The notes under the pieces: generated by a model | The model's database searches: none | The model's input: only the letters and a program-made list of their open reading frames with translations | Told to the model about the DNA's origin: nothing | Assembly: GCF_000245015.1 (NCBI RefSeq) | Contig: NZ_JH600070.1 | Coordinates: forward strand, 1,568,437-1,632,436 | DNA: 64,000 nucleotides | Source: Beggiatoa alba B18LD | GTDB taxonomy: Bacteria; Pseudomonadota; Gammaproteobacteria; Beggiatoales; Beggiatoaceae | Reading direction: 5' to 3' | Part shown: positions 1 through 64,000 of the stretch, piece after piece | Numbering within the stretch: the first letter of the stretch is position 1 | Layout: the number at the start of each line of letters is the position of its first letter | Made by a program: the position numbers and the translations under genes

Positions 1-15
1 ATAGGAAATTTTTTT

Positions 16-1122
16 ATGTTCAGACCAAAACACTTTTTCAAATATGGTTTAGTCATGCTGGGTTTATTACTCAGTCATGCAACGGTTAGTCAAGCGATGG
101 TAAATAGTTTGCCTGTTGACCTAAGTCTTGAAGCCAATGGGCAAAGCAATCAAATTACCATTACTCCCGATGAACCTTTAACGGTCACTATCAGCGCGAC
201 CGCATTGCCAACTTTCACGGTTTTACAACCGATGGATTGGTGGATTGTCACTAGCACGCCCTTTGGTTTATTTAGTTATGATGGTAATACCAGAGGCTTT
301 GTAGAAGGTCTTGCCTTAGCTGAACAAGTTCCCCTTATTAATGACGGTAAATCTCTCAAGGTTCTCGACCAAGTTCATTTACCATTAGGGAGTTATCGGT
401 TGTATTTTGGGGCAGATTTACAAGCCAATGGGGCGTTGGATACTAGTCTCGGCTATGTTCAGTTGAATGTTGATGTTGTTCCTACTCAAGCGAAAACAAT
501 TCGTTATCTTTCCAACTTTAAGGATGATGTGGATGGCTGGATTGGTGGATTTGCAGATTTACCCGTTGATGCAGACCTAGAAATTTATGAGTTGGCTTTT
601 GGTTATGAAACTTTGCCCGCTGATTTGGAATTATCAGGCAGTGCGCCGATGTTGCAAGGACATAATCGTAGTGATGATTTATTTATGTTCATGAAGCGTG
701 CAGTGTCAGGCTTAAAACCGAATACCAGTTACTATGCCATGTTTACCATTGATGTGGCATCTAATGCGGCAGCAGGTTCTATGGGGATTGGTGGCGCACC
801 CGGAGAGGCGGTTTACTTGAAAGCGGGTGTTTCTATTACTGACCCTCTGTTAATTAATACTGAAGGTTACTGGCAAATCAGTATAGATAAGGGAAATCAA
901 GCTGTTGGTGGTACTAATATGGTTTTGTTGGGTAATGTCGCGGTTGAAACGGAAGAGGATAAGTATAAGGTTAAAACCTTAAGTAATTCTGAGCCGTTTG
1001 AATTTACGACGGATAGTACAGGCATGATTTGGCTTGTTATTGGTTCAGATTCGGGGTTTGAAGGTTTCACCCGTCTTTATTATCCTGATATTAAAGTCAC
1101 TTTTGAAGAAAAGAGTAAATAA
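16..1122 (+). CDS. Secreted protein of unknown function
   Basis: Protein of 368 residues with a Sec signal peptide: basic start, hydrophobic stretch at about 10-22 and a likely cleavage after the SQA at residue 27. The mature part is beta-strand rich with no cysteine and no membrane segment. Residues 30-155 form a strand-rich module ending in a YFGADLQANGALD segment, which I have the impression is a recurrent extracellular module. Residues 175-290 (GFADLPVD, NRSDDLFMFMKR, GIGGAPGEAVYLKAGVS) look like a second domain found in uncharacterised exported proteins. I cannot assign a function. An AGGA sequence about 8 nt before the ATG supports the start. The gene is followed by a strong palindromic terminator. 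Confidence 0.8.
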   Translation: MFRPKHFFKYGLVMLGLLLSHATVSQAMVNSLPVDLSLEANGQSNQITITPDEPLTVTISATALPTFTVLQPMDWWIVTSTPFGLFSYDGNTRGFVEGLALAEQVPLINDGKSLKVLDQVHLPLGSYRLYFGADLQANGALDTSLGYVQLNVDVVPTQAKTIRYLSNFKDDVDGWIGGFADLPVDADLEIYELAFGYETLPADLELSGSAPMLQGHNRSDDLFMFMKRAVSGLKPNTSYYAMFTIDVASNAAAGSMGIGGAPGEAVYLKAGVSITDPLLINTEGYWQISIDKGNQAVGGTNMVLLGNVAVETEEDKYKVKTLSNSEPFEFTTDSTGMIWLVIGSDSGFEGFTRLYYPDIKVTFEEKSK

Positions 1123-1154
1123 CGGGCATTAAGCTGTTATTTTTATGTTGTTCT

Positions 1155-1190
1155 AAACCTGCTAGGTTTTTAAAACCTAGCAGGTTTTTT
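1155..1190 (+). terminator. Rho-independent terminator made from palindrome B
   Basis: Perfect 16-bp stem (1155-1170 with 1172-1187, one base between) followed by a T run. It is the same palindrome, core CTAGGTTTT/AAAACCTAG, that recurs inside the mosaic repeats at 13.8, 22.7, 38.8, 43.8 and 63.5 kb. Here it stands alone, 33 bp after the stop of the secreted protein gene. Confidence 0.75.
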
Positions 1191-1203
1191 GTGTGTGAGT
1201 TTT

Positions 1204-1242
1204 AAACTAAAACGCCCACCACTTGTATAGTAAGTGGTAGGC
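1204..1242 (-). terminator. Terminator of the minus-strand secreted protein gene
   Basis: Stem GCCCACCACTT (1214-1224) with AAGTGGTAGGC (1232-1242), one mismatch, 7-nt loop. Read on the minus strand it is followed by TTTTAGTTT, about 40 nt after the stop codon at 1280. Confidence 0.65.
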
Positions 1243-1279
1243 ATTCGTTATAAAAATTTTTTGATTACAGTAGAGTAGA

Positions 1280-2737
1280 TTAGTCTGTTGCTTCAGAGCT
1301 TAAGTTAGTTAAAACGCCGCTTCTGCTACGAATAGTTGCTTGTACGGAGAACTCTTCCGCTTCAACATCAATGACAAGACGAGCACGACCTGACCATAAG
1401 CCAAAATTACCTTGTAACCAAGAGGCATCGAGCACTCTGACTTCATGTGGTTGTAACGTACCGATGACGATTGAGTCTCCAATTAGATACCCATCTTGGG
1501 CGTACATCGTGCCACGTACAACGGCTGCAAATGAATTGGTGTTGTATAAGCGGATGTAAGCTCTATCTTGGGGGGTTGTCGCATCAGTGGTCAAGACGGC
1601 GGGAATATTTAAGACTCTGAATGTCGCGCCATTTTTCGTGATTTGATGAATATTCATATTGGGATCACCAAAGTCAGGTGTCCAATCATTCTTGGGTGTA
1701 CCACCTAGCGTTACGGTTAATTGGCTGGGCTCGATAGCATCAGTGCCGTTGACTTCTAAGCAGATATTAACCCCCGCAGAAACAGCCGTTGGTGAAATTG
1801 CAAAAGATACGCTGTTACCCGTTGGTACAATTTCAGCAATGGTTGTTCCTAATAGACATTCGTTTGTTAAGCCTGCTGTTACGAGACGAATTTTTGAGGC
1901 ATTAATGAGGGAGTCGCCTTGTACAGTGAGTAACGCCGTTTGTAGGATATGTGGGACAGTCACAAAGGTTGCCGTGTTGCGTAACATACTATTGGTAATT
2001 GCGCCGTCATTACTTCCCTTGTAAGAAACTCGTCCCACAAATGCATTTTGATCATTGACTTCAGTGGTGGAAATAAATTTTTTGGAGCTTTCTTTCACAT
2101 CAATCACGGCATTGGCTGCAACACCTGCCGTATCTACACGAGAAACCGCGAGCGCGGCGGCTTGTTGGAAAGTCACATATCGACCCACATACGCTGTCGT
2201 TTTAACAGCAAAGGCATTTTTGTACTCAACTGTTGCAGAAAAAATCTTGTCTTCTCTGACAGAACCAAGATTGTAATAAGCTGTTTTTGCAGCAGTTGTA
2301 CCACTTAACACCAGTAAACTGCAATAGCCACTGATTGGGCTTATTCTGTAACCTGTTTTTAGGGAGAATGTGGCTCTGGCTGTGTTGGATGACCCTAAGG
2401 AAACTTTTACGGCTGCGGTCATGCCTGCGGTGGTTTTACATAGGAGGCTTGGGGCATTTGAGAAACGGACACCGTTCCTAAGCGCAATTTTAACGAATAA
2501 AGGTGTGCTTGATGTAACGGTATAACTTGGGATGGTTAAAAAGCGAACAACAAGTGTATTGCCTGTGACGTTCCAGTAGTGATTTGCTGCTTCTAAAGGT
2601 TGTTCCATCGCATAAATCGGATAGCCTGTGGATCTAGGCTCGGTCGCTGAACCATAGATAAATGTTTCAGCAGTTGCGACCGTTGGAAGAAGTTTTAAGC
2701 TGGTAGCAACGGCAAGAGAAAGTGTTAGTTTTTTCAT
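1280..2737 (-). CDS. Secreted protein of unknown function
   Basis: I place the start at the internal ATG at 2737 (485 residues) rather than 24 bases upstream, because the Sec signal peptide begins exactly there (MKKLTLSLAVATSLKLLPTVATA, cut near residue 23) and an AAGG lies 9 nt before it. The mature protein is Thr/Ser/Ala/Val rich, strand-forming, with a few cysteines (CKTTAG, GYCSLLVL, TNECLLG, NICLEVNG) that could form disulfides. The last 120 residues (YIRLYNTN, GTLQPHEVRVLDASWLQ, ARLVIDVEAEEFSVQATIRS) resemble a bacterial Ig-like or surface-protein end module. No catalytic motif is visible. It stands as a single transcription unit with its own terminator. Confidence 0.8.
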   Translation of the reverse strand: MKKLTLSLAVATSLKLLPTVATAETFIYGSATEPRSTGYPIYAMEQPLEAANHYWNVTGNTLVVRFLTIPSYTVTSSTPLFVKIALRNGVRFSNAPSLLCKTTAGMTAAVKVSLGSSNTARATFSLKTGYRISPISGYCSLLVLSGTTAAKTAYYNLGSVREDKIFSATVEYKNAFAVKTTAYVGRYVTFQQAAALAVSRVDTAGVAANAVIDVKESSKKFISTTEVNDQNAFVGRVSYKGSNDGAITNSMLRNTATFVTVPHILQTALLTVQGDSLINASKIRLVTAGLTNECLLGTTIAEIVPTGNSVSFAISPTAVSAGVNICLEVNGTDAIEPSQLTVTLGGTPKNDWTPDFGDPNMNIHQITKNGATFRVLNIPAVLTTDATTPQDRAYIRLYNTNSFAAVVRGTMYAQDGYLIGDSIVIGTLQPHEVRVLDASWLQGNFGLWSGRARLVIDVEAEEFSVQATIRSRSGVLTNLSSEATD

Positions 2738-3000
2738 GTTGTGAAACCTTAAATTCATCAAGTACGTAAATATAGACAGGGCAGATTATTTTTTGTATTG
2801 AATAAACAATCCTTTTTTATAACCAATCTAACTTGGTATCAAACACTTAAATCTAACCCATTTGAGTAAAATATTAGGATAAAGATATCTATAAAATAAA
2901 TAACTTAACCGCCAATTTTACACCTATCTCTTTATATATATTGATAATATGTTGTATTTTCTATAAAAGCGTTTTTCATCATAACATAATCTCGTTGTTT

Positions 3001-5850
3001 CTATCCACAAAACCAGCGTCTAACCATTTCTACTTGAAAACGATAGCCTTTTCCTAACGGTTCAAGGAGTTCCCGTTGTAAGAGATTTTGTAGTGCAGGG
3101 GTAAATACTTCCAATGTATAGGGTTTTGCTAATTCTTCCGTGGTTAAAATAGCCCCTTCTCCACACTCAGCGAGTCGATGTAATATTTCTGCACCGATAT
3201 GGCTGACTTGATTATTTTCTATATCTGCAAAAAAGAAACGCCCATGTTGTAATGCAGAGGGAATTGCCGCGTCGACATTTTCTAAAGTGGCTAAACGTCT
3301 TTCATGAATGTGTTGGCGATTTTTTAAGGTCACAATTTCCGCACATAGGAGTTGTATTAGCGCAGGATGACAACGGGTTACTTCCATCACACGTTGGCTT
3401 GCATTGTATTCGTAACGTAATGCAAAGCCTTGTACTGGTTGTTCAATGAGTTTTAGGGCTTCACTGGCTTGTAAATAACTTAAGTGCACAATTCGAACAT
3501 TAATTAAATAACTTGCCCAGCGTTCAAATTCATCTATCGTGTGTGAGCCTGATAGTAGGAGCTTGAAGCGTGGTCGATGTTGGATGATGTGGCGGAACAT
3601 GCCTAATACAGAGGCTTCATCTAATAAATTTTTTGCAAATACATGTTCTAACGCGCTGAATTCATCTAAGGTTAATAAAATAGTTTGTTGTGATTCTAGG
3701 CTTTGTTCTATGGTGTCTAGCCATTCATCAAAATAAGTAAATGGGTCATCGCGTAAGATTTCGCGGTTTAGTGCGGGTAGCTGAATTTCACGATGCCGCT
3801 TTGCAGAACTCAGCATTGCTCGACTGATATTGTATAAAAAGCCTTCGTAATTTTTTGCGAGTGAAGCAGGCCCTTGTAAATCTACAAATAATGGAATAAT
3901 TGTGCTGGGTAGTAATCGCCCTAAGTTATTTAATAGTGATGTTTTTCCTGTACGGCGTTGTCCGTAAAGCAATAAAGGCGGGCAACGATTGTCAAGGAGT
4001 AAACGTTCTATTTGTTCGCTGACATCTCCCCGACCAACAAAGATTTCTTGATGTTCTGTTAAGGGAATACCAATAATGTACGGATTGCTAATCTCTTGCC
4101 GACTTTCAACGGCTTCGCCTAAAGCACGCCCATAATCAGAAAGTTGTTGCCGCCATTGTTCTGCAATTGGGCGAAAACGAAGCGCGTAAGGTTCTGTAGA
4201 ACGGGTTAATTCGCGTAATAAACCATCTAAGCGTTCTTCAACGGCATCTAAGGCTAGACGTTGATTATAGGTGCTTTCTTGTAATAAAGCGGCTTCTGTA
4301 TCGCGGCTAATTCGGCTTAAACTACGTAGTAGGGCACTGACAGGGCTGGATAATTCGCCCGCTGCTAAATGTTTATGTGCTTTACTAATAGCGGCAACGG
4401 TTTGACATTGTTCTAATCGACGTGCATCTAGCTCGATTTGTGCTTCTTGTGCTGCCCATTTCTGTGGGGTTTGACTCAGTGCATAAATAGCCTGCTCAGT
4501 TTCAGCAGGTTTACGCTCGGCTAACATCACTAAATAGCTTTCTAAGCCATAGAGTGGTAAGCGTTGTCGTTCATCCCAAAATGCAGAATGTAGTGGCAGT
4601 AAACTGGGCGCATCAGGCGCACGTAATTCTTCTAAGCGGTATAAAATTAAGTTCCAAGCAGATACAAATGGATAAATTAATAAAGAAATCCAAGCGGGAA
4701 AACTAATGCCGATTAAAAATGCCAGTAGTAAGAAGCGTAATGTCAATTCTAATGATTGCGTTTTTAATATTACTACGAAGGCAATATACATGCCTGCACT
4801 GCTAAAAATTCCCGCAACTAAGCCAGCCCACGGATTTGCAATTCGTTTTGCTAATGCATAAGGAAAGGCAAATAGGAGTGTATAAAGTAGTCCATTTTCT
4901 ATACCGTCATGAACGCCTTTAATTATTAAAGATAAGCTGTTTTGGTCTTCAAATTGATTCAATGGTAGTGTGCTGAGAATCAGCAGGGTGCTCACTAAAA
5001 AGCCTAAGAGTAGCCCTTGCCCAATGCGTAACGTTTGTAGTATCCAAATGAGAAAAATTGCGATACCAAACATAAGACTAATTAAACTGTCATAGACGAA
5101 ACTAAACACGCCTCCATTTTCAAGTAGTTTCGCCGCTCCCTGTGCCAATGTGCTAATAAATTGAATAATAAAATAAATCGCACCACTGCTGATAATAACG
5201 CCAATGACAACGCTACCGATTTGTCGTTGTTGTGAATGGCGATAAGGGGTTATCGTGATGTTTTGCATAATGCTTGCGGCAAGGCTTGCCGTAAACACGG
5301 CTAATAATATCGTCATCCATGCTTGTAATGTCCCTTGTGGGATTTGAATACTTTCTTCACTGACGTTGAGCATGACAACAATTGCAATATTTTCCGCCAT
5401 GCTAAACACGGTTTCGTTGTATAAACCAACCGTTAAACTTAGGGCGATACCGCCAATAATGCCAATCGTGATGCCGAAAATAACGGAGACGCTTAAACTA
5501 CCGATTAAACCGCCAATGAGGGTGAAAAAGTAGGCGTAAGCACCGCTTAAAAAGAGTGCATCTGTTGTATTTGTAAATAAGCTAACCATGCTAATGGTGA
5601 TTAAACTCACCCAGATTGCCCAGATAACATGCCCTGCTAATAACAATTGCCATAAATGGGTAGATTGCCAGTGTATTGTCTGTAAATCACTGAGTGCGAA
5701 ATCAGGGGGCAGATTAGGGCTAATATCTTGTAGATAACGTCGCCATCCTGTCGGTTTAAACAATAACCAGCCTAATAATGAAAAACTCAGTAAGCAACTT
5801 TGTAGTAAGAAATGTCGGAAGCGCGGGCGCGATTGAGCGGAAACATTCAT
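3001..5850 (-). CDS. Polytopic membrane protein with C-terminal STAND/ORC-like P-loop NTPase
   Basis: Protein of 949 residues. Residues 12-400 hold about ten hydrophobic segments forming a Gly-rich membrane domain. Residues 430-580 are helical and charged, probably a cytoplasmic linker. The NTPase follows: an entry motif at 589-607 (NPYIIGIPLTEHQEIFVGR), Walker A GQRRTGKTS at 630-638, Walker B ILLTLDEF at 724-731, a sensor-like LLLSGSH at 765-771 and a winged-helix-like end at about 880-949. The entry motif and P-loop layout match the next gene upstream, so the two probably descend from one NTPase family. STAND-type NTPases act as ligand-triggered switches in signalling or defence; which applies here cannot be told from sequence. 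A hairpin separates it from the upstream gene, so it may have its own promoter. Confidence 0.8.
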   Translation of the reverse strand: MNVSAQSRPRFRHFLLQSCLLSFSLLGWLLFKPTGWRRYLQDISPNLPPDFALSDLQTIHWQSTHLWQLLLAGHVIWAIWVSLITISMVSLFTNTTDALFLSGAYAYFFTLIGGLIGSLSVSVIFGITIGIIGGIALSLTVGLYNETVFSMAENIAIVVMLNVSEESIQIPQGTLQAWMTILLAVFTASLAASIMQNITITPYRHSQQRQIGSVVIGVIISSGAIYFIIQFISTLAQGAAKLLENGGVFSFVYDSLISLMFGIAIFLIWILQTLRIGQGLLLGFLVSTLLILSTLPLNQFEDQNSLSLIIKGVHDGIENGLLYTLLFAFPYALAKRIANPWAGLVAGIFSSAGMYIAFVVILKTQSLELTLRFLLLAFLIGISFPAWISLLIYPFVSAWNLILYRLEELRAPDAPSLLPLHSAFWDERQRLPLYGLESYLVMLAERKPAETEQAIYALSQTPQKWAAQEAQIELDARRLEQCQTVAAISKAHKHLAAGELSSPVSALLRSLSRISRDTEAALLQESTYNQRLALDAVEERLDGLLRELTRSTEPYALRFRPIAEQWRQQLSDYGRALGEAVESRQEISNPYIIGIPLTEHQEIFVGRGDVSEQIERLLLDNRCPPLLLYGQRRTGKTSLLNNLGRLLPSTIIPLFVDLQGPASLAKNYEGFLYNISRAMLSSAKRHREIQLPALNREILRDDPFTYFDEWLDTIEQSLESQQTILLTLDEFSALEHVFAKNLLDEASVLGMFRHIIQHRPRFKLLLSGSHTIDEFERWASYLINVRIVHLSYLQASEALKLIEQPVQGFALRYEYNASQRVMEVTRCHPALIQLLCAEIVTLKNRQHIHERRLATLENVDAAIPSALQHGRFFFADIENNQVSHIGAEILHRLAECGEGAILTTEELAKPYTLEVFTPALQNLLQRELLEPLGKGYRFQVEMVRRWFCG

Positions 5851-5890
5851 GCGGAATGGTCAATGTATGCAGTCAGAGGGGAACATTGAA

Positions 5891-5936
5891 AGATAAAAGG
5901 CTGTGACAGCCTTTGCACTGTCGCAACCTTTTATCT
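5891..5936 (-). terminator. Hairpin between the two NTPase genes
   Basis: Inverted repeat 5891-5909 with 5918-5936 (outer arm AGATAAAAGG/CCTTTTATCT), an 8-nt loop and small mismatches, starting 2 bases after the stop codon at 5939. A weak T run follows on the minus strand. It probably ends transcription of the helix-turn-helix NTPase gene or attenuates read-through into the membrane NTPase gene. Confidence 0.55.
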
Positions 5937-5938
5937 AT

Positions 5939-7129
5939 TTATGATATGTCTTGTGTTAATAGATAACGATAAGAATTCATGCGTTTTAAGCCTTCAACCT
6001 GCCATGCAAGTCCTGTTTGATTTTCTTGCAAAGCGGTTAAACGGGCATGACAAAGAATCTGCAACAGGGCAGGCCATAAACCACTTTCAGCCATAATCCA
6101 CGCGGTATCTGCTTCAGAAAAAGGAATGGGTGAGCTTTGAATCAATGCCAAGGCTTCTGTTTCTGTTAACGCGCCTAAATTCAGAACATGCCCAAAAATA
6201 TTAAAGAATGGCGATGGTTTACTATTATCCATTGCCATTTCTTCAGGGGCTTGATGGGCGGTTAATAAAAATCCGAGTTTACCGTTTGTATGATTACTGC
6301 CTAATGAACGTAATCCCCACCAAAATTGCTCATCTAAATCTGTTGCGGCTAACCCTGCATTAATTTCATCTAACAAGATAATGGTTGGAATTGTTAGATA
6401 TTGATCAATAATTTCCATAAAGCTGATTAAATCGCAAGGTTCTGGTACAGGCATATTCATTTCAACCAATAAATGCCGTAACAGACTTTCTTGATAGCAC
6501 ATACGTGGGTCTTGAAAATCAACAAAAATCCATTGATAACCCGGTAATAGCCAATCATTACGTTGTCCTGTGCGTAGCTGGTCGGCTGGGGTGTCAATAA
6601 TGCGACGTAAATAATGCAGTAAAGACGTTTTACCACTGCGCTTTAAACCAACAACGGCAATATGTTGAAGGGGCGTACATTTCCAAACATCGAAAATTCG
6701 TTTTAATACATACTCACGCCCAAAAAATTGACGAGGTTCTGTAATAGGGGGGCCAATAATAAAAGGACTGCGTTGTATTGCACCCAGATTAAAAGAAAGT
6801 GAAGGTGTTGCCATGCGATAACGTGTCCCATGCTCAAGCGGAAAACCTGCCGCTGTTAAGAGGGTATTGCGTTCTTCAGCGTTTAAATTGAGATATGTTG
6901 CACAACGAATAACATCCGCCCGTTGACGTGGACGGCTAACAGTACCATTTAACCAACGGGTTAAAGTTCCCCGCCGAATATTTAATGCTTCCGCAAAAGT
7001 TGCTTCATTGATATTGCACCGTTTTAAATAAGACTTTAATAGCACTGCAAAGGCTTGCGGTGCGACTTGTAAGGCTAGGTGCTGGGTCTTTTTTACCGCT
7101 GAAAGTGAATTTGCCATATGAATCTTCAT
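5939..7129 (-). CDS. Helix-turn-helix protein with P-loop NTPase domain
   Basis: Protein of 396 residues. Residues 35-75 are an XRE-like helix-turn-helix (NEATFAEALNIRRGTLTRWL), followed by a short helical part and an AAA/ORC-like NTPase: entry motif 122-138 (PFIIGPPITEPRQFFGR), Walker A GLKRSGKTS at 161-169, Walker B IILLDEI at 250-256, sensor-like LLTAHQ at 288-293. The entry motif is nearly that of the membrane NTPase downstream. The DNA-binding head suggests an NTP-gated regulator. It is divergent from the secreted protein at 7306, with 176 bp between the start codons. The start could also be the ATG at 7117, since AAGG lies only 2 nt before the first ATG. Confidence 0.8.
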   Translation of the reverse strand: MKIHMANSLSAVKKTQHLALQVAPQAFAVLLKSYLKRCNINEATFAEALNIRRGTLTRWLNGTVSRPRQRADVIRCATYLNLNAEERNTLLTAAGFPLEHGTRYRMATPSLSFNLGAIQRSPFIIGPPITEPRQFFGREYVLKRIFDVWKCTPLQHIAVVGLKRSGKTSLLHYLRRIIDTPADQLRTGQRNDWLLPGYQWIFVDFQDPRMCYQESLLRHLLVEMNMPVPEPCDLISFMEIIDQYLTIPTIILLDEINAGLAATDLDEQFWWGLRSLGSNHTNGKLGFLLTAHQAPEEMAMDNSKPSPFFNIFGHVLNLGALTETEALALIQSSPIPFSEADTAWIMAESGLWPALLQILCHARLTALQENQTGLAWQVEGLKRMNSYRYLLTQDIS

Positions 7130-7305
7130 TCCTTGTAAAGACTCGCTTTACAGTGAATGTGTAAAAACACCTCTGTCAGGTTTTTAGGTAGATATTTTGC
7201 TAAACTTGAGGATAAAACAAGGCATTCATTCTTAAAATTGAATCACTCAGTTTAAATGAAGATTAATGAATCCCTTTTATTAGTCTATTTAAGGAGTTAG
7301 TGTTT

Positions 7306-8061
7306 ATGAAAAAATTTATTTGTGTATTATTAGTCTTTTGGTTAAATAGTGTATATGCCGTTAATGACGATATGGTTGTTATCCGTTCTAATTCTCCTTT
7401 ATTTACGATAGGACAATTATTGTCATCTACGACGGCAGTAATGCTCCCTCAAGGGGCAGAAATTACCCTTGTTTTTGCAGATGGTCAAAGTACTACTTTA
7501 CAAGGGGCATTCCAAGGACTAGTGCAAAAACCACGCCTTTCATCAGTAAAAACAGCGAATACATCCAGCGAAGAGACCCCAACGGTCACAAATCATGAGA
7601 ATATAGCGGTCGCGTTGGCGGGAATTTTGCACAGCAGTGAGCTATCCACCCCATTAACACGAAGTCCGCAGGAGTCCCCCGCTGATTTATGGTTAGTTGA
7701 TATTAGCACGAAAAAACGTCATTACTGTGTTGCTAATCCTGAACAGCTTTCTCTCTGGCGACCTGAAACGGATAGTCGTTTAGCAGGCGATTTATTAATT
7801 AAACACAAATCATCAGGACAACAAGCAGAAGTCGTGTGGCCTGCCAATCGCACCACTATCCAATGGCCACATAATTTACCCGTTGTTTATGGGGATACTT
7901 ACACAGTGGAATTGAGCAGTCGACATGGCAGTTCTACCTTTAAAATGCTGGTATTGTATCAACTCCCTGATAATTTACCCACTGTCTCACACAAAGTGGT
8001 CTGGATGGTGGGAAAAGGATGTATTCCTCAAGCCAACATGTTAATGGCGAGTTTACGATAA
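7306..8061 (+). CDS. Secreted protein with FecR-like N-terminus and two-Cys WP/KGC domain
   Basis: The start is the ATG at 7306 (251 residues): AAGGAG at 7291-7296 is 9 nt upstream, and the signal peptide (MKKFICVLLVFWLNSVYA) begins there; a GTG two codons earlier is too close to the site. Residues about 22-70 (SPLFTIGQLL, LPQGAEITLVFADGQSTTLQGAF) resemble the strand pattern of FecR-type domains. The C-terminal 120 residues carry CVANPEQLSLWR, EVVWP, TTIQWP, LPDNLP and KGCIPQANML, which match position by position the C-terminal domain of the secreted protein at 60257. The two conserved cysteines may form a disulfide. The function is unknown; divergence from the HTH-NTPase gene suggests possible co-regulation. 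Confidence 0.8.
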   Translation: MKKFICVLLVFWLNSVYAVNDDMVVIRSNSPLFTIGQLLSSTTAVMLPQGAEITLVFADGQSTTLQGAFQGLVQKPRLSSVKTANTSSEETPTVTNHENIAVALAGILHSSELSTPLTRSPQESPADLWLVDISTKKRHYCVANPEQLSLWRPETDSRLAGDLLIKHKSSGQQAEVVWPANRTTIQWPHNLPVVYGDTYTVELSSRHGSSTFKMLVLYQLPDNLPTVSHKVVWMVGKGCIPQANMLMASLR

Positions 8062-8107
8062 AAAAAGTATGGTAGAACCCTATATTTTATTATTTTAGGG
8101 GATACAG

Positions 8108-8182
8108 AAGGGTTGTAACGGTTGTATCACGCTGTTAAAGGTTTAACCGTGTTTTACGATTCCATAAACCGTTGCAACCCTT
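8108..8182. other. Long inverted repeat with nested hairpin
   Basis: The arm at 8108-8123 (AAGGGTTGTAACGGTT) pairs with 8167-8182 (AACCGTTGCAACCCTT), with one wobble position. The 43-nt interior contains a second short palindrome GTTAAAGGTTTAAC. The outer right arm is followed by TAATTTTTTT, so it could terminate the preceding plus-strand gene, though the long loop is unusual for a simple terminator. Confidence 0.5.
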
Positions 8183-8271
8183 AATTTTTTTGTAATAATC
8201 ATTTTTTTATAAAATCAATAAGAATATTATTCACTTTCTATCTTCAACGATACAGCGACACTCACGATTAT

Positions 8272-8799
8272 ATGGAAAAAATAATTTTTACTGGACCTAT
8301 GGGCGCAGGTAAAACAACAGCTATCAGCTCAATTAGTGAAGTACCGCCAATTTCTACAGATGTCCGTTGTTCTGATAATGAAGGACAGGCACGCAAAGAA
8401 ACGACGACGGTCGCAATGGATTATGGTTATTTCACCTTAGATGATGGTCAACGTGTCCATTTATATGGCACACCCGGACAACAACGCTTTGATTATATGT
8501 GGACAATTTTAGCACAAGGGGGAATTGGTTTAGTGCTACTATTAGACAATGCTCGCCCAGACCCGCTCGCTGACTTAGAATTTTACCTTGATTCCTTTAA
8601 AGACTTTATCAATCAAACGGGGGCAGTCATTGGTATTACCCGTATGGACGTGTCTAACCACGTTAGTTTAGACGACTATAGAAATAAACTAATGAGCAGA
8701 AACCAAATTTTTCCATTGTTCGAAATTGATGCACGTCAGGCAAATGATGTAAAAATATTAGTTCATGCTTTATTAGCTATTTTACAAGCACAAATGTGA
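8272..8799 (+). CDS. Small Ras-like GTPase (SRPRB/COG2229-type), first of two
   Basis: Protein of 175 residues, a single G domain. G1 GPMGAGKT is at 8-15, switch threonines TTT at 45-47, G3 GTPGQ at 66-70 in place of the usual DxxG, and G4 is TRMD at 123-126 with Arg where Lys is canonical. This pattern is typical of the bacterial GTPases that pair with Roadblock proteins, as in MglA/MglB of Myxococcus, although this is the COG2229-like branch and not MglA itself. It heads a cluster with a second, very similar GTPase at 10030 and a Roadblock protein at 10620. No clear ribosome binding site lies before the ATG. Confidence 0.88.
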   Translation: MEKIIFTGPMGAGKTTAISSISEVPPISTDVRCSDNEGQARKETTTVAMDYGYFTLDDGQRVHLYGTPGQQRFDYMWTILAQGGIGLVLLLDNARPDPLADLEFYLDSFKDFINQTGAVIGITRMDVSNHVSLDDYRNKLMSRNQIFPLFEIDARQANDVKILVHALLAILQAQM

Positions 8800-8871
8800 T
8801 AAAAGCAGTATGATACACACACTTGATTCCACCCAATCACAAATACAACTTTGGATTCAATGGTATAAATT

Positions 8872-8952
8872 ATGCTAAATTGGCAGAGAAACATTTTAAC
8901 GCACGTAGTTTTTACGTGGTTTGTTATTGGTGCGATTAGTCGTTTAATGTGA
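8872..8952 (+). CDS. Possible 26-residue membrane micropeptide
   Basis: Short ORF from an ATG at 8872 whose stop ends one base before the ATG of the next gene. The peptide is amphipathic to hydrophobic (HVVFTWFVIGAISRLM). The tight junction suggests translational coupling, but there is no clear ribosome binding site and nothing to show that it is translated. Confidence 0.25.
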   Translation: MLNWQRNILTHVVFTWFVIGAISRLM

Positions 8953-8953
8953 T

Positions 8954-10033
8954 ATGCCCTACAAAATTTCCATTAAAGCGTTGGAGAAAAACGATAGCGT
9001 CTTCTTCAAATCCATGTTGCAACTCGTGCAAAGACAGCTCAGTGCAGAATGGGAATTTGCAGAAACTGCTAATATTACCGTGGTTGATGTGGAACAAACC
9101 GATGGCAAACTCTTCTGGGAACACGCAATCAGTGATAAACAATGTGTTATTGCCTATGCAAAATACAATATCTATGATGCTCAATGGTTTCTCCCTAAAC
9201 CCATCCGTGTACAGCCACTCATTACCCTCTTGAATGCGCTAGTTGAATACCAATCCATTGCTTGCCAAATTCCGTTAACAACATCAACGCCTGCTGTTGC
9301 TACGCCATTGGTACCAACAAGCTCTATCCCCATTCTTTTAAAAACGCCAACAATAAACCAAGCTATCACCCCCTCACAATCTGAGGCAACTAATGATAAT
9401 AATAACAATCGGTTTAACCCTGCTCAATATCTCTTAGGACTTCTTCAAACCGCGATACAAGCCAAAACAATTAAACGATTTAGCTGTGCAGGACTTCCCC
9501 CTATTTATCTCCTCCCGACAGAACGTCGTTGTTTTACAACCAAACTCGGGATGAGTCTTAATCAACTGAATTCTGCTCAAAAAATGATGTATGGCGCGTA
9601 CTCTGAACACATAGACTGCAGCGAGTTATCGCCCGAAACGGTTTTAAGCGAAGTAGAAAAAAGTGGTTTAAATGGTTATCCCATTGAAACAATCCTATGG
9701 GTAACAACATTAGCCGCGTCCCATGGACGCATCATTACCTCTTATCCCCCTAATGTTTCTATCCGTTTAAAACAATGGCCAAATTTTGCTGTTTTACCAC
9801 ACCAACCAACTTACATGAATCTCGCCGCATTTATGCTAAAACACGGTGCAGATTTATCGACGATTGCAGAAAAGACCCAAGTAGAACTTCATACTGTTAT
9901 TGACTTCTTCAATGCCTGCCAAGTTTTAGGACTGACAATTGCAGAAGAGAAACAAAATCCACTACAGGAAAAATCTGTGTCAGGGGTAAAACGTCACTTG
10001 TTTAAAGGTATCTTAAAACGCCTAATGTCATGA
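8954..10033 (+). CDS. Unknown partner protein of the GTPase/Roadblock module
   Basis: Protein of 359 residues, cytosolic, no membrane segment. Residues 1-100 form an alpha/beta domain (KISIKALEKND, AKYNIYDAQWFLPKPI). Residues 105-155 are a Pro/Thr/Asn-rich linker. Residues 155-340 form a second domain containing GLLQTAIQAKTIKRFSCAGLPPIYLLPTERR (quoted in parts: GLLQTAIQAKTIKRF then LPPIYLLPTERR) and ending in a helical, winged-helix-like segment (LSTIAEKTQVELHTVIDFFNACQVLGL). Its stop overlaps the start of the second GTPase gene (ATGA), so the two are translationally coupled. I do not recognise the family. Context suggests an effector or regulator of the GTPases. Confidence 0.8.
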   Translation: MPYKISIKALEKNDSVFFKSMLQLVQRQLSAEWEFAETANITVVDVEQTDGKLFWEHAISDKQCVIAYAKYNIYDAQWFLPKPIRVQPLITLLNALVEYQSIACQIPLTTSTPAVATPLVPTSSIPILLKTPTINQAITPSQSEATNDNNNNRFNPAQYLLGLLQTAIQAKTIKRFSCAGLPPIYLLPTERRCFTTKLGMSLNQLNSAQKMMYGAYSEHIDCSELSPETVLSEVEKSGLNGYPIETILWVTTLAASHGRIITSYPPNVSIRLKQWPNFAVLPHQPTYMNLAAFMLKHGADLSTIAEKTQVELHTVIDFFNACQVLGLTIAEEKQNPLQEKSVSGVKRHLFKGILKRLMS

Positions 10034-10560
10034 GTGAAATTAAAATTGTATTTACTGGTAGTATGGGAGCAGGTAAAAGCTCTGCAATCGCCACCATTAG
10101 CGAAATCCCTGTGATTAACACCGATGTGCGTGCCACTGATTTAGAAACGGCACAACGCAAAGAAAAAACCACAGTCGCAATGGACTATGGCGAACTTACC
10201 CTAGAAGATGGACAAAAACTCCGTTTATACGGTACACCGGGTCAACAACGCTTTGACTACATGTGGAAAATTTTAACTAAAGGCGCGCTAGGTCTCATTA
10301 TTCTTATAGATAATGCAGGTTCAGACCCTATTGGTGATTTAGCCCGCTATTTAGACAATTTCCATGAATTTATTACGGAAACAACAGCCGTTATTGGAAT
10401 TACACGCACAGATATCAGCAATGAACCGAGTATTGAGGCATACTATACATTTTTGCAAAATCGCGGGATTCAACTGCCTTTATTTCCCATTGATGCCCGC
10501 TCAAAAGAAAGTGTCGTGATGCTCATACAAGCCCTTGTCGCAATGCTCGAGTTTGGTTAA
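10030..10560 (+). CDS. Small Ras-like GTPase (SRPRB/COG2229-type), second of two
   Basis: Protein of 176 residues. G1 GSMGAGKS at 10-17, switch threonines at 47-48, G3 GTPGQ at 68-72, G4 TRTD at 125-128. It matches the GTPase at 8272 along its whole length (TVAMDYG, LYGTPGQQRFDYMW, VIGITR), so the pair is a local duplication. It overlaps the preceding gene by 4 bases and lies 59 bp before the Roadblock gene, which is the usual regulator of such GTPases (activating protein or guanine-nucleotide exchange scaffold). Confidence 0.9.
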   Translation: MSEIKIVFTGSMGAGKSSAIATISEIPVINTDVRATDLETAQRKEKTTVAMDYGELTLEDGQKLRLYGTPGQQRFDYMWKILTKGALGLIILIDNAGSDPIGDLARYLDNFHEFITETTAVIGITRTDISNEPSIEAYYTFLQNRGIQLPLFPIDARSKESVVMLIQALVAMLEFG

Positions 10561-10619
10561 ATCACCTAACCAAATTAACTGACAAACATCATGACTAATA
10601 CAGGATATGGATTTCAACT

Positions 10620-11009
10620 ATGGCACTGCTTTCAACAACACAAATCAAACAAGTAGAATTAAGACTCGGTAAATTACTCGATGACTGCAACGCAATTGAT
10701 GCAAGCGTCGTTGCAACATTAGACGGTCACCTCGTCGCCATGCGTCAAAAAGCAAACCAATACTCCTTAGAACGTTTGGCGACGATGGGTAGTACCCTCA
10801 TGTCACTTGGAGACACCATCACCGCCGAACTGCGTATGGGCAACTGCGAAAACGTCATTTCTGAAAACAAAGGCGGTATTATTGCCTTTATGCACGTCAA
10901 TAAAGACCTTGTCCTTGTCTCACTGACAACCCATAAAAATGCACTAGGTATGCTCCTAAGCTACTCACGGCGATATGCAGAAGAACTTGCACAAATTGTG
11001 ACCGCTTAA
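10620..11009 (+). CDS. Roadblock/LC7 domain protein
   Basis: Protein of 129 residues made of one Roadblock/LC7 fold: helix (QVELRLGKLLDDC), strand pair (DASVVATLDGHLVAMR), long helix (LERLATMGSTLMSLGDTITAEL), strands (ENVISENKGGIIAFMHVNKDLVLVSLTT) and a final helix (ALGMLLSYSRRYAEELAQIV). The family forms dimers that bind and regulate small GTPases; MglB is the best-known bacterial example. It closes the GTPase cluster. A role in polarity or surface motility would be plausible for a gliding filament, but that is inference. Confidence 0.88.
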   Translation: MALLSTTQIKQVELRLGKLLDDCNAIDASVVATLDGHLVAMRQKANQYSLERLATMGSTLMSLGDTITAELRMGNCENVISENKGGIIAFMHVNKDLVLVSLTTHKNALGMLLSYSRRYAEELAQIVTA

Positions 11010-11075
11010 ATACCAACCCCCTATTTGTTATAGCAGGTGGACGACCATCCACCTCACCACCTAATCCCACACCAT

Positions 11076-12200
11076 ATGCACCGTCTCAGCTTACTCATTG
11101 GCCTAATCCTCCTGCCAATACTGGGATTTAGCGAATCTACAGCCGACCAACTCCAACAACTCACTGCCCGTATTCAAGCACTGCAAGACAAAATGCAAGA
11201 CACCCGCACCGAATACGGACGCTTACAACGTCAACTTCAACAACGCGAAGAAGACATTGGTGAAACCGCTGAACGCCTAGACGGACTTAGCGAAGAACTA
11301 ACCGATAAACGCAACACCCTCATTGACTTAGAACAACAAAAACAACAACAGACCCAAAAACTCACAGAACAGCGTCAAGCCCTCGCCAAACAAATCCGCG
11401 CTGCTTACATCACAGGACGACAAGACTATCTAAAACTGTGGCTCAACCAACAAGACCCCTTTGCAATTGGTCGCGTACTCACCTATTACGACTACATCAA
11501 CCGCGCCCGTATTCAAGAAATTGATGCCATACAAACAACCCTTAAACACATCCAAACCCTAAGCCAACAAATTGTCCAAGAAACTAGCACTGTTAATACA
11601 CTTATTGGCGAACAAAGCACCAAAAAGAACCAACTAGAAACCAGCTACCAAGACCGCCAAGGCATTCTTGAAGAACTCGCCCGCACCATAGAAAGCACCG
11701 ATAAAGAAATCAAACGCCTACAAGACGACAAAAAACAACTAGAACAACTCCTAGGCATTGTCGACAAAACCTTTGAAACCCTCCCCCCGCCTGTAGAGTC
11801 CAACACCATTTTTGCTACACTCAAAGGCAACTTACCTCGCCCTGTTGCAGGTGACATTACAAAAAAATTTGGAGACGAACTCATCGGCTCACTAAAATAC
11901 CAAGGGTTACTGATTAATGCCCCACTTGGCGACAAAATCACCAGCATTGCCTCAGGACGCATTGCTTTTGCTGACTGGTTTCGTAATATGGGACAACTCA
12001 TTATCATCGACCACGGTAAAGGCTACATGAGCCTATACGGACACAACCAAAGCCTATACGTCAAAACAGGTGACTGGGTTGAAGCAGGTACTCCAATTGC
12101 CAGCGTTGGCAACAGCGGCGGGCGCAATATCACAGGTTTATACTTTGAACTCCGCTACCAAGGCGTTCCTGTTGACCCTTTGACGTGGATACATAATTAA
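11076..12200 (+). CDS. envC: EnvC-like murein hydrolase activator (degenerate LytM)
   Basis: The ATG at 11076 (374 residues) is preferred because the signal peptide (MHRLSLLIGLILLPILGFSES) starts there; an in-frame GTG lies 39 bases upstream. Residues 25-235 are two long coiled coils rich in Gln/Glu/Leu. Residues 260-374 form a LytM/M23 domain (DHGKGYMSLYGHNQSL, VGNSGGRNITGLYFELR) in which the zinc ligands are missing: no HxxxD and GLYFEL instead of HxH. This is the signature of EnvC, which does not cut peptidoglycan but activates amidases AmiA/AmiB at the septum. It stands 5' of ctpA, a common gene pair in proteobacteria. Confidence 0.88.
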   Translation: MHRLSLLIGLILLPILGFSESTADQLQQLTARIQALQDKMQDTRTEYGRLQRQLQQREEDIGETAERLDGLSEELTDKRNTLIDLEQQKQQQTQKLTEQRQALAKQIRAAYITGRQDYLKLWLNQQDPFAIGRVLTYYDYINRARIQEIDAIQTTLKHIQTLSQQIVQETSTVNTLIGEQSTKKNQLETSYQDRQGILEELARTIESTDKEIKRLQDDKKQLEQLLGIVDKTFETLPPPVESNTIFATLKGNLPRPVAGDITKKFGDELIGSLKYQGLLINAPLGDKITSIASGRIAFADWFRNMGQLIIIDHGKGYMSLYGHNQSLYVKTGDWVEAGTPIASVGNSGGRNITGLYFELRYQGVPVDPLTWIHN

Positions 12201-12287
12201 ATATACTTGTAACAAACGGGTAGCATACCCACATACGCTTTTACAGTTTCAGCTAAGTGCCATAACAACATATGGTCGGAGAATTTC

Positions 12288-13697
12288 ATGGATATCTTTT
12301 CCCGTCAACTACCTACACTCGTTGCAGGTACGGTGCTAGGTTCTTTCGTTGCCTTTACCATCCTAGGAACTAACGTTTTTGCCGAACGCGACACCAGTAC
12401 AAAAACCATTCCCTTTGAAGACCTACGTGCATTTACGGAAGTTTTCCACCGCATTAAAAGCAGCTATGTAGAACCCGTTGACGACAAAACACTTCTACAA
12501 AATGCCATTCAAGGAATGTTATCAGGGCTAGACCCCCATTCTAACTACCTTACAGAAGAAGCCTATCAAGAACTGCAAGTTGGCACGACAGGTGAATTCG
12601 GCGGTTTAGGCATTGAAGTAGGCATGGAAGATGGCTTTGTTAAAGTCATTTCCCCCATTGACGACACCCCCGCTCAAAAAGCAGGCATACAAGCGGGAGA
12701 CATGATTATCCGTTTAGACGATACCCCCGTAAAAGGCTTAAGTCTGACAGAAGCAGTTAAACTCATGCGCGGTAAACCAGGAAGCAGTATCAAACTGACC
12801 ATTGTCCGCGAAAACGAAGAAAAACCACTTACCATTGATATTGTCCGCGATATCATCCAAGTAAAAAGCGTGCGTAGCGATACCCTAGAACAAGGCTACG
12901 CCTATGTTCGTATCAGCCACTTCCAAGCCCATACTGGTGAAGACCTAAGCAAAGCTTTAGAAACCCTGAGAAAAGACAATAAAGATGGAATAAAAGGACT
13001 CGTCCTAGACCTACGCAATAACCCAGGGGGCGTACTCAACGCAGCTGTCGCCATCTCTGACGCATTCATTACAGACGGACTCATTGTGTACACCGAAGGA
13101 CGTACCAACGATGCCCATCTAAAATTTGAAGCCCGTCCCGATGACGTACTTAACGGTGCACCAATTGTTGTTCTCGTTAACGGTGGTTCAGCCTCAGCCT
13201 CCGAAATTGTTGCAGGCGCACTACAAGACCACAAACGCGCCATCATCATGGGTGAAAAAACCTTCGGAAAAGGCTCTGTACAGACCATTCTGCCGATGGG
13301 AAACAATGCAGCATTAAAACTCACCACAGCCCGTTACTACACCCCGTCAGGTCGCTCTATACAAGCAGAAGGGATTGTTCCTGATATCCCACTGAAACGC
13401 TTAGAACTTGCCGAAGCAAAAAATGAAGATTTAGGCTTAAGAGAAGCAGACCTTGCTCGTCATTTAGACAAAAAATCTAAAGCAGACGAAGTGAACAAAG
13501 CCCTAGAAGAGGAAGACCTGAAAAACGGCAAACAACCACAAGCCACAGATACTTCTAAAGATGCTAAAGACAGCAAAGACACAACCGCGAAAAAGGATGC
13601 AGAAAAACCGCTCGCCCAACGCGATTATGCTGTTCATGAAGCCCTTAACTTACTGAAAGGAATTATTATTTTAGAAACTCGTAAATCTGCTTCTTAA
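12288..13697 (+). CDS. ctpA: Carboxyl-terminal processing protease (S41 family)
   Basis: Protein of 469 residues with an N-terminal signal or anchor (about 9-31), a helical lead (FTEVFHRIKSSYVEPVDD), a PDZ domain at about 95-185 (GLGIEVGMEDG, AGIQAGDMIIRLDD) and the S41 protease core. The Ser-Lys dyad lies in NGGSASASE and GEKTFGKGSVQT. Residues 375-450 are a Lys/Asp/Glu-rich low-complexity tail not present in all homologues. It cleaves periplasmic substrates from the C terminus and in other bacteria limits peptidoglycan endopeptidases, which fits its place next to EnvC. GGAGAA sits before the ATG. Confidence 0.92.
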   Translation: MDIFSRQLPTLVAGTVLGSFVAFTILGTNVFAERDTSTKTIPFEDLRAFTEVFHRIKSSYVEPVDDKTLLQNAIQGMLSGLDPHSNYLTEEAYQELQVGTTGEFGGLGIEVGMEDGFVKVISPIDDTPAQKAGIQAGDMIIRLDDTPVKGLSLTEAVKLMRGKPGSSIKLTIVRENEEKPLTIDIVRDIIQVKSVRSDTLEQGYAYVRISHFQAHTGEDLSKALETLRKDNKDGIKGLVLDLRNNPGGVLNAAVAISDAFITDGLIVYTEGRTNDAHLKFEARPDDVLNGAPIVVLVNGGSASASEIVAGALQDHKRAIIMGEKTFGKGSVQTILPMGNNAALKLTTARYYTPSGRSIQAEGIVPDIPLKRLELAEAKNEDLGLREADLARHLDKKSKADEVNKALEEEDLKNGKQPQATDTSKDAKDSKDTTAKKDAEKPLAQRDYAVHEALNLLKGIIILETRKSAS

Positions 13698-13720
13698 TTG
13701 ACATCATTACGTCTAATAAA

Positions 13721-13763
13721 AAACGCCCCTTCATGGAACAAAAATGAAGGGGCGTTTTAATTT
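13721..13763 (+). terminator. Terminator of the envC-ctpA unit
   Basis: Stem AAACGCCCCTTCAT (13721-13734) with ATGAAGGGGCGTTT (13744-13757), a 9-nt loop, then TTAATTTG. It begins 24 bp after the ctpA stop. Confidence 0.85.
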
Positions 13764-13784
13764 GTTCAAATCGATATTAGGATT

Positions 13785-14104
13785 AACCTGAGTTCGGCGA
13801 GTTTTATAAAATAAAACAGAGACCTGCTAGGTTTTCAAAACCTAGCAGGTCTGTTGGAACACGCGAAAAGGGTTGAAGGACTGGCAGAGATTATTCTCTT
13901 GTTTTTCATTAAGATTCACCAGACAAGATTACAACATTGTCTGAATCAGGATTTTCAGAATTAACAGAATTAGCGGAATTTAAAACCCTTAAACCAAAAA
14001 GTAAGATGAATCATGCTTTTTAATTCTGCTAATTCTGAAAATTTTGTGAATTCTGATTCAGACAAGCTGTTGTTTCTTTAACAGAAACTCGCCGAACTCA
14101 GGTT
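13785..14104. mobile_element. Mosaic MITE-like element, copy 1 (complete, with direct repeats)
   Basis: 320-bp non-coding element bounded by perfect 17-bp terminal inverted repeats, AACCTGAGTTCGGCGAG at 13785-13801 and its complement at 14088-14104. Inside are, in order, palindrome B (13820-13852), about 85 bp of unique sequence and the long inverted-repeat module A (13939-14063, ends GTCTGAATCAG/CTGATTCAGAC). The 6-bp sequence AGGATT lies directly outside each end (13779-13784 and 14105-14110), as expected of a target-site duplication. No ORF of substance is present. Confidence 0.65.
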
Positions 14105-14125
14105 AGGATTAAAATGCGAAATTAT

Positions 14126-14146
14126 AAAAATTCTGATTCAGACAGA
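14126..14146. repeat. Solo half of repeat module A
   Basis: AAATTCTGATTCAGACAG matches the right-hand end of module A, 22 bp beyond copy 1 of the mosaic element. It may be a remnant of a second insertion. Confidence 0.4.
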
Positions 14147-14316
14147 TGATTATTTTTGAATGAATAAATGGCGTGCAGGAAATTGAGACAAACTAAACAT
14201 ATTGCCTATAAAGTTAAAGTATAGGAAAAATGAGAAAGTGACTTGCTTAATGTTAGGGGATTTTACGATGAGAAAAACACTTAGATAAAGTGTTAAAACA
14301 AGACTTAATCAAAGAA

Positions 14317-14392
14317 TGGTGGCCAGAGTCGGAATCGAACCAACGACACGGGGATTTTCAGTCCCCTGCTCTACCGACTGAGCTATCTGGCC
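14317..14392 (-). tRNA. tRNA-Phe (anticodon GAA)
   Basis: 76 nt including an encoded CCA. Acceptor stem GGCCAGA/TCTGGCC, D arm GCTC-AGTCGGTA-GAGC, anticodon stem GGGGA/TCCCC around loop CTGAAAA with anticodon GAA, 5-nt variable loop, T arm GTTGG-TTCGATT-CCGAC, then A and CCA. All stems pair fully. Confidence 0.97.
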
Positions 14393-14410
14393 ACGCGGCG
14401 TGTAAAGCAC

Positions 14411-14441
14411 ATATTAAACACCTAAATCTAATTTTTGTCAA
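14411..14441 (-). promoter_or_regulatory. Candidate promoter of tRNA-Phe
   Basis: On the minus strand TTGACA (14441-14436) is followed after 19 nt by TAATAT (14416-14411), and then by a GC-rich stretch CGCCGCG just before the tRNA 5' end, like the discriminator of growth-rate-controlled stable-RNA promoters. The spacer is long, so the -10 assignment is tentative. Confidence 0.5.
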
Positions 14442-14594
14442 GCAATCGTTCTTAAAAAAGCGTAAAAAATTTGACCTGTTTTATAACGACTCATTTATTA
14501 GGCTGTTAAAATAGTCTGTATTTCTTTGTAATCCATTTTAGGGGATGCGTTAAACATAAACCCCCTTGTTTTAAGTCATGATTGAGAAACGATA

Positions 14595-14786
14595 ATGTCC
14601 CAACCTTATACTTATTTACGTTGGTTTAATGAAATTTGTACCTATTTAGAACAAGAAAATGTGTCCATGACCGCGCAACAGATTGAAACTTTATTTCGTC
14701 CGCAATTTGAAAAGCAGTTAACGCCTAAACAAGCCATTGCGATGTGTTGGCAAGCGATTAATCAACGACGACCAACAAAGTATTAA
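14595..14786 (+). CDS. Small hypothetical protein
   Basis: 63 residues, helical and amphipathic (YLRWFNEICTYLEQENVSMTAQQIETLFR then LTPKQAIAMCWQAI, given in parts of the chain), no signal peptide. GAGAAACGATA before the ATG is an acceptable ribosome binding site. Regular codon use and an ordinary amino-acid mix support a real gene, but I do not recognise it. It may be co-transcribed with the next small ORF 78 bp downstream. Confidence 0.55.
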   Translation: MSQPYTYLRWFNEICTYLEQENVSMTAQQIETLFRPQFEKQLTPKQAIAMCWQAINQRRPTKY

Positions 14787-14863
14787 CCCTATTTTTAACA
14801 AAATTGATGCCCATTATCTCAATAAGTGGGAGTTATCTTCATACAACTAGAGGATATTTTCAT

Positions 14864-15088
14864 ATGGCACTGTATTCAGACGGACAAGTCATTTTAAAGT
14901 CAGGAAACCCAGAAGAAGATGTGAAAAGATTACAGACAGAGATAAGCCACTGGAAGCGTATGCAAGCAGAGGGTGATGAATACTTTTGTACGCTTGATAT
15001 TAAAGAATTCACGGACATGTACGTTATTATTTCTAACGTTATCGGGTATCGAGAACAATATTGTTGTGAAGAACATCCTGATGAATAA
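14864..15088 (+). CDS. Small hypothetical protein
   Basis: 74 residues from the ATG at 14864, chosen because AGAGGA lies 8 nt upstream; a longer reading frame opens 60 bases earlier without such a site. The chain is acidic with a helical middle (EEDVKRLQTEISHWKRMQAEG) and a cysteine pair near the end (YCCEEHPDE). I do not recognise the family. It is 38 bp upstream of the hydrolase gene in the same direction. Confidence 0.6.
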   Translation: MALYSDGQVILKSGNPEEDVKRLQTEISHWKRMQAEGDEYFCTLDIKEFTDMYVIISNVIGYREQYCCEEHPDE

Positions 15089-15126
15089 GGTATAAGACTA
15101 AAACATGAATGTAATTGTTTTTTAAA

Positions 15127-15948
15127 ATGACAATTCACACTGAAATCATCCCCATTACCTTAGATGGGCGTTATATTCACGCAGAATATTTAAAGCCTAA
15201 CAATGATGATTCTTCTCGCCCTACCTTAGTCTTTTTACATGAGGCACTGGGCAGTATTCAGCAGTGGCGCGATTTTCCGCAAGCCGTTTGTGAAGCAACA
15301 GGCTGTCCTGCCCTGATTTATGACCGTTTTGGCTTTGGTCAATCCGACCCCATCCCCAAAGCGCGACATATTGGCTATTTACATGATGAAGCTGAAATTT
15401 ATTTACCTGAAATTTTGAGCGCGTGTGGCATTCATCAGGCTATTTTGATAGGGCACAGCGATGGCGGTTCGATTGCGTTACTGTTTGCCGCACGTTTTCC
15501 TCATATAACTGTTGGTATTATTACCGAAGCAGCACATATTTTTGCGGAAACAGTAACGATTGCAGGCGTGCGACAAGCAAAAAAGTTATATACGATTAGC
15601 GGTCTTTCCCAGAAGCTCGCCCGTTATCATGGGGATAAAACCGAAAGTATGTTTAAAAATTGGGCAGATACATGGTTATCACCTGCATTTGTGCATTGGA
15701 ATATTGAAGACTGTTTACCCCATATCACTGCCCCAGCCCTGATTATTCAGGGCGAAAATGATGAATATGGTACACACTTACAAGTAGAAGGCATTGCAAA
15801 ACAAGTGCGGGGAGCTGTACGGGCGGAAATCATTCCCGCTTGTGGGCATGTTCCACATCAACAAGCACGAGAAATAACGCTCGTTCTAATGATTGAGTTT
15901 ATTAATAGCTTGCTTGAAAAACCTAAATTGACGACAATGAGTCGTTAG
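15127..15948 (+). CDS. Alpha/beta-fold hydrolase
   Basis: 273 residues from the ATG at 15127 (a TTG lies four codons upstream). It has the standard alpha/beta hydrolase order: oxyanion strand FLHEALGS, nucleophile elbow GHSDGGS, acid in the strand PALIIQGENDEYG, and catalytic His in CGHVPHQQ. There is no signal peptide, so it is cytosolic. The closest general type is the esterase/haloperoxidase-like group; the substrate cannot be told from sequence. The ribosome binding site is weak. Confidence 0.85.
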   Translation: MTIHTEIIPITLDGRYIHAEYLKPNNDDSSRPTLVFLHEALGSIQQWRDFPQAVCEATGCPALIYDRFGFGQSDPIPKARHIGYLHDEAEIYLPEILSACGIHQAILIGHSDGGSIALLFAARFPHITVGIITEAAHIFAETVTIAGVRQAKKLYTISGLSQKLARYHGDKTESMFKNWADTWLSPAFVHWNIEDCLPHITAPALIIQGENDEYGTHLQVEGIAKQVRGAVRAEIIPACGHVPHQQAREITLVLMIEFINSLLEKPKLTTMSR

Positions 15949-16039
15949 TTAATATCACTGTATAAGTAGAATAAAACGCACAAATTACGCTCATCTCATG
16001 ATTAAGAGATGATTTTGTCATCCATACAGGAGCAAAATA

Positions 16040-16474
16040 ATGACACTAAAACGAATTTTGGACCAAAAAGGTATGTGTGAAGTCGTTTCTATTGTAGAAA
16101 CGGCAACGATGTTAGCTGCCACAAAAAAAATGTGTGAGCACTATGTCGGGGCTGTGTTGATTGTGTCTAATGCGGGTTTGCCCATTGGCATTGTTACAGA
16201 ACGTGATGTGCTTCGATTTTGCGCAACCCGCTCTACAGAATTGGATACTGTATTAGTGACTGATGTCATGACAAAGGACTTAATTATCGGCACATTTGAC
16301 ACGCCAATTGATGAGGCATTGACCATTATGACGGAGAAAAAATTCCGACACATTCCAATTGTGGATAGTGGCAAAATCGTGGGCATGGTGTCATTAGGCG
16401 ATTTAGTGAAAATTAAGTTAAAAGAAACCTCTGTCGAAGCGAAGCATTTACGCGATTATATTGCGATGGCATAA
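16040..16474 (+). CDS. CBS-domain pair protein
   Basis: 144 residues that consist of two CBS motifs (about 8-65 and 75-135) with typical ends: GIVTERDVLRFC and HIPIVDSGKIVGMVSLGDLVK, and DVMTK between them. Such stand-alone Bateman modules bind adenosine nucleotides and regulate partner proteins. AGGAGC lies 6-8 nt before the ATG. A strong terminator follows at once, so this is a single-gene unit or the end of one. Confidence 0.88.
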   Translation: MTLKRILDQKGMCEVVSIVETATMLAATKKMCEHYVGAVLIVSNAGLPIGIVTERDVLRFCATRSTELDTVLVTDVMTKDLIIGTFDTPIDEALTIMTEKKFRHIPIVDSGKIVGMVSLGDLVKIKLKETSVEAKHLRDYIAMA

Positions 16475-16477
16475 GTA

Positions 16478-16518
16478 TAAAAACCCCCGTTGTATGCTAA
16501 AAACAACGGGGTTTTTTA
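16478..16518 (+). terminator. Rho-independent terminator after the CBS gene
   Basis: Stem AAAACCCCCGTTGT with AACAACGGGGTTTT around an 8-nt loop and a T run (TTTTTT) at 16511-16517, 4 bp after the stop. Confidence 0.85.
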
Positions 16519-16549
16519 TAGAAAATATCCCTAAATAGAGGAAATCGAC

Positions 16550-16987
16550 ATGCAGCGAGAATTTAGCTTTGGACGTTTCTTTATTGGGCTGATTATGCTC
16601 ATCATGGGTGGATATTTATTTTTAAAAAATATTCATGTCGGTTTCAGCTTTGTTTATAGCTATTACGTCGGCGGTATGCGTCTCAACACAGGATTAGTAT
16701 TGATTCCCTTTATTTTTGGAATTGGGATGATTTTTTATAATCCTGATAATGATATTGGTTGGTGGTTAGTGATTATTAGCATCATCTTAATTATTGCAGG
16801 GGTTATCAATAGCATTAATATGGTTTTAGTACCGATGTCAGCCTTTGATTTAATGATGATTTTAGGCTTAATGATAGGTGGATTAGGCTTGTTTTTAAGT
16901 AGCTTTTTTGGGCGACGAAAGCCGATTGAAGAATCGCCAGCTCCCACTAATCCGCGATTGCCACCACGTCAGAACCTGAAAAAATAA
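16550..16987 (+). CDS. Small polytopic membrane protein
   Basis: 145 residues with four hydrophobic segments (about 8-27, 45-62, 70-92, 100-120) and a hydrophilic Pro/Arg-rich tail (GRRKPIEESPAPTNPRLPPR). The layout resembles the small LiaI/LiaF-like or DUF-type four-helix membrane proteins, but I cannot name a family. AGAGGA is about 8 nt before the ATG. Its last 41 bp overlap, tail to tail, the end of the HAD phosphatase gene on the other strand. Confidence 0.7.
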   Translation: MQREFSFGRFFIGLIMLIMGGYLFLKNIHVGFSFVYSYYVGGMRLNTGLVLIPFIFGIGMIFYNPDNDIGWWLVIISIILIIAGVINSINMVLVPMSAFDLMMILGLMIGGLGLFLSSFFGRRKPIEESPAPTNPRLPPRQNLKK

Positions 16988-17732
16988 CCTGCATTTCTGC
17001 AATAGAATCAATAATCATATCCGCGACAGGTTGCAATGAAGCGTGAGTCCCTGCACCTGTCAAAACGCCTACACAGTAGCCAACCCCTGCATTTTTTCCC
17101 ATCGTCAAATCGCTACGACTATCACCCACAACAAGGATTTTTTGTGGCTCAACTTGGCATTGCTCAGCAATATACCAAACAGGCGCGGGCGATGGTTTAT
17201 TCTCTAACGCATCATCGCCACAAACTAAAACATCGATATAGTTTTGAATATTTAACACATCCAGCGCGTAAACTGTGCCCGCTCGATAATCGCTGGTGAC
17301 AATCCCTACTTTAATAGCGGCTTGCTGACACTGTGCGAGAAAATCGCTTAATGCACCAATTGGGCGAATCATCTCAGCTGTTGGTAACGCCATTAAAATA
17401 GGCGTGAAATGGGTTTGTACAGCAGTCTCCGCCGCTTCCCAAGACAAGCCCCATTCTTGCAACACTTGCACTGCTGTTTTTTGCACCATTTCCAAAGATG
17501 CACAAGCCATATCGCTATCACTGACGACATTGTCTGTCTTTAAATCACAGCCTAAGCGTGTGCAAACAGTCGCTAACAGTAAGGCATCGCCTTGAACTTG
17601 TTGTACTAATGTTTCAATACTCTGGCGGGCTTTTTGTCCCCATAAATAAAAAAAGTCGATAAGCGTTCCATCTTTATCAAAGATAATTAAATCCACATCA
17701 AGCAGTTGTTCGCCTATTTTTAAATTGCCCAT
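16947..17732 (-). CDS. HAD-family phosphatase (phosphoglycolate phosphatase-like)
   Basis: 261 residues, cytosolic. HAD motif I IFDKDGTLIDF at 17-27 holds the nucleophile and general acid Asp pair, motif II is the Thr of GIVTSD, the Lys is in ENKPSP, and motif IV is GDSRSDLTMGKNAG. A helical cap lies between motifs I and II. This is the Gph/YjjG-like group that dephosphorylates small metabolites such as 2-phosphoglycolate. The 3' end overlaps the membrane-protein gene by 41 bp on the opposite strand. Confidence 0.85.
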   Translation of the reverse strand: MGNLKIGEQLLDVDLIIFDKDGTLIDFFYLWGQKARQSIETLVQQVQGDALLLATVCTRLGCDLKTDNVVSDSDMACASLEMVQKTAVQVLQEWGLSWEAAETAVQTHFTPILMALPTAEMIRPIGALSDFLAQCQQAAIKVGIVTSDYRAGTVYALDVLNIQNYIDVLVCGDDALENKPSPAPVWYIAEQCQVEPQKILVVGDSRSDLTMGKNAGVGYCVGVLTGAGTHASLQPVADMIIDSIAEMQVIFSGSDVVAIAD

Positions 17733-17811
17733 TTTTTTACCCCCTCACATTCCCTAAAAATACACTGGTTTAAGGTATTTACTATGCCATAAATTGTCGA
17801 ATCGACAAAAT

Positions 17812-17840
17812 TTGTCATTTCGTTTTTTTCTACCTAGAAT
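17812..17840 (+). promoter_or_regulatory. Sigma70 promoter of the RND pump operon
   Basis: TTGTCA (17812-17817), a 17-nt spacer, TAGAAT (17835-17840), placed 33 bp before the tetR start and directly next to the palindromic operator. Confidence 0.65.
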
Positions 17841-17841
17841 A

Positions 17842-17857
17842 GAGTGAACGCTCACTC
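17842..17857. promoter_or_regulatory. Palindromic operator for the TetR repressor
   Basis: GAGTGAACGCTCACTC, a 16-bp sequence with perfect 6-bp arms (GAGTGA/TCACTC), lies right after the -10 box and covers the probable transcription start. TetR-family repressors usually bind such sites in their own promoter. A second short palindrome GTCGAATCGAC is at 17794-17804. Confidence 0.7.
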
Positions 17858-17872
17858 CAATATAGGATAAAC

Positions 17873-18478
17873 ATGAATGATAAACCTTGCGATGATAAAC
17901 GTCGTCGTATTTTAGATGCAACCCATAAACTCATTGTACGCAATGGCTTGCATGGTACAAGCATGAGCATGATAGTCAAAGCCTCAGGTGTACCGATGGG
18001 GACAATTTATCGTTATTTTAAAGATAAAGAGACTTTGATTAATGAACTACATTATGAATCTGTTCAACAAGTTGCTCATTATATTTGTAAAGACTTAGAT
18101 AACAATTTGCCCTTACGTCAGCAACTCGAGATTTTAATTAACAACATTATCGATTGTAACGAAGCCTATCCTGACCGTTTTTTAATTAAAGCCATTTTAG
18201 ACATGGTACCGAATAAACCAGCAGATGATATTGAATTTCTTGATAAAACCTTTTTACCCGTTATCACATTTGGTTTACAAGGCTTAGAACAAGGCATCTT
18301 TAAACCCTTGCCCGTTGATGTATTGCTCAGTCTGGGGCTAGGGCCGCTCGAGTGGTACTTTCATATTCGTAAAGGCAATTTACAAGGCTTAACCCCTGAA
18401 CAACGGACACTTTTTGTCCAAGCCTGTTGGGACGCACTCGTTTTAAATCCGCATTCTTCTGAAGGACAATCCTCATGA
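17873..18478 (+). CDS. TetR/AcrR-family repressor
   Basis: 201 residues. The N-terminal helix-turn-helix (RILDATHKLIVRNGLHGTSMSMIVKASGVPMGTIYRYF, read in two halves around GLHGTSM) is a textbook TetR domain at about 10-55, followed by an all-helical ligand domain. It overlaps the adaptor gene by 4 bases (ATGA), so it is part of the pump operon and most likely represses it through the operator at 17842. Confidence 0.9.
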   Translation: MNDKPCDDKRRRILDATHKLIVRNGLHGTSMSMIVKASGVPMGTIYRYFKDKETLINELHYESVQQVAHYICKDLDNNLPLRQQLEILINNIIDCNEAYPDRFLIKAILDMVPNKPADDIEFLDKTFLPVITFGLQGLEQGIFKPLPVDVLLSLGLGPLEWYFHIRKGNLQGLTPEQRTLFVQACWDALVLNPHSSEGQSS

Positions 18479-19608
18479 TACGTTGGTTTTTTGCCGTTAT
18501 CGTTATTTCTCTCTTACTATTTGGCAGTATTTTTTGGTTTAATAATTTTAAAAATCAAATGATTGCTGAAGTTATGTCGAATATGCCCGAACCTGAATTA
18601 CCTGTTGAGGTTATCGACGTGACTTCGCGCACATGGCGACCTGCTATCCAATCGATTGGTTATATTGAACCGTCTGAAGGGGTTGATGTCACAACCTCAG
18701 TGGCAGGTATGGTGGAAATGGTTCGTTTTGAATCAGGCGACCGTGTGACACAAGGTCAAGTGTTAGTTTCTTTAGAATCTAATGTCGAACGTGCTGATTT
18801 AGCCGCTGCACAAGCTCGTTTAGCCGAAGCAAAAAATACTTGGACACGTAACCAGAAAGTCTATCAACGCAATTTAATTTCCGCTGATGAAGTGGAAAAG
18901 CTAGAGTTTGCCTATAAAGCCACATTGGCTGAGGTGGCTAGTTTACAAGCGAAAGTCGACCGTTTAGAAGTTAAAGCCCCGTTTTCAGGACAAATGGGCA
19001 TTCGGAAAGTCCAGAAAGGGCAATATTTACAACCTAGTAGCGTTTTAGCCTATTTAGAAAGTAATGATGAAATGCGTGTGCGTTTTATCATTCCACAAAA
19101 ATATCTGCCTCATGTCAGTATCGGAATGCCCATTGAATTACATACAGATGTTTACTCTAATCAATCATTTACAGGCACACTGAGCGCGATAGAACCCTCC
19201 GTCGATAAAGACAGCGGGATTATTCAACTACAAGCCCGTCTCCCCAACCCCGCGCAAAAATTACGCAGTGGCATGTACGCGACAATCACCATTTGGCAAA
19301 CCGAACAAGCAAATACCATCGTTGTGCCACAAATGGCGATTAACTTCACGTTATACGGTGAAATGGTTTATATCGTGCAGAAATTGGAAGAACCTGATAA
19401 AACGGGGGCAAAAAAACCAGTATTACGGGTTAAACAACAAAGTGTTAGCGTTGGAGAACGCCGTGGCGATGATGCCGTCATTCTGTCAGGCTTACAAGCA
19501 GGTGATATGCTCGTGACTTCAGGGCAAGTGCGTTTAGACAATCACGCAAAAGTTAAAATTGTGAAAAATGACTTTATTAAACATGACCAACCGATTCCTA
19601 TTGATTAA
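18475..19608 (+). CDS. RND efflux periplasmic adaptor (membrane fusion protein)
   Basis: 377 residues. One N-terminal membrane anchor (about 5-24), then the adaptor fold: barrel-sandwich/lipoyl halves (SVAGMVEMVRFESGDRVTQG and VKAPFSGQMGIRKVQKGQYL), a short helical hairpin between them (ARLAEAKNTWTRNQKVY), a beta-barrel and a membrane-proximal domain. It links the inner-membrane pump at 19615 to an outer-membrane TolC-type channel that is not encoded here. Overlaps tetR by 4 bases and precedes the pump gene by 6. Confidence 0.92.
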   Translation: MIRWFFAVIVISLLLFGSIFWFNNFKNQMIAEVMSNMPEPELPVEVIDVTSRTWRPAIQSIGYIEPSEGVDVTTSVAGMVEMVRFESGDRVTQGQVLVSLESNVERADLAAAQARLAEAKNTWTRNQKVYQRNLISADEVEKLEFAYKATLAEVASLQAKVDRLEVKAPFSGQMGIRKVQKGQYLQPSSVLAYLESNDEMRVRFIIPQKYLPHVSIGMPIELHTDVYSNQSFTGTLSAIEPSVDKDSGIIQLQARLPNPAQKLRSGMYATITIWQTEQANTIVVPQMAINFTLYGEMVYIVQKLEEPDKTGAKKPVLRVKQQSVSVGERRGDDAVILSGLQAGDMLVTSGQVRLDNHAKVKIVKNDFIKHDQPIPID

Positions 19609-19614
19609 TCCATC

Positions 19615-22600
19615 ATGACTTTTACCGACAATTTTATACAACGCCCTGTTATGGCTATCGCTTTGAGCTTTTTAGTCTTAATTCTCGGCTTACAAGCGAT
19701 TTTCAAGCTACAAATTCGGGAATATCCCGAAATGACCAATACGAATATTATCGTATCAACCAGTTATTACGGTGCATCGGCTGATGTCATACAAGGCTTT
19801 ATCACCCAACCCTTGCAACAAGCCATTACCGAAGCAGATAACATCGACTACTTAGAATCCAGTAGCCAATTGAGTAGTAGTACGATTACTGCACACATGA
19901 AAGTCGGCACAGACCCTAATGCAGCACTCGCGGAAATCATGGCGAAGGTGAATAGCGTTAATTCTCAATTACCGCCTGAAGCTGAAAATCCCACCATTAC
20001 CAGTGAAGTCGGCTCAACCACTGCATTGATGTATCTAAGTTTTTTCAGTAAAACTTTGTCAACGGCTCAAATTGGTGACTATTTAAAACGTAACGTACAA
20101 AATCAATTACTGTCTGTTCAGGGGGTTTCTAGTGCTAGCGTTCTTTCTCCCTCACTATCGGTGCGTATCTGGTTAGACCCTAAAGCTATGGCGATGCACA
20201 ACTTAACCGCTAACGAAGTCAATGCGGTATTAAGCAATAATAACTACCGTGCCGCACCTGGGCAGGTGAAAAGCCGTTATTATCAATACATCATTCAAGT
20301 TAATACCGATTTAAAAGGGGTAGAAGAATTTGAACAAATGGTGATTGCTAAACGACCTGAAGGCATTATCCGTTTACAAGATATTGCTAAAGTGGAATTA
20401 GCGGCTGTGCGGGAAACTGTGAAAGCACGGATGAGCGGCATTAACGCCGTTGTTATTGCTATCGAACCAACACCAACGGCAAACCCGTTAGATGTTGCGC
20501 AATTAGTCACCGAACAGTTAAAAACCATTCAGCGTAATCTTGCCAGTGGGATAGAAATGGAGATTAGTTACGATGCCAGCGAATATATTCGCGCATCGAT
20601 TAATGAAGTGTTACACACCATTGCTGAAGCGAGTTTAATTGTCGTTATCGTGATATTCCTCTTCATGGGCTCATTTCGCGCCATGCTGATTCCCATCGTC
20701 ACCATTCCCTTTTCACTGATTGGGGTCTGTTTAGCCATGCAATTTCTCGGCTTTTCCCTGAATTTGCTCACCTTATTGGCGATGGTCTTGGCAATTGGAC
20801 TTGTTGTTGATGATGCAATTGTCGTTGTTGAAAACGTAGAACGCCATTTACAACAAGGCAAATCGCCCTTTGATGCTGCCATTGTCGGCACACGAGAAAT
20901 TGCGATGCCCGTTATCAGCATGACAATCACCCTCGCCGCTGTTTATTCCCCCATTGCATTATTAGAAGGGGTAACAGGCACACTCTTTAAAGAATTTGCC
21001 CTCACCCTTGCGGGCGCGGTCATCGTCTCGGGCATGGTTGCCTTAAGCCTTTCCCCCGCCATGTGTTCCCTGATTCTAAAACACGGACAACACGCCAGCC
21101 GTTTTGAACAAGGTGTACAAGCCATCATGGCAAGCGTAGAACGTGGCTATGGACGCATGTTAGATGCAACGTTAACCCATCGCCCTGCCGTACTACTATT
21201 CGCTATCATCGTGATGGGTTCACTCGTCATGCTCTTCCCGATGATTCCATCAGAACTCGCCCCCACTGAAGAAAAAGGCGCGTTTTTAGGCATGGCAACT
21301 GCGCCCAGTGGCGCGAACGTCGACTTTATTGATACGAACCTTAATGAAATTGGAGAACGCGCGAAACAAACCGAAGGAATACGCAATGTATTGAGTTTAG
21401 CAGGGATGCCAAAATCTAATGCAGGACTGACCGTGATGCTCAGTGAACCTTGGCAAAATCGAACCCATACTGAAAAACAGATGACGGAATTATTTACTAA
21501 AACCGTAGAAGACATTGCAGGCGTTAAAATGGCAGCCTTTCCCTTGCCCGCTTTACCAGGCGGTGGAGGAGGACTACCCGTGCAAATGGTCATTAAAAGC
21601 ACAGCTGATTATGAAACCATACTGAAATTAGCCTTAGAGCTACAAGAACGCGCAAAAGCCAGCCATTTATTCATCTTTACCGACATCGATATTAAATTCG
21701 ACACAGCCACGCTGAAATATCAAATTAACCGCGATAAAGCGGGCATGTATGGCGTAACCATGGCAGATATTGCCAGCACTCTATCGACATTTGTTGGTGA
21801 TGGACGTGTCAACTACATCAACCGCGATGGACGCAGTTACGAAGTCGTGCCCCAAGTAGCGCGTACTGACCGCTTAACCCCTGAAAGTCTAGGTAATTAT
21901 TATGTGCGAGCAAGTTCAGGGCAACAAATCCCACTGGCGGAATTACTCGATTTTACCGTGCGCGGTGAACCTTTAAGCCTAGAACAAATGGATCAAGCCA
22001 ACGCGATTACCTTCAGCGCGGTTTTAATGCCAAATGGCAGTTTAGGCGATGCTTTAAACTTTTTAATGAAACAAGCGGATGAAATTCTCCCTACTGGCTT
22101 TACCTACGACTTTAAAGGCACATCGCGCCAATACATGCAAGAAGGCTCTTCGTTATACATCACTTTCGCACTCGCCCTTGCCATTATCTTCCTCGTCTTA
22201 GCGATACAATTTGAAAGCTGGCGCGACCCCTTAGTTATCATGGTTTCAGTACCTTTAGCACTCTGTGGCGCGTTACTCGTCATGGCATGGGGGACAGCAA
22301 CGTTAAACATTTACACCCAAATTGGTTTAATTACGCTGATTGGACTGATAACCAAACACGGGATATTAATGTGCGAAGTCGCAAAAGAGCGTCAATTACA
22401 CTTTAACGAAAACAAATTTGCTGCCATTCAACATGCTGCCCGCATTCGATTACGTCCGATTTTAATGACTGTTATCGCTATGGTTTCGGGCGTTATTCCC
22501 CTGCTCTACGCCGCAGGACCTGGCGCTGCTGCCCGCTTTAGCATTGGCATTGTGATTTTTTCAGGGCTTTCGATAGGCACACTTTTCACCCTTTTTGTGT

Positions 22601-22704
22601 TGCCCACGATTTACAGCTATTTAGGAGAAGCTCATAAACCCTTAAAAATTTATCAAGTTCCTGTCGAGGGACAGGCAGAAGAACAACGCACGCCTGCGCA
22701 TTAA
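19615..22704 (+). CDS. RND-family efflux transporter permease
   Basis: 1029 residues, the full AcrB-like length: a first membrane helix, a periplasmic porter loop, the central TM2-TM7 block with the proton-relay aspartates in GLVVDDAIVVVEN, a second porter loop and the final TM block (IGLITLIGLITKHGILM). The adaptor and TetR genes upstream make a complete regulated efflux operon. The substrate cannot be predicted; HAE1-type pumps export hydrophobic drugs, dyes and bile-like compounds. No outer-membrane factor gene follows. Confidence 0.93.
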   Translation: MTFTDNFIQRPVMAIALSFLVLILGLQAIFKLQIREYPEMTNTNIIVSTSYYGASADVIQGFITQPLQQAITEADNIDYLESSSQLSSSTITAHMKVGTDPNAALAEIMAKVNSVNSQLPPEAENPTITSEVGSTTALMYLSFFSKTLSTAQIGDYLKRNVQNQLLSVQGVSSASVLSPSLSVRIWLDPKAMAMHNLTANEVNAVLSNNNYRAAPGQVKSRYYQYIIQVNTDLKGVEEFEQMVIAKRPEGIIRLQDIAKVELAAVRETVKARMSGINAVVIAIEPTPTANPLDVAQLVTEQLKTIQRNLASGIEMEISYDASEYIRASINEVLHTIAEASLIVVIVIFLFMGSFRAMLIPIVTIPFSLIGVCLAMQFLGFSLNLLTLLAMVLAIGLVVDDAIVVVENVERHLQQGKSPFDAAIVGTREIAMPVISMTITLAAVYSPIALLEGVTGTLFKEFALTLAGAVIVSGMVALSLSPAMCSLILKHGQHASRFEQGVQAIMASVERGYGRMLDATLTHRPAVLLFAIIVMGSLVMLFPMIPSELAPTEEKGAFLGMATAPSGANVDFIDTNLNEIGERAKQTEGIRNVLSLAGMPKSNAGLTVMLSEPWQNRTHTEKQMTELFTKTVEDIAGVKMAAFPLPALPGGGGGLPVQMVIKSTADYETILKLALELQERAKASHLFIFTDIDIKFDTATLKYQINRDKAGMYGVTMADIASTLSTFVGDGRVNYINRDGRSYEVVPQVARTDRLTPESLGNYYVRASSGQQIPLAELLDFTVRGEPLSLEQMDQANAITFSAVLMPNGSLGDALNFLMKQADEILPTGFTYDFKGTSRQYMQEGSSLYITFALALAIIFLVLAIQFESWRDPLVIMVSVPLALCGALLVMAWGTATLNIYTQIGLITLIGLITKHGILMCEVAKERQLHFNENKFAAIQHAARIRLRPILMTVIAMVSGVIPLLYAAGPGAAARFSIGIVIFSGLSIGTLFTLFVLPTIYSYLGEAHKPLKIYQVPVEGQAEEQRTPAH

Positions 22705-22736
22705 CTTCCCCCATATCTGCAAATTTAAAAAAATAG

Positions 22737-22775
22737 AGACCTGCTAGGTTTTCAAAACCTAGCAGGTCTTTTTGT
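22737..22775 (+). terminator. Palindrome B acting as terminator of the RND operon
   Basis: Perfect 16-bp arms at 22737-22752 and 22754-22769 with a single base between, followed by a T run, 32 bp after the pump stop codon. Same sequence as in the mosaic repeats. Confidence 0.75.
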
Positions 22776-22785
22776 CTCTTTAACT

Positions 22786-22992
22786 AACCTGAGCTCGGCG
22801 AGTGGCGAAAACCTTTTAGAATTTTTCAACTAAAAAATGTAGGGTGGAATAGCGAAGCGTATTCCACCATACGATTTATAATCTGTTTTTGCTCAGTTTT
22901 TGCAGAATTTCAAGGTGGAATACGCTTCGCTATTCCACCCTACAACATTCAAGCTGTTGTCTTTTTTAAAAGAATCTCGCCGTACTCAGGTT
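22786..22992. mobile_element. Mosaic MITE-like element, copy 2 (different core)
   Basis: 207-bp element with terminal inverted repeats AACCTGAGCTCGGCGAG (22786-22802) and CTCGCCGTACTCAGGTT (22976-22992). The core is not module A but a perfect 30-bp inverted repeat, 22840-22869 with 22914-22943 (starts GTAGGGTGGAATAGCGAAGC). Palindrome B lies just outside the left end. No ORF. Confidence 0.6.
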
Positions 22993-23012
22993 CACGCTAA
23001 ATGGTGAACATA

Positions 23013-23049
23013 AAAAAACCGAGTGTTAAATCAACACTCGGTTTTTTTA
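23013..23049. terminator. Bidirectional terminator
   Basis: AAAAAAACCGAGTGTT with AACACTCGGTTTTTTT around AAATC: A run before and T run after, so it works on both strands. It lies 18 bp beyond the stop of the MBL-fold gene on the minus strand. Confidence 0.85.
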
Positions 23050-23066
23050 TGGCGTTCAAATCAGCA

Positions 23067-23825
23067 TTAAGGCAGTTTATAATTATCTTGTGTCATTAAA
23101 TCGACACCACATTCTAAATTTTCAATCCATGCCAAAAATTGCCCAATCATCTCTTTGCCTTTAAAAGAGCGTCCATGTTGTGGCACTATCCACTCAATAT
23201 CTAATTCCCGCACCATATTAGCCCAGAAACGACATACTTTATTGCTGGACATATAGCGTTGATGAAAGGGTTTCATATATTTAATGTGAGATTCAAAATC
23301 ATCAACAGGCTGGTCTTCTTTGTTATGTACTAACGACGCGCCTAAGTCTCCAGAAAATAAAATTTTACTCAGCGGATCATAAAATTGGAAATTTCCTTCA
23401 GAGTGTAAAAAATGGGCTGGAATCGCCTTTAAAACGGCATTTCCAAGATAAATGTCCATACCCCGATCAGGAATGCCAATAATGCGATCTTTGGATTTAC
23501 CAGGGGGCGCAAAATGGGGGATAAATCGCTCCCAAATACTGGGCACAATGACTTTACACTCACTCCCAACCAACCATTTATTTAAAGAAGAAATAATGTC
23601 GGGGTCTTGATGTGAACCGATCACGTACTCTAAATTTTTAGTAAATACATATTTATACGACTTCATGAATAAATCGTTATAAATCAAATCCCCCCCTGGG
23701 TCGAGTAGGGCGGAATGACTTCCATTAACGATTAAAAATTGATTGGCTTGCACGCCTTCGCCTGACACTAGGTCATAAAAAGCAATACATTTATGTGTAC
23801 CATCATTGTACAATTCGACAGGCAT
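23067..23825 (-). CDS. MBL-fold oxygen-binding diiron (ODP-type) protein
   Basis: 252 residues forming one metallo-beta-lactamase fold of the flavodiiron type without a flavodoxin domain. Metal ligands visible: H72, D74 and D76 in SHQDPD, H141 in HFLHSEGN, D160 in LFSGDLG, H217 in PQHGRS. Flavodiiron proteins have HxExDH at the first site, so the last His is replaced by Ile here. Stand-alone ODP proteins act as oxygen sensors or reductases, for example in chemotaxis of Treponema. No partner gene is adjacent. GGAGAA sits before the ATG. Confidence 0.82.
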   Translation of the reverse strand: MPVELYNDGTHKCIAFYDLVSGEGVQANQFLIVNGSHSALLDPGGDLIYNDLFMKSYKYVFTKNLEYVIGSHQDPDIISSLNKWLVGSECKVIVPSIWERFIPHFAPPGKSKDRIIGIPDRGMDIYLGNAVLKAIPAHFLHSEGNFQFYDPLSKILFSGDLGASLVHNKEDQPVDDFESHIKYMKPFHQRYMSSNKVCRFWANMVRELDIEWIVPQHGRSFKGKEMIGQFLAWIENLECGVDLMTQDNYKLP

Positions 23826-24402
23826 TTAATTGATTCTCCTCACACAACCTATCAGCGTTCACGCAATTTTAACTATCCAGTAATTTGACGACAGCCTTAA
23901 AAATCCACAATAGTTGCTTGAGCTTACTCATACTTTAGTCAGAAGCGCAGTATTACCCGCAAAGTAAGCCTACCAGTCCAGCAGTTTAATGCTTTTATGC
24001 CCAAGCCACACGTTGGAAATTTAAGGATTGCTAGGAATATATCCTACTCTTAATTTGCCAGCACGATAAGTCAAGCATCATTCTGAATCAGAATGCTTCA
24101 CTTTAAAAAGCTATATAATATATGTCTTTAGCATAAAGAGGAAACATCAAACAATTTTGTATTGAACTCAAGCCAGTGATGTTACAACAAAAAGCAGGTT
24201 GTTAAATCACTTAAACAAATGAATTAGCAAAGTTTATACCAGTAAAATAATTTGTTTAAAAATTGAAGGAGAACTGATAATTTGCGGGGTTTGTGTCAAA
24301 AATTTGTGATGAAAAAGACGTAATTTAGACATTTTTGAGATAGGGTTATGATATAAGCGATACACTTCATTATTTATTATTTTTAGCAAAAGAGATGCTT
24401 CA
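23826..24402. other. 577-bp gap between the MBL-fold gene and argC
   Basis: AT-rich, with no ORF of credible length, no strong hairpin and none of the window's repeat modules. A possible argC promoter is TTAGAC (24325-24330), 16 nt, TATGAT (24347-24352), about 50 bp before the start codon. Confidence 0.5.
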
Positions 24403-25437
24403 ATGATTAAAGTTGGTATTGTCGGTGGTACAGGTTACACAGGGGTTGAATTATTACGGCTATTAGCAACTCATCCTGATGTGCGCGTGCAAATGGTTAC
24501 TTCACGTGGCGAGGCAGGCGTTAAAGTTGCTGATATGTTTCCTAACTTGCGCGGTTTTGTTGATTTAGCATTCACCGAGCCGAATCCTGAACAATTAGCA
24601 AACTGTGATATCGTGTTTTTCGCCACGCCTAACGGAACTGCCATGCAAAGCGTGCCTGATTTATTAAAAACAGGGGTGCGTGTTATCGATTTAGCCGCAG
24701 ATTTTCGCTTAAAAAATCCAGTAACATGGGAACAATGGTATAAAGTGAAACATGTTTGCCCTGAATTATTAAATGATGCTGTGTATGGCTTGCCCGAGGT
24801 GAACCGCACCGCGATTGCCGCCGCACGTTTAGTCGCAAACCCTGGTTGTTATGCAACGGCGGTGCAATTAGGATTTATTCCCTTGTTAGAGGCTGGCATT
24901 GTTGACCCTAAAAGTTTAATTGCAGATGCAAAATCGGGTGTCAGTGGCGCAGGACGTAAAGCCGAAGTTGGTATGCTAATGGGAGAAACGGGCGAAAGTT
25001 TTAAAGCCTATGGGGTTGCAGGACATCGGCATTTACCTGAAATCGTACAGGGCTTAAATCCCTTATCACATGTGCCTGTACAATTAACTTTTGTCCCTCA
25101 TTTATTACCTATGATTCGCGGGATTCACGCGACGTTATATGCAACGTTGTACGAAAACAATGTATTAGATTTACAGCATATTTTTGAACAACGTTATAAA
25201 GATGAACCTTTTGTCGATGTATTACCCGCAGGCTTTCATCCAGAAACAAGAAGTGTTCGCGGTGCAAATATGTGTCGTATTGCTGTTCATCGCCCACAAG
25301 GCGGGAATGTTGTGGTGGTACTTGCTGTTATCGATAATCTGGTGAAAGGTGCAGCAGGGCAAGCTGTGCAAAATATGAATATTATGTGTGGATTACCAGA
25401 AAGCACAGGCTTAAAACTGGTTGGGCTATTGCCTTAA
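24403..25437 (+). CDS. argC: N-acetyl-gamma-glutamyl-phosphate reductase
   Basis: 344 residues. The N-terminal nucleotide-binding motif is [17 protein letters not shown] at 5-21, the active-site Cys is C149 in NPGCYAT, and [11 protein letters not shown] and HRHLPEI are the conserved substrate-binding segments. It reduces N-acetylglutamyl phosphate with NADPH in arginine synthesis. The next genes (bactofilin, OmpA-like) are unrelated to arginine and probably form a separate unit. AGAGATGC before the ATG is a modest ribosome binding site. Confidence 0.95.
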
Positions 25438-25543
25438 ATAGGCTATTTATGGCACATCCTTTGTACATCAGAATCAAGCATTTTGCATTGAATCCCGTTA
25501 GATGTACCTTTTTTTATTGCAGTTGTTAAGGAGTATGTATCGC

Positions 25544-26005
25544 ATGTTTTGGGGCAAGAAAAAGAAAAAAGTCACACGTATTGACTCATTGATTGGACAG
25601 GGAACAGAAATTCATGGTCATGTCGTGTTTTCAGGCGGTTTACACGTTGATGGTACTGTTAAAGGCAATATCACCGCAAAAGATGATTCCAACTCCATTT
25701 TAACCTTGAGTGAACAAGGCTCAATTAAGGGTGAGGTACGTGTACCGAATGCTATTTTAAATGGGGTTATTATTGGTGATGTTTACGCAGCAGAACATAT
25801 TGAGCTTGCTTTAAATGCGCGAGTGACGGGCAACGTTTACTATAATTTAATAGAAATGGCGATGGGTGCAGAAGTCAACGGCAGCCTTGTCCACCACACC
25901 GATAAAAAACAGCCACTCGCCATTAAACATGATAAAGAGAAAAAAGGCTCAAGTATGGCAATGCCAACCCATACCCAGACAGAGACTGAAACGAAGGAAG
26001 AGTAA
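25544..26005 (+). CDS. Bactofilin (polymer-forming cytoskeletal protein)
   Basis: The start is set at 25544 (153 residues, MFWGKKKKKVTRIDSLIG) because AAGGAG lies 10 nt upstream; a longer frame opens at 25502. The core at about 15-115 is the bactofilin right-handed beta-helix with its repeated G-x-(V/I) pattern (GTEIHGHVVFSGGLHVDGTV, GSIKGEVRVPNAILNGVIIG, read as coils). The tail is Lys/Thr/Glu rich. Bactofilins polymerise without nucleotide and organise cell-wall enzymes. The OmpA-like gene follows after 2 bases, so the two are co-translated. Confidence 0.9.
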   Translation: MFWGKKKKKVTRIDSLIGQGTEIHGHVVFSGGLHVDGTVKGNITAKDDSNSILTLSEQGSIKGEVRVPNAILNGVIIGDVYAAEHIELALNARVTGNVYYNLIEMAMGAEVNGSLVHHTDKKQPLAIKHDKEKKGSSMAMPTHTQTETETKEE

Positions 26006-26007
26006 TT

Positions 26008-26556
26008 ATGAACAATGGGGGGTTTATCAGACTCATGATATTCATGAGTGTCCTTCTAAGCTCTGCGGTCTATGCGACAGAAGATAATTATCCACCACCA
26101 CCGACAGGCATTACATGGGGATGGCAAGATAATGTCTTTTTTGCCTTGAATCATGCGATATTACGTAAAACAGATTTACCCGTACTGAATCGTCTTGCAA
26201 TGACATTACAACAATATCCAGCGGTGAATCTTTTGATTACTGGGCGTGCTGATAATACTGGCGAGGAAAACTATAACCGACAATTAAGCAGTAAACGTGC
26301 TCAAGCAGTTAAACAATACCTTTTAAAACAAGGAGTTTCTATTCATCAATTGCATGTGCAAGAAATTGGTGAACAACGTCCTGTTGCATCAGATGCTTGC
26401 CCTGAAGATCGTGAACGCAATCGCCGCGTTGATTTAGCTTTTTTCCCACAAGGTTATCTGCCTGATAGACCAACACCTGTGCAAGGAGATACCAGCCCTC
26501 ATGCAGGCGAATGTGAAACTGTCAAAGAAATGCAACGGTTTATTCAATCGCATTAA
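26008..26556 (+). CDS. OmpA-family peptidoglycan-binding protein
   Basis: 182 residues with a signal peptide (about 1-23, ending VYATE) and an OmpA C-terminal-like domain at about 40-150 (VNLLITGRADNTGEENYNRQLSSKRA and ERNRRVDLAFFP regions) that binds diaminopimelate in peptidoglycan. There is no outer-membrane barrel. Two cysteines (DACPED, GECETV) flank the end of the domain. Coupling to bactofilin suggests a cell-wall-linked function. Confidence 0.86.
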   Translation: MNNGGFIRLMIFMSVLLSSAVYATEDNYPPPPTGITWGWQDNVFFALNHAILRKTDLPVLNRLAMTLQQYPAVNLLITGRADNTGEENYNRQLSSKRAQAVKQYLLKQGVSIHQLHVQEIGEQRPVASDACPEDRERNRRVDLAFFPQGYLPDRPTPVQGDTSPHAGECETVKEMQRFIQSH

Positions 26557-26630
26557 ATCACTATAAAACCCCTCACATAACACAGTTGCGATAAGACGTT
26601 ATTGCAACGATGATACGTTAATGCTCACTT

Positions 26631-27548
26631 ATGAAAGCACCTGCTACTTATTACCTCATTAATCTATTACTACTTTGTCAATTCTTCCTTGTCCCCACCC
26701 ACACATGGGCACGTGAAGCAAAAACTTCAGCACCAACAGTGACTTTAGAAAAAGGGTTATTGTGGAAAATTGAGAAAGAAGGGATAAAAACCAGCTATTT
26801 ACTTGGTACGATTCACTCAGAAGACCCACGAGTTGCCAAATTATCCCCAACCGTTCGACAAGCCATAGATAAAAGTGAACTTGCTGTCTTTGAACTAGAA
26901 TTAAATTTCTCAACGCTTTATAAAAGTGTGACCGCCATGTATTTAGAAGGCGAGCAAACGTTAGAACAAATCATTGGTAAAGAAGACTACCCCGCCATGA
27001 TTCAACAATTAGAAAAACATGGCTTCCCTGAGTCCGTAGTTAAACGCATGAAACCTTGGGCAGTGATGCTAACCATTAGTATGCCCAAATCAAAAACAGG
27101 ACAAATATTAGACTTACTGCTTTATCAATACGCGCTACAACTGGGTAAAAAGATTAAAGGCTTAGAAACAGCAGAAGAGCAATTAAGTTTATTTGAAAAT
27201 ATACCCTTAACTGAACAAATTACCCTGCTGAAAGATAGCCTTGCACATATAGAGTCTGTTAATGAAACGCTTGAACAACTTCATAAATTCTATATTGCAC
27301 ATACCTTGCAGGCGATGAAAGACTTTGAAGCGATTTATTTAGAAAAAACAACCAACGAGCCTGAATTGGTGAAAGCCCTGATGGTTAAATTAGTCGATGA
27401 GCGAAATAATCGTATGGTGGAAAGAATAATACCTATCATACAACAAACATCTACTTTTATTGCAGTAGGTTCAATGCATTTGGTGGGAGAAACAGGAATT
27501 ATCTACCAACTGCGCAAACAGGGATATAAAGTCAGCGCTGTTTGGTAA
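26631..27548 (+). CDS. TraB/GumN-family protein
   Basis: 305 residues with a signal peptide (about 1-27). The family motifs are present: SYLLGTIHSEDPRV near the start of the domain and AVGSMHLVGETGIIYQLRKQGYKV at the end, each with the conserved G-x2-H. TraB/GumN proteins of the ChaN/Tiki-like fold are thought to be metal-dependent proteases or hydrolases; the exact reaction in bacteria is not settled. It is 74 bp downstream of the OmpA-like gene in the same direction. Confidence 0.85.
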   Translation: MKAPATYYLINLLLLCQFFLVPTHTWAREAKTSAPTVTLEKGLLWKIEKEGIKTSYLLGTIHSEDPRVAKLSPTVRQAIDKSELAVFELELNFSTLYKSVTAMYLEGEQTLEQIIGKEDYPAMIQQLEKHGFPESVVKRMKPWAVMLTISMPKSKTGQILDLLLYQYALQLGKKIKGLETAEEQLSLFENIPLTEQITLLKDSLAHIESVNETLEQLHKFYIAHTLQAMKDFEAIYLEKTTNEPELVKALMVKLVDERNNRMVERIIPIIQQTSTFIAVGSMHLVGETGIIYQLRKQGYKVSAVW

Positions 27549-27641
27549 AGTAAAGCAACACACTAAATAAGCTCTGTATCTGATACCTGCCATTATCAAT
27601 TAAAACATACAGAGCTTAATCAACAAATTAAAAACATCCCA

Positions 27642-27836
27642 TTAATTGCCACGAATCCAATCGAGGTCTTCATAACGATTATCCCCTTGATCGGGGGTCA
27701 TGAGATTATCCGCAGGCAGGACTTGCGCCATGACCGTTGCAGGAACACGTGCACCCGCTTGTAATACAGAACGTCTCACACCAACAACAGATTGAACCTT
27801 ACTAAGTAGTGTTTCATTGCGGTTAAGTAACATCAT
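27642..27836 (-). CDS. Small hypothetical protein
   Basis: 64 residues. TAGGAGATAA directly before the ATG is one of the best ribosome binding sites in the window, which is the main support. The chain is basic then acidic (VRRSVLQAGARVPATVMAQVLPADNLMTPDQGDNRYEDLDW, read in segments), no signal peptide and no recognised domain. It could be a small regulatory or structural protein. Confidence 0.5.
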   Translation of the reverse strand: MMLLNRNETLLSKVQSVVGVRRSVLQAGARVPATVMAQVLPADNLMTPDQGDNRYEDLDWIRGN

Positions 27837-28033
27837 TTATCTCCTAAAACATATCGCCTATACATGAAGTCAATTTTAAAACTGACCCCTTATTTAATTA
27901 TATCAAGCTTTTTATGACACAGACACGGCTACACAATCGACCACTGATTTCTGTTATAAAAGACAGGTTTTAAATTGTTAATACTCCCCCTCTCTTTTAT
28001 TATAGTAACTGTACCATAAAGTGATTTAAATCT

Positions 28034-28066
28034 AGGACTGGCAGTCCTGCGAGGACTGCCAGTCCT
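28034..28066. repeat. Perfect REP-like hairpin
   Basis: Arm AGGACTGGCAGTCCT (28034-28048) and its exact complement at 28052-28066, 3-nt loop. Each arm is itself nearly palindromic, so it can fold either as one long hairpin or as two small ones. It sits in the 289-bp gap between the small ORF and alaC, 59 bp beyond the alaC stop codon on the minus strand. Confidence 0.75.
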
Positions 28067-28125
28067 CCATATCGTTTTATAATACGTTTACTATATATAC
28101 CCTACTAAAGAAAGGGGACTAAATG

Positions 28126-29313
28126 CTATAACAAACCGTCTTTACGGAACATATCCCGAATACCACGAATTGCTTGACGTGTCCGATGTGGATTCTCAAT
28201 CAATGCAAAACGGACATGATCATCCCCATAACTGCCAAAACCAATACCAGGCGACACGGCAACATGTGCATCACTGATTAACTTCTTCGTAAACTCTAAA
28301 GAACCCATTGCCTGATAAGGCTCAGGAATCTTTGCCCAGACAAACATGCTACCCTTTGGATGCGTGACATTCCAACCAATATTATTCAAGCTATCACACA
28401 ACACATCACGACGCTCTAAATACATATCCCGAATTTGTGAAACGCACTCTTGAGACTCTTCTAATGCCGTGATTGCCGCAACTTGAATCGGCGTAAATGT
28501 CCCATAATCCAAATACGACTTCATTTTAGCCAATGCCCCAATCAAAATGGGGTTGCCACACATAAATCCAACGCGCCAACCAGGCATATTATAACTTTTA
28601 GACATCGAAAAAGACTCGACTGCCACTTCCTTTGCCCCTGGAATTTGCAAAATTGACGGCGCGGTATAGCCATCAAACACAATATCCGCGTACGCTAAAT
28701 CATGAATCACCCAAATCTGATGTTCACGAGCAATATCCACGACTTTCTGAAAAAAATCTAACTCAACACACTGCGTTGTTGGATTAGCAGGAAAACTAAT
28801 GACTAACATTTTTGGGCGCGGCCAAGAATCCACAATTGCCCGAGATAACTCTGCAAAAAAATCCACACCAGGGATTAAAGGCACATGACGAATATCTGCC
28901 CCTGCGATGACAAAACCATAAGGATGAATAGGATAAGCTGGATTAGGGACAAGCACCGAATCCCCAGGCCCTAAAGTAGCTAATGCTAAATGGGCTAAAC
29001 CCTCTTTAGAACCGATAGTGACAATAGCCTCAGACTCAGGGTCTAAAGTCACATCATAACGTTGAGCGTACCAACGGACGATAGCACGGCGCAGGCGGGG
29101 AATACCGCGCGACATAGAATAACGATGCGTATCTTTACGTTGAGCCGCTTCAACCAACTTATCGACAATATGTTTTGGCGTAGGCTGATCAGGATTGCCC
29201 ATCCCAAAATCGATAATATCTTCCCCCCGCGCTCGTGCCTGTGCCTTAAGCTCATTAACAATGCCAAAGACATAAGGGGGGAGGCGTTTGATTCGAGGAA
29301 AATCAGTATTCAA
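28126..29313 (-). CDS. alaC: Glutamate-pyruvate aminotransferase AlaC
   Basis: 395 residues, a class I PLP aminotransferase. It starts with the AlaC-type sequence [19 protein letters not shown] and has [13 protein letters not shown], the substrate-site NPTTQ, and the PLP lysine in [17 protein letters not shown]; the end has the carboxylate-binding Arg in [10 protein letters not shown]. It makes alanine from pyruvate and glutamate. Full length, and no neighbouring gene in the same pathway. Confidence 0.93.
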
Positions 29314-29446
29314 GATAAATCCTTAAAATTAGCAATAGAACAATTATATACAATAGCCATACCAGCTATTGCGGTTTTTATCACAAAGAGCAACTGAACA
29401 AATAACCCCTTGTATAAGCAAAAATCATACAAAAATCTAAAATAAA

Positions 29447-30025
29447 TTAAAGAGATGTTGTCCACACTGGGACTTGTGCCTGCGCCAACAACAATGCCGT
29501 TTCATATAATGGTAAACCCATAATGCCAGAATAACTGCCGACAATTTGCGTAATAAATACACTCGCCAACCCCTGCACGGCATAACTTCCTGCTTTATCT
29601 AACGGCTCACCTGTTGCAACATAACGCTCAATTTCCAAAACACTTAACGGACGAAAAGTCACCCTATTTTGATTCACTAAAACCTGCTCACTATTAGCAC
29701 TCACCAACGCGACCCCAGTCATCACCTGATGAGTTTTCCCTGCTAATTGCGACAACATCCGTTTTGCATCCTCAGCATCTTGCGGTTTACCAAAAATTAC
29801 CCCATCGCAAATAACACTCGTATCTGCGCCTAAAACAGGATAATGCGCTTGTGATTGCCGAAACCCAACCTGCGCTTTCATCAACGCTAAACGGCTGACA
29901 TAATCTACGGGAGCTTCATTTAGAAAAGGCGTTTCATCCACATCCACAGATAATTGTTGAAAATTAACCTGAATTTGTGCCAATAATTCACATCGTCGAG
30001 GAGATTGGGAGGCAAGATAAATCAT
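29447..30025 (-). CDS. maf: Maf-like nucleotide pyrophosphatase
   Basis: 192 residues with the Maf signature at the N terminus (LASQSPRRCELLAQI), then DVDETP, the conserved LALMKA and the acidic GADTSVICDG, and GKPQDAEDAKRML. The pattern fits YhdE-type dTTP/UTP pyrophosphatases, which clean non-canonical or excess nucleotides and are linked to septum control. It is divergent from the coiled-coil gene at 30094. Confidence 0.9.
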   Translation of the reverse strand: MIYLASQSPRRCELLAQIQVNFQQLSVDVDETPFLNEAPVDYVSRLALMKAQVGFRQSQAHYPVLGADTSVICDGVIFGKPQDAEDAKRMLSQLAGKTHQVMTGVALVSANSEQVLVNQNRVTFRPLSVLEIERYVATGEPLDKAGSYAVQGLASVFITQIVGSYSGIMGLPLYETALLLAQAQVPVWTTSL

Positions 30026-30093
30026 GGAAAGCCAATAAACATAATAGAAAGTAAATTATTTCACACTCAGTCAGCAAGATAAATGGTGAAAAT

Positions 30094-30903
30094 ATGATAC
30101 ATAATGATTTTACCCAAGAAAACGCACTTTGGGTGCAAATTCAACAACAAACTAACTGCGACAAACAAAGTCAACAACTGCTAGAAATGGCGCGTTTACT
30201 CCTACAACAAGCACAACAAACAACCCCAAATCCTGCCACACTCAACAGTGATGATTTAACCGACTTATTACTAGAATATCAAAGCATGGGGCAAATGATT
30301 CACCAATTTATCACACTTGCACGACCACATTTAGACCCTGACTATCGCGGTCAACCCTTTGAGCAAGAACTAGAAAACCTGCAAGGCGGTTTAAAACAAG
30401 ATGACGAGAGCTTACAATCATTAAAACAACAACAACAAACCTTAACGCAAACACAAACACACCTACAACAAACCCTAGAACAACAACAAGCCCTAGAACA
30501 AGAAATCATCCGCTTGGCAGAAAATATTGAAAAGCTAAAACAAGAACTTAACTACTTACAACAACGCCCTGCACGCCTCACAGCACTTGCAGACAGTTCA
30601 GTACAACTGCAACAAGAAGCACAACAAGCCCTTATTGAGAGCCTGCCGAAAATTGTTCAGTTAATTAAGAACAATCAAACCATTTACCGACAACACTTTA
30701 ACGCAAATCAACACATTATCAATACTATACAACTTAATGAATCACTTGAAGAAATGAGTCAGCCACTGCAAAAAATTGCCCTACTGAGTCAAAGTACAGA
30801 AAAAAATCTCCGTACTTTTGACGAACAATTACAACTAATTATCCTGATTCAAGAAAAACAATTACAACAACTTCGTTCTCTTCGAGAACCCAGTGGCGCG
30901 TAA
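30094..30903 (+). CDS. Gln-rich coiled-coil protein
   Basis: 269 residues, almost entirely helical, with very high Gln/Leu content (about residues 95-185 are a continuous coiled coil, LKQQQQTLTQTQTHLQQTLEQ-like heptads). No signal peptide or membrane segment, so probably cytosolic. The end (RTFDEQLQLIILIQEKQLQQLRSL) is another coil. I do not recognise a family; a structural or scaffold role is a guess. It is divergent from maf with 68 bp between starts and converges on the Nudix-like gene. Confidence 0.65.
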   Translation: MIHNDFTQENALWVQIQQQTNCDKQSQQLLEMARLLLQQAQQTTPNPATLNSDDLTDLLLEYQSMGQMIHQFITLARPHLDPDYRGQPFEQELENLQGGLKQDDESLQSLKQQQQTLTQTQTHLQQTLEQQQALEQEIIRLAENIEKLKQELNYLQQRPARLTALADSSVQLQQEAQQALIESLPKIVQLIKNNQTIYRQHFNANQHIINTIQLNESLEEMSQPLQKIALLSQSTEKNLRTFDEQLQLIILIQEKQLQQLRSLREPSGA

Positions 30904-30923
30904 CGATAAAAACATATAAAAAA

Positions 30924-32624
30924 TCAATCAATCACAGCTAAATGCAATTTCTTTCCGTTAATTTTCGCGCTGATATTACAACTTAAACGACAACGGTTTT
31001 CCTCAGTGCGCAAAAATAAACGTAATCCGATTGCCTTACAATTGATTTTTTTACGTGCTAAATCCACAAATTTATCCAACTTCTCTTTTTCCTCAGCGGA
31101 ACAATACGAATTTTTTCCCGTCATCAACTCCTGCAAACTAACGCCTAAATGCGGAGTTAATTTCTCCATTAAACTATTCTCTTCAATCGTTGCCCATGGC
31201 GTTAAAACTGATTGATTAACAATACTAATTTGATAAGGCTCTTGTGCGGATTTAGATAAAAACGCCTGAAAATTCGCCTCATCAAAAAAAATCAACTGTG
31301 GGTCTAAATTCAAGCGATAATAATGCCCTTCCACAAACTCCAATAAATCTAAATGATGTTCACGTAACAAAGTCGCAACTATTTGCATCTCCTCAATAAA
31401 AGAAAGATGTACACCTTGCACCCAACCATACGGAAAAAGCTGAAAAGACGCATGACAAGCGATAATACGAAATTGACGCGCATGTGCGCCTAATAACCAT
31501 AAAAGCTGACATTGCCGTGTTGTTAACGGAATATTTAGCGTTTTTTCTTTTCCTGTTGCACCAACACGCAAAAAACGCGCTTGATGCAATGGTAAGGTTA
31601 CGCTATCACTTTCCTTTAACACATTGTATTGATTATTAAAAGAGTTGGGGATTTCCCCCATTACTTTTTTAAAATTACTACTAAAATGAGCATGTAATAC
31701 ATCAATATAAGCGGTTTTACCGTCGCTAGTTCTACTCGCTTGCAACTCTTCTAAAGTAAACCAACTAAAAATTTGTGGTTTATCCTGCTCCGCTTGCAAT
31801 AAACGGAAAAATCCTTGCTCTGTCAACTGAATACGAAATAAACTGAAGTAATAACAGGTATAAGCATAATTCACCCCAGAGCCAGACAAATGATTATAAG
31901 GCTCTATTTTTTCAATAAAAAACAATGAATAATCCTTATCCAGTTCTAACGTTGTTTCCTCCTTAATTTCACGAATCAAGGTTTTTTCGACAACACTATA
32001 AGGTAAATGATGCGGTTCTTTGAGCAAGGCAAGTTTTTCGGGCAGAGATAACTCCAAATGCTCCAAATCTGCCAGATTTGTACACCCACCAATCAATACG
32101 AACTCGCCATGCTGGTCTTTAACAAGATTTCCCTCACGACGATGGAGCAAAAATTGATCATCTAATTTAATAAACGTCACACTATTCGCCACATAATTAG
32201 TGGGTTTAGCTAATTTAGATTGATGATGTTGCAAACGTTGCGTTTCTAACCAAAATAAAAGCTCATGTTGCTCAGAAACGATATTTTCATGCGGAGAAAA
32301 AGACACCTCCCAAAAGAAAGGGTCTAATAGATTTTGCTGTTTATCTGCAAGCACTTGCAATAAACCGATGGCAAAAGATTGAGCAGGAAACGACACAAAA
32401 CACCATGCCTGCTCGTGTAATATTTCCTTATCTAACACCGCAACACTGCAAAATAAACGCTCAACCACATCTATCAAAAGCATTGATTCACCAACAGAAA
32501 GAAATGCTTCTTGTTGTAAAACGTTTATCAAATAGTCACGAGTAACAATCGTTCGATGATGACCCTCTTTAACATGGATAGGTAAATATTTTAACAGCAC
32601 CGTCAATGGTAATAAGTTCGACAT
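30924..32624 (-). CDS. Large protein with Nudix-like domain
   Basis: 566 residues. A Nudix-type fold is suggested by VANSVTFIKLDDQFLLHRREG (read in two parts) at about 145-165, EFVLIGGCTN at 174-183 and REIKEET at 218-224, which is the REUxEE part of the Nudix box. The Gly and first Glu of the box are not in register, and about 30 residues are inserted before the helix, so catalysis is uncertain. The N-terminal 130 residues and the C-terminal 230 (TTRQCQLLWLLGAHARQF, possibly a winged helix; end RLSCNISAKINGKKLHLAVID) are unrecognised. It may be a nucleotide-sensing regulator rather than an enzyme. Confidence 0.6.
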   Translation of the reverse strand: MSNLLPLTVLLKYLPIHVKEGHHRTIVTRDYLINVLQQEAFLSVGESMLLIDVVERLFCSVAVLDKEILHEQAWCFVSFPAQSFAIGLLQVLADKQQNLLDPFFWEVSFSPHENIVSEQHELLFWLETQRLQHHQSKLAKPTNYVANSVTFIKLDDQFLLHRREGNLVKDQHGEFVLIGGCTNLADLEHLELSLPEKLALLKEPHHLPYSVVEKTLIREIKEETTLELDKDYSLFFIEKIEPYNHLSGSGVNYAYTCYYFSLFRIQLTEQGFFRLLQAEQDKPQIFSWFTLEELQASRTSDGKTAYIDVLHAHFSSNFKKVMGEIPNSFNNQYNVLKESDSVTLPLHQARFLRVGATGKEKTLNIPLTTRQCQLLWLLGAHARQFRIIACHASFQLFPYGWVQGVHLSFIEEMQIVATLLREHHLDLLEFVEGHYYRLNLDPQLIFFDEANFQAFLSKSAQEPYQISIVNQSVLTPWATIEENSLMEKLTPHLGVSLQELMTGKNSYCSAEEKEKLDKFVDLARKKINCKAIGLRLFLRTEENRCRLSCNISAKINGKKLHLAVID

Positions 32625-32775
32625 AGTTAGGTTTATATCACGTTCACGTTATAACTATTATTCATTTTTATAAGTATTTTCTCTTATTAAACCATAAGCC
32701 ATTGACTGATAACAACTTAAAACAATAGTTTATCAAAAAATATAGCAACTAAGTAATTTGAATCAATCAATTAAC

Positions 32776-32792
32776 TGATACAACTTGTATCA
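32776..32792. promoter_or_regulatory. Perfect palindrome upstream of the SPFH gene
   Basis: TGATACAA-C-TTGTATCA, 17 bp with exact 8-bp arms, 43 bp before the start codon. The size and symmetry fit a dimeric repressor site; no matching regulator is adjacent. Confidence 0.4.
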
Positions 32793-32834
32793 TTTATCTT
32801 ACTCACTAATTTACCCATGATGGAGGTAAAGCAC

Positions 32835-33863
32835 ATGTTTGGAATTCGTTTTATCAAAACGCAACCAACGACCTATTTAATCCAATATGTTAAAGGCAAA
32901 ATAAAACGGGAAGGGCGTGGATTAGCCTTTTTTTACTTTGAGCCTACGACCTCTTTAGTCGCTGTTCCGTTAGAAAGTGTTGATGTTCCTTTTATTTTTT
33001 ACCAAACCACGTCAGATTACCAAGAAATTACCATACAAGGACAAGTCACCTATCGCACGATAGACCCGACAAAATTAGCCCAACTTGTTAATTTTACATT
33101 AGATAGAAAAGGGCGGGCTTATATCAGCAATGACCCTGAAAAACTCCCACAACGCATTATCAATACCGTACAAGTCTTAATGCAAAGCGCGCTCCGCGAC
33201 AGCCGTTTACGCGAAACCCTTGTTGCGGCTGATAGTTTAGTAGAAACGGTTAAACAAGGACTTATTCAAAGCAAAGAAGTACAAACACTAGGCTTAGAAA
33301 TTCTAAATTTATCCATCCTTTCTATTAAGCCAAATCCTGATACTACAAGAGCTTTAGAAGCAGACGTGAGAGAAAACTTATTACGCGAAGCAGATCAAGC
33401 CGTTTACGCACGACGAAATGCCGCCGTAGAACAAGAACGCGCGATTCGTGAAAATGAATTAAATACAGAAATTGCCGTAGAAAATAAAAAGCGTCAAATT
33501 CGTGAAGCACAAATCGAAGCTGATCGTGTGATACAAGAAAAACAACAAGCGTTACAAGAAGCAGATATGCGCGGGAAAGTTGTTTTAGAAACAGAAAAGA
33601 AACAATTAGTTGTCTTACAAGTAGAAAACTTACAACGTGAAGCCGATGCACGGGCTTATAGCCTAACTGTCACCATGCAAGCCCTTGCTGGCGTTGATGC
33701 AAAAGTCTTACAAGCCCTTGCGAGCATTGATATGAACCCCGCTCAACTGGTTGCCTTAGCCTTCCGTGATTTAGCGGACAGTGCGGATAAAATTGGTCAA
33801 CTCAATGTATCCCCTGAATTATTAAATAGTTTATTACACAGTGCACAGCAAGGAAAGAAATAA
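32835..33863 (+). CDS. SPFH/band 7-domain protein
   Basis: The ATG at 32835 (342 residues) follows a perfect GGAGG at 32822-32826; an upstream ATG at 32817 overlaps that site and is unlikely. Residues 20-190 are an SPFH domain (QEITIQGQVTYRTIDPTKLAQLV, read as strand pairs, and LGLEILNLSILSIKPNPD). Residues 200-270 are a charged coiled coil (VEQERAIRENELNTEIAVENKK). There is no N-terminal membrane helix, unlike HflK/C or QmcA, so it is soluble or peripheral. SPFH proteins form ring assemblies at membranes. Single-gene unit with its own hairpin after it. Confidence 0.85.
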   Translation: MFGIRFIKTQPTTYLIQYVKGKIKREGRGLAFFYFEPTTSLVAVPLESVDVPFIFYQTTSDYQEITIQGQVTYRTIDPTKLAQLVNFTLDRKGRAYISNDPEKLPQRIINTVQVLMQSALRDSRLRETLVAADSLVETVKQGLIQSKEVQTLGLEILNLSILSIKPNPDTTRALEADVRENLLREADQAVYARRNAAVEQERAIRENELNTEIAVENKKRQIREAQIEADRVIQEKQQALQEADMRGKVVLETEKKQLVVLQVENLQREADARAYSLTVTMQALAGVDAKVLQALASIDMNPAQLVALAFRDLADSADKIGQLNVSPELLNSLLHSAQQGKK

Positions 33864-33870
33864 CAACAAG

Positions 33871-33938
33871 TTACCCACGAAAAACAGGAATACTCTATTT
33901 TTCGTGTTTTTCGTGTTTTTTGTGTTTTTCGTGGGTAA
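33871..33938. repeat. Inverted repeat with CGTGTTTTT tandem units
   Basis: TTACCCACGAAAAAC (33871-33885) is the exact complement of 33924-33938. Between them are tandem units of about 9-10 bp, TTCGTGTTT-like. It lies between convergent genes, 7 bp after the SPFH stop and 2 bp beyond the methyltransferase stop, and could end transcription from both sides. Confidence 0.65.
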
Positions 33939-33940
33939 TA

Positions 33941-34543
33941 TTAAGCCACTTTCTGAGCAATTGCCGCAAAAATTTGATAATGCTTATTATTCTTCTCAAT
34001 ATGAAAAAAATACTCAAAATGTACTAACTGAAAGCCAGACTGTACCAATAACTCGCACATTGCCTGACGTTCAAAACCAAAATGCCAAACCCCCTCATTA
34101 CCTTTATCGTGAAATGTTCCATCTTCTTTATCTAAATCAGCAACTGCAAAATATCCCCCTGTTGTTAATGTTTGCTGTACTTGCTGAAAAAAACGCGCGG
34201 TATCCTGAATATGGTGCATTGCCATACTTGAAACCACGACCTCAAACACAGCAGCAGGTAAATCATTTTGCATCATGTCATGCTTAACTGCTTTAACGGG
34301 ATAGCTTTCCGCTTTTTCCAAAAAACTTTCTAACATCTTTTCACTACTATCCATCCCTGTGATTTGCGCAACCTCTTGAATAAATTGATACGCAACTAAT
34401 CCAGTCCCACAACCATAATCGAGCAAGCGTTGTGTCGCATTCAAAGGCACATGAGCCTTTATACAATTCGCAAAAGTCATTGCAACCTCAACCCGTCTGC
34501 CTCTATCCCATGTTTTTGCTTCAGTATCAAATCTTGTTGTCAT
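33941..34543 (-). CDS. Class I SAM-dependent methyltransferase
   Basis: 200 residues from the ATG at 34543 (MTTRFDTEAKTWD). The frame stays open for 58 more codons upstream, but that part runs through repeat module A sequence and is probably untranslated. Motif I is LLDYGCGTGLVAYQF, followed by MDSSEKML, VSSMAMHHIQD and FAVADLDKEDG, the usual seven-strand order. It resembles the small-molecule methyltransferases of the UbiE/YafS type. The substrate is unknown. Confidence 0.85.
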   Translation of the reverse strand: MTTRFDTEAKTWDRGRRVEVAMTFANCIKAHVPLNATQRLLDYGCGTGLVAYQFIQEVAQITGMDSSEKMLESFLEKAESYPVKAVKHDMMQNDLPAAVFEVVVSSMAMHHIQDTARFFQQVQQTLTTGGYFAVADLDKEDGTFHDKGNEGVWHFGFERQAMCELLVQSGFQLVHFEYFFHIEKNNKHYQIFAAIAQKVA

Positions 34544-34633
34544 AACCGTTTTATCAGATTGGTTTATAAAATGGATCGTGCTAAACAAGTCAGGATAAAC
34601 CCACACACAAAACCCAATGCGAATAACTCTTTT

Positions 34634-34658
34634 AAATCCTGCTAATCCTGATTCAGAC
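34634..34658. repeat. Solo half of repeat module A
   Basis: AATCCTGCTAATCCTGATTCAGAC matches the right arm of module A (given here in two overlapping parts: AATCCTGCTAATCC and CCTGATTCAGAC). It is in the leader region of the methyltransferase gene, which argues against a start further upstream. Confidence 0.5.
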
Positions 34659-34961
34659 AAAAGTCTTAAGATTAACCCGTAAAACCCAACTCGTTTAGCA
34701 CCACCGTTAATCCTCACGCGGTTATCTGAATCAAGTTTTATACGTTTAAAACCCGACTTGTAAATAAAAAATTTGCACTATTTTACCCCTTCAAACAAGA
34801 AGGACATAGGTAAAATTTGACTGAATTCAGACTACATTAATAAATTATCAATTAATGATATATTGATATTTTTTGAGGGTATAAAAACATTGTCTAATGC
34901 ACCCTAATCAACTCTGTTAGTCTTTAGCGGGATTGTTTACCCTTTAGCTAAAAGAACCGCT

Positions 34962-36707
34962 ATGCTGACAGAAATTACTCAGAAAACTTTTAATGAATTA
35001 CTCAAAACCGCCCAACGTGACGAATTAATTTGGATGAGCGGTTTTCTCAGTGGACTAGTTGCACGTGATTCGCTCGCACTCAATGTTTCTAGTTTACCGA
35101 CAACAACAACCGCGACACTCGCCCCCACTTTAGCCTTAACCCAATGCACTATCGTTTTTGGCACAGAAACAGGCAACGCCAAACGTGTCGCTACTGAACT
35201 CAGTACCCAACTGAAAAAACACGGGACACAAACCAAACTCAAAGGCTTAGACCAATATCGCCTAAGCGATTTAGCCAAAGAAAGCCATTTAATTATCGTC
35301 ATCAGCACCCAAGGCGAAGGCGAACCGCCCGCCGCTGCCCGCAAGTTTTACGATTACCTCTATCAAACCGCTGATTTAAATTTAAGCAAATTACAGTTTG
35401 CTATCATTGGGTTAGGTGACTCTGCTTATCCCTTATTCTGTAAAGCCAGCGAAGACATCGACAACCAATTAGCCACACTCGGCGCACAACGCTTATTCCC
35501 CTTGCGCAAATGCGATACCGATTTTGAACCCGAAGTACAAAACTGGTTAGCCGAATTCACGCAAACTGTTGTCTATAGCAACACCGCCCCCGCCGCGTTA
35601 CCCGCAGGACAAACCAGCGCGAAAACAGGGAAAAAGAGCTACACAGGTACGATTTTAACTAATCTCAATTTAAACGACCGTGATTCAAATAAAGAGATTT
35701 ATCATATTGAAATTGAATCAGAAGATGAAATCGTTTATCAAGCGGGTGATGCTTTAGGCTTAGTCCCCCATAATCCTGCGGAAACTGTTGATGCTTTATT
35801 AGCTAAACTCGGTTTAAATGCAGAAGAATCCATTGATTACAAAGGCACAAACTACAGCGCGCAACAATTATTCACCGAAAAATTAAACGTGCAATATTTG
35901 CCTGAGCGCGTGATACAAGCCTACGCCCGCATTACTGCGCAAACCATTCCCGCTGAACGCTTGGATTTACTGGCATTATTAACCCGCTATCCGACAGATT
36001 TTGCAAGCAAACGTGCTGAAATTATTGCTAGTTTAGAAGCAATTCCGCCCCGTCTTTACTCGATTTCCTCCTCACCGCTAGCACATGGCAATAATGAAAT
36101 TCATTTAACCGTTAGCCGTCATCAATTCAAAACACCCGCTGAAAATGGTGAATTCATCGAAAAATACGGCTTTTGTTCCAATTATTTGGCACAACTGCCA
36201 GAAGGGGCAAATTTAAACTTTTATATCCAAGCTAATCATCAATTTAAGCTCCCCAATGCAGAAACTGACATCATCATGATAGGGCCTGGCACAGGCATCG
36301 CGCCGTTCCGTTCCTTCCTGTTTGAACGAGAAGCGCGGGGCGACTCTGGGCGCAATTGGTTATTCTTTGGAGAACAACATTTCACCTCAGATTTTTTATA
36401 TCAAACTGAATTGCAAACTTTATTAGAAACAGGGGTTTTAACCCGTTTAAATACTGCTTTCTCGCGTGACCAAGCCCAGAAAATTTATGTACAACATAAA
36501 TTGTTACAACAAGCAGAGGAAGTGTTTAATTGGTTAGAAGCTAGCGCAGTTTTATACATTTGCGGGGCTAAAGACCCGATGAGTGTTGACGTAGAAAACG
36601 CCTTAATTCAAATCATTGCCGAACGCTCTCAACGTTCACCAGAACAAGCACGGGCTTATTTAGATAACTTGCAAGAACAAGGGCGTTATCACAAAGACGT
36701 ATATTAA
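34962..36707 (+). CDS. cysJ: Sulfite reductase flavoprotein subunit
   Basis: 581 residues, slightly shorter than the E. coli protein. A short N-terminal helix region is followed by a flavodoxin domain with the FMN loop FGTETGNAKRVA at about 62-75, a connecting FAD domain with the FAD motif RLYSISSSP, and an NADPH domain with GPGTGIAPFRSFLFER and the C-terminal DVY. CysJ passes electrons from NADPH through FAD and FMN to CysI. cysI follows 49 bp downstream. Assimilatory sulfite reductase makes sulfide for cysteine; it should not be confused with the dissimilatory DsrAB system of sulfur oxidisers. Confidence 0.95.
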   Translation: MLTEITQKTFNELLKTAQRDELIWMSGFLSGLVARDSLALNVSSLPTTTTATLAPTLALTQCTIVFGTETGNAKRVATELSTQLKKHGTQTKLKGLDQYRLSDLAKESHLIIVISTQGEGEPPAAARKFYDYLYQTADLNLSKLQFAIIGLGDSAYPLFCKASEDIDNQLATLGAQRLFPLRKCDTDFEPEVQNWLAEFTQTVVYSNTAPAALPAGQTSAKTGKKSYTGTILTNLNLNDRDSNKEIYHIEIESEDEIVYQAGDALGLVPHNPAETVDALLAKLGLNAEESIDYKGTNYSAQQLFTEKLNVQYLPERVIQAYARITAQTIPAERLDLLALLTRYPTDFASKRAEIIASLEAIPPRLYSISSSPLAHGNNEIHLTVSRHQFKTPAENGEFIEKYGFCSNYLAQLPEGANLNFYIQANHQFKLPNAETDIIMIGPGTGIAPFRSFLFEREARGDSGRNWLFFGEQHFTSDFLYQTELQTLLETGVLTRLNTAFSRDQAQKIYVQHKLLQQAEEVFNWLEASAVLYICGAKDPMSVDVENALIQIIAERSQRSPEQARAYLDNLQEQGRYHKDVY

Positions 36708-36756
36708 GCCTGAAAAATGCTACTTTTGTTATTTAACTACTGAATTAATACGCATT

Positions 36757-38478
36757 ATGTCAAAAACTCCTCAAGAATCTGCTGTTGAAAAAATTAAAAA
36801 ATCCAGCCGTGGCTTACGCGGTACGATTGTCGAAAGTCTTGCCGATGAACATACAGGCGCAATTCGTGAAGACGACCAAAATCTGATTAAATTCCATGGG
36901 ATGTATATCCAAGATGACCGCGACCGCCGAGAAGAACGCGCCACGAAAAAATTGGAACGTTTATATTCCTTCATGATTCGCTTACGTTTAGCGGGTGGTT
37001 TCTTAACGGCTGAACAATGGGAAGGCTTGCACCACATCGCGGGCGACTATTCCACAGGCATTATTAAGATTACCACACGGCAAACTGTGCAACTGCATGG
37101 CATTGTAAAATCTCATATTAAGCCAACTTTGCAAGCCTTTGATAAATACAAATTAGACTCGATTTGTACTTGTGGCGATGTGAATCGTAACGTCACTGCA
37201 ACCGCGCACCCGCAAGTCTCGCCGATTCATGGCGAAGTGTTTCAATTAGCCAATGATATTAGTATCTTATTATTGCCTAAAACCCGCGCGTATTATGAAA
37301 TTTGGTTAGATGAAGCCCCGCTGACGACTGCCGAGCCTGAGCCTGACCCGCTGTATGAAAATCGTTATTTACCGCGTAAATTCAAAATTGGCATTGCGAT
37401 TCCGCCTTCTAATGATGTAGATGTCTATACCAATGATATTGCACTGGTTGCGATTGTTGAAAAAGGCAAAATTAAAGGCTTCAATTTAGCCATCGGTGGC
37501 GGGATGGGTACAACGCACGGCAACGCAGAAACTTATCCGCGTTTAGCGACAACGATTGGTTATGTGCCGTACAAAGCTTTAAAAAATGCTTTACAAAATG
37601 CAGAAATTCCTGATGTTTTAGAAAAAAATCCGTTGTTAAAAGCGGTTTATGAAGTGCTTACAGTACAGCGCGATTTTGGTAATCGAGTTGACCGCAAATT
37701 GTCACGGTTAAAATATACTGTTGATAAATTAGGGGTTGAGGGTTTTAAAGCCGAATTAGAAAAACGTATTGGTTTTAAATTAGAACCTGCAAAACCTGTG
37801 AATTTAACCCATCGTACAGATGATTATGGTTGGCATCAAAATCATGCAGGGCTTTGGTATTACACCGCTTTTGTGGAAAATGGTCGGGTGTTAGATGATG
37901 AAAATGTGCAATTCAAAACGGCATTTTTAGCCATTGCGCAAGCGCGTAAAGCAAATTTTCGTTTTAGTTGCAATCAAAACTTGATTTTAAGCGATATTAA
38001 AACTGAAGATAAAGCGTGGATTGAGGCGGTTTTAGCCAAGCACGGCATCAGTCAATTAACAGAAAATGCGTCTGTTGTGCGTAAATCTGCAATTGCCTGT
38101 GTATCTTTCAATACTTGCCCGTTGGCTTTAGCAGAAGGACAACGTTATTTACCTGACTTAATTACTAAAATTGAACCGATTTTAGTTAAACATAAGTTAC
38201 AAAAGGATGATATTTCTATCCGTATGACAGGCTGCCCCAATGGTTGCGCTCGTCCTTATGCGGCAGAAATTGGCTTTGTCGGCACACATTACGGGCGTTA
38301 TAACCTGATGTTAGGCGCGAAACCTGACGGCACGCGCTTAAACCGTTTGTACAAAGAAAGTTTGAACGAAACGGAAATTTTAGGCGAATTAGATACTTTG
38401 TTCGGACAGTATGCAAAACAGCGGAAATCAAAAGAAAGTTTCGGCGATTTTGTGCAACGGACGGTGTTTGAAGGTTAA
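36757..38478 (+). CDS. cysI: Sulfite reductase hemoprotein subunit
   Basis: 573 residues with the two nitrite/sulfite reductase half domains. The four cysteines that bind the 4Fe-4S cluster and siroheme are C448 and C454 (CVSFNTC) and C493 and C497 (CPNGC). R/K-rich siroheme contacts are in TTRQTVQLHG and TCGDVNRNVTATAHP. It reduces sulfite to sulfide with six electrons from CysJ. Both genes are intact and in the usual JI order; cysH and cysG are not in the window. Confidence 0.96.
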   Translation: MSKTPQESAVEKIKKSSRGLRGTIVESLADEHTGAIREDDQNLIKFHGMYIQDDRDRREERATKKLERLYSFMIRLRLAGGFLTAEQWEGLHHIAGDYSTGIIKITTRQTVQLHGIVKSHIKPTLQAFDKYKLDSICTCGDVNRNVTATAHPQVSPIHGEVFQLANDISILLLPKTRAYYEIWLDEAPLTTAEPEPDPLYENRYLPRKFKIGIAIPPSNDVDVYTNDIALVAIVEKGKIKGFNLAIGGGMGTTHGNAETYPRLATTIGYVPYKALKNALQNAEIPDVLEKNPLLKAVYEVLTVQRDFGNRVDRKLSRLKYTVDKLGVEGFKAELEKRIGFKLEPAKPVNLTHRTDDYGWHQNHAGLWYYTAFVENGRVLDDENVQFKTAFLAIAQARKANFRFSCNQNLILSDIKTEDKAWIEAVLAKHGISQLTENASVVRKSAIACVSFNTCPLALAEGQRYLPDLITKIEPILVKHKLQKDDISIRMTGCPNGCARPYAAEIGFVGTHYGRYNLMLGAKPDGTRLNRLYKESLNETEILGELDTLFGQYAKQRKSKESFGDFVQRTVFEG

Positions 38479-38519
38479 AGTCATTGTTTTAACTGAAATG
38501 CTTGAAACTTGTTTTTATT

Positions 38520-38536
38520 AACCCAAGTTTGGCGAA
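38520..38536. repeat. Solo terminal repeat of the mosaic family
   Basis: AACCCAAGTTTGGCGAA is a diverged copy of the 17-bp terminal sequence. It lies 58 bp upstream of the same sequence in element copy 3, in direct orientation, which suggests a nested or duplicated end. Confidence 0.5.
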
Positions 38537-38593
38537 TAAGTTTTTAGCATTTAACTTGTTAAATCAATTCCTAGTTCGTGTTTTTTCTAAAGT

Positions 38594-38797
38594 AACCCAA
38601 GTTTGGCGAGTTTCTTTTAAAAAAGACAACAGTTTGTCTGAATCAGGATTTTCAGGATTAACAGGATTTAAAACTCTTAAACCAAAAAGTAAAGTCAGGT
38701 GAATCACGCTTTTTAATTCTGCTAATTCTGAAAATTCTGTGAATTCTGATTCAGATAAAAAAAGACTTGCTAGATTTTGGAAGCCTAGCAAGTCTTT
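38594..38797. mobile_element. Mosaic MITE-like element, copy 3 (right end missing)
   Basis: Left terminal repeat AACCCAAGTTTGGCGAG at 38594-38610, module A at 38636-38756 and a diverged palindrome B (arms AAAGACTTGCTAG/CTAGCAAGTCTTT, 38761-38773 and 38785-38797). No right terminal repeat is visible before the stop of the next gene 11 bp further on. The remaining B hairpin could terminate that minus-strand gene. Confidence 0.55.
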
Positions 38798-38808
38798 ATT
38801 TTTCAGCG

Positions 38809-39462
38809 TTATTTTGTAGCTTCTCGATAAATATATTCTAAGTAAGAACGGCGAGTTAAAGAAATATCAATTTTATCTTTTAGTGAATCGTCGCCACTAA
38901 TATATTTCAGCATGTCTTCGTAAAAAAATACGCTAAAGCTGTCGATATAGCGTACTTCACTATTTCTATTCAAAATTAAATTGTCTAGCCCATATAAATC
39001 AATCACCCAGCCTTTTTCCTCATGCCATTTTTTCGCGGCGGTTAAAAATCGTTGTAATTGCATTAACGCTTTGGGACTATGGCGTAAAGTTGGGATTGCT
39101 TCGGTTTCGTTAATGGGATTAGCAAGGTTAAACCATGGGGTATTGGTTTCTGCCATGACGATTAAGTTACTTTTGCCGTCTATCAGTGTCTGAATAAACA
39201 TCGCACTGGGGATAATATCGGTTAGTTCTTCTTTTAATATTCGGTAATCTCTGCATAAATTACGAACTTCGTGAAATTCGCAGGCTTGATAATGGCGTTT
39301 TACAACAAAGTTCAGGGTGATTTTTTCACCGTTTTCAATATAGGTACGGAATGACTGCCAAACTTCGCAATGTGAACCTGTGGTAGATACAAGGGTAGCG
39401 GGAAATGTATTTGTGTTTAAACAGGCGATGTCGCTAGAAATGCGGTCAATTTCTTTACTCAT
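38809..39462 (-). CDS. Kinase-like (APH/PKL-fold) protein of unknown function
   Basis: 217 residues, cytosolic. Several segments recall the protein-kinase-like fold: LNFVVKRHYQACEFHEV with a possible Lys-Glu pair, WVIDLYGLDNLILN in the position of the catalytic loop (HxDxxxxN, with Ile for the first residue) and RYIDSFSVFF in the position of the metal-binding DFG/D segment. The match is by pattern only. It is 119 bp downstream of the VWA lipoprotein gene on the same strand. Could also be an unrelated alpha/beta protein. Confidence 0.5.
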   Translation of the reverse strand: MSKEIDRISSDIACLNTNTFPATLVSTTGSHCEVWQSFRTYIENGEKITLNFVVKRHYQACEFHEVRNLCRDYRILKEELTDIIPSAMFIQTLIDGKSNLIVMAETNTPWFNLANPINETEAIPTLRHSPKALMQLQRFLTAAKKWHEEKGWVIDLYGLDNLILNRNSEVRYIDSFSVFFYEDMLKYISGDDSLKDKIDISLTRRSYLEYIYREATK

Positions 39463-39531
39463 GAGGGATTCTCGGTAGGGTGCAAGTTTAAGCAGGCATT
39501 GATATAAGCGTTACTTAATGCACTATAAGAT

Positions 39532-39564
39532 ACGGATAGCACGGCTTCAAGCTGTGTTATCCGT
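39532..39564. terminator. Hairpin between the VWA and kinase-like genes
   Basis: ACGGATAGCACGGCTT pairs imperfectly with AGCTGTGTTATCCGT. It lies 17 bp beyond the VWA gene stop on the minus strand, with only a weak T run on that strand. Confidence 0.4.
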
Positions 39565-39581
39565 TTTGTTTTGAGTTGGAT

Positions 39582-41225
39582 TTATGGTTTTTCAGGGCGT
39601 TGTGTCGTCAGGGATTGCGCAAGTTTGACAAGGTTGATGAATTCGCTACGGTAGCCAAATTCGTCCGCGCCTTTGGCTTGTTGGGCTAGGTTGATAACGT
39701 CGTTATAGTTAAAGCGTTCGGTGTATTTACCACCACGGAGAAGTTGCCCAAAAGCGGCGACAGCACTGGCAAAACGGAAGTTTTCACTGGTATTGTTAAG
39801 GTTTTTATTCAGTGATGATAGGAGAATTGGATATTCTAAGAGTTCGCTTGTATCAGTATTTGGGGCTTTATAGCGCAGGCGTAAAAATGCAATTTCGTCT
39901 TTTGTGCTGGTCGCTTGGGTTTTATGTTCGTCATAGCGTAATGGTTCTAAACGTTCTCCACCACTGCCTTGTAAGGTGATTTCGTATAAGGCGGTTACGC
40001 GATGTCCTGCGCCAATTTCGCCCGCGTCGACTTTGTCGTTATTAAAATCTTCACGCGCTAATATGCGATTTTCGTAGCCAATCAGTCGGTATTCGGTAAC
40101 TTGTGTGGGGTTAAATTCAACTTGTATTTTTACGTCTTTGGCGATGATTTGTAGGGTTGAAGAAATTTCATCAACGAGAACTTTGCGGGCTTCGTTCAGT
40201 GTGTCGATATAGGCGTAGTGTCCATTGCCTGCATCGGCGAGTTGTTCCATGAGTTCATCGTTGTAGTTGCCTGTTCCAAAGCCTAAAGTTGTTAGAGCAA
40301 TGCCACTTTTGCGTTTTTCGCTAACAAGGGATTTGAGGGCTTCGAAGTCGGTGAGTCCGACGTTAAAGTCGCCATCGGTTGCGAGTAGAATGCGATTGAT
40401 ACCATTAGGAATATAAGCTTGTTGTGCCATGGCATAGGCGAGTTGTATGCCTTCGCCTCCGTTGGTTGAACCGCCTGCAATCAGGCGTTGTAAGGCGGCG
40501 TTAATGGTGGCAGTTTCGTTGCCTGCGGTGGGTTCTAAAACAACGCCCGATGCCCCTGCATAAACGACTATCGACACGCGGTCTTTCGCGCTTAAGTTTG
40601 AACTGAGCATTTGCAGGGCTGTTTTGAGTAAGCCGAGTTTATCGGGGCTGTTCATCGAGCCTGATACGTCAATGAGAAAAACTAAATTGCTGGCGGGCAG
40701 TTGCGTACGTGGCACGTCGTAGCCTTGAATGCCGATAGATAAAACCAGCGTTTTTGGATTCCATACAGCGGGGGCAAGTTCGGTCGTCACTTTAAACGGG
40801 GGGGTTGTGCTGTTGGGATAAGGATATTGATAAGAGAAATAGTTAAGCATTTCTTCAACGCGAACGGCATCAGGATTGGGCAAACTGCCTTGATTGAGAA
40901 AACGGCGAATATTGCTATAACTACCTGTATCAACGTCGATGCTAAAGGTTGAAATGGGTTGTTCTTTGGTTAGTTTCAGTGAGTTTTCTGCTAGATGGGC
41001 ATAGTTTTCGCGGTTTTCTAGTAATTGACGTTGTTCGGGTGATGGGGCGACGACGGACTGGGGCTGTCCACGTGTGACATAATTTGCTGTGCCTGCGCTG
41101 GTTTCAAGACTTGGTTTTGCCTCATAATCGCTTGTTGTCTTGCCGTTTGGGCTGGACGTATTTGGCTGACAAGCAATGAGTAAACTCAACACCAATGGTG
41201 AGAGTAAAAGAATTGGTTTAAACAT
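39582..41225 (-). CDS. VWA-domain lipoprotein (YfbK-like)
   Basis: 547 residues. Lipoprotein signal with lipobox LLIAC, modified Cys at C19. A conserved N-terminal von Willebrand-associated domain (about 70-165, FSIDVDTGSYSNIRRFLNQG) is followed by a VWA domain with MIDAS FLIDVSGSMN and TDGDFNVG at about 185-350, and a C-terminal domain (about 360-540, LGQLLRGGKY-like ending). The three-part architecture is that of E. coli YfbK. Function unknown; binding of divalent metal and proteins is expected. AGAGGGAAAAA precedes the ATG. Confidence 0.88.
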   Translation of the reverse strand: MFKPILLLSPLVLSLLIACQPNTSSPNGKTTSDYEAKPSLETSAGTANYVTRGQPQSVVAPSPEQRQLLENRENYAHLAENSLKLTKEQPISTFSIDVDTGSYSNIRRFLNQGSLPNPDAVRVEEMLNYFSYQYPYPNSTTPPFKVTTELAPAVWNPKTLVLSIGIQGYDVPRTQLPASNLVFLIDVSGSMNSPDKLGLLKTALQMLSSNLSAKDRVSIVVYAGASGVVLEPTAGNETATINAALQRLIAGGSTNGGEGIQLAYAMAQQAYIPNGINRILLATDGDFNVGLTDFEALKSLVSEKRKSGIALTTLGFGTGNYNDELMEQLADAGNGHYAYIDTLNEARKVLVDEISSTLQIIAKDVKIQVEFNPTQVTEYRLIGYENRILAREDFNNDKVDAGEIGAGHRVTALYEITLQGSGGERLEPLRYDEHKTQATSTKDEIAFLRLRYKAPNTDTSELLEYPILLSSLNKNLNNTSENFRFASAVAAFGQLLRGGKYTERFNYNDVINLAQQAKGADEFGYRSEFINLVKLAQSLTTQRPEKP

Positions 41226-41286
41226 TTTTCCCTCTTTATCATGTCGTTGACGGAATTAATAGTGCGTAAGGGATAGGATTTTTATT

Positions 41287-41377
41287 GTCTGAATCAGAAT
41301 TCACAGGATTTTCAGGATTAAAAACCTAAACTGTAGATAATCTTGTTAATCAGGTTAATCCTAAAAATCCTGATTCA
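41287..41377. repeat. Stand-alone module A in a divergent promoter region
   Basis: Starts GTCTGAATCAGAATTCAC and ends AATCCTGATTCAAA, with inverted arms. There is no palindrome B and no 17-bp end. It occupies 91 of the 219 bp between the divergent VWA and EEP genes, so it lies in both leader or promoter regions. Confidence 0.65.
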
Positions 41378-41444
41378 AAAAATAGGTCGTAGGATTTATT
41401 ACTTTCTGACCTTGTGAAAGGTCGCTCATACCGTAGGACTATCC

Positions 41445-42245
41445 ATGCTCGATTTTATTCCATTAGGTCACTATCGTTTTATGCCAGCACCACAAATTAT
41501 CCTGACGGATAATCATTTTCCATTGGCAAAATTACATAGTCCTTCTTTGCGCATTTTGAACTGGAATATTGCGAAACGTAGTCATCGTTATCATTGGTTC
41601 AATGATTTCAAAAGCATTTTAAATGAGTATCAACCTGATATGCTGTTTTTACAAGAAGTTCGCTGGAATGAAACCATTCGTCACTTACTCAATCATGCTG
41701 CCTTAGGTTGGACATTTGCACCGAATTTAATTGATAAAAAAACCAATAGTTATTCGGGAGTATTAACCGCTTCAAAAGTAAAACCTTTACATACTCGTTC
41801 TATTTTTAGCGATAACCATGAGCCTATGAGTCATACGCCAAAAGTCTCATTAATCGCAGAATATCCATTACCTAATCGCAACGAAACTTTATTAACGATT
41901 AATATTCATGGTATTAACTTTGTAAATAGTCAAAAATTTTGCGCACAGTTGCACGACTTGGAACATATTTTAACCCATCATCACGGTGCTATTTTATTTC
42001 TGGGCGACTTTAACACATGGAATCCAAAACGTTTATCTTCTCTTGAACACTTAGCCAGTCGCTTACAATTAAATCCTGTGACTTTTGCCCCAGATGCACG
42101 TAAACAAATCAAACACTTTTTATTATCCCCACTCGATCATATCTTTTACCGTGGCTTTGATAACGAGCAACAAAATACCCATGTTTTGGGTAATATCCGT
42201 TCTTCTGACCATAAACCGCTCTTTGTTGAACTTGCACACGCTTAA
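41445..42245 (+). CDS. Endonuclease/exonuclease/phosphatase-fold protein
   Basis: 266 residues, no signal peptide. The EEP catalytic motifs are visible in order: LRILNWNIAK, LFLQEVRW (metal-binding Glu), NIHG, LFLGDFNTW (Asp-x-Asn) and SSDHKPLFVEL (Asp-His) with LDHIFYR before it. This family cuts phosphodiester bonds in nucleic acids, lipids or signalling molecules. The cardiolipin synthase gene is 42 bp downstream; in other bacteria such proteins often neighbour PLD-type enzymes. Confidence 0.88.
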   Translation: MLDFIPLGHYRFMPAPQIILTDNHFPLAKLHSPSLRILNWNIAKRSHRYHWFNDFKSILNEYQPDMLFLQEVRWNETIRHLLNHAALGWTFAPNLIDKKTNSYSGVLTASKVKPLHTRSIFSDNHEPMSHTPKVSLIAEYPLPNRNETLLTINIHGINFVNSQKFCAQLHDLEHILTHHHGAILFLGDFNTWNPKRLSSLEHLASRLQLNPVTFAPDARKQIKHFLLSPLDHIFYRGFDNEQQNTHVLGNIRSSDHKPLFVELAHA

Positions 42246-42287
42246 AAAATAGCGTGTTGTCGCTCAATCACACCGAAATATACCCTT

Positions 42288-43736
42288 ATGTTTACCGTCG
42301 GGTTTGAGATTACCGCATTAATTTTACATTGGCTTATCGTGTTCACCTTATCAACGCGCGTGATTATGCAACGGCGTGCGGTGGGTGTATCACTCTCTTG
42401 GCTCACTGTGATTTTATTAATTCCCTTCTTTGGCGCAATTATTTACATTCTGGTGGGTGAAAATCGATTAGGCACAAAACGCGCCGAACGCGCTGTTCAA
42501 TTACAAAAGCCTTATCATGAATGGCTAAAATCGCTTGGTGTTCAACAAAGTTTAAACTTTCCCTTACTAAATCCCGCCTGCGAAGCCCTACACCGCCAAG
42601 CCATTGCCACCATTGGGATGCCTGCACTAGCAGGGAATCAACTGCGTTTATTAGACAAAACAGAAGAAACGCTGCAACAAATGTTGAATGATATTAATCA
42701 GGCAAAAGAAACTTGCCATTTAGTTTTTTACATTTGTCAAACAGGCGGACTTGTCGATAATATCCTAAATGCATTAATAAAAGCGGTACAGCGTGGGGTA
42801 GAATGTCGTCTGCTTGTCGATGCTGTAGGCAGTCATGAATTTATCAATAGCGCGTGGCTGTTACAATTACGTCAGGCTGGTGTTGCAGTTGAAATTGCGT
42901 TACCTGTTAACGTAGTACGTTCACTCTTCGTCCGTTTAGATTTACGTAACCATCGAAAAATCATTGTTATCGACAATGAAATTGCTTATACGGGCAGCAT
43001 GAACTTGACCGACCCGCGCTATTTTAAACAACATGATGCAATTGGATTATGGGTGGATGCCATGGTACGTGTCACAGGGGCGGCAGCTAAAGCCTTAAAT
43101 GCCATTTTTGCAGGTGATTGGGAAATGGAAACCGATATTAGCCTTAAAACTACGCTAGCAACTGAAACAGAGGCAAATTATCAACAGGGTTCTATTGTGC
43201 AAGTGATTCCTTCAGGGCCTGGACTTGCACCGACGATTATTCATGGCATGTTATTAACCACGATTTATACAGCACGAAAAGAACTTATTATTACAACGCC
43301 TTACTTTGTACCCGATGAAGCGATGCAAACAGCATTATGTACCGCAGCACATCGCGGGGTTGCAGTAACAATACTTGTTCCTTCACAAGGGGATTCTTTG
43401 CTAGTGCGTTTTGCGAGTCGTGCACATTTTGACGAATTAATGGAGGCGGGGGTTAAAATTGCAGGCTATTATGGTGGTTTATTACATTCTAAAACGATTA
43501 GCGTTGATGGTGAATTCAGTTTAATTGGTTCAGTAAATATGGATATGCGTAGTTTTTGGCTAAATTTTGAAATTACGCTTTTTGTTTATGATGAAGAGTT
43601 CACTCAACAAGTGAAAACCATGCAATTAGACTATTTAAAACAAGCTTATTTTTTTGACCCTGTAACTTGGAAAAAACGCCCAGCTTTACGGCGATTTATG
43701 GAGAACGCAACACAGTTGTTAAGTCCATTATTATAA
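42288..43736 (+). CDS. cls: Cardiolipin synthase (PLD family)
   Basis: 482 residues. Two N-terminal membrane helices (about 5-25 and 38-57) then two PLD domains, each with an HKD motif: HRKIIVID starting at H222 and HSKTISVD at H400. Each is followed by GS-N-(L/M). It joins two phosphatidylglycerol molecules to cardiolipin. Likely co-transcribed with the EEP gene just upstream. Palindrome B begins 38 bp after the stop and should end the transcript. Confidence 0.93.
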   Translation: MFTVGFEITALILHWLIVFTLSTRVIMQRRAVGVSLSWLTVILLIPFFGAIIYILVGENRLGTKRAERAVQLQKPYHEWLKSLGVQQSLNFPLLNPACEALHRQAIATIGMPALAGNQLRLLDKTEETLQQMLNDINQAKETCHLVFYICQTGGLVDNILNALIKAVQRGVECRLLVDAVGSHEFINSAWLLQLRQAGVAVEIALPVNVVRSLFVRLDLRNHRKIIVIDNEIAYTGSMNLTDPRYFKQHDAIGLWVDAMVRVTGAAAKALNAIFAGDWEMETDISLKTTLATETEANYQQGSIVQVIPSGPGLAPTIIHGMLLTTIYTARKELIITTPYFVPDEAMQTALCTAAHRGVAVTILVPSQGDSLLVRFASRAHFDELMEAGVKIAGYYGGLLHSKTISVDGEFSLIGSVNMDMRSFWLNFEITLFVYDEEFTQQVKTMQLDYLKQAYFFDPVTWKKRPALRRFMENATQLLSPLL

Positions 43737-43737
43737 C

Positions 43738-43967
43738 CCCTTCAGCTTTGCAAGTTTTATAAAATAAAACAAAAACCTGCTAGGTTTTCAAAATCTAACA
43801 GGTCTTTTTTTGTCTGAATCAGAATTCACAGAATTTTCAGAATTAGCAGAATTAAAAAGCGTGATTCGCATTAATTTTTTAGTTTAAGGGGTTTAAATCC
43901 TGTTCATTCTGAAAATCCTGATTCAGATAAATGCTTGTCTTTTTAAAAATCTCGCTGAACTCAGCTT
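43738..43967. mobile_element. Mosaic MITE-like element, copy 4
   Basis: 230 bp: a diverged left end (CCCTTCAGCTTTGCAAG, 43738-43754), GTTTTATAAAATAAAAC as in copy 1, palindrome B (43775-43803, T run after it), module A (43812-43928) and a right end CTCGCTGAACTCAGCTT (43951-43967). Same module order as copy 1 without the 85-bp spacer. It fills the whole gap between cls and the convergent membrane glycosyltransferase gene and overlaps the last two codons of the latter. Confidence 0.6.
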
Positions 43968-45256
43968 ATTAATAAGTAACCTGCTTGCACACATGCCCAT
44001 ACACCCAGCGTGCTAAACAATAAACCTGCTATCTGTACAATGTTATTTTGCCAAATTTCTCGCAAAAAAAAGATAAATCCAAAATTAGCCAGTAAAAAGT
44101 AAAGATTATATGCATTAAAATGTCTAAATTCAAACCAATATACACCAACATAATGATTATTTAACCACCATGCTACCCATAATGTCAGTAAACTCATTCC
44201 ACAAGTAAATGCAACCCACATGGTAGCACGCAAATAACGCCACCCACTGAGTAAACAAACCAGCAATGTTAAAACAAATAAAATAAATGATATGTTCGCT
44301 ACAACAGAAGGTGTATTAAAAAAATGGTTGATATTCCAGAGTTTTTCTAAAAAAAGATGAATAAAATCTTGTGGATTACCAATCGGCTGGACAAAACTTG
44401 CAAAATAGTTTTGTGTCACATTATTTTTAAACGCATCACCATATAACAGTTTGTTTACTAATAAATAGCAAGGAATCAGTAATAAAGGGATATTTACAAG
44501 CATTAACGATAGCATCGCCCGCAAAGTGTAACGTACATACCATCCCCATAAACAAAGAAAAACACCCAGTGGAACTAATAATAAACCGTTACTGTATTTT
44601 GTTAAAAACGCCAGTGTCACACCTGTGCTTGCCAAACCAACATAGGATAATTGTTGCAATCGCCATGCGCGAAGTAAGCATAACAAGCTGAAATGACTTA
44701 GAAATAAGGCAAGATTATCGTTGCTTAATGCATAACGTCTATCTAGTTGTAAACAAAGTAAAAGACAAGCAAAAACATAACCGTAATTAGCCTGAATGCC
44801 AAATAGTTGTTGAAGTTCTTTAAAAATAGGAATGAGGAGTAAGCAACCCAGCAAAATAAATAGTTGTGTTATAAAACGTAGCAGACGAATTTGTTGTGTT
44901 GGGTCAACCGCTAATGTTTTTAAAACCCAATTTGGAATGGCTAATAAGGCATAGTAAACAGGAGGTTGTTGTGCTTGGTAAGATTTGCCAACCAGTCCTA
45001 AGTTATCAGCAGGTGCAAAGTGAAAAATTTCTGTTGTTAAATAATGAGTGTATTCGGTGATGTCTGCATCGGGTGCAGGTAATCGTCCTTGTGTGAGGAC
45101 ATCGATATAGTCGTAATGCGCCTGTTCATCGATAGGACTCCAACGTGGTTGCTGGTAAGCATATGCTAAATGTAGGCAGAAAAGGCAAAAAATGGGGAAT
45201 AACCAAGCAGTCGGATGATGTAGAAAAACAGGTTTTTTTAAAATTCTGGAATACAT
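43961..45256 (-). CDS. Polytopic glycosyltransferase-like membrane protein (GT39/DUF2142-like)
   Basis: 431 residues with about ten membrane helices. The first periplasmic loop has SPIDEQAHYDYIDVLTQGRLP, where an acidic pair close to the first helix is typical of C-type glycosyltransferases that use polyprenyl-phosphate sugars (PMT, ArnT and DUF2142 groups). No acceptor can be inferred. The stop codon TGA and the Ser before it lie inside the terminal repeat of mosaic element copy 4, so the C terminus was probably changed by that insertion. Confidence 0.75.
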   Translation of the reverse strand: MYSRILKKPVFLHHPTAWLFPIFCLFCLHLAYAYQQPRWSPIDEQAHYDYIDVLTQGRLPAPDADITEYTHYLTTEIFHFAPADNLGLVGKSYQAQQPPVYYALLAIPNWVLKTLAVDPTQQIRLLRFITQLFILLGCLLLIPIFKELQQLFGIQANYGYVFACLLLCLQLDRRYALSNDNLALFLSHFSLLCLLRAWRLQQLSYVGLASTGVTLAFLTKYSNGLLLVPLGVFLCLWGWYVRYTLRAMLSLMLVNIPLLLIPCYLLVNKLLYGDAFKNNVTQNYFASFVQPIGNPQDFIHLFLEKLWNINHFFNTPSVVANISFILFVLTLLVCLLSGWRYLRATMWVAFTCGMSLLTLWVAWWLNNHYVGVYWFEFRHFNAYNLYFLLANFGFIFFLREIWQNNIVQIAGLLFSTLGVWACVQAGYLLIS

Positions 45257-45415
45257 GAGAAAAGTAAAAATAGTGTATTAAAACAGGTTGGATGTCTTAT
45301 TGTCCCAATCAAAGTACTCGGTTAAAGCTGATGTTCGGTTGAAATATATTGGCTTTACAAGCGAAGAGCTAACATGCACTATAGATAGCTTGTTAAATAT
45401 AAGGAAGGTAACATT

Positions 45416-46273
45416 ATGAAAAATAGCATGTTATATTGCAAAGTCTTTTTTCTATTTATGTTTATTATCATGTATATGCCCCGTGTTTATGCAGAGGCTG
45501 AATGGCAGGCAGCATCGGGTGATAATATTCCCAATAATGCTTTTGTGGGGGGGAATGAAGCCCCGCCTGAGGCGAGTAGTTTATTTATCTGTCGCGCTGT
45601 TTTTCATCAAGGTGTGCATACGGGAAAGGCTCGAGTCGGATTTAATGGTTGTAATATTGGATGGGGAGATGCGGAGCATACTGTTAGCAACTATGAAGTT
45701 TTATTACACAATGATAATTTTACATGGGTTGCAATGAAAGATGGCAAGCTGCCACAAGGCGCTGTTTTAGGGGGACGTGAACATTCTCCTAATAATGAGA
45801 ACTTATATGTGTGTCGTGCACATTATGAAAACGGTATTCATCCCGGAAAGATTCGAGCTGAATTTGGTGGGTGTCATATCGGTTGGGGGGGGAAAGAGAT
45901 ATTAATTAAGGAGTATGAGGTTTTAGTTGAAAAAAATACAAATACTACACAAACCCAACCTGCGCCTATGGTAGAGGATATTGATTTACAAAGTGCCTCT
46001 CTTGCCATTAAGAATTTCTATGATACACAGGGAGAATGGGCAGGCGTTTTTTATATGGGTGATATTCTTCAGATGCGTGTAGAACAAGGTAATACTAGAC
46101 GCAACAATAATAACAGTGTCTTTCATGTGGAATATCGCTATATTCCTATTCCCAATAATCCACAAGGACGAACAGACACGGGCATAGACCGTCGCACTTT
46201 TACGGCTCGTCATAATCAAGATGGTAGTTATTCCATTATTAAAATGGGTGATTATATGTCAGCTCGATTTTAA
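45416..46273 (+). CDS. Secreted DM9/DUF3421-repeat protein
   Basis: 285 residues. Signal peptide at about 1-27. Two DM9-type repeats (about 29-100 and 101-175) align well: WQAASGDNIPNNAFVGG / WVAMKDGKLPQGAVLGG, LFICRAVFHQGVHTGK / LYVCRAHYENGIHPGK and GFNGCNIGWG / EFGGCHIGWG, ending YEVLL / YEVLV. DM9 domains bind mannose-type sugars in several eukaryotic lectins. The C-terminal 90 residues (FYDTQGEWAGVFYMGD and so on) are unrecognised and Asn/Arg rich. AAGGAAG precedes the ATG. It is a stand-alone gene. Confidence 0.85.
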   Translation: MKNSMLYCKVFFLFMFIIMYMPRVYAEAEWQAASGDNIPNNAFVGGNEAPPEASSLFICRAVFHQGVHTGKARVGFNGCNIGWGDAEHTVSNYEVLLHNDNFTWVAMKDGKLPQGAVLGGREHSPNNENLYVCRAHYENGIHPGKIRAEFGGCHIGWGGKEILIKEYEVLVEKNTNTTQTQPAPMVEDIDLQSASLAIKNFYDTQGEWAGVFYMGDILQMRVEQGNTRRNNNNSVFHVEYRYIPIPNNPQGRTDTGIDRRTFTARHNQDGSYSIIKMGDYMSARF

Positions 46274-46302
46274 GGCTGTCTGAATATAGCAATTAATGAT
46301 TG

Positions 46303-46324
46303 ACTCAGGGGGCTTCCCCTGAGT
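46303..46324. terminator. Hairpin between convergent genes
   Basis: ACTCAGGGG-GCTT-CCCCTGAGT, a perfect 9-bp stem, 30 bp after the DM9 gene and just beyond the stop of the solute-binding gene. There is no clear T run. Confidence 0.6.
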
Positions 46325-46330
46325 TAAGCA

Positions 46331-47362
46331 TTAGGGTTGTGCTATTTTATTAGGGACATTAATCACTTCGGCAAATTGCACAACGGGTAACGGTGGGTAA
46401 ACTTTTAATGCTAATGCAACTTTCATATTAATAATGAATGAAAACCGTTTTAACGTTTCAATGGGAATTTCTTGCGGGGCTTTCTTTTCTACTAAAATTT
46501 GTTCTGCTTTATAAGCAGTGAACTGTCCTAAACTATAATATCCACTGACTAAACCTATCATTGCATCTGATTTGCGGATTGAAATTTCAGTTGCTGTAAA
46601 AGTTGGTAATTGATACAACAAAGCCGTGCGTGTTAATACATCTGCATTTGCACCCGCAACGAATGAATCTGGTCCCATGTATAAATAATCAACGTTAGCC
46701 CGTGCTATTTTTTCCACTAAATCAGGCAATAATTCAGGAATAGGTTGCCCTGCTGCATCTAAAGGTACGGTCATTGCCACTAATTCAAAGCCTAGTTTCT
46801 GCGCTTGTGTCTGTAATTCTTGCGTGATAATCACTGAATTTTGTTCTTTTTCGTTATAAATAACCCCTAATCGTTTAAACGGTTTATAACTCAACAGCGC
46901 GTTTAATTGTGTCTCTAAGGGGGCAACATGGCTTGTGCCTGTCACATTGCGTTGAGAAGAAGCATTATTTGACACAATCCCTGAACTCACTGCATCAGTG
47001 ACAAGGGTGAAAACAACAGGAATTTCAGTAATATATTTTTCAGGATTGGCTTTTAAGTCTTTTTCTTTACCCACTAATCCTAAAGTCACAGGGGTAGAGA
47101 CTGCATAAACTAAGTCAGGTTTAACACGCTTGATTTCGGCAATCACTTCAGGAAATTTACTACTATCTCTATCCATATCTTTCAGCGTAAATGTCACTGG
47201 GATACGGTTATTTTTAAAATATTCTCGAAAGCCAACATCGACTTCTGTTTCTCCACGCCACACCACCATATAAATATGAAAAGGGGATTGCGTGTCTGCC
47301 GCATATAACGGCAAATTCATCCATAAACATAAAATACAAACAACGCTCTTTATGCTGTTCAT
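46331..47362 (-). CDS. ABC-type solute-binding protein (COG2984-like)
   Basis: 343 residues with a signal peptide (about 1-22). The pattern is that of ABC_sub_bind proteins: IAEIKRVKPDLVYAVSTPVTLGL, GTSHVAPLETQLNALL, LGVIYNEKEQNS, DYLYMGPDSFV, GLVSGYYSLGQFTAYKAEQIL (read in parts). The ligand is unknown; relatives bind amino acids or nucleobases. It is the last gene of a three-gene unit and overlaps the MFS gene by 4 bases. No ABC permease or ATPase gene is present, so it may serve as a sensor ligand-carrier rather than a transporter part. Confidence 0.87.
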   Translation of the reverse strand: MNSIKSVVCILCLWMNLPLYAADTQSPFHIYMVVWRGETEVDVGFREYFKNNRIPVTFTLKDMDRDSSKFPEVIAEIKRVKPDLVYAVSTPVTLGLVGKEKDLKANPEKYITEIPVVFTLVTDAVSSGIVSNNASSQRNVTGTSHVAPLETQLNALLSYKPFKRLGVIYNEKEQNSVIITQELQTQAQKLGFELVAMTVPLDAAGQPIPELLPDLVEKIARANVDYLYMGPDSFVAGANADVLTRTALLYQLPTFTATEISIRKSDAMIGLVSGYYSLGQFTAYKAEQILVEKKAPQEIPIETLKRFSFIINMKVALALKVYPPLPVVQFAEVINVPNKIAQP

Positions 47363-49479
47363 GGTGTTACTACCGTATCGATATCTGTTTTCGTGGCTTT
47401 AGGGGTTGTTCCTAATACTAAAAAAGCAAGGGTAAATAAGCAGGAACTGACTAAAATCCAAAGACCAATGCCAACAATAGCCCCTGTATAACCATATAAG
47501 CCGACAAAAATAGCTGCAACTAATGAGCCTGCAACTGCGCCCATGCGTTCAATTAAACGGAAAAAACTAATGACAGTTGCTTGTCCTAAACGTTGTGTTT
47601 CAGCGGGACAAATATCGGGAACTAACGCCAATTGTGGCGATAAGCTGATAGCGTGTGCAATGCCTAAAAGCGTGACGCTGATAACAATCGCAAGTGTACT
47701 TTGCCAATATAAAATGAGCAGAATCCCAATAGCACCAATAAATCCGCCAATGCTGACAAATAAGCGTTTTTGCTTCCAACGGTCAGCTAAGGTTGCAGAC
47801 AATGGAGAAATCAGAATCGCCGCAATGCCGTATAACATCAGCACACGCCCAATTGTCGCCTGATTATTATCTAAGGAATGCAAATATAACGGCACTAAAA
47901 AGAAGATAAATCCTGTTAACGCAAATTTTGTCGGAAAAGCACTTAAAAATGAAAGTACCACAAAACGAACATTTTTAAAGAGAATAAATAATTCCCACAT
48001 ACTTGCAGGCTTTGCCCGCTTACTCGTTTCTTTGTTGCCCACTTCATCTTTTAAGAATAGATAAACCATGATGCCTGCAGGCACAGATAGAAAAGCAGAC
48101 ATGATAAATACTGCGCGGAAGCCAATTTGATCAGCCAAAATCCCGCCAATAGGGGGGCCACACATGGATGCTGCCATTACTGCCCCGACAAACATTGCTA
48201 CCCCTTGCGAGCGATTCACCGATGTCGTGTTATTAGCAATGTAACCCTGACAGGCAATAAACATCATGCCGTAACCAAACGCAGAAAAACTGCGCCAGAA
48301 TAAGAGGTCATACAGATTAAATGCCAGACTTGTACCAATAAAGCCGATAGTACTTGGAATCAAACCAATGAGAAAAATACGACGACTACCGTAATAATCA
48401 CACCAACGCCCAGACAGGGGCATCGCAACGGCAACCAAGAGCATAAAGAGGGAAATTGGTAAACCAATCACTATATCTTGTGATAATCCAATAATTGGTG
48501 CATATAATTCACGAACATAAATCGGAAAGAATGAGCGGGATAACTCCTCCGCAAGCATAAATAAAAACACGGGAATACGAATATTAATTAAATTTTTTTC
48601 TGAAACTTTATAAGGTTCATTACCGCTTATGGTGTAACGTTCTCTAAACAAAGTAACAAGGCGTAAAGCCTCCATACTTTTATCTTTTAATTTATCCAGT
48701 TGTGTTGAAACTGCTTGATATTGCAAATTAATTTTTTGGATTAACTGATTGAATGCACTAACAAAACGCCCAATTTCATCTTGTGACTGATTCGCAATGG
48801 TATAGCTAAAATTACCATAGCGAGCACGAACTAAGACGTTATTAATTAAACGAATTGGTGTAGAAATATTTAATGTAATCAAGAATAAAAGTAATTCAAA
48901 TGTGATTAACAGCGATACTAATAAAACAATGAGTATATCGTAAGTAATTTCTTCTAAACTCCGCTGTACTAATTTCTGGTCAACCCCTAGATGTAGCACA
49001 CCAATTAACTGCTCATCTCCCCATAATGGCATGGTTGTATTATAAAAATTGTCAAATAAAGAAATTTGGCTACTTTCATGCCGTTTAGATAAATTTGGGG
49101 CAAGCTGATGAAAATAATTACGTAACTTATCATCTACTGTACCCACACTATACAAGGTTTCCCCTGTAGAATTAGTCAACGCAATATATTGAATATCAGG
49201 ATGGTCAGAAATTACTTTTGTAAAAAGCGCGTTCACGCCCTCTAAATTTTCAAAAGGCACACCATAATGAATAGTACGCAATAACACCTGATTAATGGTA
49301 TTACCTACAGCAACTGATTTTTTATTAATTTCAGGCATTAACTCATTTTCAAAGGCTTGCAAAGCAAAATAAGAAATGCCCGCTGAAGATAAAATTAATA
49401 AGATAATAGAGAATGTGAATAAACGATTACGTATTTTTTTCGCATATCCCGTGCTTTCTACTAAAGGTTGTTCCGTCAT
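47359..49479 (-). CDS. MFS transporter fused to an N-terminal sensor-HAMP module
   Basis: 706 residues. Residues 20-41 are a membrane helix, 42-180 an extracytoplasmic sensor-like domain, 181-203 a second helix, 204-256 a HAMP domain (RLINNVLVRARYGNFSYTI, DEIGRFVSAFNQLI) and 257-275 a short coil. From about 300 there is a 12-helix MFS transporter with motif A-like GRWCDYYGSRR. HAMP normally leads into a kinase or methyl-accepting domain; here the output is a transporter. It overlaps both neighbours by 4 bases, so the three are translated together. Function is likely signal-gated transport. Confidence 0.88.
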   Translation of the reverse strand: MTEQPLVESTGYAKKIRNRLFTFSIILLILSSAGISYFALQAFENELMPEINKKSVAVGNTINQVLLRTIHYGVPFENLEGVNALFTKVISDHPDIQYIALTNSTGETLYSVGTVDDKLRNYFHQLAPNLSKRHESSQISLFDNFYNTTMPLWGDEQLIGVLHLGVDQKLVQRSLEEITYDILIVLLVSLLITFELLLFLITLNISTPIRLINNVLVRARYGNFSYTIANQSQDEIGRFVSAFNQLIQKINLQYQAVSTQLDKLKDKSMEALRLVTLFRERYTISGNEPYKVSEKNLINIRIPVFLFMLAEELSRSFFPIYVRELYAPIIGLSQDIVIGLPISLFMLLVAVAMPLSGRWCDYYGSRRIFLIGLIPSTIGFIGTSLAFNLYDLLFWRSFSAFGYGMMFIACQGYIANNTTSVNRSQGVAMFVGAVMAASMCGPPIGGILADQIGFRAVFIMSAFLSVPAGIMVYLFLKDEVGNKETSKRAKPASMWELFILFKNVRFVVLSFLSAFPTKFALTGFIFFLVPLYLHSLDNNQATIGRVLMLYGIAAILISPLSATLADRWKQKRLFVSIGGFIGAIGILLILYWQSTLAIVISVTLLGIAHAISLSPQLALVPDICPAETQRLGQATVISFFRLIERMGAVAGSLVAAIFVGLYGYTGAIVGIGLWILVSSCLFTLAFLVLGTTPKATKTDIDTVVTP

Positions 49480-50273
49480 ACGACATCCTCAACCGTTTTA
49501 ATGGCTTGTTGTGCTTGTTTGAGTGTTGTCAATGCTGCTTGGCTTTTATCTCTAAACTCATAAACATGTTGTTCTAGCTCTGTGAGTTGTTGGGGATTAA
49601 CAAGCATTTCATTGGGTAAATTTGGCTCATCTATCACTTTTTGTAAAGAAGCACTCATTTTTGCAAAACTACGGGTAATTTCACGGAAAAATAAGAAAAC
49701 TATCAAAATAGTTAAAATGCCAAAACTAACAACCGTAATTAAAAAAATCTTAGTTAATTCTATAAACATACTATGTACTTTGCTTTGATGATACGCTTTA
49801 GAAGAACGCAAAGTAACGCCACCGACATTTTTACCAAAGTTATTCGTTAAAGGTACACCCACCACGAAGGCATCTTGATCTGTTAATGTCCAAAAATTTT
49901 CTTTTGCAGTTAAGCGATTTTGAACTTTAAGCCAATCTTCTGGCACAAGCTCAGTATTATTAACCGTCATTGTGCTAAATAAGCGTTTACCTGTTTGGTC
50001 AAAAATATCAATAGAAAAAATTTGTTCATCTTGTCGTGCAATCCGCTCAATAATCGTCTGGGCATTATTCAACTCAGTCAGCGATAATCCTAAGTTAATA
50101 CTATTTTCTAACGTATTTTTTAAATCTAATACCACCACCACAAAACGGGATTGTACAAGGCTAGAAAAGGTTTTTTCATACTTGAAATAATTCAGCAAGC
50201 TAATCATGCCTAACGCAAATGATAATAGCAGGATGATAGTAAATGAAATTTTAAGGGTAAGGTTAAGGCGCAT
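49476..50273 (-). CDS. Sensor-HAMP protein without output domain
   Basis: 265 residues: membrane helix 8-28, extracytoplasmic domain 29-165 (AKENFWTLTDQDAFVVGVPLTNNFGKNVGGVTLRSS as two strands and a loop), membrane helix 170-195, HAMP-like 196-245 (REITRSFAKMSASLQKVI) and a short final coil. It stops after the HAMP coil, so it has no kinase, cyclase or MCP domain of its own. It could dimerise with, and regulate, the sensor half of the MFS fusion, whose start codon it overlaps by 4 bases. Confidence 0.82.
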   Translation of the reverse strand: MRLNLTLKISFTIILLLSFALGMISLLNYFKYEKTFSSLVQSRFVVVVLDLKNTLENSINLGLSLTELNNAQTIIERIARQDEQIFSIDIFDQTGKRLFSTMTVNNTELVPEDWLKVQNRLTAKENFWTLTDQDAFVVGVPLTNNFGKNVGGVTLRSSKAYHQSKVHSMFIELTKIFLITVVSFGILTILIVFLFFREITRSFAKMSASLQKVIDEPNLPNEMLVNPQQLTELEQHVYEFRDKSQAALTTLKQAQQAIKTVEDVV

Positions 50274-50366
50274 AAGACAAATTTAGATCAACATGAGTGA
50301 AATAGAATTATTTTTATAGTATAGGCTAATTAACTAATTTTATTATAATTTTAATATGTACTTTTA

Positions 50367-51929
50367 TTATTTTAAGCGAATTAAACGAAATCCACCACTG
50401 TGGCTATTATCATTCGGGGGCATTGCAAAACGTGCGGCTGCTCGTAAAAAGGTCGGACGATAATTCCATGCACCACCGCGAACGGTGACAAATGGGCTAG
50501 AGGCTGTTGCCGTGCAATTTTTTTCAAGTGGTGTGTAATTAGGGGTATAAACAGAACAGGTCCATTCCCAAACATTGCCTGCTATATCATAAAGACCGAA
50601 TGGATTTGCTCGAAATTGTTTGACAGGTGCAGTAACACTAAAAGTATCGTTACACTCAAAACCAGCCCAGTTAAAAGGATTGTATTGCAAAGATTGTGCA
50701 TCATGTACGTTAGCATATAAACAAGCCTGTTTAGCATCATCTCCCCAAAAATAGGGGCTGTTTGTTCCTGCACGGTTGGCATATTCCCATTGTATTTCGC
50801 TGGGTAGTTGTAATTGATAACCGCTTAATTGACTGAGCCATTTTGCATAATCTTGCGCATTTTGCCATGTCACTTTAATCACAGGTTGTTCATCCTTATC
50901 TAAGGACTGTTCGCTATACATGCCACTGTGATGTTGAGCATCAAATAAGCGATATTGTCCATTAGTCACTTCTGTTTGTCCCATCCAAAAACCTGACACG
51001 CAAACTTTTTGCTGAGGAGACTCATTAAGATAACGCTGATTTTCTGTATCAGGACTTCCCAACATAAAACAACCGTCAGGTATCCAGACGAAAATCATCT
51101 TGGTATTTGGTTCTTGCCATGTTTTAAACTTTTTTGCAGGTTCTTTGCTCACCGTTGCGATTGTTTCTTTTGCTGGTTCTATATTTTTTTTATCTATATC
51201 AACATCATTCGTTTTTTCTGTATTTGTGGTTACTGCTTGAGTTGGTGCAGGTGTAGGCACAACTATAGAAGTATCGATTTTGCCGAGTGGTTTAGAAATT
51301 GTTGGTTTATTGACAGCAGGTTCTGTTTTATCACGATTAGGTTGTGATTGCGTTAGCGGGGGAGGCTGTGGGGTTGTTATTGCGGGTGTTGTAGAAACTG
51401 TTGATTTTTCGGCAGAGGCAGATGTAGGCGTATCTACGGGGGGAAGTACAACGGCAGTAGCTTGTTTTTCTTGTAACGCTTTTATTTTAATTGTTAAGTC
51501 TTTAATTGCATGGTGTTTAGAATTAACTTGTTTTAGACGACTTAGAAACACGCGGGCTCTTTCTAATTCTTCTTTCTCTAACGCACGTTCTGTCCAGACT
51601 TGATACTGTTGCGCAATTTTTTCTATTCCTGCAAGAGCTTGTGGATTACGCGGTTCAAGCTGTAACACTTCTTTATAACAGGCTAACGCAGTGCCTGATT
51701 TTCCCGTTAATAAACGCTTTGCTTCCATATGTCCTTGACAGATTTCAAGGAGTTCTGGCACGGAAACTGTTATAGCTGGTTGTGGCGGTTCTTCGGCTGT
51801 GACTGTTTGAGATGTTTCTATGGGGGTAGAAACGATAGCGTTTACTTCTTGATTCTCAGCCGCCTGTGTGGGAAACGCTTTTAGAAGGAGAAAAAAGATA
51901 ACAGCATGGAGAAAAAAAGGACGTAGCAT
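50367..51929 (-). CDS. Secreted protein with TPR-like region and SUMF1/FGE-type domain
   Basis: 520 residues. Signal peptide about 1-23. Residues 55-150 form helical repeats (AKRLLTGKSGTALACYKEVLQLEPRNPQALAGIEKIA, TPR-like). Residues 150-265 are a Pro/Thr/Ser-rich linker. Residues 268-518 are a formylglycine-generating-enzyme-like domain: FVWIPDGCFMLGSPDTE, GFWMGQTEVTNGQY, VTWQNAQDYAKWLS, LPSEIQWEYANRAG, NVWEWTCS, RGGAWNYRP, GFRLIRLK. Many bacterial members of this family are not sulfatase activators but bind or modify other proteins. The catalytic cysteines cannot be confirmed by eye. Confidence 0.88.
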   Translation of the reverse strand: MLRPFFLHAVIFFLLLKAFPTQAAENQEVNAIVSTPIETSQTVTAEEPPQPAITVSVPELLEICQGHMEAKRLLTGKSGTALACYKEVLQLEPRNPQALAGIEKIAQQYQVWTERALEKEELERARVFLSRLKQVNSKHHAIKDLTIKIKALQEKQATAVVLPPVDTPTSASAEKSTVSTTPAITTPQPPPLTQSQPNRDKTEPAVNKPTISKPLGKIDTSIVVPTPAPTQAVTTNTEKTNDVDIDKKNIEPAKETIATVSKEPAKKFKTWQEPNTKMIFVWIPDGCFMLGSPDTENQRYLNESPQQKVCVSGFWMGQTEVTNGQYRLFDAQHHSGMYSEQSLDKDEQPVIKVTWQNAQDYAKWLSQLSGYQLQLPSEIQWEYANRAGTNSPYFWGDDAKQACLYANVHDAQSLQYNPFNWAGFECNDTFSVTAPVKQFRANPFGLYDIAGNVWEWTCSVYTPNYTPLEKNCTATASSPFVTVRGGAWNYRPTFLRAAARFAMPPNDNSHSGGFRLIRLK

Positions 51930-52303
51930 AAATAACAGTCAATTCAGCTTGTTGAATAAAGTAATTATGAAAACTTGTAATATTCGTGAAAAATGCAAAA
52001 AACAAACCGTCTTTATAATCTGCTTATTCTTAAAAGTATTCAACTGGTATTTCTATCAGCAGATGTCCATACCATCAGGCTTACCGTAATATATTCTTAT
52101 TTAAGAATAATCAATCCATCCCTGTATTATCTGAATAAATTTAGGATATCATGCCGTATAAAAATACTTAAATCATGTAAGATGATACATTTTAAGTAAT
52201 TATTATCATGAATCACGTAAATTACTTTTTAATTTTATTTAAATCAAGTTATTATGATTAACTATAATTATTTAATCATAAACTCACTTAGTGCAGAGAA
52301 ATA
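51930..52303. other. 374-bp AT-rich gap between divergent genes
   Basis: No credible ORF, hairpin or repeat module. It must carry the promoters of the SUMF1-like gene and the acetyltransferase gene; TATAAT at about 52264 is a -10 candidate on the plus strand, without a good -35. Confidence 0.35.
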
Positions 52304-53251
52304 ATGACAATGCAAGAAACTATCAATACGCTAACACAGGCTGAATTAGATATTCGGCTTGTACGTACAGTAACCGATTGTCGACATTTTCAGATGGTGC
52401 AACAACGTGTTTGGGTAGCTGATGATATCGATTTGATTCCTTTCCATGTATTAGTAACCATCGCAAAAAATGGGGGGTTGCTGTTAGTCGCAAGAACCCC
52501 TGATGGTCCTCCAGAATTAGATAGAATGGTGGGCATGGTAATCGGTTGGCCGGGTTTGGTATTGCGAATGGCTGACGGGTCTATGGTGTATAAGCATGTT
52601 AGTCATATGACAGGGGTTTTACCTGAATGGCGTAATCAAGATATTGGGTTACGACTAAAATTAGCACAACGAAAAGAAGTGCTTGCGCAAGGCGTAACAG
52701 GCTGGGTGACATGGACATTTGACCCTTTACAACAAGTGAATGCGGTGTTTAATCTGCATCGTTTAGGCGCGACCAGTAATATTTATATGCGAAATATTTA
52801 CGGGGAAATGCGTGACGCAATTAATCGCGGTTTACCAACAGACCGTTTACAAGTTGATTGGCGAATTTCTAGCCAATGGGTAGAAAAAATCTTAGCAGGA
52901 GAACGAGATAATCATATTTGGGAAATCGATGCCGATAAAATGCAACGTTTAGAAACGCAAGAATGGGGAGATGGACTGCGTCAACCTGTACGTCCCACTG
53001 TTTTACAATTAGAAGGGAATCCAATCGCTGTGCCGATTCCTGATAGCATTGACGCAATTCGTAAGCAAAGTGTTGCATTAATGCTGGAATGGCGTTTATT
53101 TATGCGGGCTGTTTTTGAAGAAGCATTTGGGGCGGGTTATATGATTATTGATTGCGTACAATTTCAAAATACAGGGCTAACATTAGGTTGGCATTATATT
53201 CTAGTACCTACCTATGCAATTAATAATAGTTTATTAAAAACCAATCGTTAA
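52304..53251 (+). CDS. GNAT-type N-acetyltransferase (COG3375-like)
   Basis: 315 residues, cytosolic. DIRLVRTVTDCRHFQMVQQRVW begins a GNAT-type domain (given in two halves), with the acetyl-CoA loop region VLPEWRNQDIGLRLKLAQRKEVL at about 107-129 and TWTFDPLQQVNAVFNLHRLGA in the following strands. The domain order matches the COG3375 predicted acetyltransferases, often of about this length. The substrate is unknown. A second ATG two codons in is also possible. Convergent with the zinc-ribbon gene across a strong terminator. Confidence 0.85.
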   Translation: MTMQETINTLTQAELDIRLVRTVTDCRHFQMVQQRVWVADDIDLIPFHVLVTIAKNGGLLLVARTPDGPPELDRMVGMVIGWPGLVLRMADGSMVYKHVSHMTGVLPEWRNQDIGLRLKLAQRKEVLAQGVTGWVTWTFDPLQQVNAVFNLHRLGATSNIYMRNIYGEMRDAINRGLPTDRLQVDWRISSQWVEKILAGERDNHIWEIDADKMQRLETQEWGDGLRQPVRPTVLQLEGNPIAVPIPDSIDAIRKQSVALMLEWRLFMRAVFEEAFGAGYMIIDCVQFQNTGLTLGWHYILVPTYAINNSLLKTNR

Positions 53252-53297
53252 TTTATTTAAGGCTTAACGCTTAATATAATGTTTGTCGTCAATGCAT

Positions 53298-53337
53298 ACG
53301 AGATAAAAGAGTGAGGTAGGTCACTTTTTTATCTCGT
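53298..53337. terminator. Bidirectional terminator
   Basis: Arms of 17 nt, 53298-53314 and 53321-53337 (outer ACGAGATAAA/TTTTATCTCGT), one mismatch, 6-nt loop GGTAGG, between the convergent acetyltransferase and zinc-ribbon genes. Confidence 0.8.
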
Positions 53338-53348
53338 CAGCCTTTAAA

Positions 53349-54467
53349 CTAGCCAAAATCATCCCCGCCTGTATCATCACTTCCTGCGTGTCCTTCACTC
53401 CAAATAGCAGGCAATAACAGCATTGCGCCTGTTAAAACCGCTGTTCCCAAAATATTATTTAACGCATTGGGTGGCACGGCATCTAAATAAATTCGCATTC
53501 CTTGGCGCAACATTTCTTCACCTTCTTTAGTAAATATCGTTTCTTTATTAGCAAGAGGGGATGTCCAACCTAGTTTGCATGAAGGGTTATTGACAAGTTC
53601 ACGACTAAAGCCAATATCTTGCAACCGTTCTTTTGCAAATTGCCAGCGTGGGTCTTTTCTTAATCGTTCAACGAGTTGAAAACTGAATAAAGAGGCATCA
53701 TGCGCGACATAAACTGGTAAATTTGCCTGTTTACGGACAAAATGCTTACACGCCGCAAAAACATGCGTAGGATATCCTGATTGACTGACAACCGCTGTTT
53801 TACTTTGTAGATGGAAACGATTACGAATTAACATATCAACAATATCATCACGCTCAACGACTAATATTCGTTCTGGTGCATAATGTAATCCTACCGCATC
53901 AACTAAAGTATTCTTATCTAAATTTAAATTTTTTTCAGTCGCTTGAGGAAGTAAGAAAGCCTTACCATCTGTTATCAACTTATCCAACTCAGACGAATAT
54001 TTATGCTTATACTTTTCGATTATCTGGTTAATCCTTTGATTTGGAACTTTAGTATATCTTTCACGCGACTCTTTTGTGAGCCGTGCATAAAGAATAATTG
54101 GAGCTAAAAAGGATATTGGTATTAAGATTAAAAGGTATTGAAGTGGAGGAACAAGAAACTGTGCAGGTAAATAAGGTCTTAAAAAAGCGGGAATGGCAAA
54201 AGAGAAAAGAAAGAGCAACATCAAAAGACAACCGCCGCATCCCACTAAATTTGGATATCTTCTACGCAAAAACTGCGCTAACCCCGCAGATAATTGATTT
54301 TTTGTAAAGACAAATTGACCATTGCCCGATAGATGTTGAATGAGCTGACGCATCACATAGTCAGAAATGCCATCTGTTTTTGGGGATAATGCGAATTGAT
54401 AAGCGCATTTTTGGCAAGTTAAGCCATCTTTAAAACGTTGGGAATGATTACAGTTAGGACAACGCAT
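53349..54467 (-). CDS. Zinc-ribbon membrane protein
   Basis: 372 residues. N-terminal zinc ribbon C3-x2-C6-x11-C18-x2-C21. Two membrane helices at about 74-96 and 106-131, then a soluble domain of about 190 residues (IRNRFHLQSKTAVVSQSGYPTHVFAACKHFV in strands and helices) and a final helix (about 333-357) before an Asp/Gly-rich tail (DDTGGDDFG). The soluble domain is unrecognised. It is 96 bp downstream of the YfiR-like gene on the same strand. Probably a membrane-associated scaffold. Confidence 0.7.
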   Translation of the reverse strand: MRCPNCNHSQRFKDGLTCQKCAYQFALSPKTDGISDYVMRQLIQHLSGNGQFVFTKNQLSAGLAQFLRRRYPNLVGCGGCLLMLLFLFSFAIPAFLRPYLPAQFLVPPLQYLLILIPISFLAPIILYARLTKESRERYTKVPNQRINQIIEKYKHKYSSELDKLITDGKAFLLPQATEKNLNLDKNTLVDAVGLHYAPERILVVERDDIVDMLIRNRFHLQSKTAVVSQSGYPTHVFAACKHFVRKQANLPVYVAHDASLFSFQLVERLRKDPRWQFAKERLQDIGFSRELVNNPSCKLGWTSPLANKETIFTKEGEEMLRQGMRIYLDAVPPNALNNILGTAVLTGAMLLLPAIWSEGHAGSDDTGGDDFG

Positions 54468-54563
54468 AGGGTTTTATGAGATAAATTGTTCATGAATAGG
54501 ACGTATTTAATTAGCATAACAATATGTCAGCTAAATGACACTCATGACAATAAATATGTAAAG

Positions 54564-55097
54564 TTATTGAATGACTCTAGCGAGTTGTAATAAACGAGCA
54601 CTAATCTTTAAATTAACTTTTTCTGCAATACTGAGATTCACTTCCACTTTAATCCGTTCTTCATCACGCCACAAATTGACAATCCCCCCCGATTCGGCAA
54701 AAGCGTTAACGTCACTCATCGTTAAAATAGGTAATGAGCCTACCATATTGAAGATAGTTGCTAAATTTTGTTTTTCTGACGCAGAAATAAATAAAACATG
54801 ACAAGTTTTTACCATGTTAAACGTGATATCTTTTTTAATCATTAGTGGACGATTACGAACCATCTTACGCTGTAATGCATTGATTGATTCGCCAAAATAA
54901 TCTTCGCCCAACAAGCAAATATAAATAGGGTTTTGGGTTTCCTGTTTATCATCAGGCCACTCTACCATCCGTACAATATTGTAAATAAAGGCTGTTTTTA
55001 CAGTATATTCGTCTTTACTCTCGTCAGCGTAGCTAATACCAACCTGACCAATAAAGATACTGGCTAGCAATAGTCGGTAAAAAAAATGGATGGGCAT
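54564..55097 (-). CDS. YfiR/DUF4154-family periplasmic protein
   Basis: 177 residues with a signal peptide (about 1-24). YTVKTAFIYNIVRMVEWPDD at the start, LLGEDYFGESINALQ, CHVLFISASE, LTMSDVNAFAESGGIVNLWRDEERIKVEVNL (in parts) and the end LKISARLLQLARVI are the classic YfiR/DUF4154 pattern. YfiR in Pseudomonas represses the diguanylate cyclase YfiN; here it lies after a hybrid kinase with a large periplasmic sensor, so it probably modulates that kinase. Confidence 0.9.
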   Translation of the reverse strand: MPIHFFYRLLLASIFIGQVGISYADESKDEYTVKTAFIYNIVRMVEWPDDKQETQNPIYICLLGEDYFGESINALQRKMVRNRPLMIKKDITFNMVKTCHVLFISASEKQNLATIFNMVGSLPILTMSDVNAFAESGGIVNLWRDEERIKVEVNLSIAEKVNLKISARLLQLARVIQ

Positions 55098-55227
55098 TGG
55101 TGTAATCCTTTTAAAAAAATTTAGTACATCAGCTTTTTTAGCTCTAACCGCTTAAAATAGTTTATCAATAATCACGCCTATCTAACCATAAAACCTTATT
55201 AAAGTTTTATTAGTCATTAAATAAATT

Positions 55228-55249
55228 TAAATTGATAAAAATCAATTTA
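55228..55249 (-). terminator. Weak terminator after the hybrid kinase gene
   Basis: TAAATTGAT-AAAA-ATCAATTTA, a perfect 9-bp AT-rich stem followed by AAATTTATTT on the minus strand, 71 bp beyond the kinase stop. Confidence 0.45.
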
Positions 55250-55319
55250 TTGTATTTATTCTATTGATTGAGTACTGATAGGAAGGGATAAACATTAAAT
55301 TAGCATGTGTAAGAAGGGG

Positions 55320-58300
55320 TTAAAAATCCGTATTTTGTGATGTATTTTGACAAATTTCTATTTGTTTTTTAAGAAAAGTTTTTAACTCATTAATATCTAA
55401 CCTATCTGCTAAATATTGGACATGTTCAATAAAAGCATTTAAGTGAATATGTGTCTGTTGCAACATAGTCGCATAATCGATAATCCCCATAATATCCCCA
55501 GAAAATGCTAAATCTAGCAATTTTTCCAAGTCATTTAAGGGTGGAGCTTGTAATATCTCCGTCGTTTTTTTGTGAGGTTCAACAGGAAGAGCAATCGGAT
55601 TGCTATAAATCCATTCTAATGCTAATAGTTTTTGTAATGTTGCAAAGAGTTGTTCTGCACGAATGGGTTTAGGTAAAAACGCGCTACAACCATGTAATAA
55701 GCTTTGTTGCTGACGGATTTCAAATACGCTGGCAGAGCTGGCAATAATCTTTATATTTGCTAAATCAGGATCATGCTTTACTTGTTGTACTAAGGTAAAT
55801 CCGTCTATATCAGGCATGTGTAAGTCAGTAATAATCACAGCAGGATGGTAGTTTTTAGCCAACATCAGACCTTGCACACCGCCACCTGCTTCTAACACCA
55901 TACATCCAACACGTTTGAGTAATTGGCTCACTACTTGACGATTTTCTTGCATATCGTCCACCACTAAAATAAGCGGGGCAATACCTTTAATAGCTTGTAT
56001 TGGTGGCATTTCATGGTTTTCAGTTGGGGATAGAACGGCGGGTATATCAATAATAAAATTGAACGTGCTTCCTTTTCCTAATTCACTTTCCACCAGTAAT
56101 GTACCGTTCATCATTTCAGCTAGATGTTTACTAATGGTTAGCCCTAAGCCTGTTCCTTCTTTTTTCTTCCGTTGGTCGCCAACTTGTTCAAAGGCTTTAA
56201 AAATAAGGGGTAAATTAATTTTTTCGATACCCACACCTGTATCCATAATCGTGAAAATAGCTTGATTGTTATCACGATATTCGACGTAAAAATCGACTTT
56301 GCCATGCTCAGTAAATTTAATCGCGTTGTTTAATAAATTAATTAAAATCTGACGGATACGTTTTTGATCACCAAACACGGTACGGGGTAACGTGAGGCAA
56401 GGGGTATAGCAAAATTGAATATTTTTTGCAGCCGCTCGCATTTTTGACAGATTGACAATGTCATCTAACAAGCTGATAACATCAAATTCACGACAGGTAA
56501 TATCTAATTTTCCTGCCTCAATTTTTGCGAGGTCTAAAATGTCCTCTATCAGGGTTAATAAATATTCGCCATTACGATAAATCGTTTGTACATGATTTAA
56601 CTGCTCAGTTTGTAAACTGTCGTCAAGTTCTAAAATTTGTGCAAATCCTAAAATCCCATTGAGTGGTGTACGTAATTCATGGCTCATCGTGGCTAAAAAC
56701 AGACTTTTAGCTTGATTAGCTGATTCAGCAATGTCTTTTGCTTGACGCAGTTGTCGTTCACTTTCCCTTAATGCTTGTGTTTGTTCGTCAACTTGTTGTT
56801 TTAATATTTCGCTATGGTGTTTTAGAAAAAACTCTGCTTGCTTACGGTCACTGATATCTTGAAACGTATTTAACACATAGAGTAAATGCCCTTGTTGATC
56901 AAAAATGGGATTGCCCCAAAATTCATAGTAAGCAATTGTTTTTTCTTCATCAAGATGCACTTCAATATCATCTTTGCTATTTGCCTCCCCTTTTAATGCC
57001 TTAATAATAGGGAGTTTTTCATATGGGTAGGGTATTTGTGTTCCTGCGATATAAAAGGCTTGATAATTTTCAAGGTTGGTGACTGCATGGGCGGGATTTA
57101 TGGATAAGCGGGACAGGATTTGTTGTGCACATTGGTTATGATACAAAGGTTTACCCTGCTGGTCGTACATACTCACGCCTATCGGCATGACTTTTAAAAA
57201 TTGAGTAATTCTATCTAATGCGGCTTGTTTCTCGTGCAATGCGCGACGTTGTTGGCGTAAGTAGTAGCCTATAATGCCGATAACAATAAGTGCATAGAGT
57301 AAATAAGCCCACACAGTACGCCACGGTGCGGGTAAAATTTGTATGATAATTTTAGCTTCTTGTGGATTCCAATTTTTCTCATGATTTGCCGCAGTCACTC
57401 GAAATGTATAAGTCCCTGCGGGAACATTGGTATAGTGTGCCGTCCGTTTATTGCCGATTTCATTCCAATCATGGTCAAAACCATCTAAACGATATTTATA
57501 GATATTTTTTTCAGGCTGAATAAAGTTCAATGCCGTAAATTCAAAGGAGAAAAAGCTCTGTGTATAATCTAAAGAAATAAATTTAGTTTCTAAAATAGAT
57601 TGCTTAATTGGGGGTTTGTCTAATTCCGACATGGGTTTGTTAAAGAGTTTAAATCCTGTAATCACTATCGGAGGGGGCGGAGAATCATCTTTAAAACTAT
57701 CAGGAGAAAAAACGTTAAATCCATTAATCCCGCCAAAAAACATTTCATGTTCACTTTTAAAACAAGCACTGTTAAATTGATTACTTTGTAATCCATCAAC
57801 ACTGTCGTAATTAATAGCAAGTTGTGATGGGTATATAAATTGTGTCAATCCACGATTGCTCGCAATCCATAAGTCATGCCGTTTATCCTCTAAAACACAA
57901 TAAATTGTATTATTCGGTAGCCCTTGTTGCTTGCTAATTTGTGTAAATTTGCCTGTTTGACGATTAAATTGATTGATTCCACCACCTAAGGTAGAAATCC
58001 ATATTTCATTCCCTGTACTACTTTCTACAATATGTGAAATGATATCATTGGTTAAATTGGCGTTTTGCTGAGTATAAGTAACCCATTCACCCGTTGTACT
58101 ACGTAAATAACGTTTAACTCCTTGCCCTTGTGTACCTACCCATAAATCACCTAAGTGATCTTCATAAATAGTCAGTACCGTATTGGTAACATCATAACGA
58201 TTATCATAAGAGGCTTCGGCAAATGTCTTGAGCTGGCGATTAAAAATAAATAAGCCTTGTTTTGTGCCCACCCAAAAAATGCCACGACTATCTTCATAAA

Positions 58301-59729
58301 GTGCACGTACCATATCATTATTTAATCGCTTACTTTTCAGCACAGTATGTTGAATACGCACAAATTGATCATTATCCCGATCTAAATACTGTAAACCGCC
58401 CGCATCTGTCCCGACCCATAAAGTGCCAGTACGGTCTTCATAAATACTTCTAACCGTATCATCAACAAGGCTATTAGGATTATTAGCTTCATAATAATAA
58501 TGTTTAATCGTCTTCCGCTCACGATCATAACGATTAAGCCCCCCGCCATCAGTGCCAACCCATAGCTCGCCATTTTTATCTTCAAAAATAGCTAATACAT
58601 TACTATTACTTAAAGTATTTTCCTGCTTAGTAGTCTCCACTAAGTAATGTGAAAAGGTAATATCATTATGCTCATCATAATAATTCAACCCGCCCCCATC
58701 AGTACCTATCCATAAAGTACCCGCCTGATCCAAATGAATTGCCAGAATTCTATCACTGGTTAAGCCATTACCTGATTGATTTACGTAATGATTCTCTACC
58801 CGCGTTTGCACATTTAACTGTATTAAACCATTACCATCAGTACCAATCCACAAATGATGTTGCCGATCTTCCCCAATCGCCCAAATTTGCAAATTACCCG
58901 CATCATTGCTATTTAGTGTTGTACTCAATGTTTTTAAAAAATAAGGCTCAAAACGGTCAGTCGTTTCGTTATATAACAATAAACCGTTTGCTGTCCCAAC
59001 CCATAAACGCTGTTTACTATCTTCAAACAAACTGATAATCGTGCTATAGAGCGAGGTAGAATCCGTTAAATAATGTTCAAAATCACCTGTTTGACGGTTA
59101 AAACGGTTTAACCCCCCCCCATCTGTGCCTATCCACAAGCGTTGACGACTATCTTCCAGTAATTGCCATGTTGTATTACTACTAAGACTTTTGGGATTTT
59201 TAGAATCATAAAAATAGTGTGTAAACTCATTGGTTTTAGGGTTAAGACGATTTAAACCACCCTGCTGAGTACTAACCCATATCCAACCCTCATAATCTTC
59301 AATTACCGACCAAACACTATTATCACTCAAACTATTAGGATTATTTGAATCATGAAGGTAACGGATAAAGCCCTCTTGCTGACGGTCAAACCGATTTAAG
59401 CCATTTTCCGTTCCTATCCAAATATTATGTTGTTTATCCTCAAATAATGTATTAATTTCATTATTACTGAGAGAATTGCTAGAGACAGGATCATTACGAT
59501 ACGTTGTAAAATGATAACCATCATAACGATTTAAACCATCTTGTGTGCCTAACCATAGAAAACCCTGCTTATCTTGCAAAATAGTAGAAACCCTATTTTG
59601 TGATAAACCTTCTTTCGGTGATAAACTTTTGAATTTTATTGATGTTAACTCTGCATTAGCCACAGACAGATACAAACACCCACAAATAATCCACCACCAA
59701 TGATATTTTCGTATTAAGGCAATCAACAT
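55320..59729 (-). CDS. Hybrid histidine kinase with two-component propeller sensor
   Basis: 1469 residues. Signal peptide 1-26. Residues 30-680 are a two-bladed-propeller sensor of Reg_prop repeats (the unit LWxGTxxGGLNR recurs about 14 times). Residues 690-800 are a Y_Y_Y domain (YRLDGFDHDW). Membrane helix 806-824. PAS-like domain 840-965. HisKA with H1017 (SHELRTP), HATPase with NLLNNAIKF at 1131, DTGVG at 1163 and GTGLGL at 1192. A receiver domain at 1252-1370 has D1302 (TDLHMPD) and K1354. The C-terminal 100 residues are helical and unrecognised. Architecture as in Bacteroides hybrid sensors; a YfiR gene follows. Confidence 0.93.
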   Translation of the reverse strand: MLIALIRKYHWWWIICGCLYLSVANAELTSIKFKSLSPKEGLSQNRVSTILQDKQGFLWLGTQDGLNRYDGYHFTTYRNDPVSSNSLSNNEINTLFEDKQHNIWIGTENGLNRFDRQQEGFIRYLHDSNNPNSLSDNSVWSVIEDYEGWIWVSTQQGGLNRLNPKTNEFTHYFYDSKNPKSLSSNTTWQLLEDSRQRLWIGTDGGGLNRFNRQTGDFEHYLTDSTSLYSTIISLFEDSKQRLWVGTANGLLLYNETTDRFEPYFLKTLSTTLNSNDAGNLQIWAIGEDRQHHLWIGTDGNGLIQLNVQTRVENHYVNQSGNGLTSDRILAIHLDQAGTLWIGTDGGGLNYYDEHNDITFSHYLVETTKQENTLSNSNVLAIFEDKNGELWVGTDGGGLNRYDRERKTIKHYYYEANNPNSLVDDTVRSIYEDRTGTLWVGTDAGGLQYLDRDNDQFVRIQHTVLKSKRLNNDMVRALYEDSRGIFWVGTKQGLFIFNRQLKTFAEASYDNRYDVTNTVLTIYEDHLGDLWVGTQGQGVKRYLRSTTGEWVTYTQQNANLTNDIISHIVESSTGNEIWISTLGGGINQFNRQTGKFTQISKQQGLPNNTIYCVLEDKRHDLWIASNRGLTQFIYPSQLAINYDSVDGLQSNQFNSACFKSEHEMFFGGINGFNVFSPDSFKDDSPPPPIVITGFKLFNKPMSELDKPPIKQSILETKFISLDYTQSFFSFEFTALNFIQPEKNIYKYRLDGFDHDWNEIGNKRTAHYTNVPAGTYTFRVTAANHEKNWNPQEAKIIIQILPAPWRTVWAYLLYALIVIGIIGYYLRQQRRALHEKQAALDRITQFLKVMPIGVSMYDQQGKPLYHNQCAQQILSRLSINPAHAVTNLENYQAFYIAGTQIPYPYEKLPIIKALKGEANSKDDIEVHLDEEKTIAYYEFWGNPIFDQQGHLLYVLNTFQDISDRKQAEFFLKHHSEILKQQVDEQTQALRESERQLRQAKDIAESANQAKSLFLATMSHELRTPLNGILGFAQILELDDSLQTEQLNHVQTIYRNGEYLLTLIEDILDLAKIEAGKLDITCREFDVISLLDDIVNLSKMRAAAKNIQFCYTPCLTLPRTVFGDQKRIRQILINLLNNAIKFTEHGKVDFYVEYRDNNQAIFTIMDTGVGIEKINLPLIFKAFEQVGDQRKKKEGTGLGLTISKHLAEMMNGTLLVESELGKGSTFNFIIDIPAVLSPTENHEMPPIQAIKGIAPLILVVDDMQENRQVVSQLLKRVGCMVLEAGGGVQGLMLAKNYHPAVIITDLHMPDIDGFTLVQQVKHDPDLANIKIIASSASVFEIRQQQSLLHGCSAFLPKPIRAEQLFATLQKLLALEWIYSNPIALPVEPHKKTTEILQAPPLNDLEKLLDLAFSGDIMGIIDYATMLQQTHIHLNAFIEHVQYLADRLDINELKTFLKKQIEICQNTSQNTDF

Positions 59730-60256
59730 ATCGTTTTATTTAAAACACTTAATCATTTTCTTAAATTTTAATCTTTTATACCCAGCTCAAAAAGATAAAA
59801 ATAATTATCCATACTTATTAATTACATTGATATGCTTATAATCCAGTTTACTCAGGCATGATTCAATGACTCAAAAAAATGAGCATGACCCTAAAATTTA
59901 GAACATCAGGATGTAATATGTATTTTTTACAAAAAAACGTAATGGATTGACGAAAAAATATTAATACTTTTAATAAAATATCTGATTTTAGATAATTTAC
60001 AATTCTCAGCATAAATAAGCCTATTATAAAAGACTATAAAGCATATTCCCCATAGACAAATACTAAAATGATGGTCTAAAAAAATACTGTCAATTTTTCA
60101 CGATTTAACATTTATAACAGAATGTCTGTATTAATATTGACATGAAAAATATTTTTTCCTTATAAAAAATGATATGTTAGATATATAATTAACAATATGA
60201 GTTAGTTGCATGTTAGTCATCTGACGATCATTTTCTATACAAAGAGGTAAAAAACC
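59730..60256. other. 527-bp AT-rich gap between divergent genes
   Basis: About three quarters A+T, with no ORF of credible length and no repeat module. It holds the start region of the hybrid kinase on one side and a promoter for the secreted protein on the other. Confidence 0.5.
60137..60166 (+). promoter_or_regulatory. Candidate sigma70 promoter
   Basis: TTGACA (60137-60142), an 18-nt spacer and TATAAA (60161-60166), 90 bp before the start of the secreted protein gene at 60257. Confidence 0.55.
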
Positions 60257-60802
60257 ATGTTTAATATAAAGATAGTGTTATTAAGTACAGCGATAACCCT
60301 TATTCCCTTCGTTAGTTATAGCGCGGAAATAAACGGCAATAGTTCACAAGCAGAAAATGCAATATCCTCAGATGTTGGTCAACAATCCTTACGTCCACGA
60401 AAACGTAGCAACACCAGTTTACCGCCAAGCCTGTGGTCTATTAACGTGTACGAAGCAGGCGACTTTTGTTATAACAAGACGGAATATGTAAACCTTTGGC
60501 GGGCAGATACGAGCGAACCTGTTAAAATCACTATCCAATCACAAAACAACCCACAGCAAGAAGTCATATTACGCTGGCCAACACATCAAACCACACTAAC
60601 TTGGCCAAACACACAATTTCCTTTAAGCGAAGACAATCTTGCGTATATCATCCAAGTAAATGATATTGGTCGTTTAATTAACATTCACCGCCTACCCGAA
60701 CAACTTAACAACGCCAGTGCTACTGAACAAGCAAAATGGATGCAACAAAAAGGATGTGCACGCCAAGCGGAAATGCTGTTAAATACGGATATAAACTCCT
60801 AA
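60257..60802 (+). CDS. Secreted protein with two-Cys WP/KGC domain
   Basis: 181 residues. Signal peptide about 1-23 and a short Ser/Gln/Arg-rich linker. Residues 70-181 match the C-terminal domain of the protein at 7306: CYNKTEYVNLWR / CVANPEQLSLWR, VILRWPTHQTTLTWP / EVVWPANRTTIQWP, LPEQL / LPDNL, and KGCARQAEML / KGCIPQANML. The conserved cysteines may be disulfide-linked. It lacks the FecR-like N-terminal part of its relative. Function unknown. GAGGTAAAAAACC precedes the ATG. Confidence 0.8.
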   Translation: MFNIKIVLLSTAITLIPFVSYSAEINGNSSQAENAISSDVGQQSLRPRKRSNTSLPPSLWSINVYEAGDFCYNKTEYVNLWRADTSEPVKITIQSQNNPQQEVILRWPTHQTTLTWPNTQFPLSEDNLAYIIQVNDIGRLINIHRLPEQLNNASATEQAKWMQQKGCARQAEMLLNTDINS

Positions 60803-60857
60803 TTTACCCAATCATGCCATCACCGTGGATGTTTACAAAAAATCAATATAAAACATT

Positions 60858-61241
60858 ATGATAATAGGCATAGGCATCGACATTGCTGATCAAACCCGAA
60901 TCCGTCACGGTATTACAAAATTTTCAACTCGCTTTTTACAACGTATTTTTACCCCTGAAGAAATTGCCAGTTGTCAAAAATACCGTGACCCAACTGAACA
61001 CTACGCAGGAAAATTTGCCGTTAAAGAAGCACTCATGAAAGCAATTGGTGCAGGCTTAAGACAGCATGTTACATTTCGTGATATTGAAGTTTTAAACGCA
61101 GAGAGCGGCGCACCTTATATCACCTTGTATGGTATAGCAAAACAAATTGCTGAACAGCGAGGCGTTACACATAGTCATGTCAGCTTATCCCACTCTGCCA
61201 ACATTGCCACCGCTGTTGTTGTTCTCGAACGTCTGACATAA
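60858..61241 (+). CDS. acpS: Holo-[acyl-carrier-protein] synthase
   Basis: 127 residues, the usual AcpS size. The Mg-binding Asp is in GIGIDIADQTRI at the N terminus and the second metal ligand in KFAVKEALMKAIGAG at about 54-68. It transfers 4'-phosphopantetheine from CoA to the serine of apo-ACP. In many gammaproteobacteria acpS follows pdxJ, which is not here. The hairpin at 61336 is a probable end of transcript. Confidence 0.95.
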   Translation: MIIGIGIDIADQTRIRHGITKFSTRFLQRIFTPEEIASCQKYRDPTEHYAGKFAVKEALMKAIGAGLRQHVTFRDIEVLNAESGAPYITLYGIAKQIAEQRGVTHSHVSLSHSANIATAVVVLERLT

Positions 61242-61335
61242 TTCTATTTTTTTGAAAAATAATAGTTTTAAATTTCCATTCTGTTTAAACGCTCTGATAA
61301 TTGATACTTTCATTAAATTTCGTTTAAACATCTTA

Positions 61336-61363
61336 AAAGTGTATAAAAACCTTTATACACTTT
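61336..61363. terminator. Perfect 12-bp hairpin after acpS
   Basis: AAAGTGTATAAA-AACC-TTTATACACTTT (61336-61347 and 61352-61363), then ACTTTATT. About 95 bp after acpS; without a clean T run. Confidence 0.5.
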
Positions 61364-61816
61364 ACTTTATTAACATTTCCCCTCCTTCCGCAAAAATAAA
61401 AAATCGCTTATCCACGTTTTTTACTTCACAATGCTATAAAACGGTTGAGATAAAAGGAAAATGATATACGTATTATCCATGCTACTTATTGAAGTTATAG
61501 CAATAAAAATGTCAAAAAATATTTTTTCATAAACCGATTAAAAAATTATTAAATAAAGACAGATAAATACTTTATATTTTCACTCAAAAAATGGACTAAA
61601 TTGCAACTATTGACAATGGATTAAAAAAATTTAAATTGCAACTTCATCGTATTCATCAAAAATATATCTTGTAAATAAGATTCAGCAACACAATCTTTAC
61701 CTACAACCCCATCACAATTGCCTAAAAAAGCAAATGACATAAAAATACAAAACAAAGCGTATTTAACATAAAAAAGTAAATTTATTTTTTAAATATTTTC
61801 CTTGAGACATTTTGAC
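61364..61816. other. 453-bp AT-rich gap before metZ
   Basis: No credible ORF. A short direct repeat AAATTGCAACT occurs at about 61598 and 61633 on either side of a TTGACA (61610-61615), which could be an operator around a promoter, but no good -10 box follows. I looked for a SAM riboswitch because metZ follows and saw no such fold. Confidence 0.35.
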
Positions 61817-63001
61817 ATGATTGATGACTGGTCTGAATTTGGTTTAGAAACTCGCGCAATCCGTGCAGGACAGACACGGACAGAAGAAGGGGAGCACAGC
61901 GAGGCTTTATTTTTAACCTCTAGCTTTGTATTCAACAGTGCTGCCGAAGCCGCTGCCCGTTTTTCAGGAAAAACAGAAGGCAATGTTTATTCTCGTTTTA
62001 CCAACCCGACAGTACGCATGTTTGAAAAACGCCTTGCTGCTTTAGAAGGGGGAGAACGTTGTATTGCAACCAGTTCAGGCATGGCGGCGATTTTAACAAC
62101 CTGTTTAGGACTACTAAAAACAGGCGACCAAATTCTTGCTTCTCAAAGTATTTTTGGCTCATCAGTCACCCTATTTGACAAAATTCTGTCTCGCTTTGGG
62201 ATTCAGACAAAATTTATAGAATTAAACGATTATCAAGTTTGGGAAAATGCTTTTACACCACAAACGCGCTTATGTTTCTTAGAAACGCCCTCGAATCCAT
62301 TAACGGAAATCGTTGATTTACGCAAAATGGCAGACCTTGCCCATGCGCATAATGCCTTATTAGTCGTTGACAATTGCTTTTGCAGTCCTGCGTTGCAACA
62401 ACCATTAAAGTGGGGAGCTGATATTGTGATTCACTCCGCAACAAAATTTTTAGATGGGCAAGGGCGTTGTATTGGTGGCGCGATTGTTGGCTCGGAAGCC
62501 TTGCTCGGTGGTGATGTTTACGGCGTGCTTCGCTCAGGTGGAACTAGCTTAAGTCCTTTTAATGCATGGGTATTTTTAAAAGGTTTAGAAACACTTAATT
62601 TACGGATGAAAGCCCATAGTGCAAATGGGTTGGCACTTGCGCAATGGTTAGAAGCACAACCACAGGTAAAAAAAGTTTATTACCCTGGATTACCGTCCCA
62701 TCCACAACACGAATTAGCAAAACGTCAACAAAGTGCGTTTGGAGGCTTAGTTTCTTTTGAAGTTCATGGCGGGCGAGAAGTCGCGTGGAGAGTGATTGAT
62801 AATACCCGTTTAATTTCTATTACGGCAAATCTTGGCGATACAAAAACCACTATCACACATCCAGCCAGTACAACACATGGACGAATTAGCCCAGAACAAC
62901 GTGAGGCTGCCAATATTACAGAAGGATTATTGAGAATTTCCGTCGGTTTAGAAGAAGTAACGGATATACAAGCTGATTTAGCACGCGGACTCTGTCAATA
63001 G
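61817..63001 (+). CDS. metZ: O-succinylhomoserine sulfhydrylase
   Basis: The start is set at the ATG at 61817 (394 residues); an in-frame TTG lies 15 bases upstream. Cys/Met-metabolism PLP enzyme: ETRAIRAGQTRTEEGEHSEALFLTSSFVF (in parts), the PLP-phosphate loop YSRFTNPTV and SSGMAAI, and the PLP lysine K210 in SATKFLDGQGRCIGG. The sequence is of the MetZ type (direct sulfhydrylation of O-succinyl-homoserine with sulfide), rather than MetB; the distinction is by overall resemblance. With CysIJ it links sulfide to methionine synthesis. Confidence 0.92.
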   Translation: MIDDWSEFGLETRAIRAGQTRTEEGEHSEALFLTSSFVFNSAAEAAARFSGKTEGNVYSRFTNPTVRMFEKRLAALEGGERCIATSSGMAAILTTCLGLLKTGDQILASQSIFGSSVTLFDKILSRFGIQTKFIELNDYQVWENAFTPQTRLCFLETPSNPLTEIVDLRKMADLAHAHNALLVVDNCFCSPALQQPLKWGADIVIHSATKFLDGQGRCIGGAIVGSEALLGGDVYGVLRSGGTSLSPFNAWVFLKGLETLNLRMKAHSANGLALAQWLEAQPQVKKVYYPGLPSHPQHELAKRQQSAFGGLVSFEVHGGREVAWRVIDNTRLISITANLGDTKTTITHPASTTHGRISPEQREAANITEGLLRISVGLEEVTDIQADLARGLCQ

Positions 63002-63081
63002 CACACGTGATATATAAAAACAGCTTGAAAACATTCAAGTGTTTTATAACCCACAAGCAATTTATACAGTGAGCAACTTAG

Positions 63082-63351
63082 ATGAAAAGAACACACTTAG
63101 CAATGGCGTTAATGATTGGTTTAGGATATGGCATGAGCGTGCTTGCAGAAGAGACAACAAAACCAGAGGGCGATAAAAAGCCTATGGAAGAAATGCATAA
63201 GCATGACGGCGATAAAAAGCCCATGATGCATGATAGTGAAAAGAAGGACATGCATAAACACGACAGCGAGAAGAAAGAAGACAAGCCCAAACATGACGGC
63301 GATAAAAAGCCCATGATACATGAGCACAACGAACAGAAAAAAACTGAATAA
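63082..63351 (+). CDS. Secreted His/Lys/Asp-rich repeat protein
   Basis: 89 residues. Signal peptide 1-22 (LAMALMIGLGYGMSVLA). The mature 67 residues are a low-complexity repeat of (K/P)xxGDKKPM (three times) and KHDxEKK (H-rich), with no hydrophobic core, so it is probably disordered. The His and Asp/Glu content suggests metal binding or a periplasmic buffer role, which is inference. Mosaic element copy 5 begins 3 bp after its stop codon. Confidence 0.7.
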   Translation: MKRTHLAMALMIGLGYGMSVLAEETTKPEGDKKPMEEMHKHDGDKKPMMHDSEKKDMHKHDSEKKEDKPKHDGDKKPMIHEHNEQKKTE

Positions 63352-63353
63352 GT

Positions 63354-63593
63354 AACCTGAGTTCGGCGAGATTTTTTAAAAAGACCAGCATTTGTCTGAA
63401 TCAGGATTTTCAGGATTAACAGGATTTAAAACCCTTAAACCAAGAAATTAATGCGAATCACGCTTTTTAATTCTGCTAATTCTGAAAATTCTGTGAATTC
63501 TGTGAATTCTGATTCAGACAAAAAAAGACCTGCTAGATTTTCAAAACCTAGCAGGTCTCTGTTTTATTTTATAAATCTTGCAAAACTCAGGTT
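63354..63593. mobile_element. Mosaic MITE-like element, copy 5
   Basis: 240 bp. Left end AACCTGAGTTCGGCGAG (63354-63370), module A (about 63393-63519), palindrome B (63526-63558), GTTTTATTTTATAAA and a right end CTTGCAAAACTCAGGTT (63577-63593). Module order is the reverse of copies 1 and 4, so it is inserted in the opposite direction. No flanking direct repeat is evident. Confidence 0.65.
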
Positions 63594-63642
63594 GTAAATG
63601 GATAAAAGGGAGAAAAACAAAACAGGAAAAACAGCAGACGAT

Positions 63643-63687
63643 AAAAAAACACATAACCCTGATATTTCAAGTATTATGCGTTTTTTT
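63643..63687 (-). terminator. Terminator of the lytic transglycosylase gene
   Basis: AAAAAAACACATAA (63643-63656) pairs with TTATGCGTTTTTTT (63674-63687), one mismatch, 17-nt loop. On the minus strand it lies about 20 nt after the stop at 63708 and ends in a U run. Confidence 0.6.
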
Positions 63688-63707
63688 ATGATGAACAGAG
63701 AGAAAAA

Positions 63708-64000
63708 CTACATATTTCGATAAGCGTTATACAACTCTAACACACGCACGACATAGCCTTGTGTCTCTTTATAAGGCGGAATTTGATTACCATATTTCAT
63801 CACCGCGCCCTCTCCTGCATTATAGGCAGCAATGGCTAATCGTTTGTTATACTGAAACATTTCTAACAAATCTTTTAAATACCGCGCACCGCCTGCCATA
63901 TTATCAGCAGGGTCAGTACGGTCTGTTACCCCATAACGGGCGGCTGTTGCAGGCATTAACTGCATTAACCCTACAGCTCCTTTTGGGGAAACTGCCTTCG
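63708..64000 (-). CDS. Lytic transglycosylase (SLT domain), cut by the window end
   Basis: Only the last 97 codons are in the window; the frame stays open to position 64000. The visible part is the end of an SLT domain: [18 protein letters not shown], then [17 protein letters not shown] and [15 protein letters not shown], the conserved substrate-groove motifs. The catalytic Glu should lie just outside the window. It cleaves the glycan strand of peptidoglycan. The C terminus ends shortly after the domain (ELYNAYRNM). Confidence 0.88.

Follow-up and report, generated by a model that had tools for sequence, protein, structure and literature searches.

A membrane-bound and a soluble STAND/ORC-type NTPase form a gene pair shared by filamentous bacteria from three phyla, probably a signalling module

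STAND NTPases are at the core of inflammasomes, resistosomes and bacterial regulators, and in the AfsR/SARP plan a STAND-type ATPase is joined to a DNA-binding domain. Among published regulators, IniR is an AAA+ protein with an SSO1545-like domain, according to the part of the source available (PMC5760070). The closest described system to the locus reported here, as far as the accessible portion of that paper goes, is the nSTAND2 two-gene operon, a predicted counter-invader system in which one NTPase is inactive and most often bears GT4 or HEPN (eLife 2021, PMC8195603). That paper also names, within the MNS clade, an 'Npun2340/2341 family' (PMC8195603). In the open literature searched, no description of the present pair and no experiments on any member of its families were found.

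The window, a stretch of 64,000 nucleotides from Beggiatoa alba B18LD in which all positions below are counted, contains an open reading frame for a large membrane NTPase of 949 amino acids (3001-5850, minus strand; ORF, domain, motif and hydropathy evidence) and, 88 bp away, one for a small soluble NTPase of 396 amino acids (5939-7129, minus strand; ORF, domain, motif and structure-model evidence). Divergent from the small NTPase lies c1, encoding a putatively secreted protein of 253 amino acids (7300-8061, plus strand), and the region between these two genes (7130-7299, no strand assigned) contains the shared motif TTTTGCTAAACTT. The preliminary description had recognized two adjacent and related P-loop NTPases at the same positions and this holds: their NTPase parts share 26% over 284 columns (E 5e-8, pairwise alignment) and the family profiles align with E 4.8e-21 (profile-profile alignment), and therefore the resemblance goes beyond chance. 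Judged by sequence, the two window NTPases are of common ancestry. Walker motifs are intact in both, and the GxxRxGKTS Walker A attributed to them reads GLKRSGKTS in the small and GQRRTGKTS in the large protein. The entry motif that had been called unusual and common to both is indeed present twice, as SPFIIGPPITEPRQFFGR in the small NTPase and as NPYIIGIPLTEHQEIFVGR in the large one, where one additional residue stands ahead of F compared with the small one, but it is not peculiar to them: small NTPases of the family have it throughout, across three phyla.

As had been proposed, the large NTPase has a large polytopic membrane domain, in which a hydropathy scan finds some ten hydrophobic segments between residues 13 and 398, followed by a linker at about residues 420-585 and a C-terminal STAND/ORC-type NTPase (589-949) with Walker A at 630-638, Walker B at D729/E730 and an invariant R753, a candidate arginine finger. 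K636, D729, E730 and R753 are invariant in 21 large proteins from Beggiatoaceae, the window's family, and among the matches listed the further large pieces retain Walker A in 49 of 51 cases and DEF in 51 of 51, both misses being fragments. By ORF calling alone, the large ORFs of L134, L135, L162, L171, L185 and the fusion L153 lack the membrane part. The invariant Walker and arginine residues fit a place of the large NTPase in the STAND/ORC-Cdc6 clade of AAA+, and its ORC/Cdc6-like fold is supported by profile homology. Neither window protein was listed for nSTAND1 (PF20703) in Pfam searches at E up to 1; some large relatives score above its cut-off of 27.1 bits (L132 30.8, L147 28.9, L173 30.0, L042 32.6).

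The small NTPase consists of an XRE-type HTH head (about residues 27-93), a low-confidence linker (100-109) and a STAND/ORC-type NTPase (116-396) with Walker A at 161-169, Walker B at D254/E255 and an invariant R274. The XRE-like head claimed earlier is borne out by weak Pfam matches under the cut-off (HTH_31 6e-5), by profile similarity to HTH proteins of solved structure (2kpj 5e-6) and by a structure model in which five helices form a predicted domain. The model (pLDDT 88) resembles ORC2 (1w5t, Z 19.3, rmsd 3.6, 251 aligned residues), Cdc6 (1fnn, Z 17.9) and the ZAR1 resistosome (6j5t, Z 15.3), suggesting a predicted fold of the ORC/Cdc6/STAND ATPase type. Assignment to the STAND/ORC type is thus sustained by the modelled fold for the small protein and by profile homology for its large neighbour. 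The Walker A lysine, the Walker B aspartate and R274 are invariant across 26 small NTPase domains from three phyla, at least 90% of which also have the Walker B glutamate; of the 62 small relatives among the matches listed, 7 have D, N or Q at this glutamate position and 1 gave no hit for it, and it also varies among Beggiatoaceae paralogues. The invariant arginines of both the small and the large NTPases are candidates for an arginine finger role.

Within 42 Beggiatoaceae genomes, by our own cut-offs and among the matches listed, an orthologue of the large NTPase was detected in 32 and one of the small NTPase in 31, of which 2 are fragments; both occur in 30 genomes, the large only in 2, the small only in 1 and neither in 9 (Fisher p 1e-6, relatedness ignored). 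Of 29 loci, 17 have the two genes side by side and 12 have them apart, the small-gene fragment L091 (G021) and the G028 fragment being excluded from this set. Ten of the 29 small orthologues lack the HTH, 2 of these ten still showing remnants of it that are out of frame or partial, and DNA binding therefore seems dispensable there; the NTPase of the HTH-less orthologues is 62-76% identical to that of the window, and 10 HTH-bearing orthologues show 57-87% identity over the full small protein.

Beyond Beggiatoaceae the pair is found in two more phyla, again in filamentous bacteria. The survey covered 80 of 130 confirmed relatives. Cyanobacteria and Chloroflexi provide 53 testable loci among the matches listed; in 51 of them the large gene either follows the small gene in the same orientation, with gaps of up to 2.3 kb, or forms a fusion with it, and in 2 of these 51 it is known only from pieces without the NTPase. 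The 53 are the 57 loci from outside Beggiatoaceae minus L141, L148, L188 and L189, which offer too little downstream room; the 57 exclude five Beggiatoaceae loci, three of them adjacent and two not. Eight more genomes from cyanobacteria were examined, and 7 of them also have the two genes next to each other; Brasilonema L153 encodes an HTH-small-large fusion. Alignment A6 retained 53 of the 57 loci after removal of L152, L161, L167 and L185 as cut or short. A quick tree separates 45 large from 48 small NTPase rows by one branch with support 100; two misplaced rows labelled 'large' are the small-type domain of the L153 fusion, mis-cut. As this tree indicates, the split between small and large NTPases predates the three lineages sampled. 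The conservation of the neighbourhood, which had been named as a check, is thus found both in Beggiatoaceae and in two other phyla, and since the unit recurs in relatives and its members belong to one NTPase superfamily, the outcome named beforehand as speaking against the proposal, genes that are not neighbours and fall into different NTPase clades, is not what is observed.

The protein encoded opposite the pair had been described as secreted and as having a FecR-like part. By eye, the N-terminus of c1 resembles a signal peptide, in keeping with secretion. Of the 25 Beggiatoaceae loci that could be tested, 24 have c1 next to the small NTPase gene in divergent orientation, including loci with the membrane gene elsewhere, and still in 8 of 9 testable HTH-less loci. 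The FecR identity was not borne out: no Pfam or NCBIfam family reached its cut-off, no FecR appeared among Pfam matches at E up to 1, and the beta-rich model gave weak Ig/FN3-like Foldseek matches with TM mostly below 0.5. C143 and C241 are invariant in 18 aligned c1 sequences. Among the 62 loci listed, c1 matches are confined to Beggiatoaceae, and c1 is therefore not a general target.

When the region between the small gene and c1 was searched in 19 loci for palindromes and 12-mers, no HTH-specific operator was identified. The motif TTTTGCTAAACTT (7195-7207), which is extended -10-like, is present with at most 2 mismatches in 8 of the 13 HTH-bearing loci examined and in 4 of the 6 that lack the HTH. 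The best 12-mers, TGCTAAACTTAA and a T-rich word, are found in 10 of 13 HTH-bearing loci at up to 2 mismatches, as against a base-shuffle maximum of 6 (three reduced shuffles), and as the T-rich word ranks equally among the best, base composition contributes. As an HTH operator TTTTGCTAAACTTAA was rejected because it is found both with and without the HTH, and the shared intergenic motif looks promoter-like. Near-matches to TTTTGCTAAACTTAA across the whole window are at chance level, and a consensus promoter scan gave no excess over shuffles.

Small NTPases carry an XRE-HTH, SARP/BTAD, TIR or CHAT head, or none. Among the matches listed, 53 relatives include 13 with BTAD, 2 with CHAT and 1 with TIR (PF13676, 1.9e-15), the BTAD heads occurring in Chloroflexi relatives and the TIR and CHAT heads in cyanobacteria. 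Recurrence across three phyla, with other output domains in place of the head, makes the pair a probable module for signalling from membrane to cytoplasm. We hold with middling confidence that the two genes make one module of STAND/ORC-type ATP switches, a membrane sensor and a soluble switch, with exchangeable outputs. The polytopic membrane NTPase would sense a change at or in the cell envelope and, when ATP-bound, would engage the soluble NTPase; both may contribute to one ring, because each keeps Walker A, Walker B and the invariant arginine. The soluble NTPase would then activate its head, whichever kind this is. As the window head is an XRE-type HTH, a transcriptional output is likely there, in which the head would bind DNA and alter transcription, and the best local candidate target would be the divergent c1 gene. 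The signal-to-transcription circuit proposed earlier fits the HTH and SARP/BTAD heads; against it, the HTH is absent from a third of the Beggiatoaceae orthologues (10 of 29) and no operator was found. More tentatively, and in our estimate somewhat short of an even bet, the pair may be an ancient two-STAND switch of filamentous bacteria in three phyla, in which the membrane NTPase drives its soluble partner, possibly in a membrane-tethered mixed ring, and in which swapping XRE and SARP/BTAD against TIR and CHAT heads lets one core serve both gene control and immune-type output.

The other possibility raised earlier was a conflict system, and such a use of the pair is possible. In its full form, which we consider rather unlikely, the pair would sense infection and the head would execute or recruit a response up to cell death (TIR, CHAT), the HTH sensing or silencing foreign DNA or switching on effectors. 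TIR and CHAT heads on the same core agree with this, as does the predicted counter-invader role of the nSTAND2 two-gene operon in the text available (PMC8195603), but such heads make up 3 of the 53 relatives among the matches listed. One paralogous cluster in the window's genome has EAD7 fused to a small NTPase and also on a 108-aa neighbour, and the paralogous clusters contain secreted CHAT-TPR and TPS exoproteins. At 66 loci, cyanobacterial pairs are accompanied by a PIN-domain gene (5e-13) in 15 cases and by a small partner gene in 19, and where gaps were inspected these genes sit between those of the two NTPases; two neighbours that look metabolic by eye are, however, shared by Nostoc-type genomes at 19 and 18 of the 66 loci, unlike a mobile defence island (one genome is counted twice in all these figures). 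The good conservation of the orthologous pair also weighs against the counter-invader reading, as does the lack of a significant match in PADLOC-DB 2.0.0, where the small protein and c1 had none and the large one reached E 0.032 over 22 residues. An association with defence islands found no support among the proteins scanned: PADLOC, run on 8 neighbours in the window and on 2 insert proteins from cyanobacteria, gave weak matches, all of them for one protein (11037-12200) and of coiled-coil type by eye. The same genome holds two further membrane NTPases, with partners at L043:9880-10806 and L044:9704-10591; a reading by eye of these partners as degenerate STAND domains was unsupported (profile comparison probability 0.4).

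Alternatively, the small NTPase could be an ordinary STAND regulator of transcription, comparable to MalT, AfsR or IniR, with c1 as its divergent target, the membrane NTPase being a frequent neighbour with its own job. HTH and BTAD heads, the steady divergence of c1 even where the membrane gene lies elsewhere, and IniR as a precedent in the available part of its source (PMC5760070) are in line with this, yet c1 stays divergent after HTH loss, the genes co-occur in Beggiatoaceae genomes among the matches listed, and the pairing in two other phyla, with one fusion, is nearly constant, so that we regard this explanation as improbable. That two ordinary NTPase genes came to lie together by chance, or through a recent tandem duplication, would account for one superfamily, adjacency and a shared strand, but is contradicted by the pairing in 51 of 53 loci and the deep, fully supported split, with adjacency recurring in all three lineages, and is hardly credible. 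Under the favoured reading as a signalling module, one paired core with DNA-binding, SARP, TIR or CHAT heads would provide a natural series for asking how such a switch shifts between gene control and cell death, the pair would allow one to ask how a membrane-bound STAND protein hands a signal to a soluble one, and the Beggiatoaceae loci that lost the HTH and kept the NTPase offer a test of the NTPase's role without DNA binding.

With the nSTAND2 system, as described in the part of the paper at hand, the pair shares two adjacent genes that both encode STAND NTPases, a conserved arginine finger position in both and a variable output domain on one protein (PMC8195603). It differs in that both window NTPases have Walker motifs whereas one is inactive there, in its polytopic member, none being described in that part, and in its HTH, BTAD, TIR or CHAT heads in place of GT4 or HEPN (PMC8195603), which were absent from the domain matches shown for the window pair and relatives. 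Membership in that system was rejected, as PF20702 stays under its cut-off and neither window NTPase is inactive: in Pfam searches the small protein scores 12.8 bits against a cut-off of 24, the large one is not listed, and 1 of 53 small relatives listed has a match at E up to 0.01 (E 0.0017, 18.1 bits, below cut-off). Like MalT, AfsR/SARP proteins and IniR, the window's small protein joins a STAND/ORC-type ATPase to a DNA-binding-type head, and the BTAD heads of Chloroflexi relatives fit the AfsR/SARP plan; unlike them, it has no detected C-terminal sensor repeats and its partner is a separate membrane NTPase. Its model shares the fold of the archaeal SSO1545/PabY2304 ATPases (PF01637; 2qen Z 15.7, 2fna Z 15.0), although PF01637 matches are sub-threshold and the matched chains bear neither HTH head nor membrane partner. 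Compared with the EAD-coupled systems of multicellular bacteria, in the part of Kaur et al. (2020, PMC7159879) available, the window pair lacks EAD, MoxR, vWA and caspase in a Pfam search, but it resembles them in its filamentous hosts and exchange of heads, and EAD7 is also found in the paralogous cluster of the window's genome.

The preliminary description placed a membrane-bound and a DNA-binding NTPase side by side, and both open reading frames were recovered at exactly the positions it gave, the large membrane NTPase (949 aa) at 3001-5850 and the small NTPase (396 aa) at 5939-7129, each on the minus strand. The proposed relationship between them was also borne out, by BLASTP (E 5e-8) and by family profiles (E 4.8e-21), which show the two to be homologous. 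Hydropathy indicates about 10 hydrophobic segments within residues 13-398 of the large protein, and its C-terminus is its NTPase. In the structure model of the small protein, the N-terminal head is of the XRE type with five helices; this head matched 2kpj at 5e-6 and the Pfam family HTH_31 at 6e-5, below the cut-off.

The small-protein model (built with a 27-sequence alignment; pLDDT 88) was compared by VIA-align with chains holding top Foldseek ranks, and the highest Z among these was obtained with archaeal ORC2 (1w5t; Z 19.3, rmsd 3.6, 251 aligned), followed by Cdc6/Orc1 (2qby, Z 18.5), Cdc6 (1fnn, Z 17.9), PabY2304 (2qen, Z 15.7), the ZAR1 resistosome (6j5t, Z 15.3), TnsC (7ufi, Z 15.2) and SSO1545 (2fna, Z 15.0). 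All 26 small NTPase domains compared, which come from three phyla, share as invariant residues the glycine and lysine of Walker A, the aspartate of Walker B and arginine R274, and at least 90% of them keep the Walker B glutamate; among 62 small-NTPase loci, 7 have D, N or Q in place of this glutamate and in 1 it was not found, and it is variable among Beggiatoaceae paralogues. In 21 large proteins, K636, D729, E730 and R753 are invariant. Because the Walker residues and the arginine are conserved, both window proteins look catalytically competent, and their candidate arginine fingers coincide in the alignment.

Close matches occur in Beggiatoa, Thiomargarita and Thioploca. Orthologues of both genes were present in 30 of 42 Beggiatoaceae genomes, of the large gene only in 2, of the small gene only in 1 and of neither in 9, in a tally that follows our own cut, counts fragments and includes some incomplete genomes; co-occurrence gave a Fisher p of 1e-6 with relatedness ignored. 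The membrane gene adjoins the small gene in 17 of 29 family loci (counting one fragment that sits at the end of a contig) and lies away from it in 12. As 4 of the 29 loci stop at a contig edge, c1, which encodes a secreted protein, was judged in the 25 with sequence in view and found divergent next to the small gene in 24. Because of this difference, the small gene is more closely coupled to c1 than to the membrane gene in Beggiatoaceae; c1 was unmatched in the non-Beggiatoaceae loci surveyed among the best 80 of 130. Identity to the window's NTPase domain is 62-91% across the 29 loci, and identity to its HTH is 38-51% outside the genus. The HTH is intact in 16 loci, in a second frame in 1, lost at a contig end in 2 and absent from 10, one of which retains out-of-frame pieces and another a tail; in 8 of these 10, tblastn for HTH remnants gave no significant trace. 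Since a quick tree needs 6 label changes and its starred branches force just 1, several HTH losses are likely, though not proven.

Also in the window, a second c1-type secreted protein (60257-60802, plus strand; 181 aa, 26% identical to c1) is shorter and conserves the C-terminal part, and no NTPase ORF of the pair's family was seen in the listed stretch around it. At 8272-11009 (plus strand), two near-alike small GTPases (PF03029/Ras-type), a Pfam-less protein between them and a Roadblock/LC7 protein form a set which we take to be MglA/MglB-like; such a set lies next to c1 in genome G005 as well, and locus L059 has a single related protein.

Of 130 loci confirmed in a scan of genomes of 84,980 species with the small-protein alignment, the best 80 fall in Beggiatoaceae relatives, Cyanobacteria (Nostoc, Tolypothrix, Calothrix, Scytonema and others) and Chloroflexi (many Anaerolineae). 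Among these 80, 57 lay outside Beggiatoaceae, and 53 of the 57 had enough sequence for a judgement; in 51 of the 53 the large protein was encoded, whole or in part, downstream on the same strand, with gaps of up to 2.3 kb, or was fused. A Brasilonema fusion (L153) joins HTH, small NTPase (178-453) and large NTPase (454-815) in a single polypeptide without the membrane part. When evenly drawn genome samples were scored at E up to 1e-30, 3 of 274 genomes from the window's class had the small NTPase, each a member of the window's family, as did 9 of 292 Cyanobacteria (seed included; all genomes of at least 6.7 Mb) and 5 of 301 Chloroflexi (two seeds included; 2 of the 5 weak). By these counts, the distribution beyond the family is patchy. 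The large gene was adjacent in 7 of 8 new cyanobacterial genomes, some of which may repeat species of the wide scan. A PIN-domain gene (5e-13) and a small partner gene accompany cyanobacterial pairs in 15 and 19 of 66 loci, respectively, one genome being counted twice, and lie, wherever the gap was inspected, between the small and the large NTPase; both are also present in L216, with no large NTPase in view. In a tree of NTPase domains (95 rows), a branch of support 100 parts 45 large from 48 small rows, and the two rows labelled "large" that fall among the small ones both represent the mis-cut small domain of the Brasilonema fusion. From this split and from pairing in three lineages, it follows that the large and small families predate the lineages sampled, or moved between them as a pair, and were mostly kept together.

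The heads are exchanged among relatives. Pfam heads in the 53 relatives, from the best 80 of 130 loci, comprise BTAD in 13, CHAT in 2 (L144, 1e-6; L162, 4e-7) and TIR in 1 (L173, 1.9e-15); any single Pfam HTH family matched at most 7 of the 53, weakly, and cyanobacterial heads are mostly HTH-like by eye. The large protein of the Scytonema locus L162 (8954-12553, plus strand; 1199 aa) has lost the membrane part to CHAT, below the cut-off, and a full nSTAND1 domain, which stand in its place. A second cluster in the window's genome (L042) contains a membrane NTPase, a small NTPase with an EAD7 tail (3.6e-11), an HTH-NTPase and an EAD7 protein of 108 aa (1.5e-9). Paralogous clusters of other family genomes also contain proteins resembling c1, secreted proteins of CHAT-TPR type (two were scanned and matched PF12770 at 9e-58 and 9e-62) and exoproteins of two-partner secretion (PF05860, 7e-34 and 3e-34); L072, L073 and L074 combine small NTPase, c1-type and CHAT-TPR proteins, and L072 and L074 add the exoprotein. 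These clusters link the NTPase family to conflict-type parts; no EAD7, CHAT-TPR or two-partner-secretion part was seen beside the window pair.

The window's 4.27-Mb genome has nine CHAT matches above the Pfam cut-off (six being L217-L222) and two more membrane NTPases, L043:7590-9860 and L044:7138-9687 (both minus strand). The protein of about 300 aa that precedes each of these two NTPases was considered as a possible degenerate STAND partner, and a profile test gave no support. Related proteins of about 1115 aa, each followed by an ABC-type ATPase, lie beside paralogous NTPase clusters of different genera (L042:3299-6649 and L062:1347-4691, plus strand); that of L042 has a TRAP-type DctM part (4e-26) and, below the cut-off, an FtsX-like C-terminus.

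For two paired, related NTPases with intact motifs, we propose that the membrane NTPase would sense the envelope through its membrane part, switch with ATP and then make contact with the soluble NTPase, whose head would deliver the output; with a head presumed to bind DNA, transcription is the likely output of the window pair. The main rival is that the pair is a conflict module, as suggested by relatives carrying TIR, CHAT and EAD7. However, the pair is conserved within Beggiatoaceae, two neighbours that look metabolic by eye recur beside it in Nostoc-type genomes (in 19 and 18 of 66 loci), and PADLOC gives no support for a conflict role. A patchy distribution beyond the family would be compatible with both readings, transcriptional signaling and conflict.

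No description of the pair was found in the literature searched, including the available text of PMC8195603, PMC7159879, PMC10907252 and PMC5760070. The 'Npun2340/2341 family' named in PMC8195603 might be this pair, an identity that, if true, would be the main threat to its novelty. PMC7159879 describes coupling through EADs and also a caspase pair associated with the membrane, which differs from the window pair. Although it belongs to another family, has an inactive partner, carries GT4 or HEPN as commonest effectors and, in the text at hand, comes with no described membrane part, the two-gene nSTAND2 operon (PMC8195603) is the system closest in plan to the window pair.
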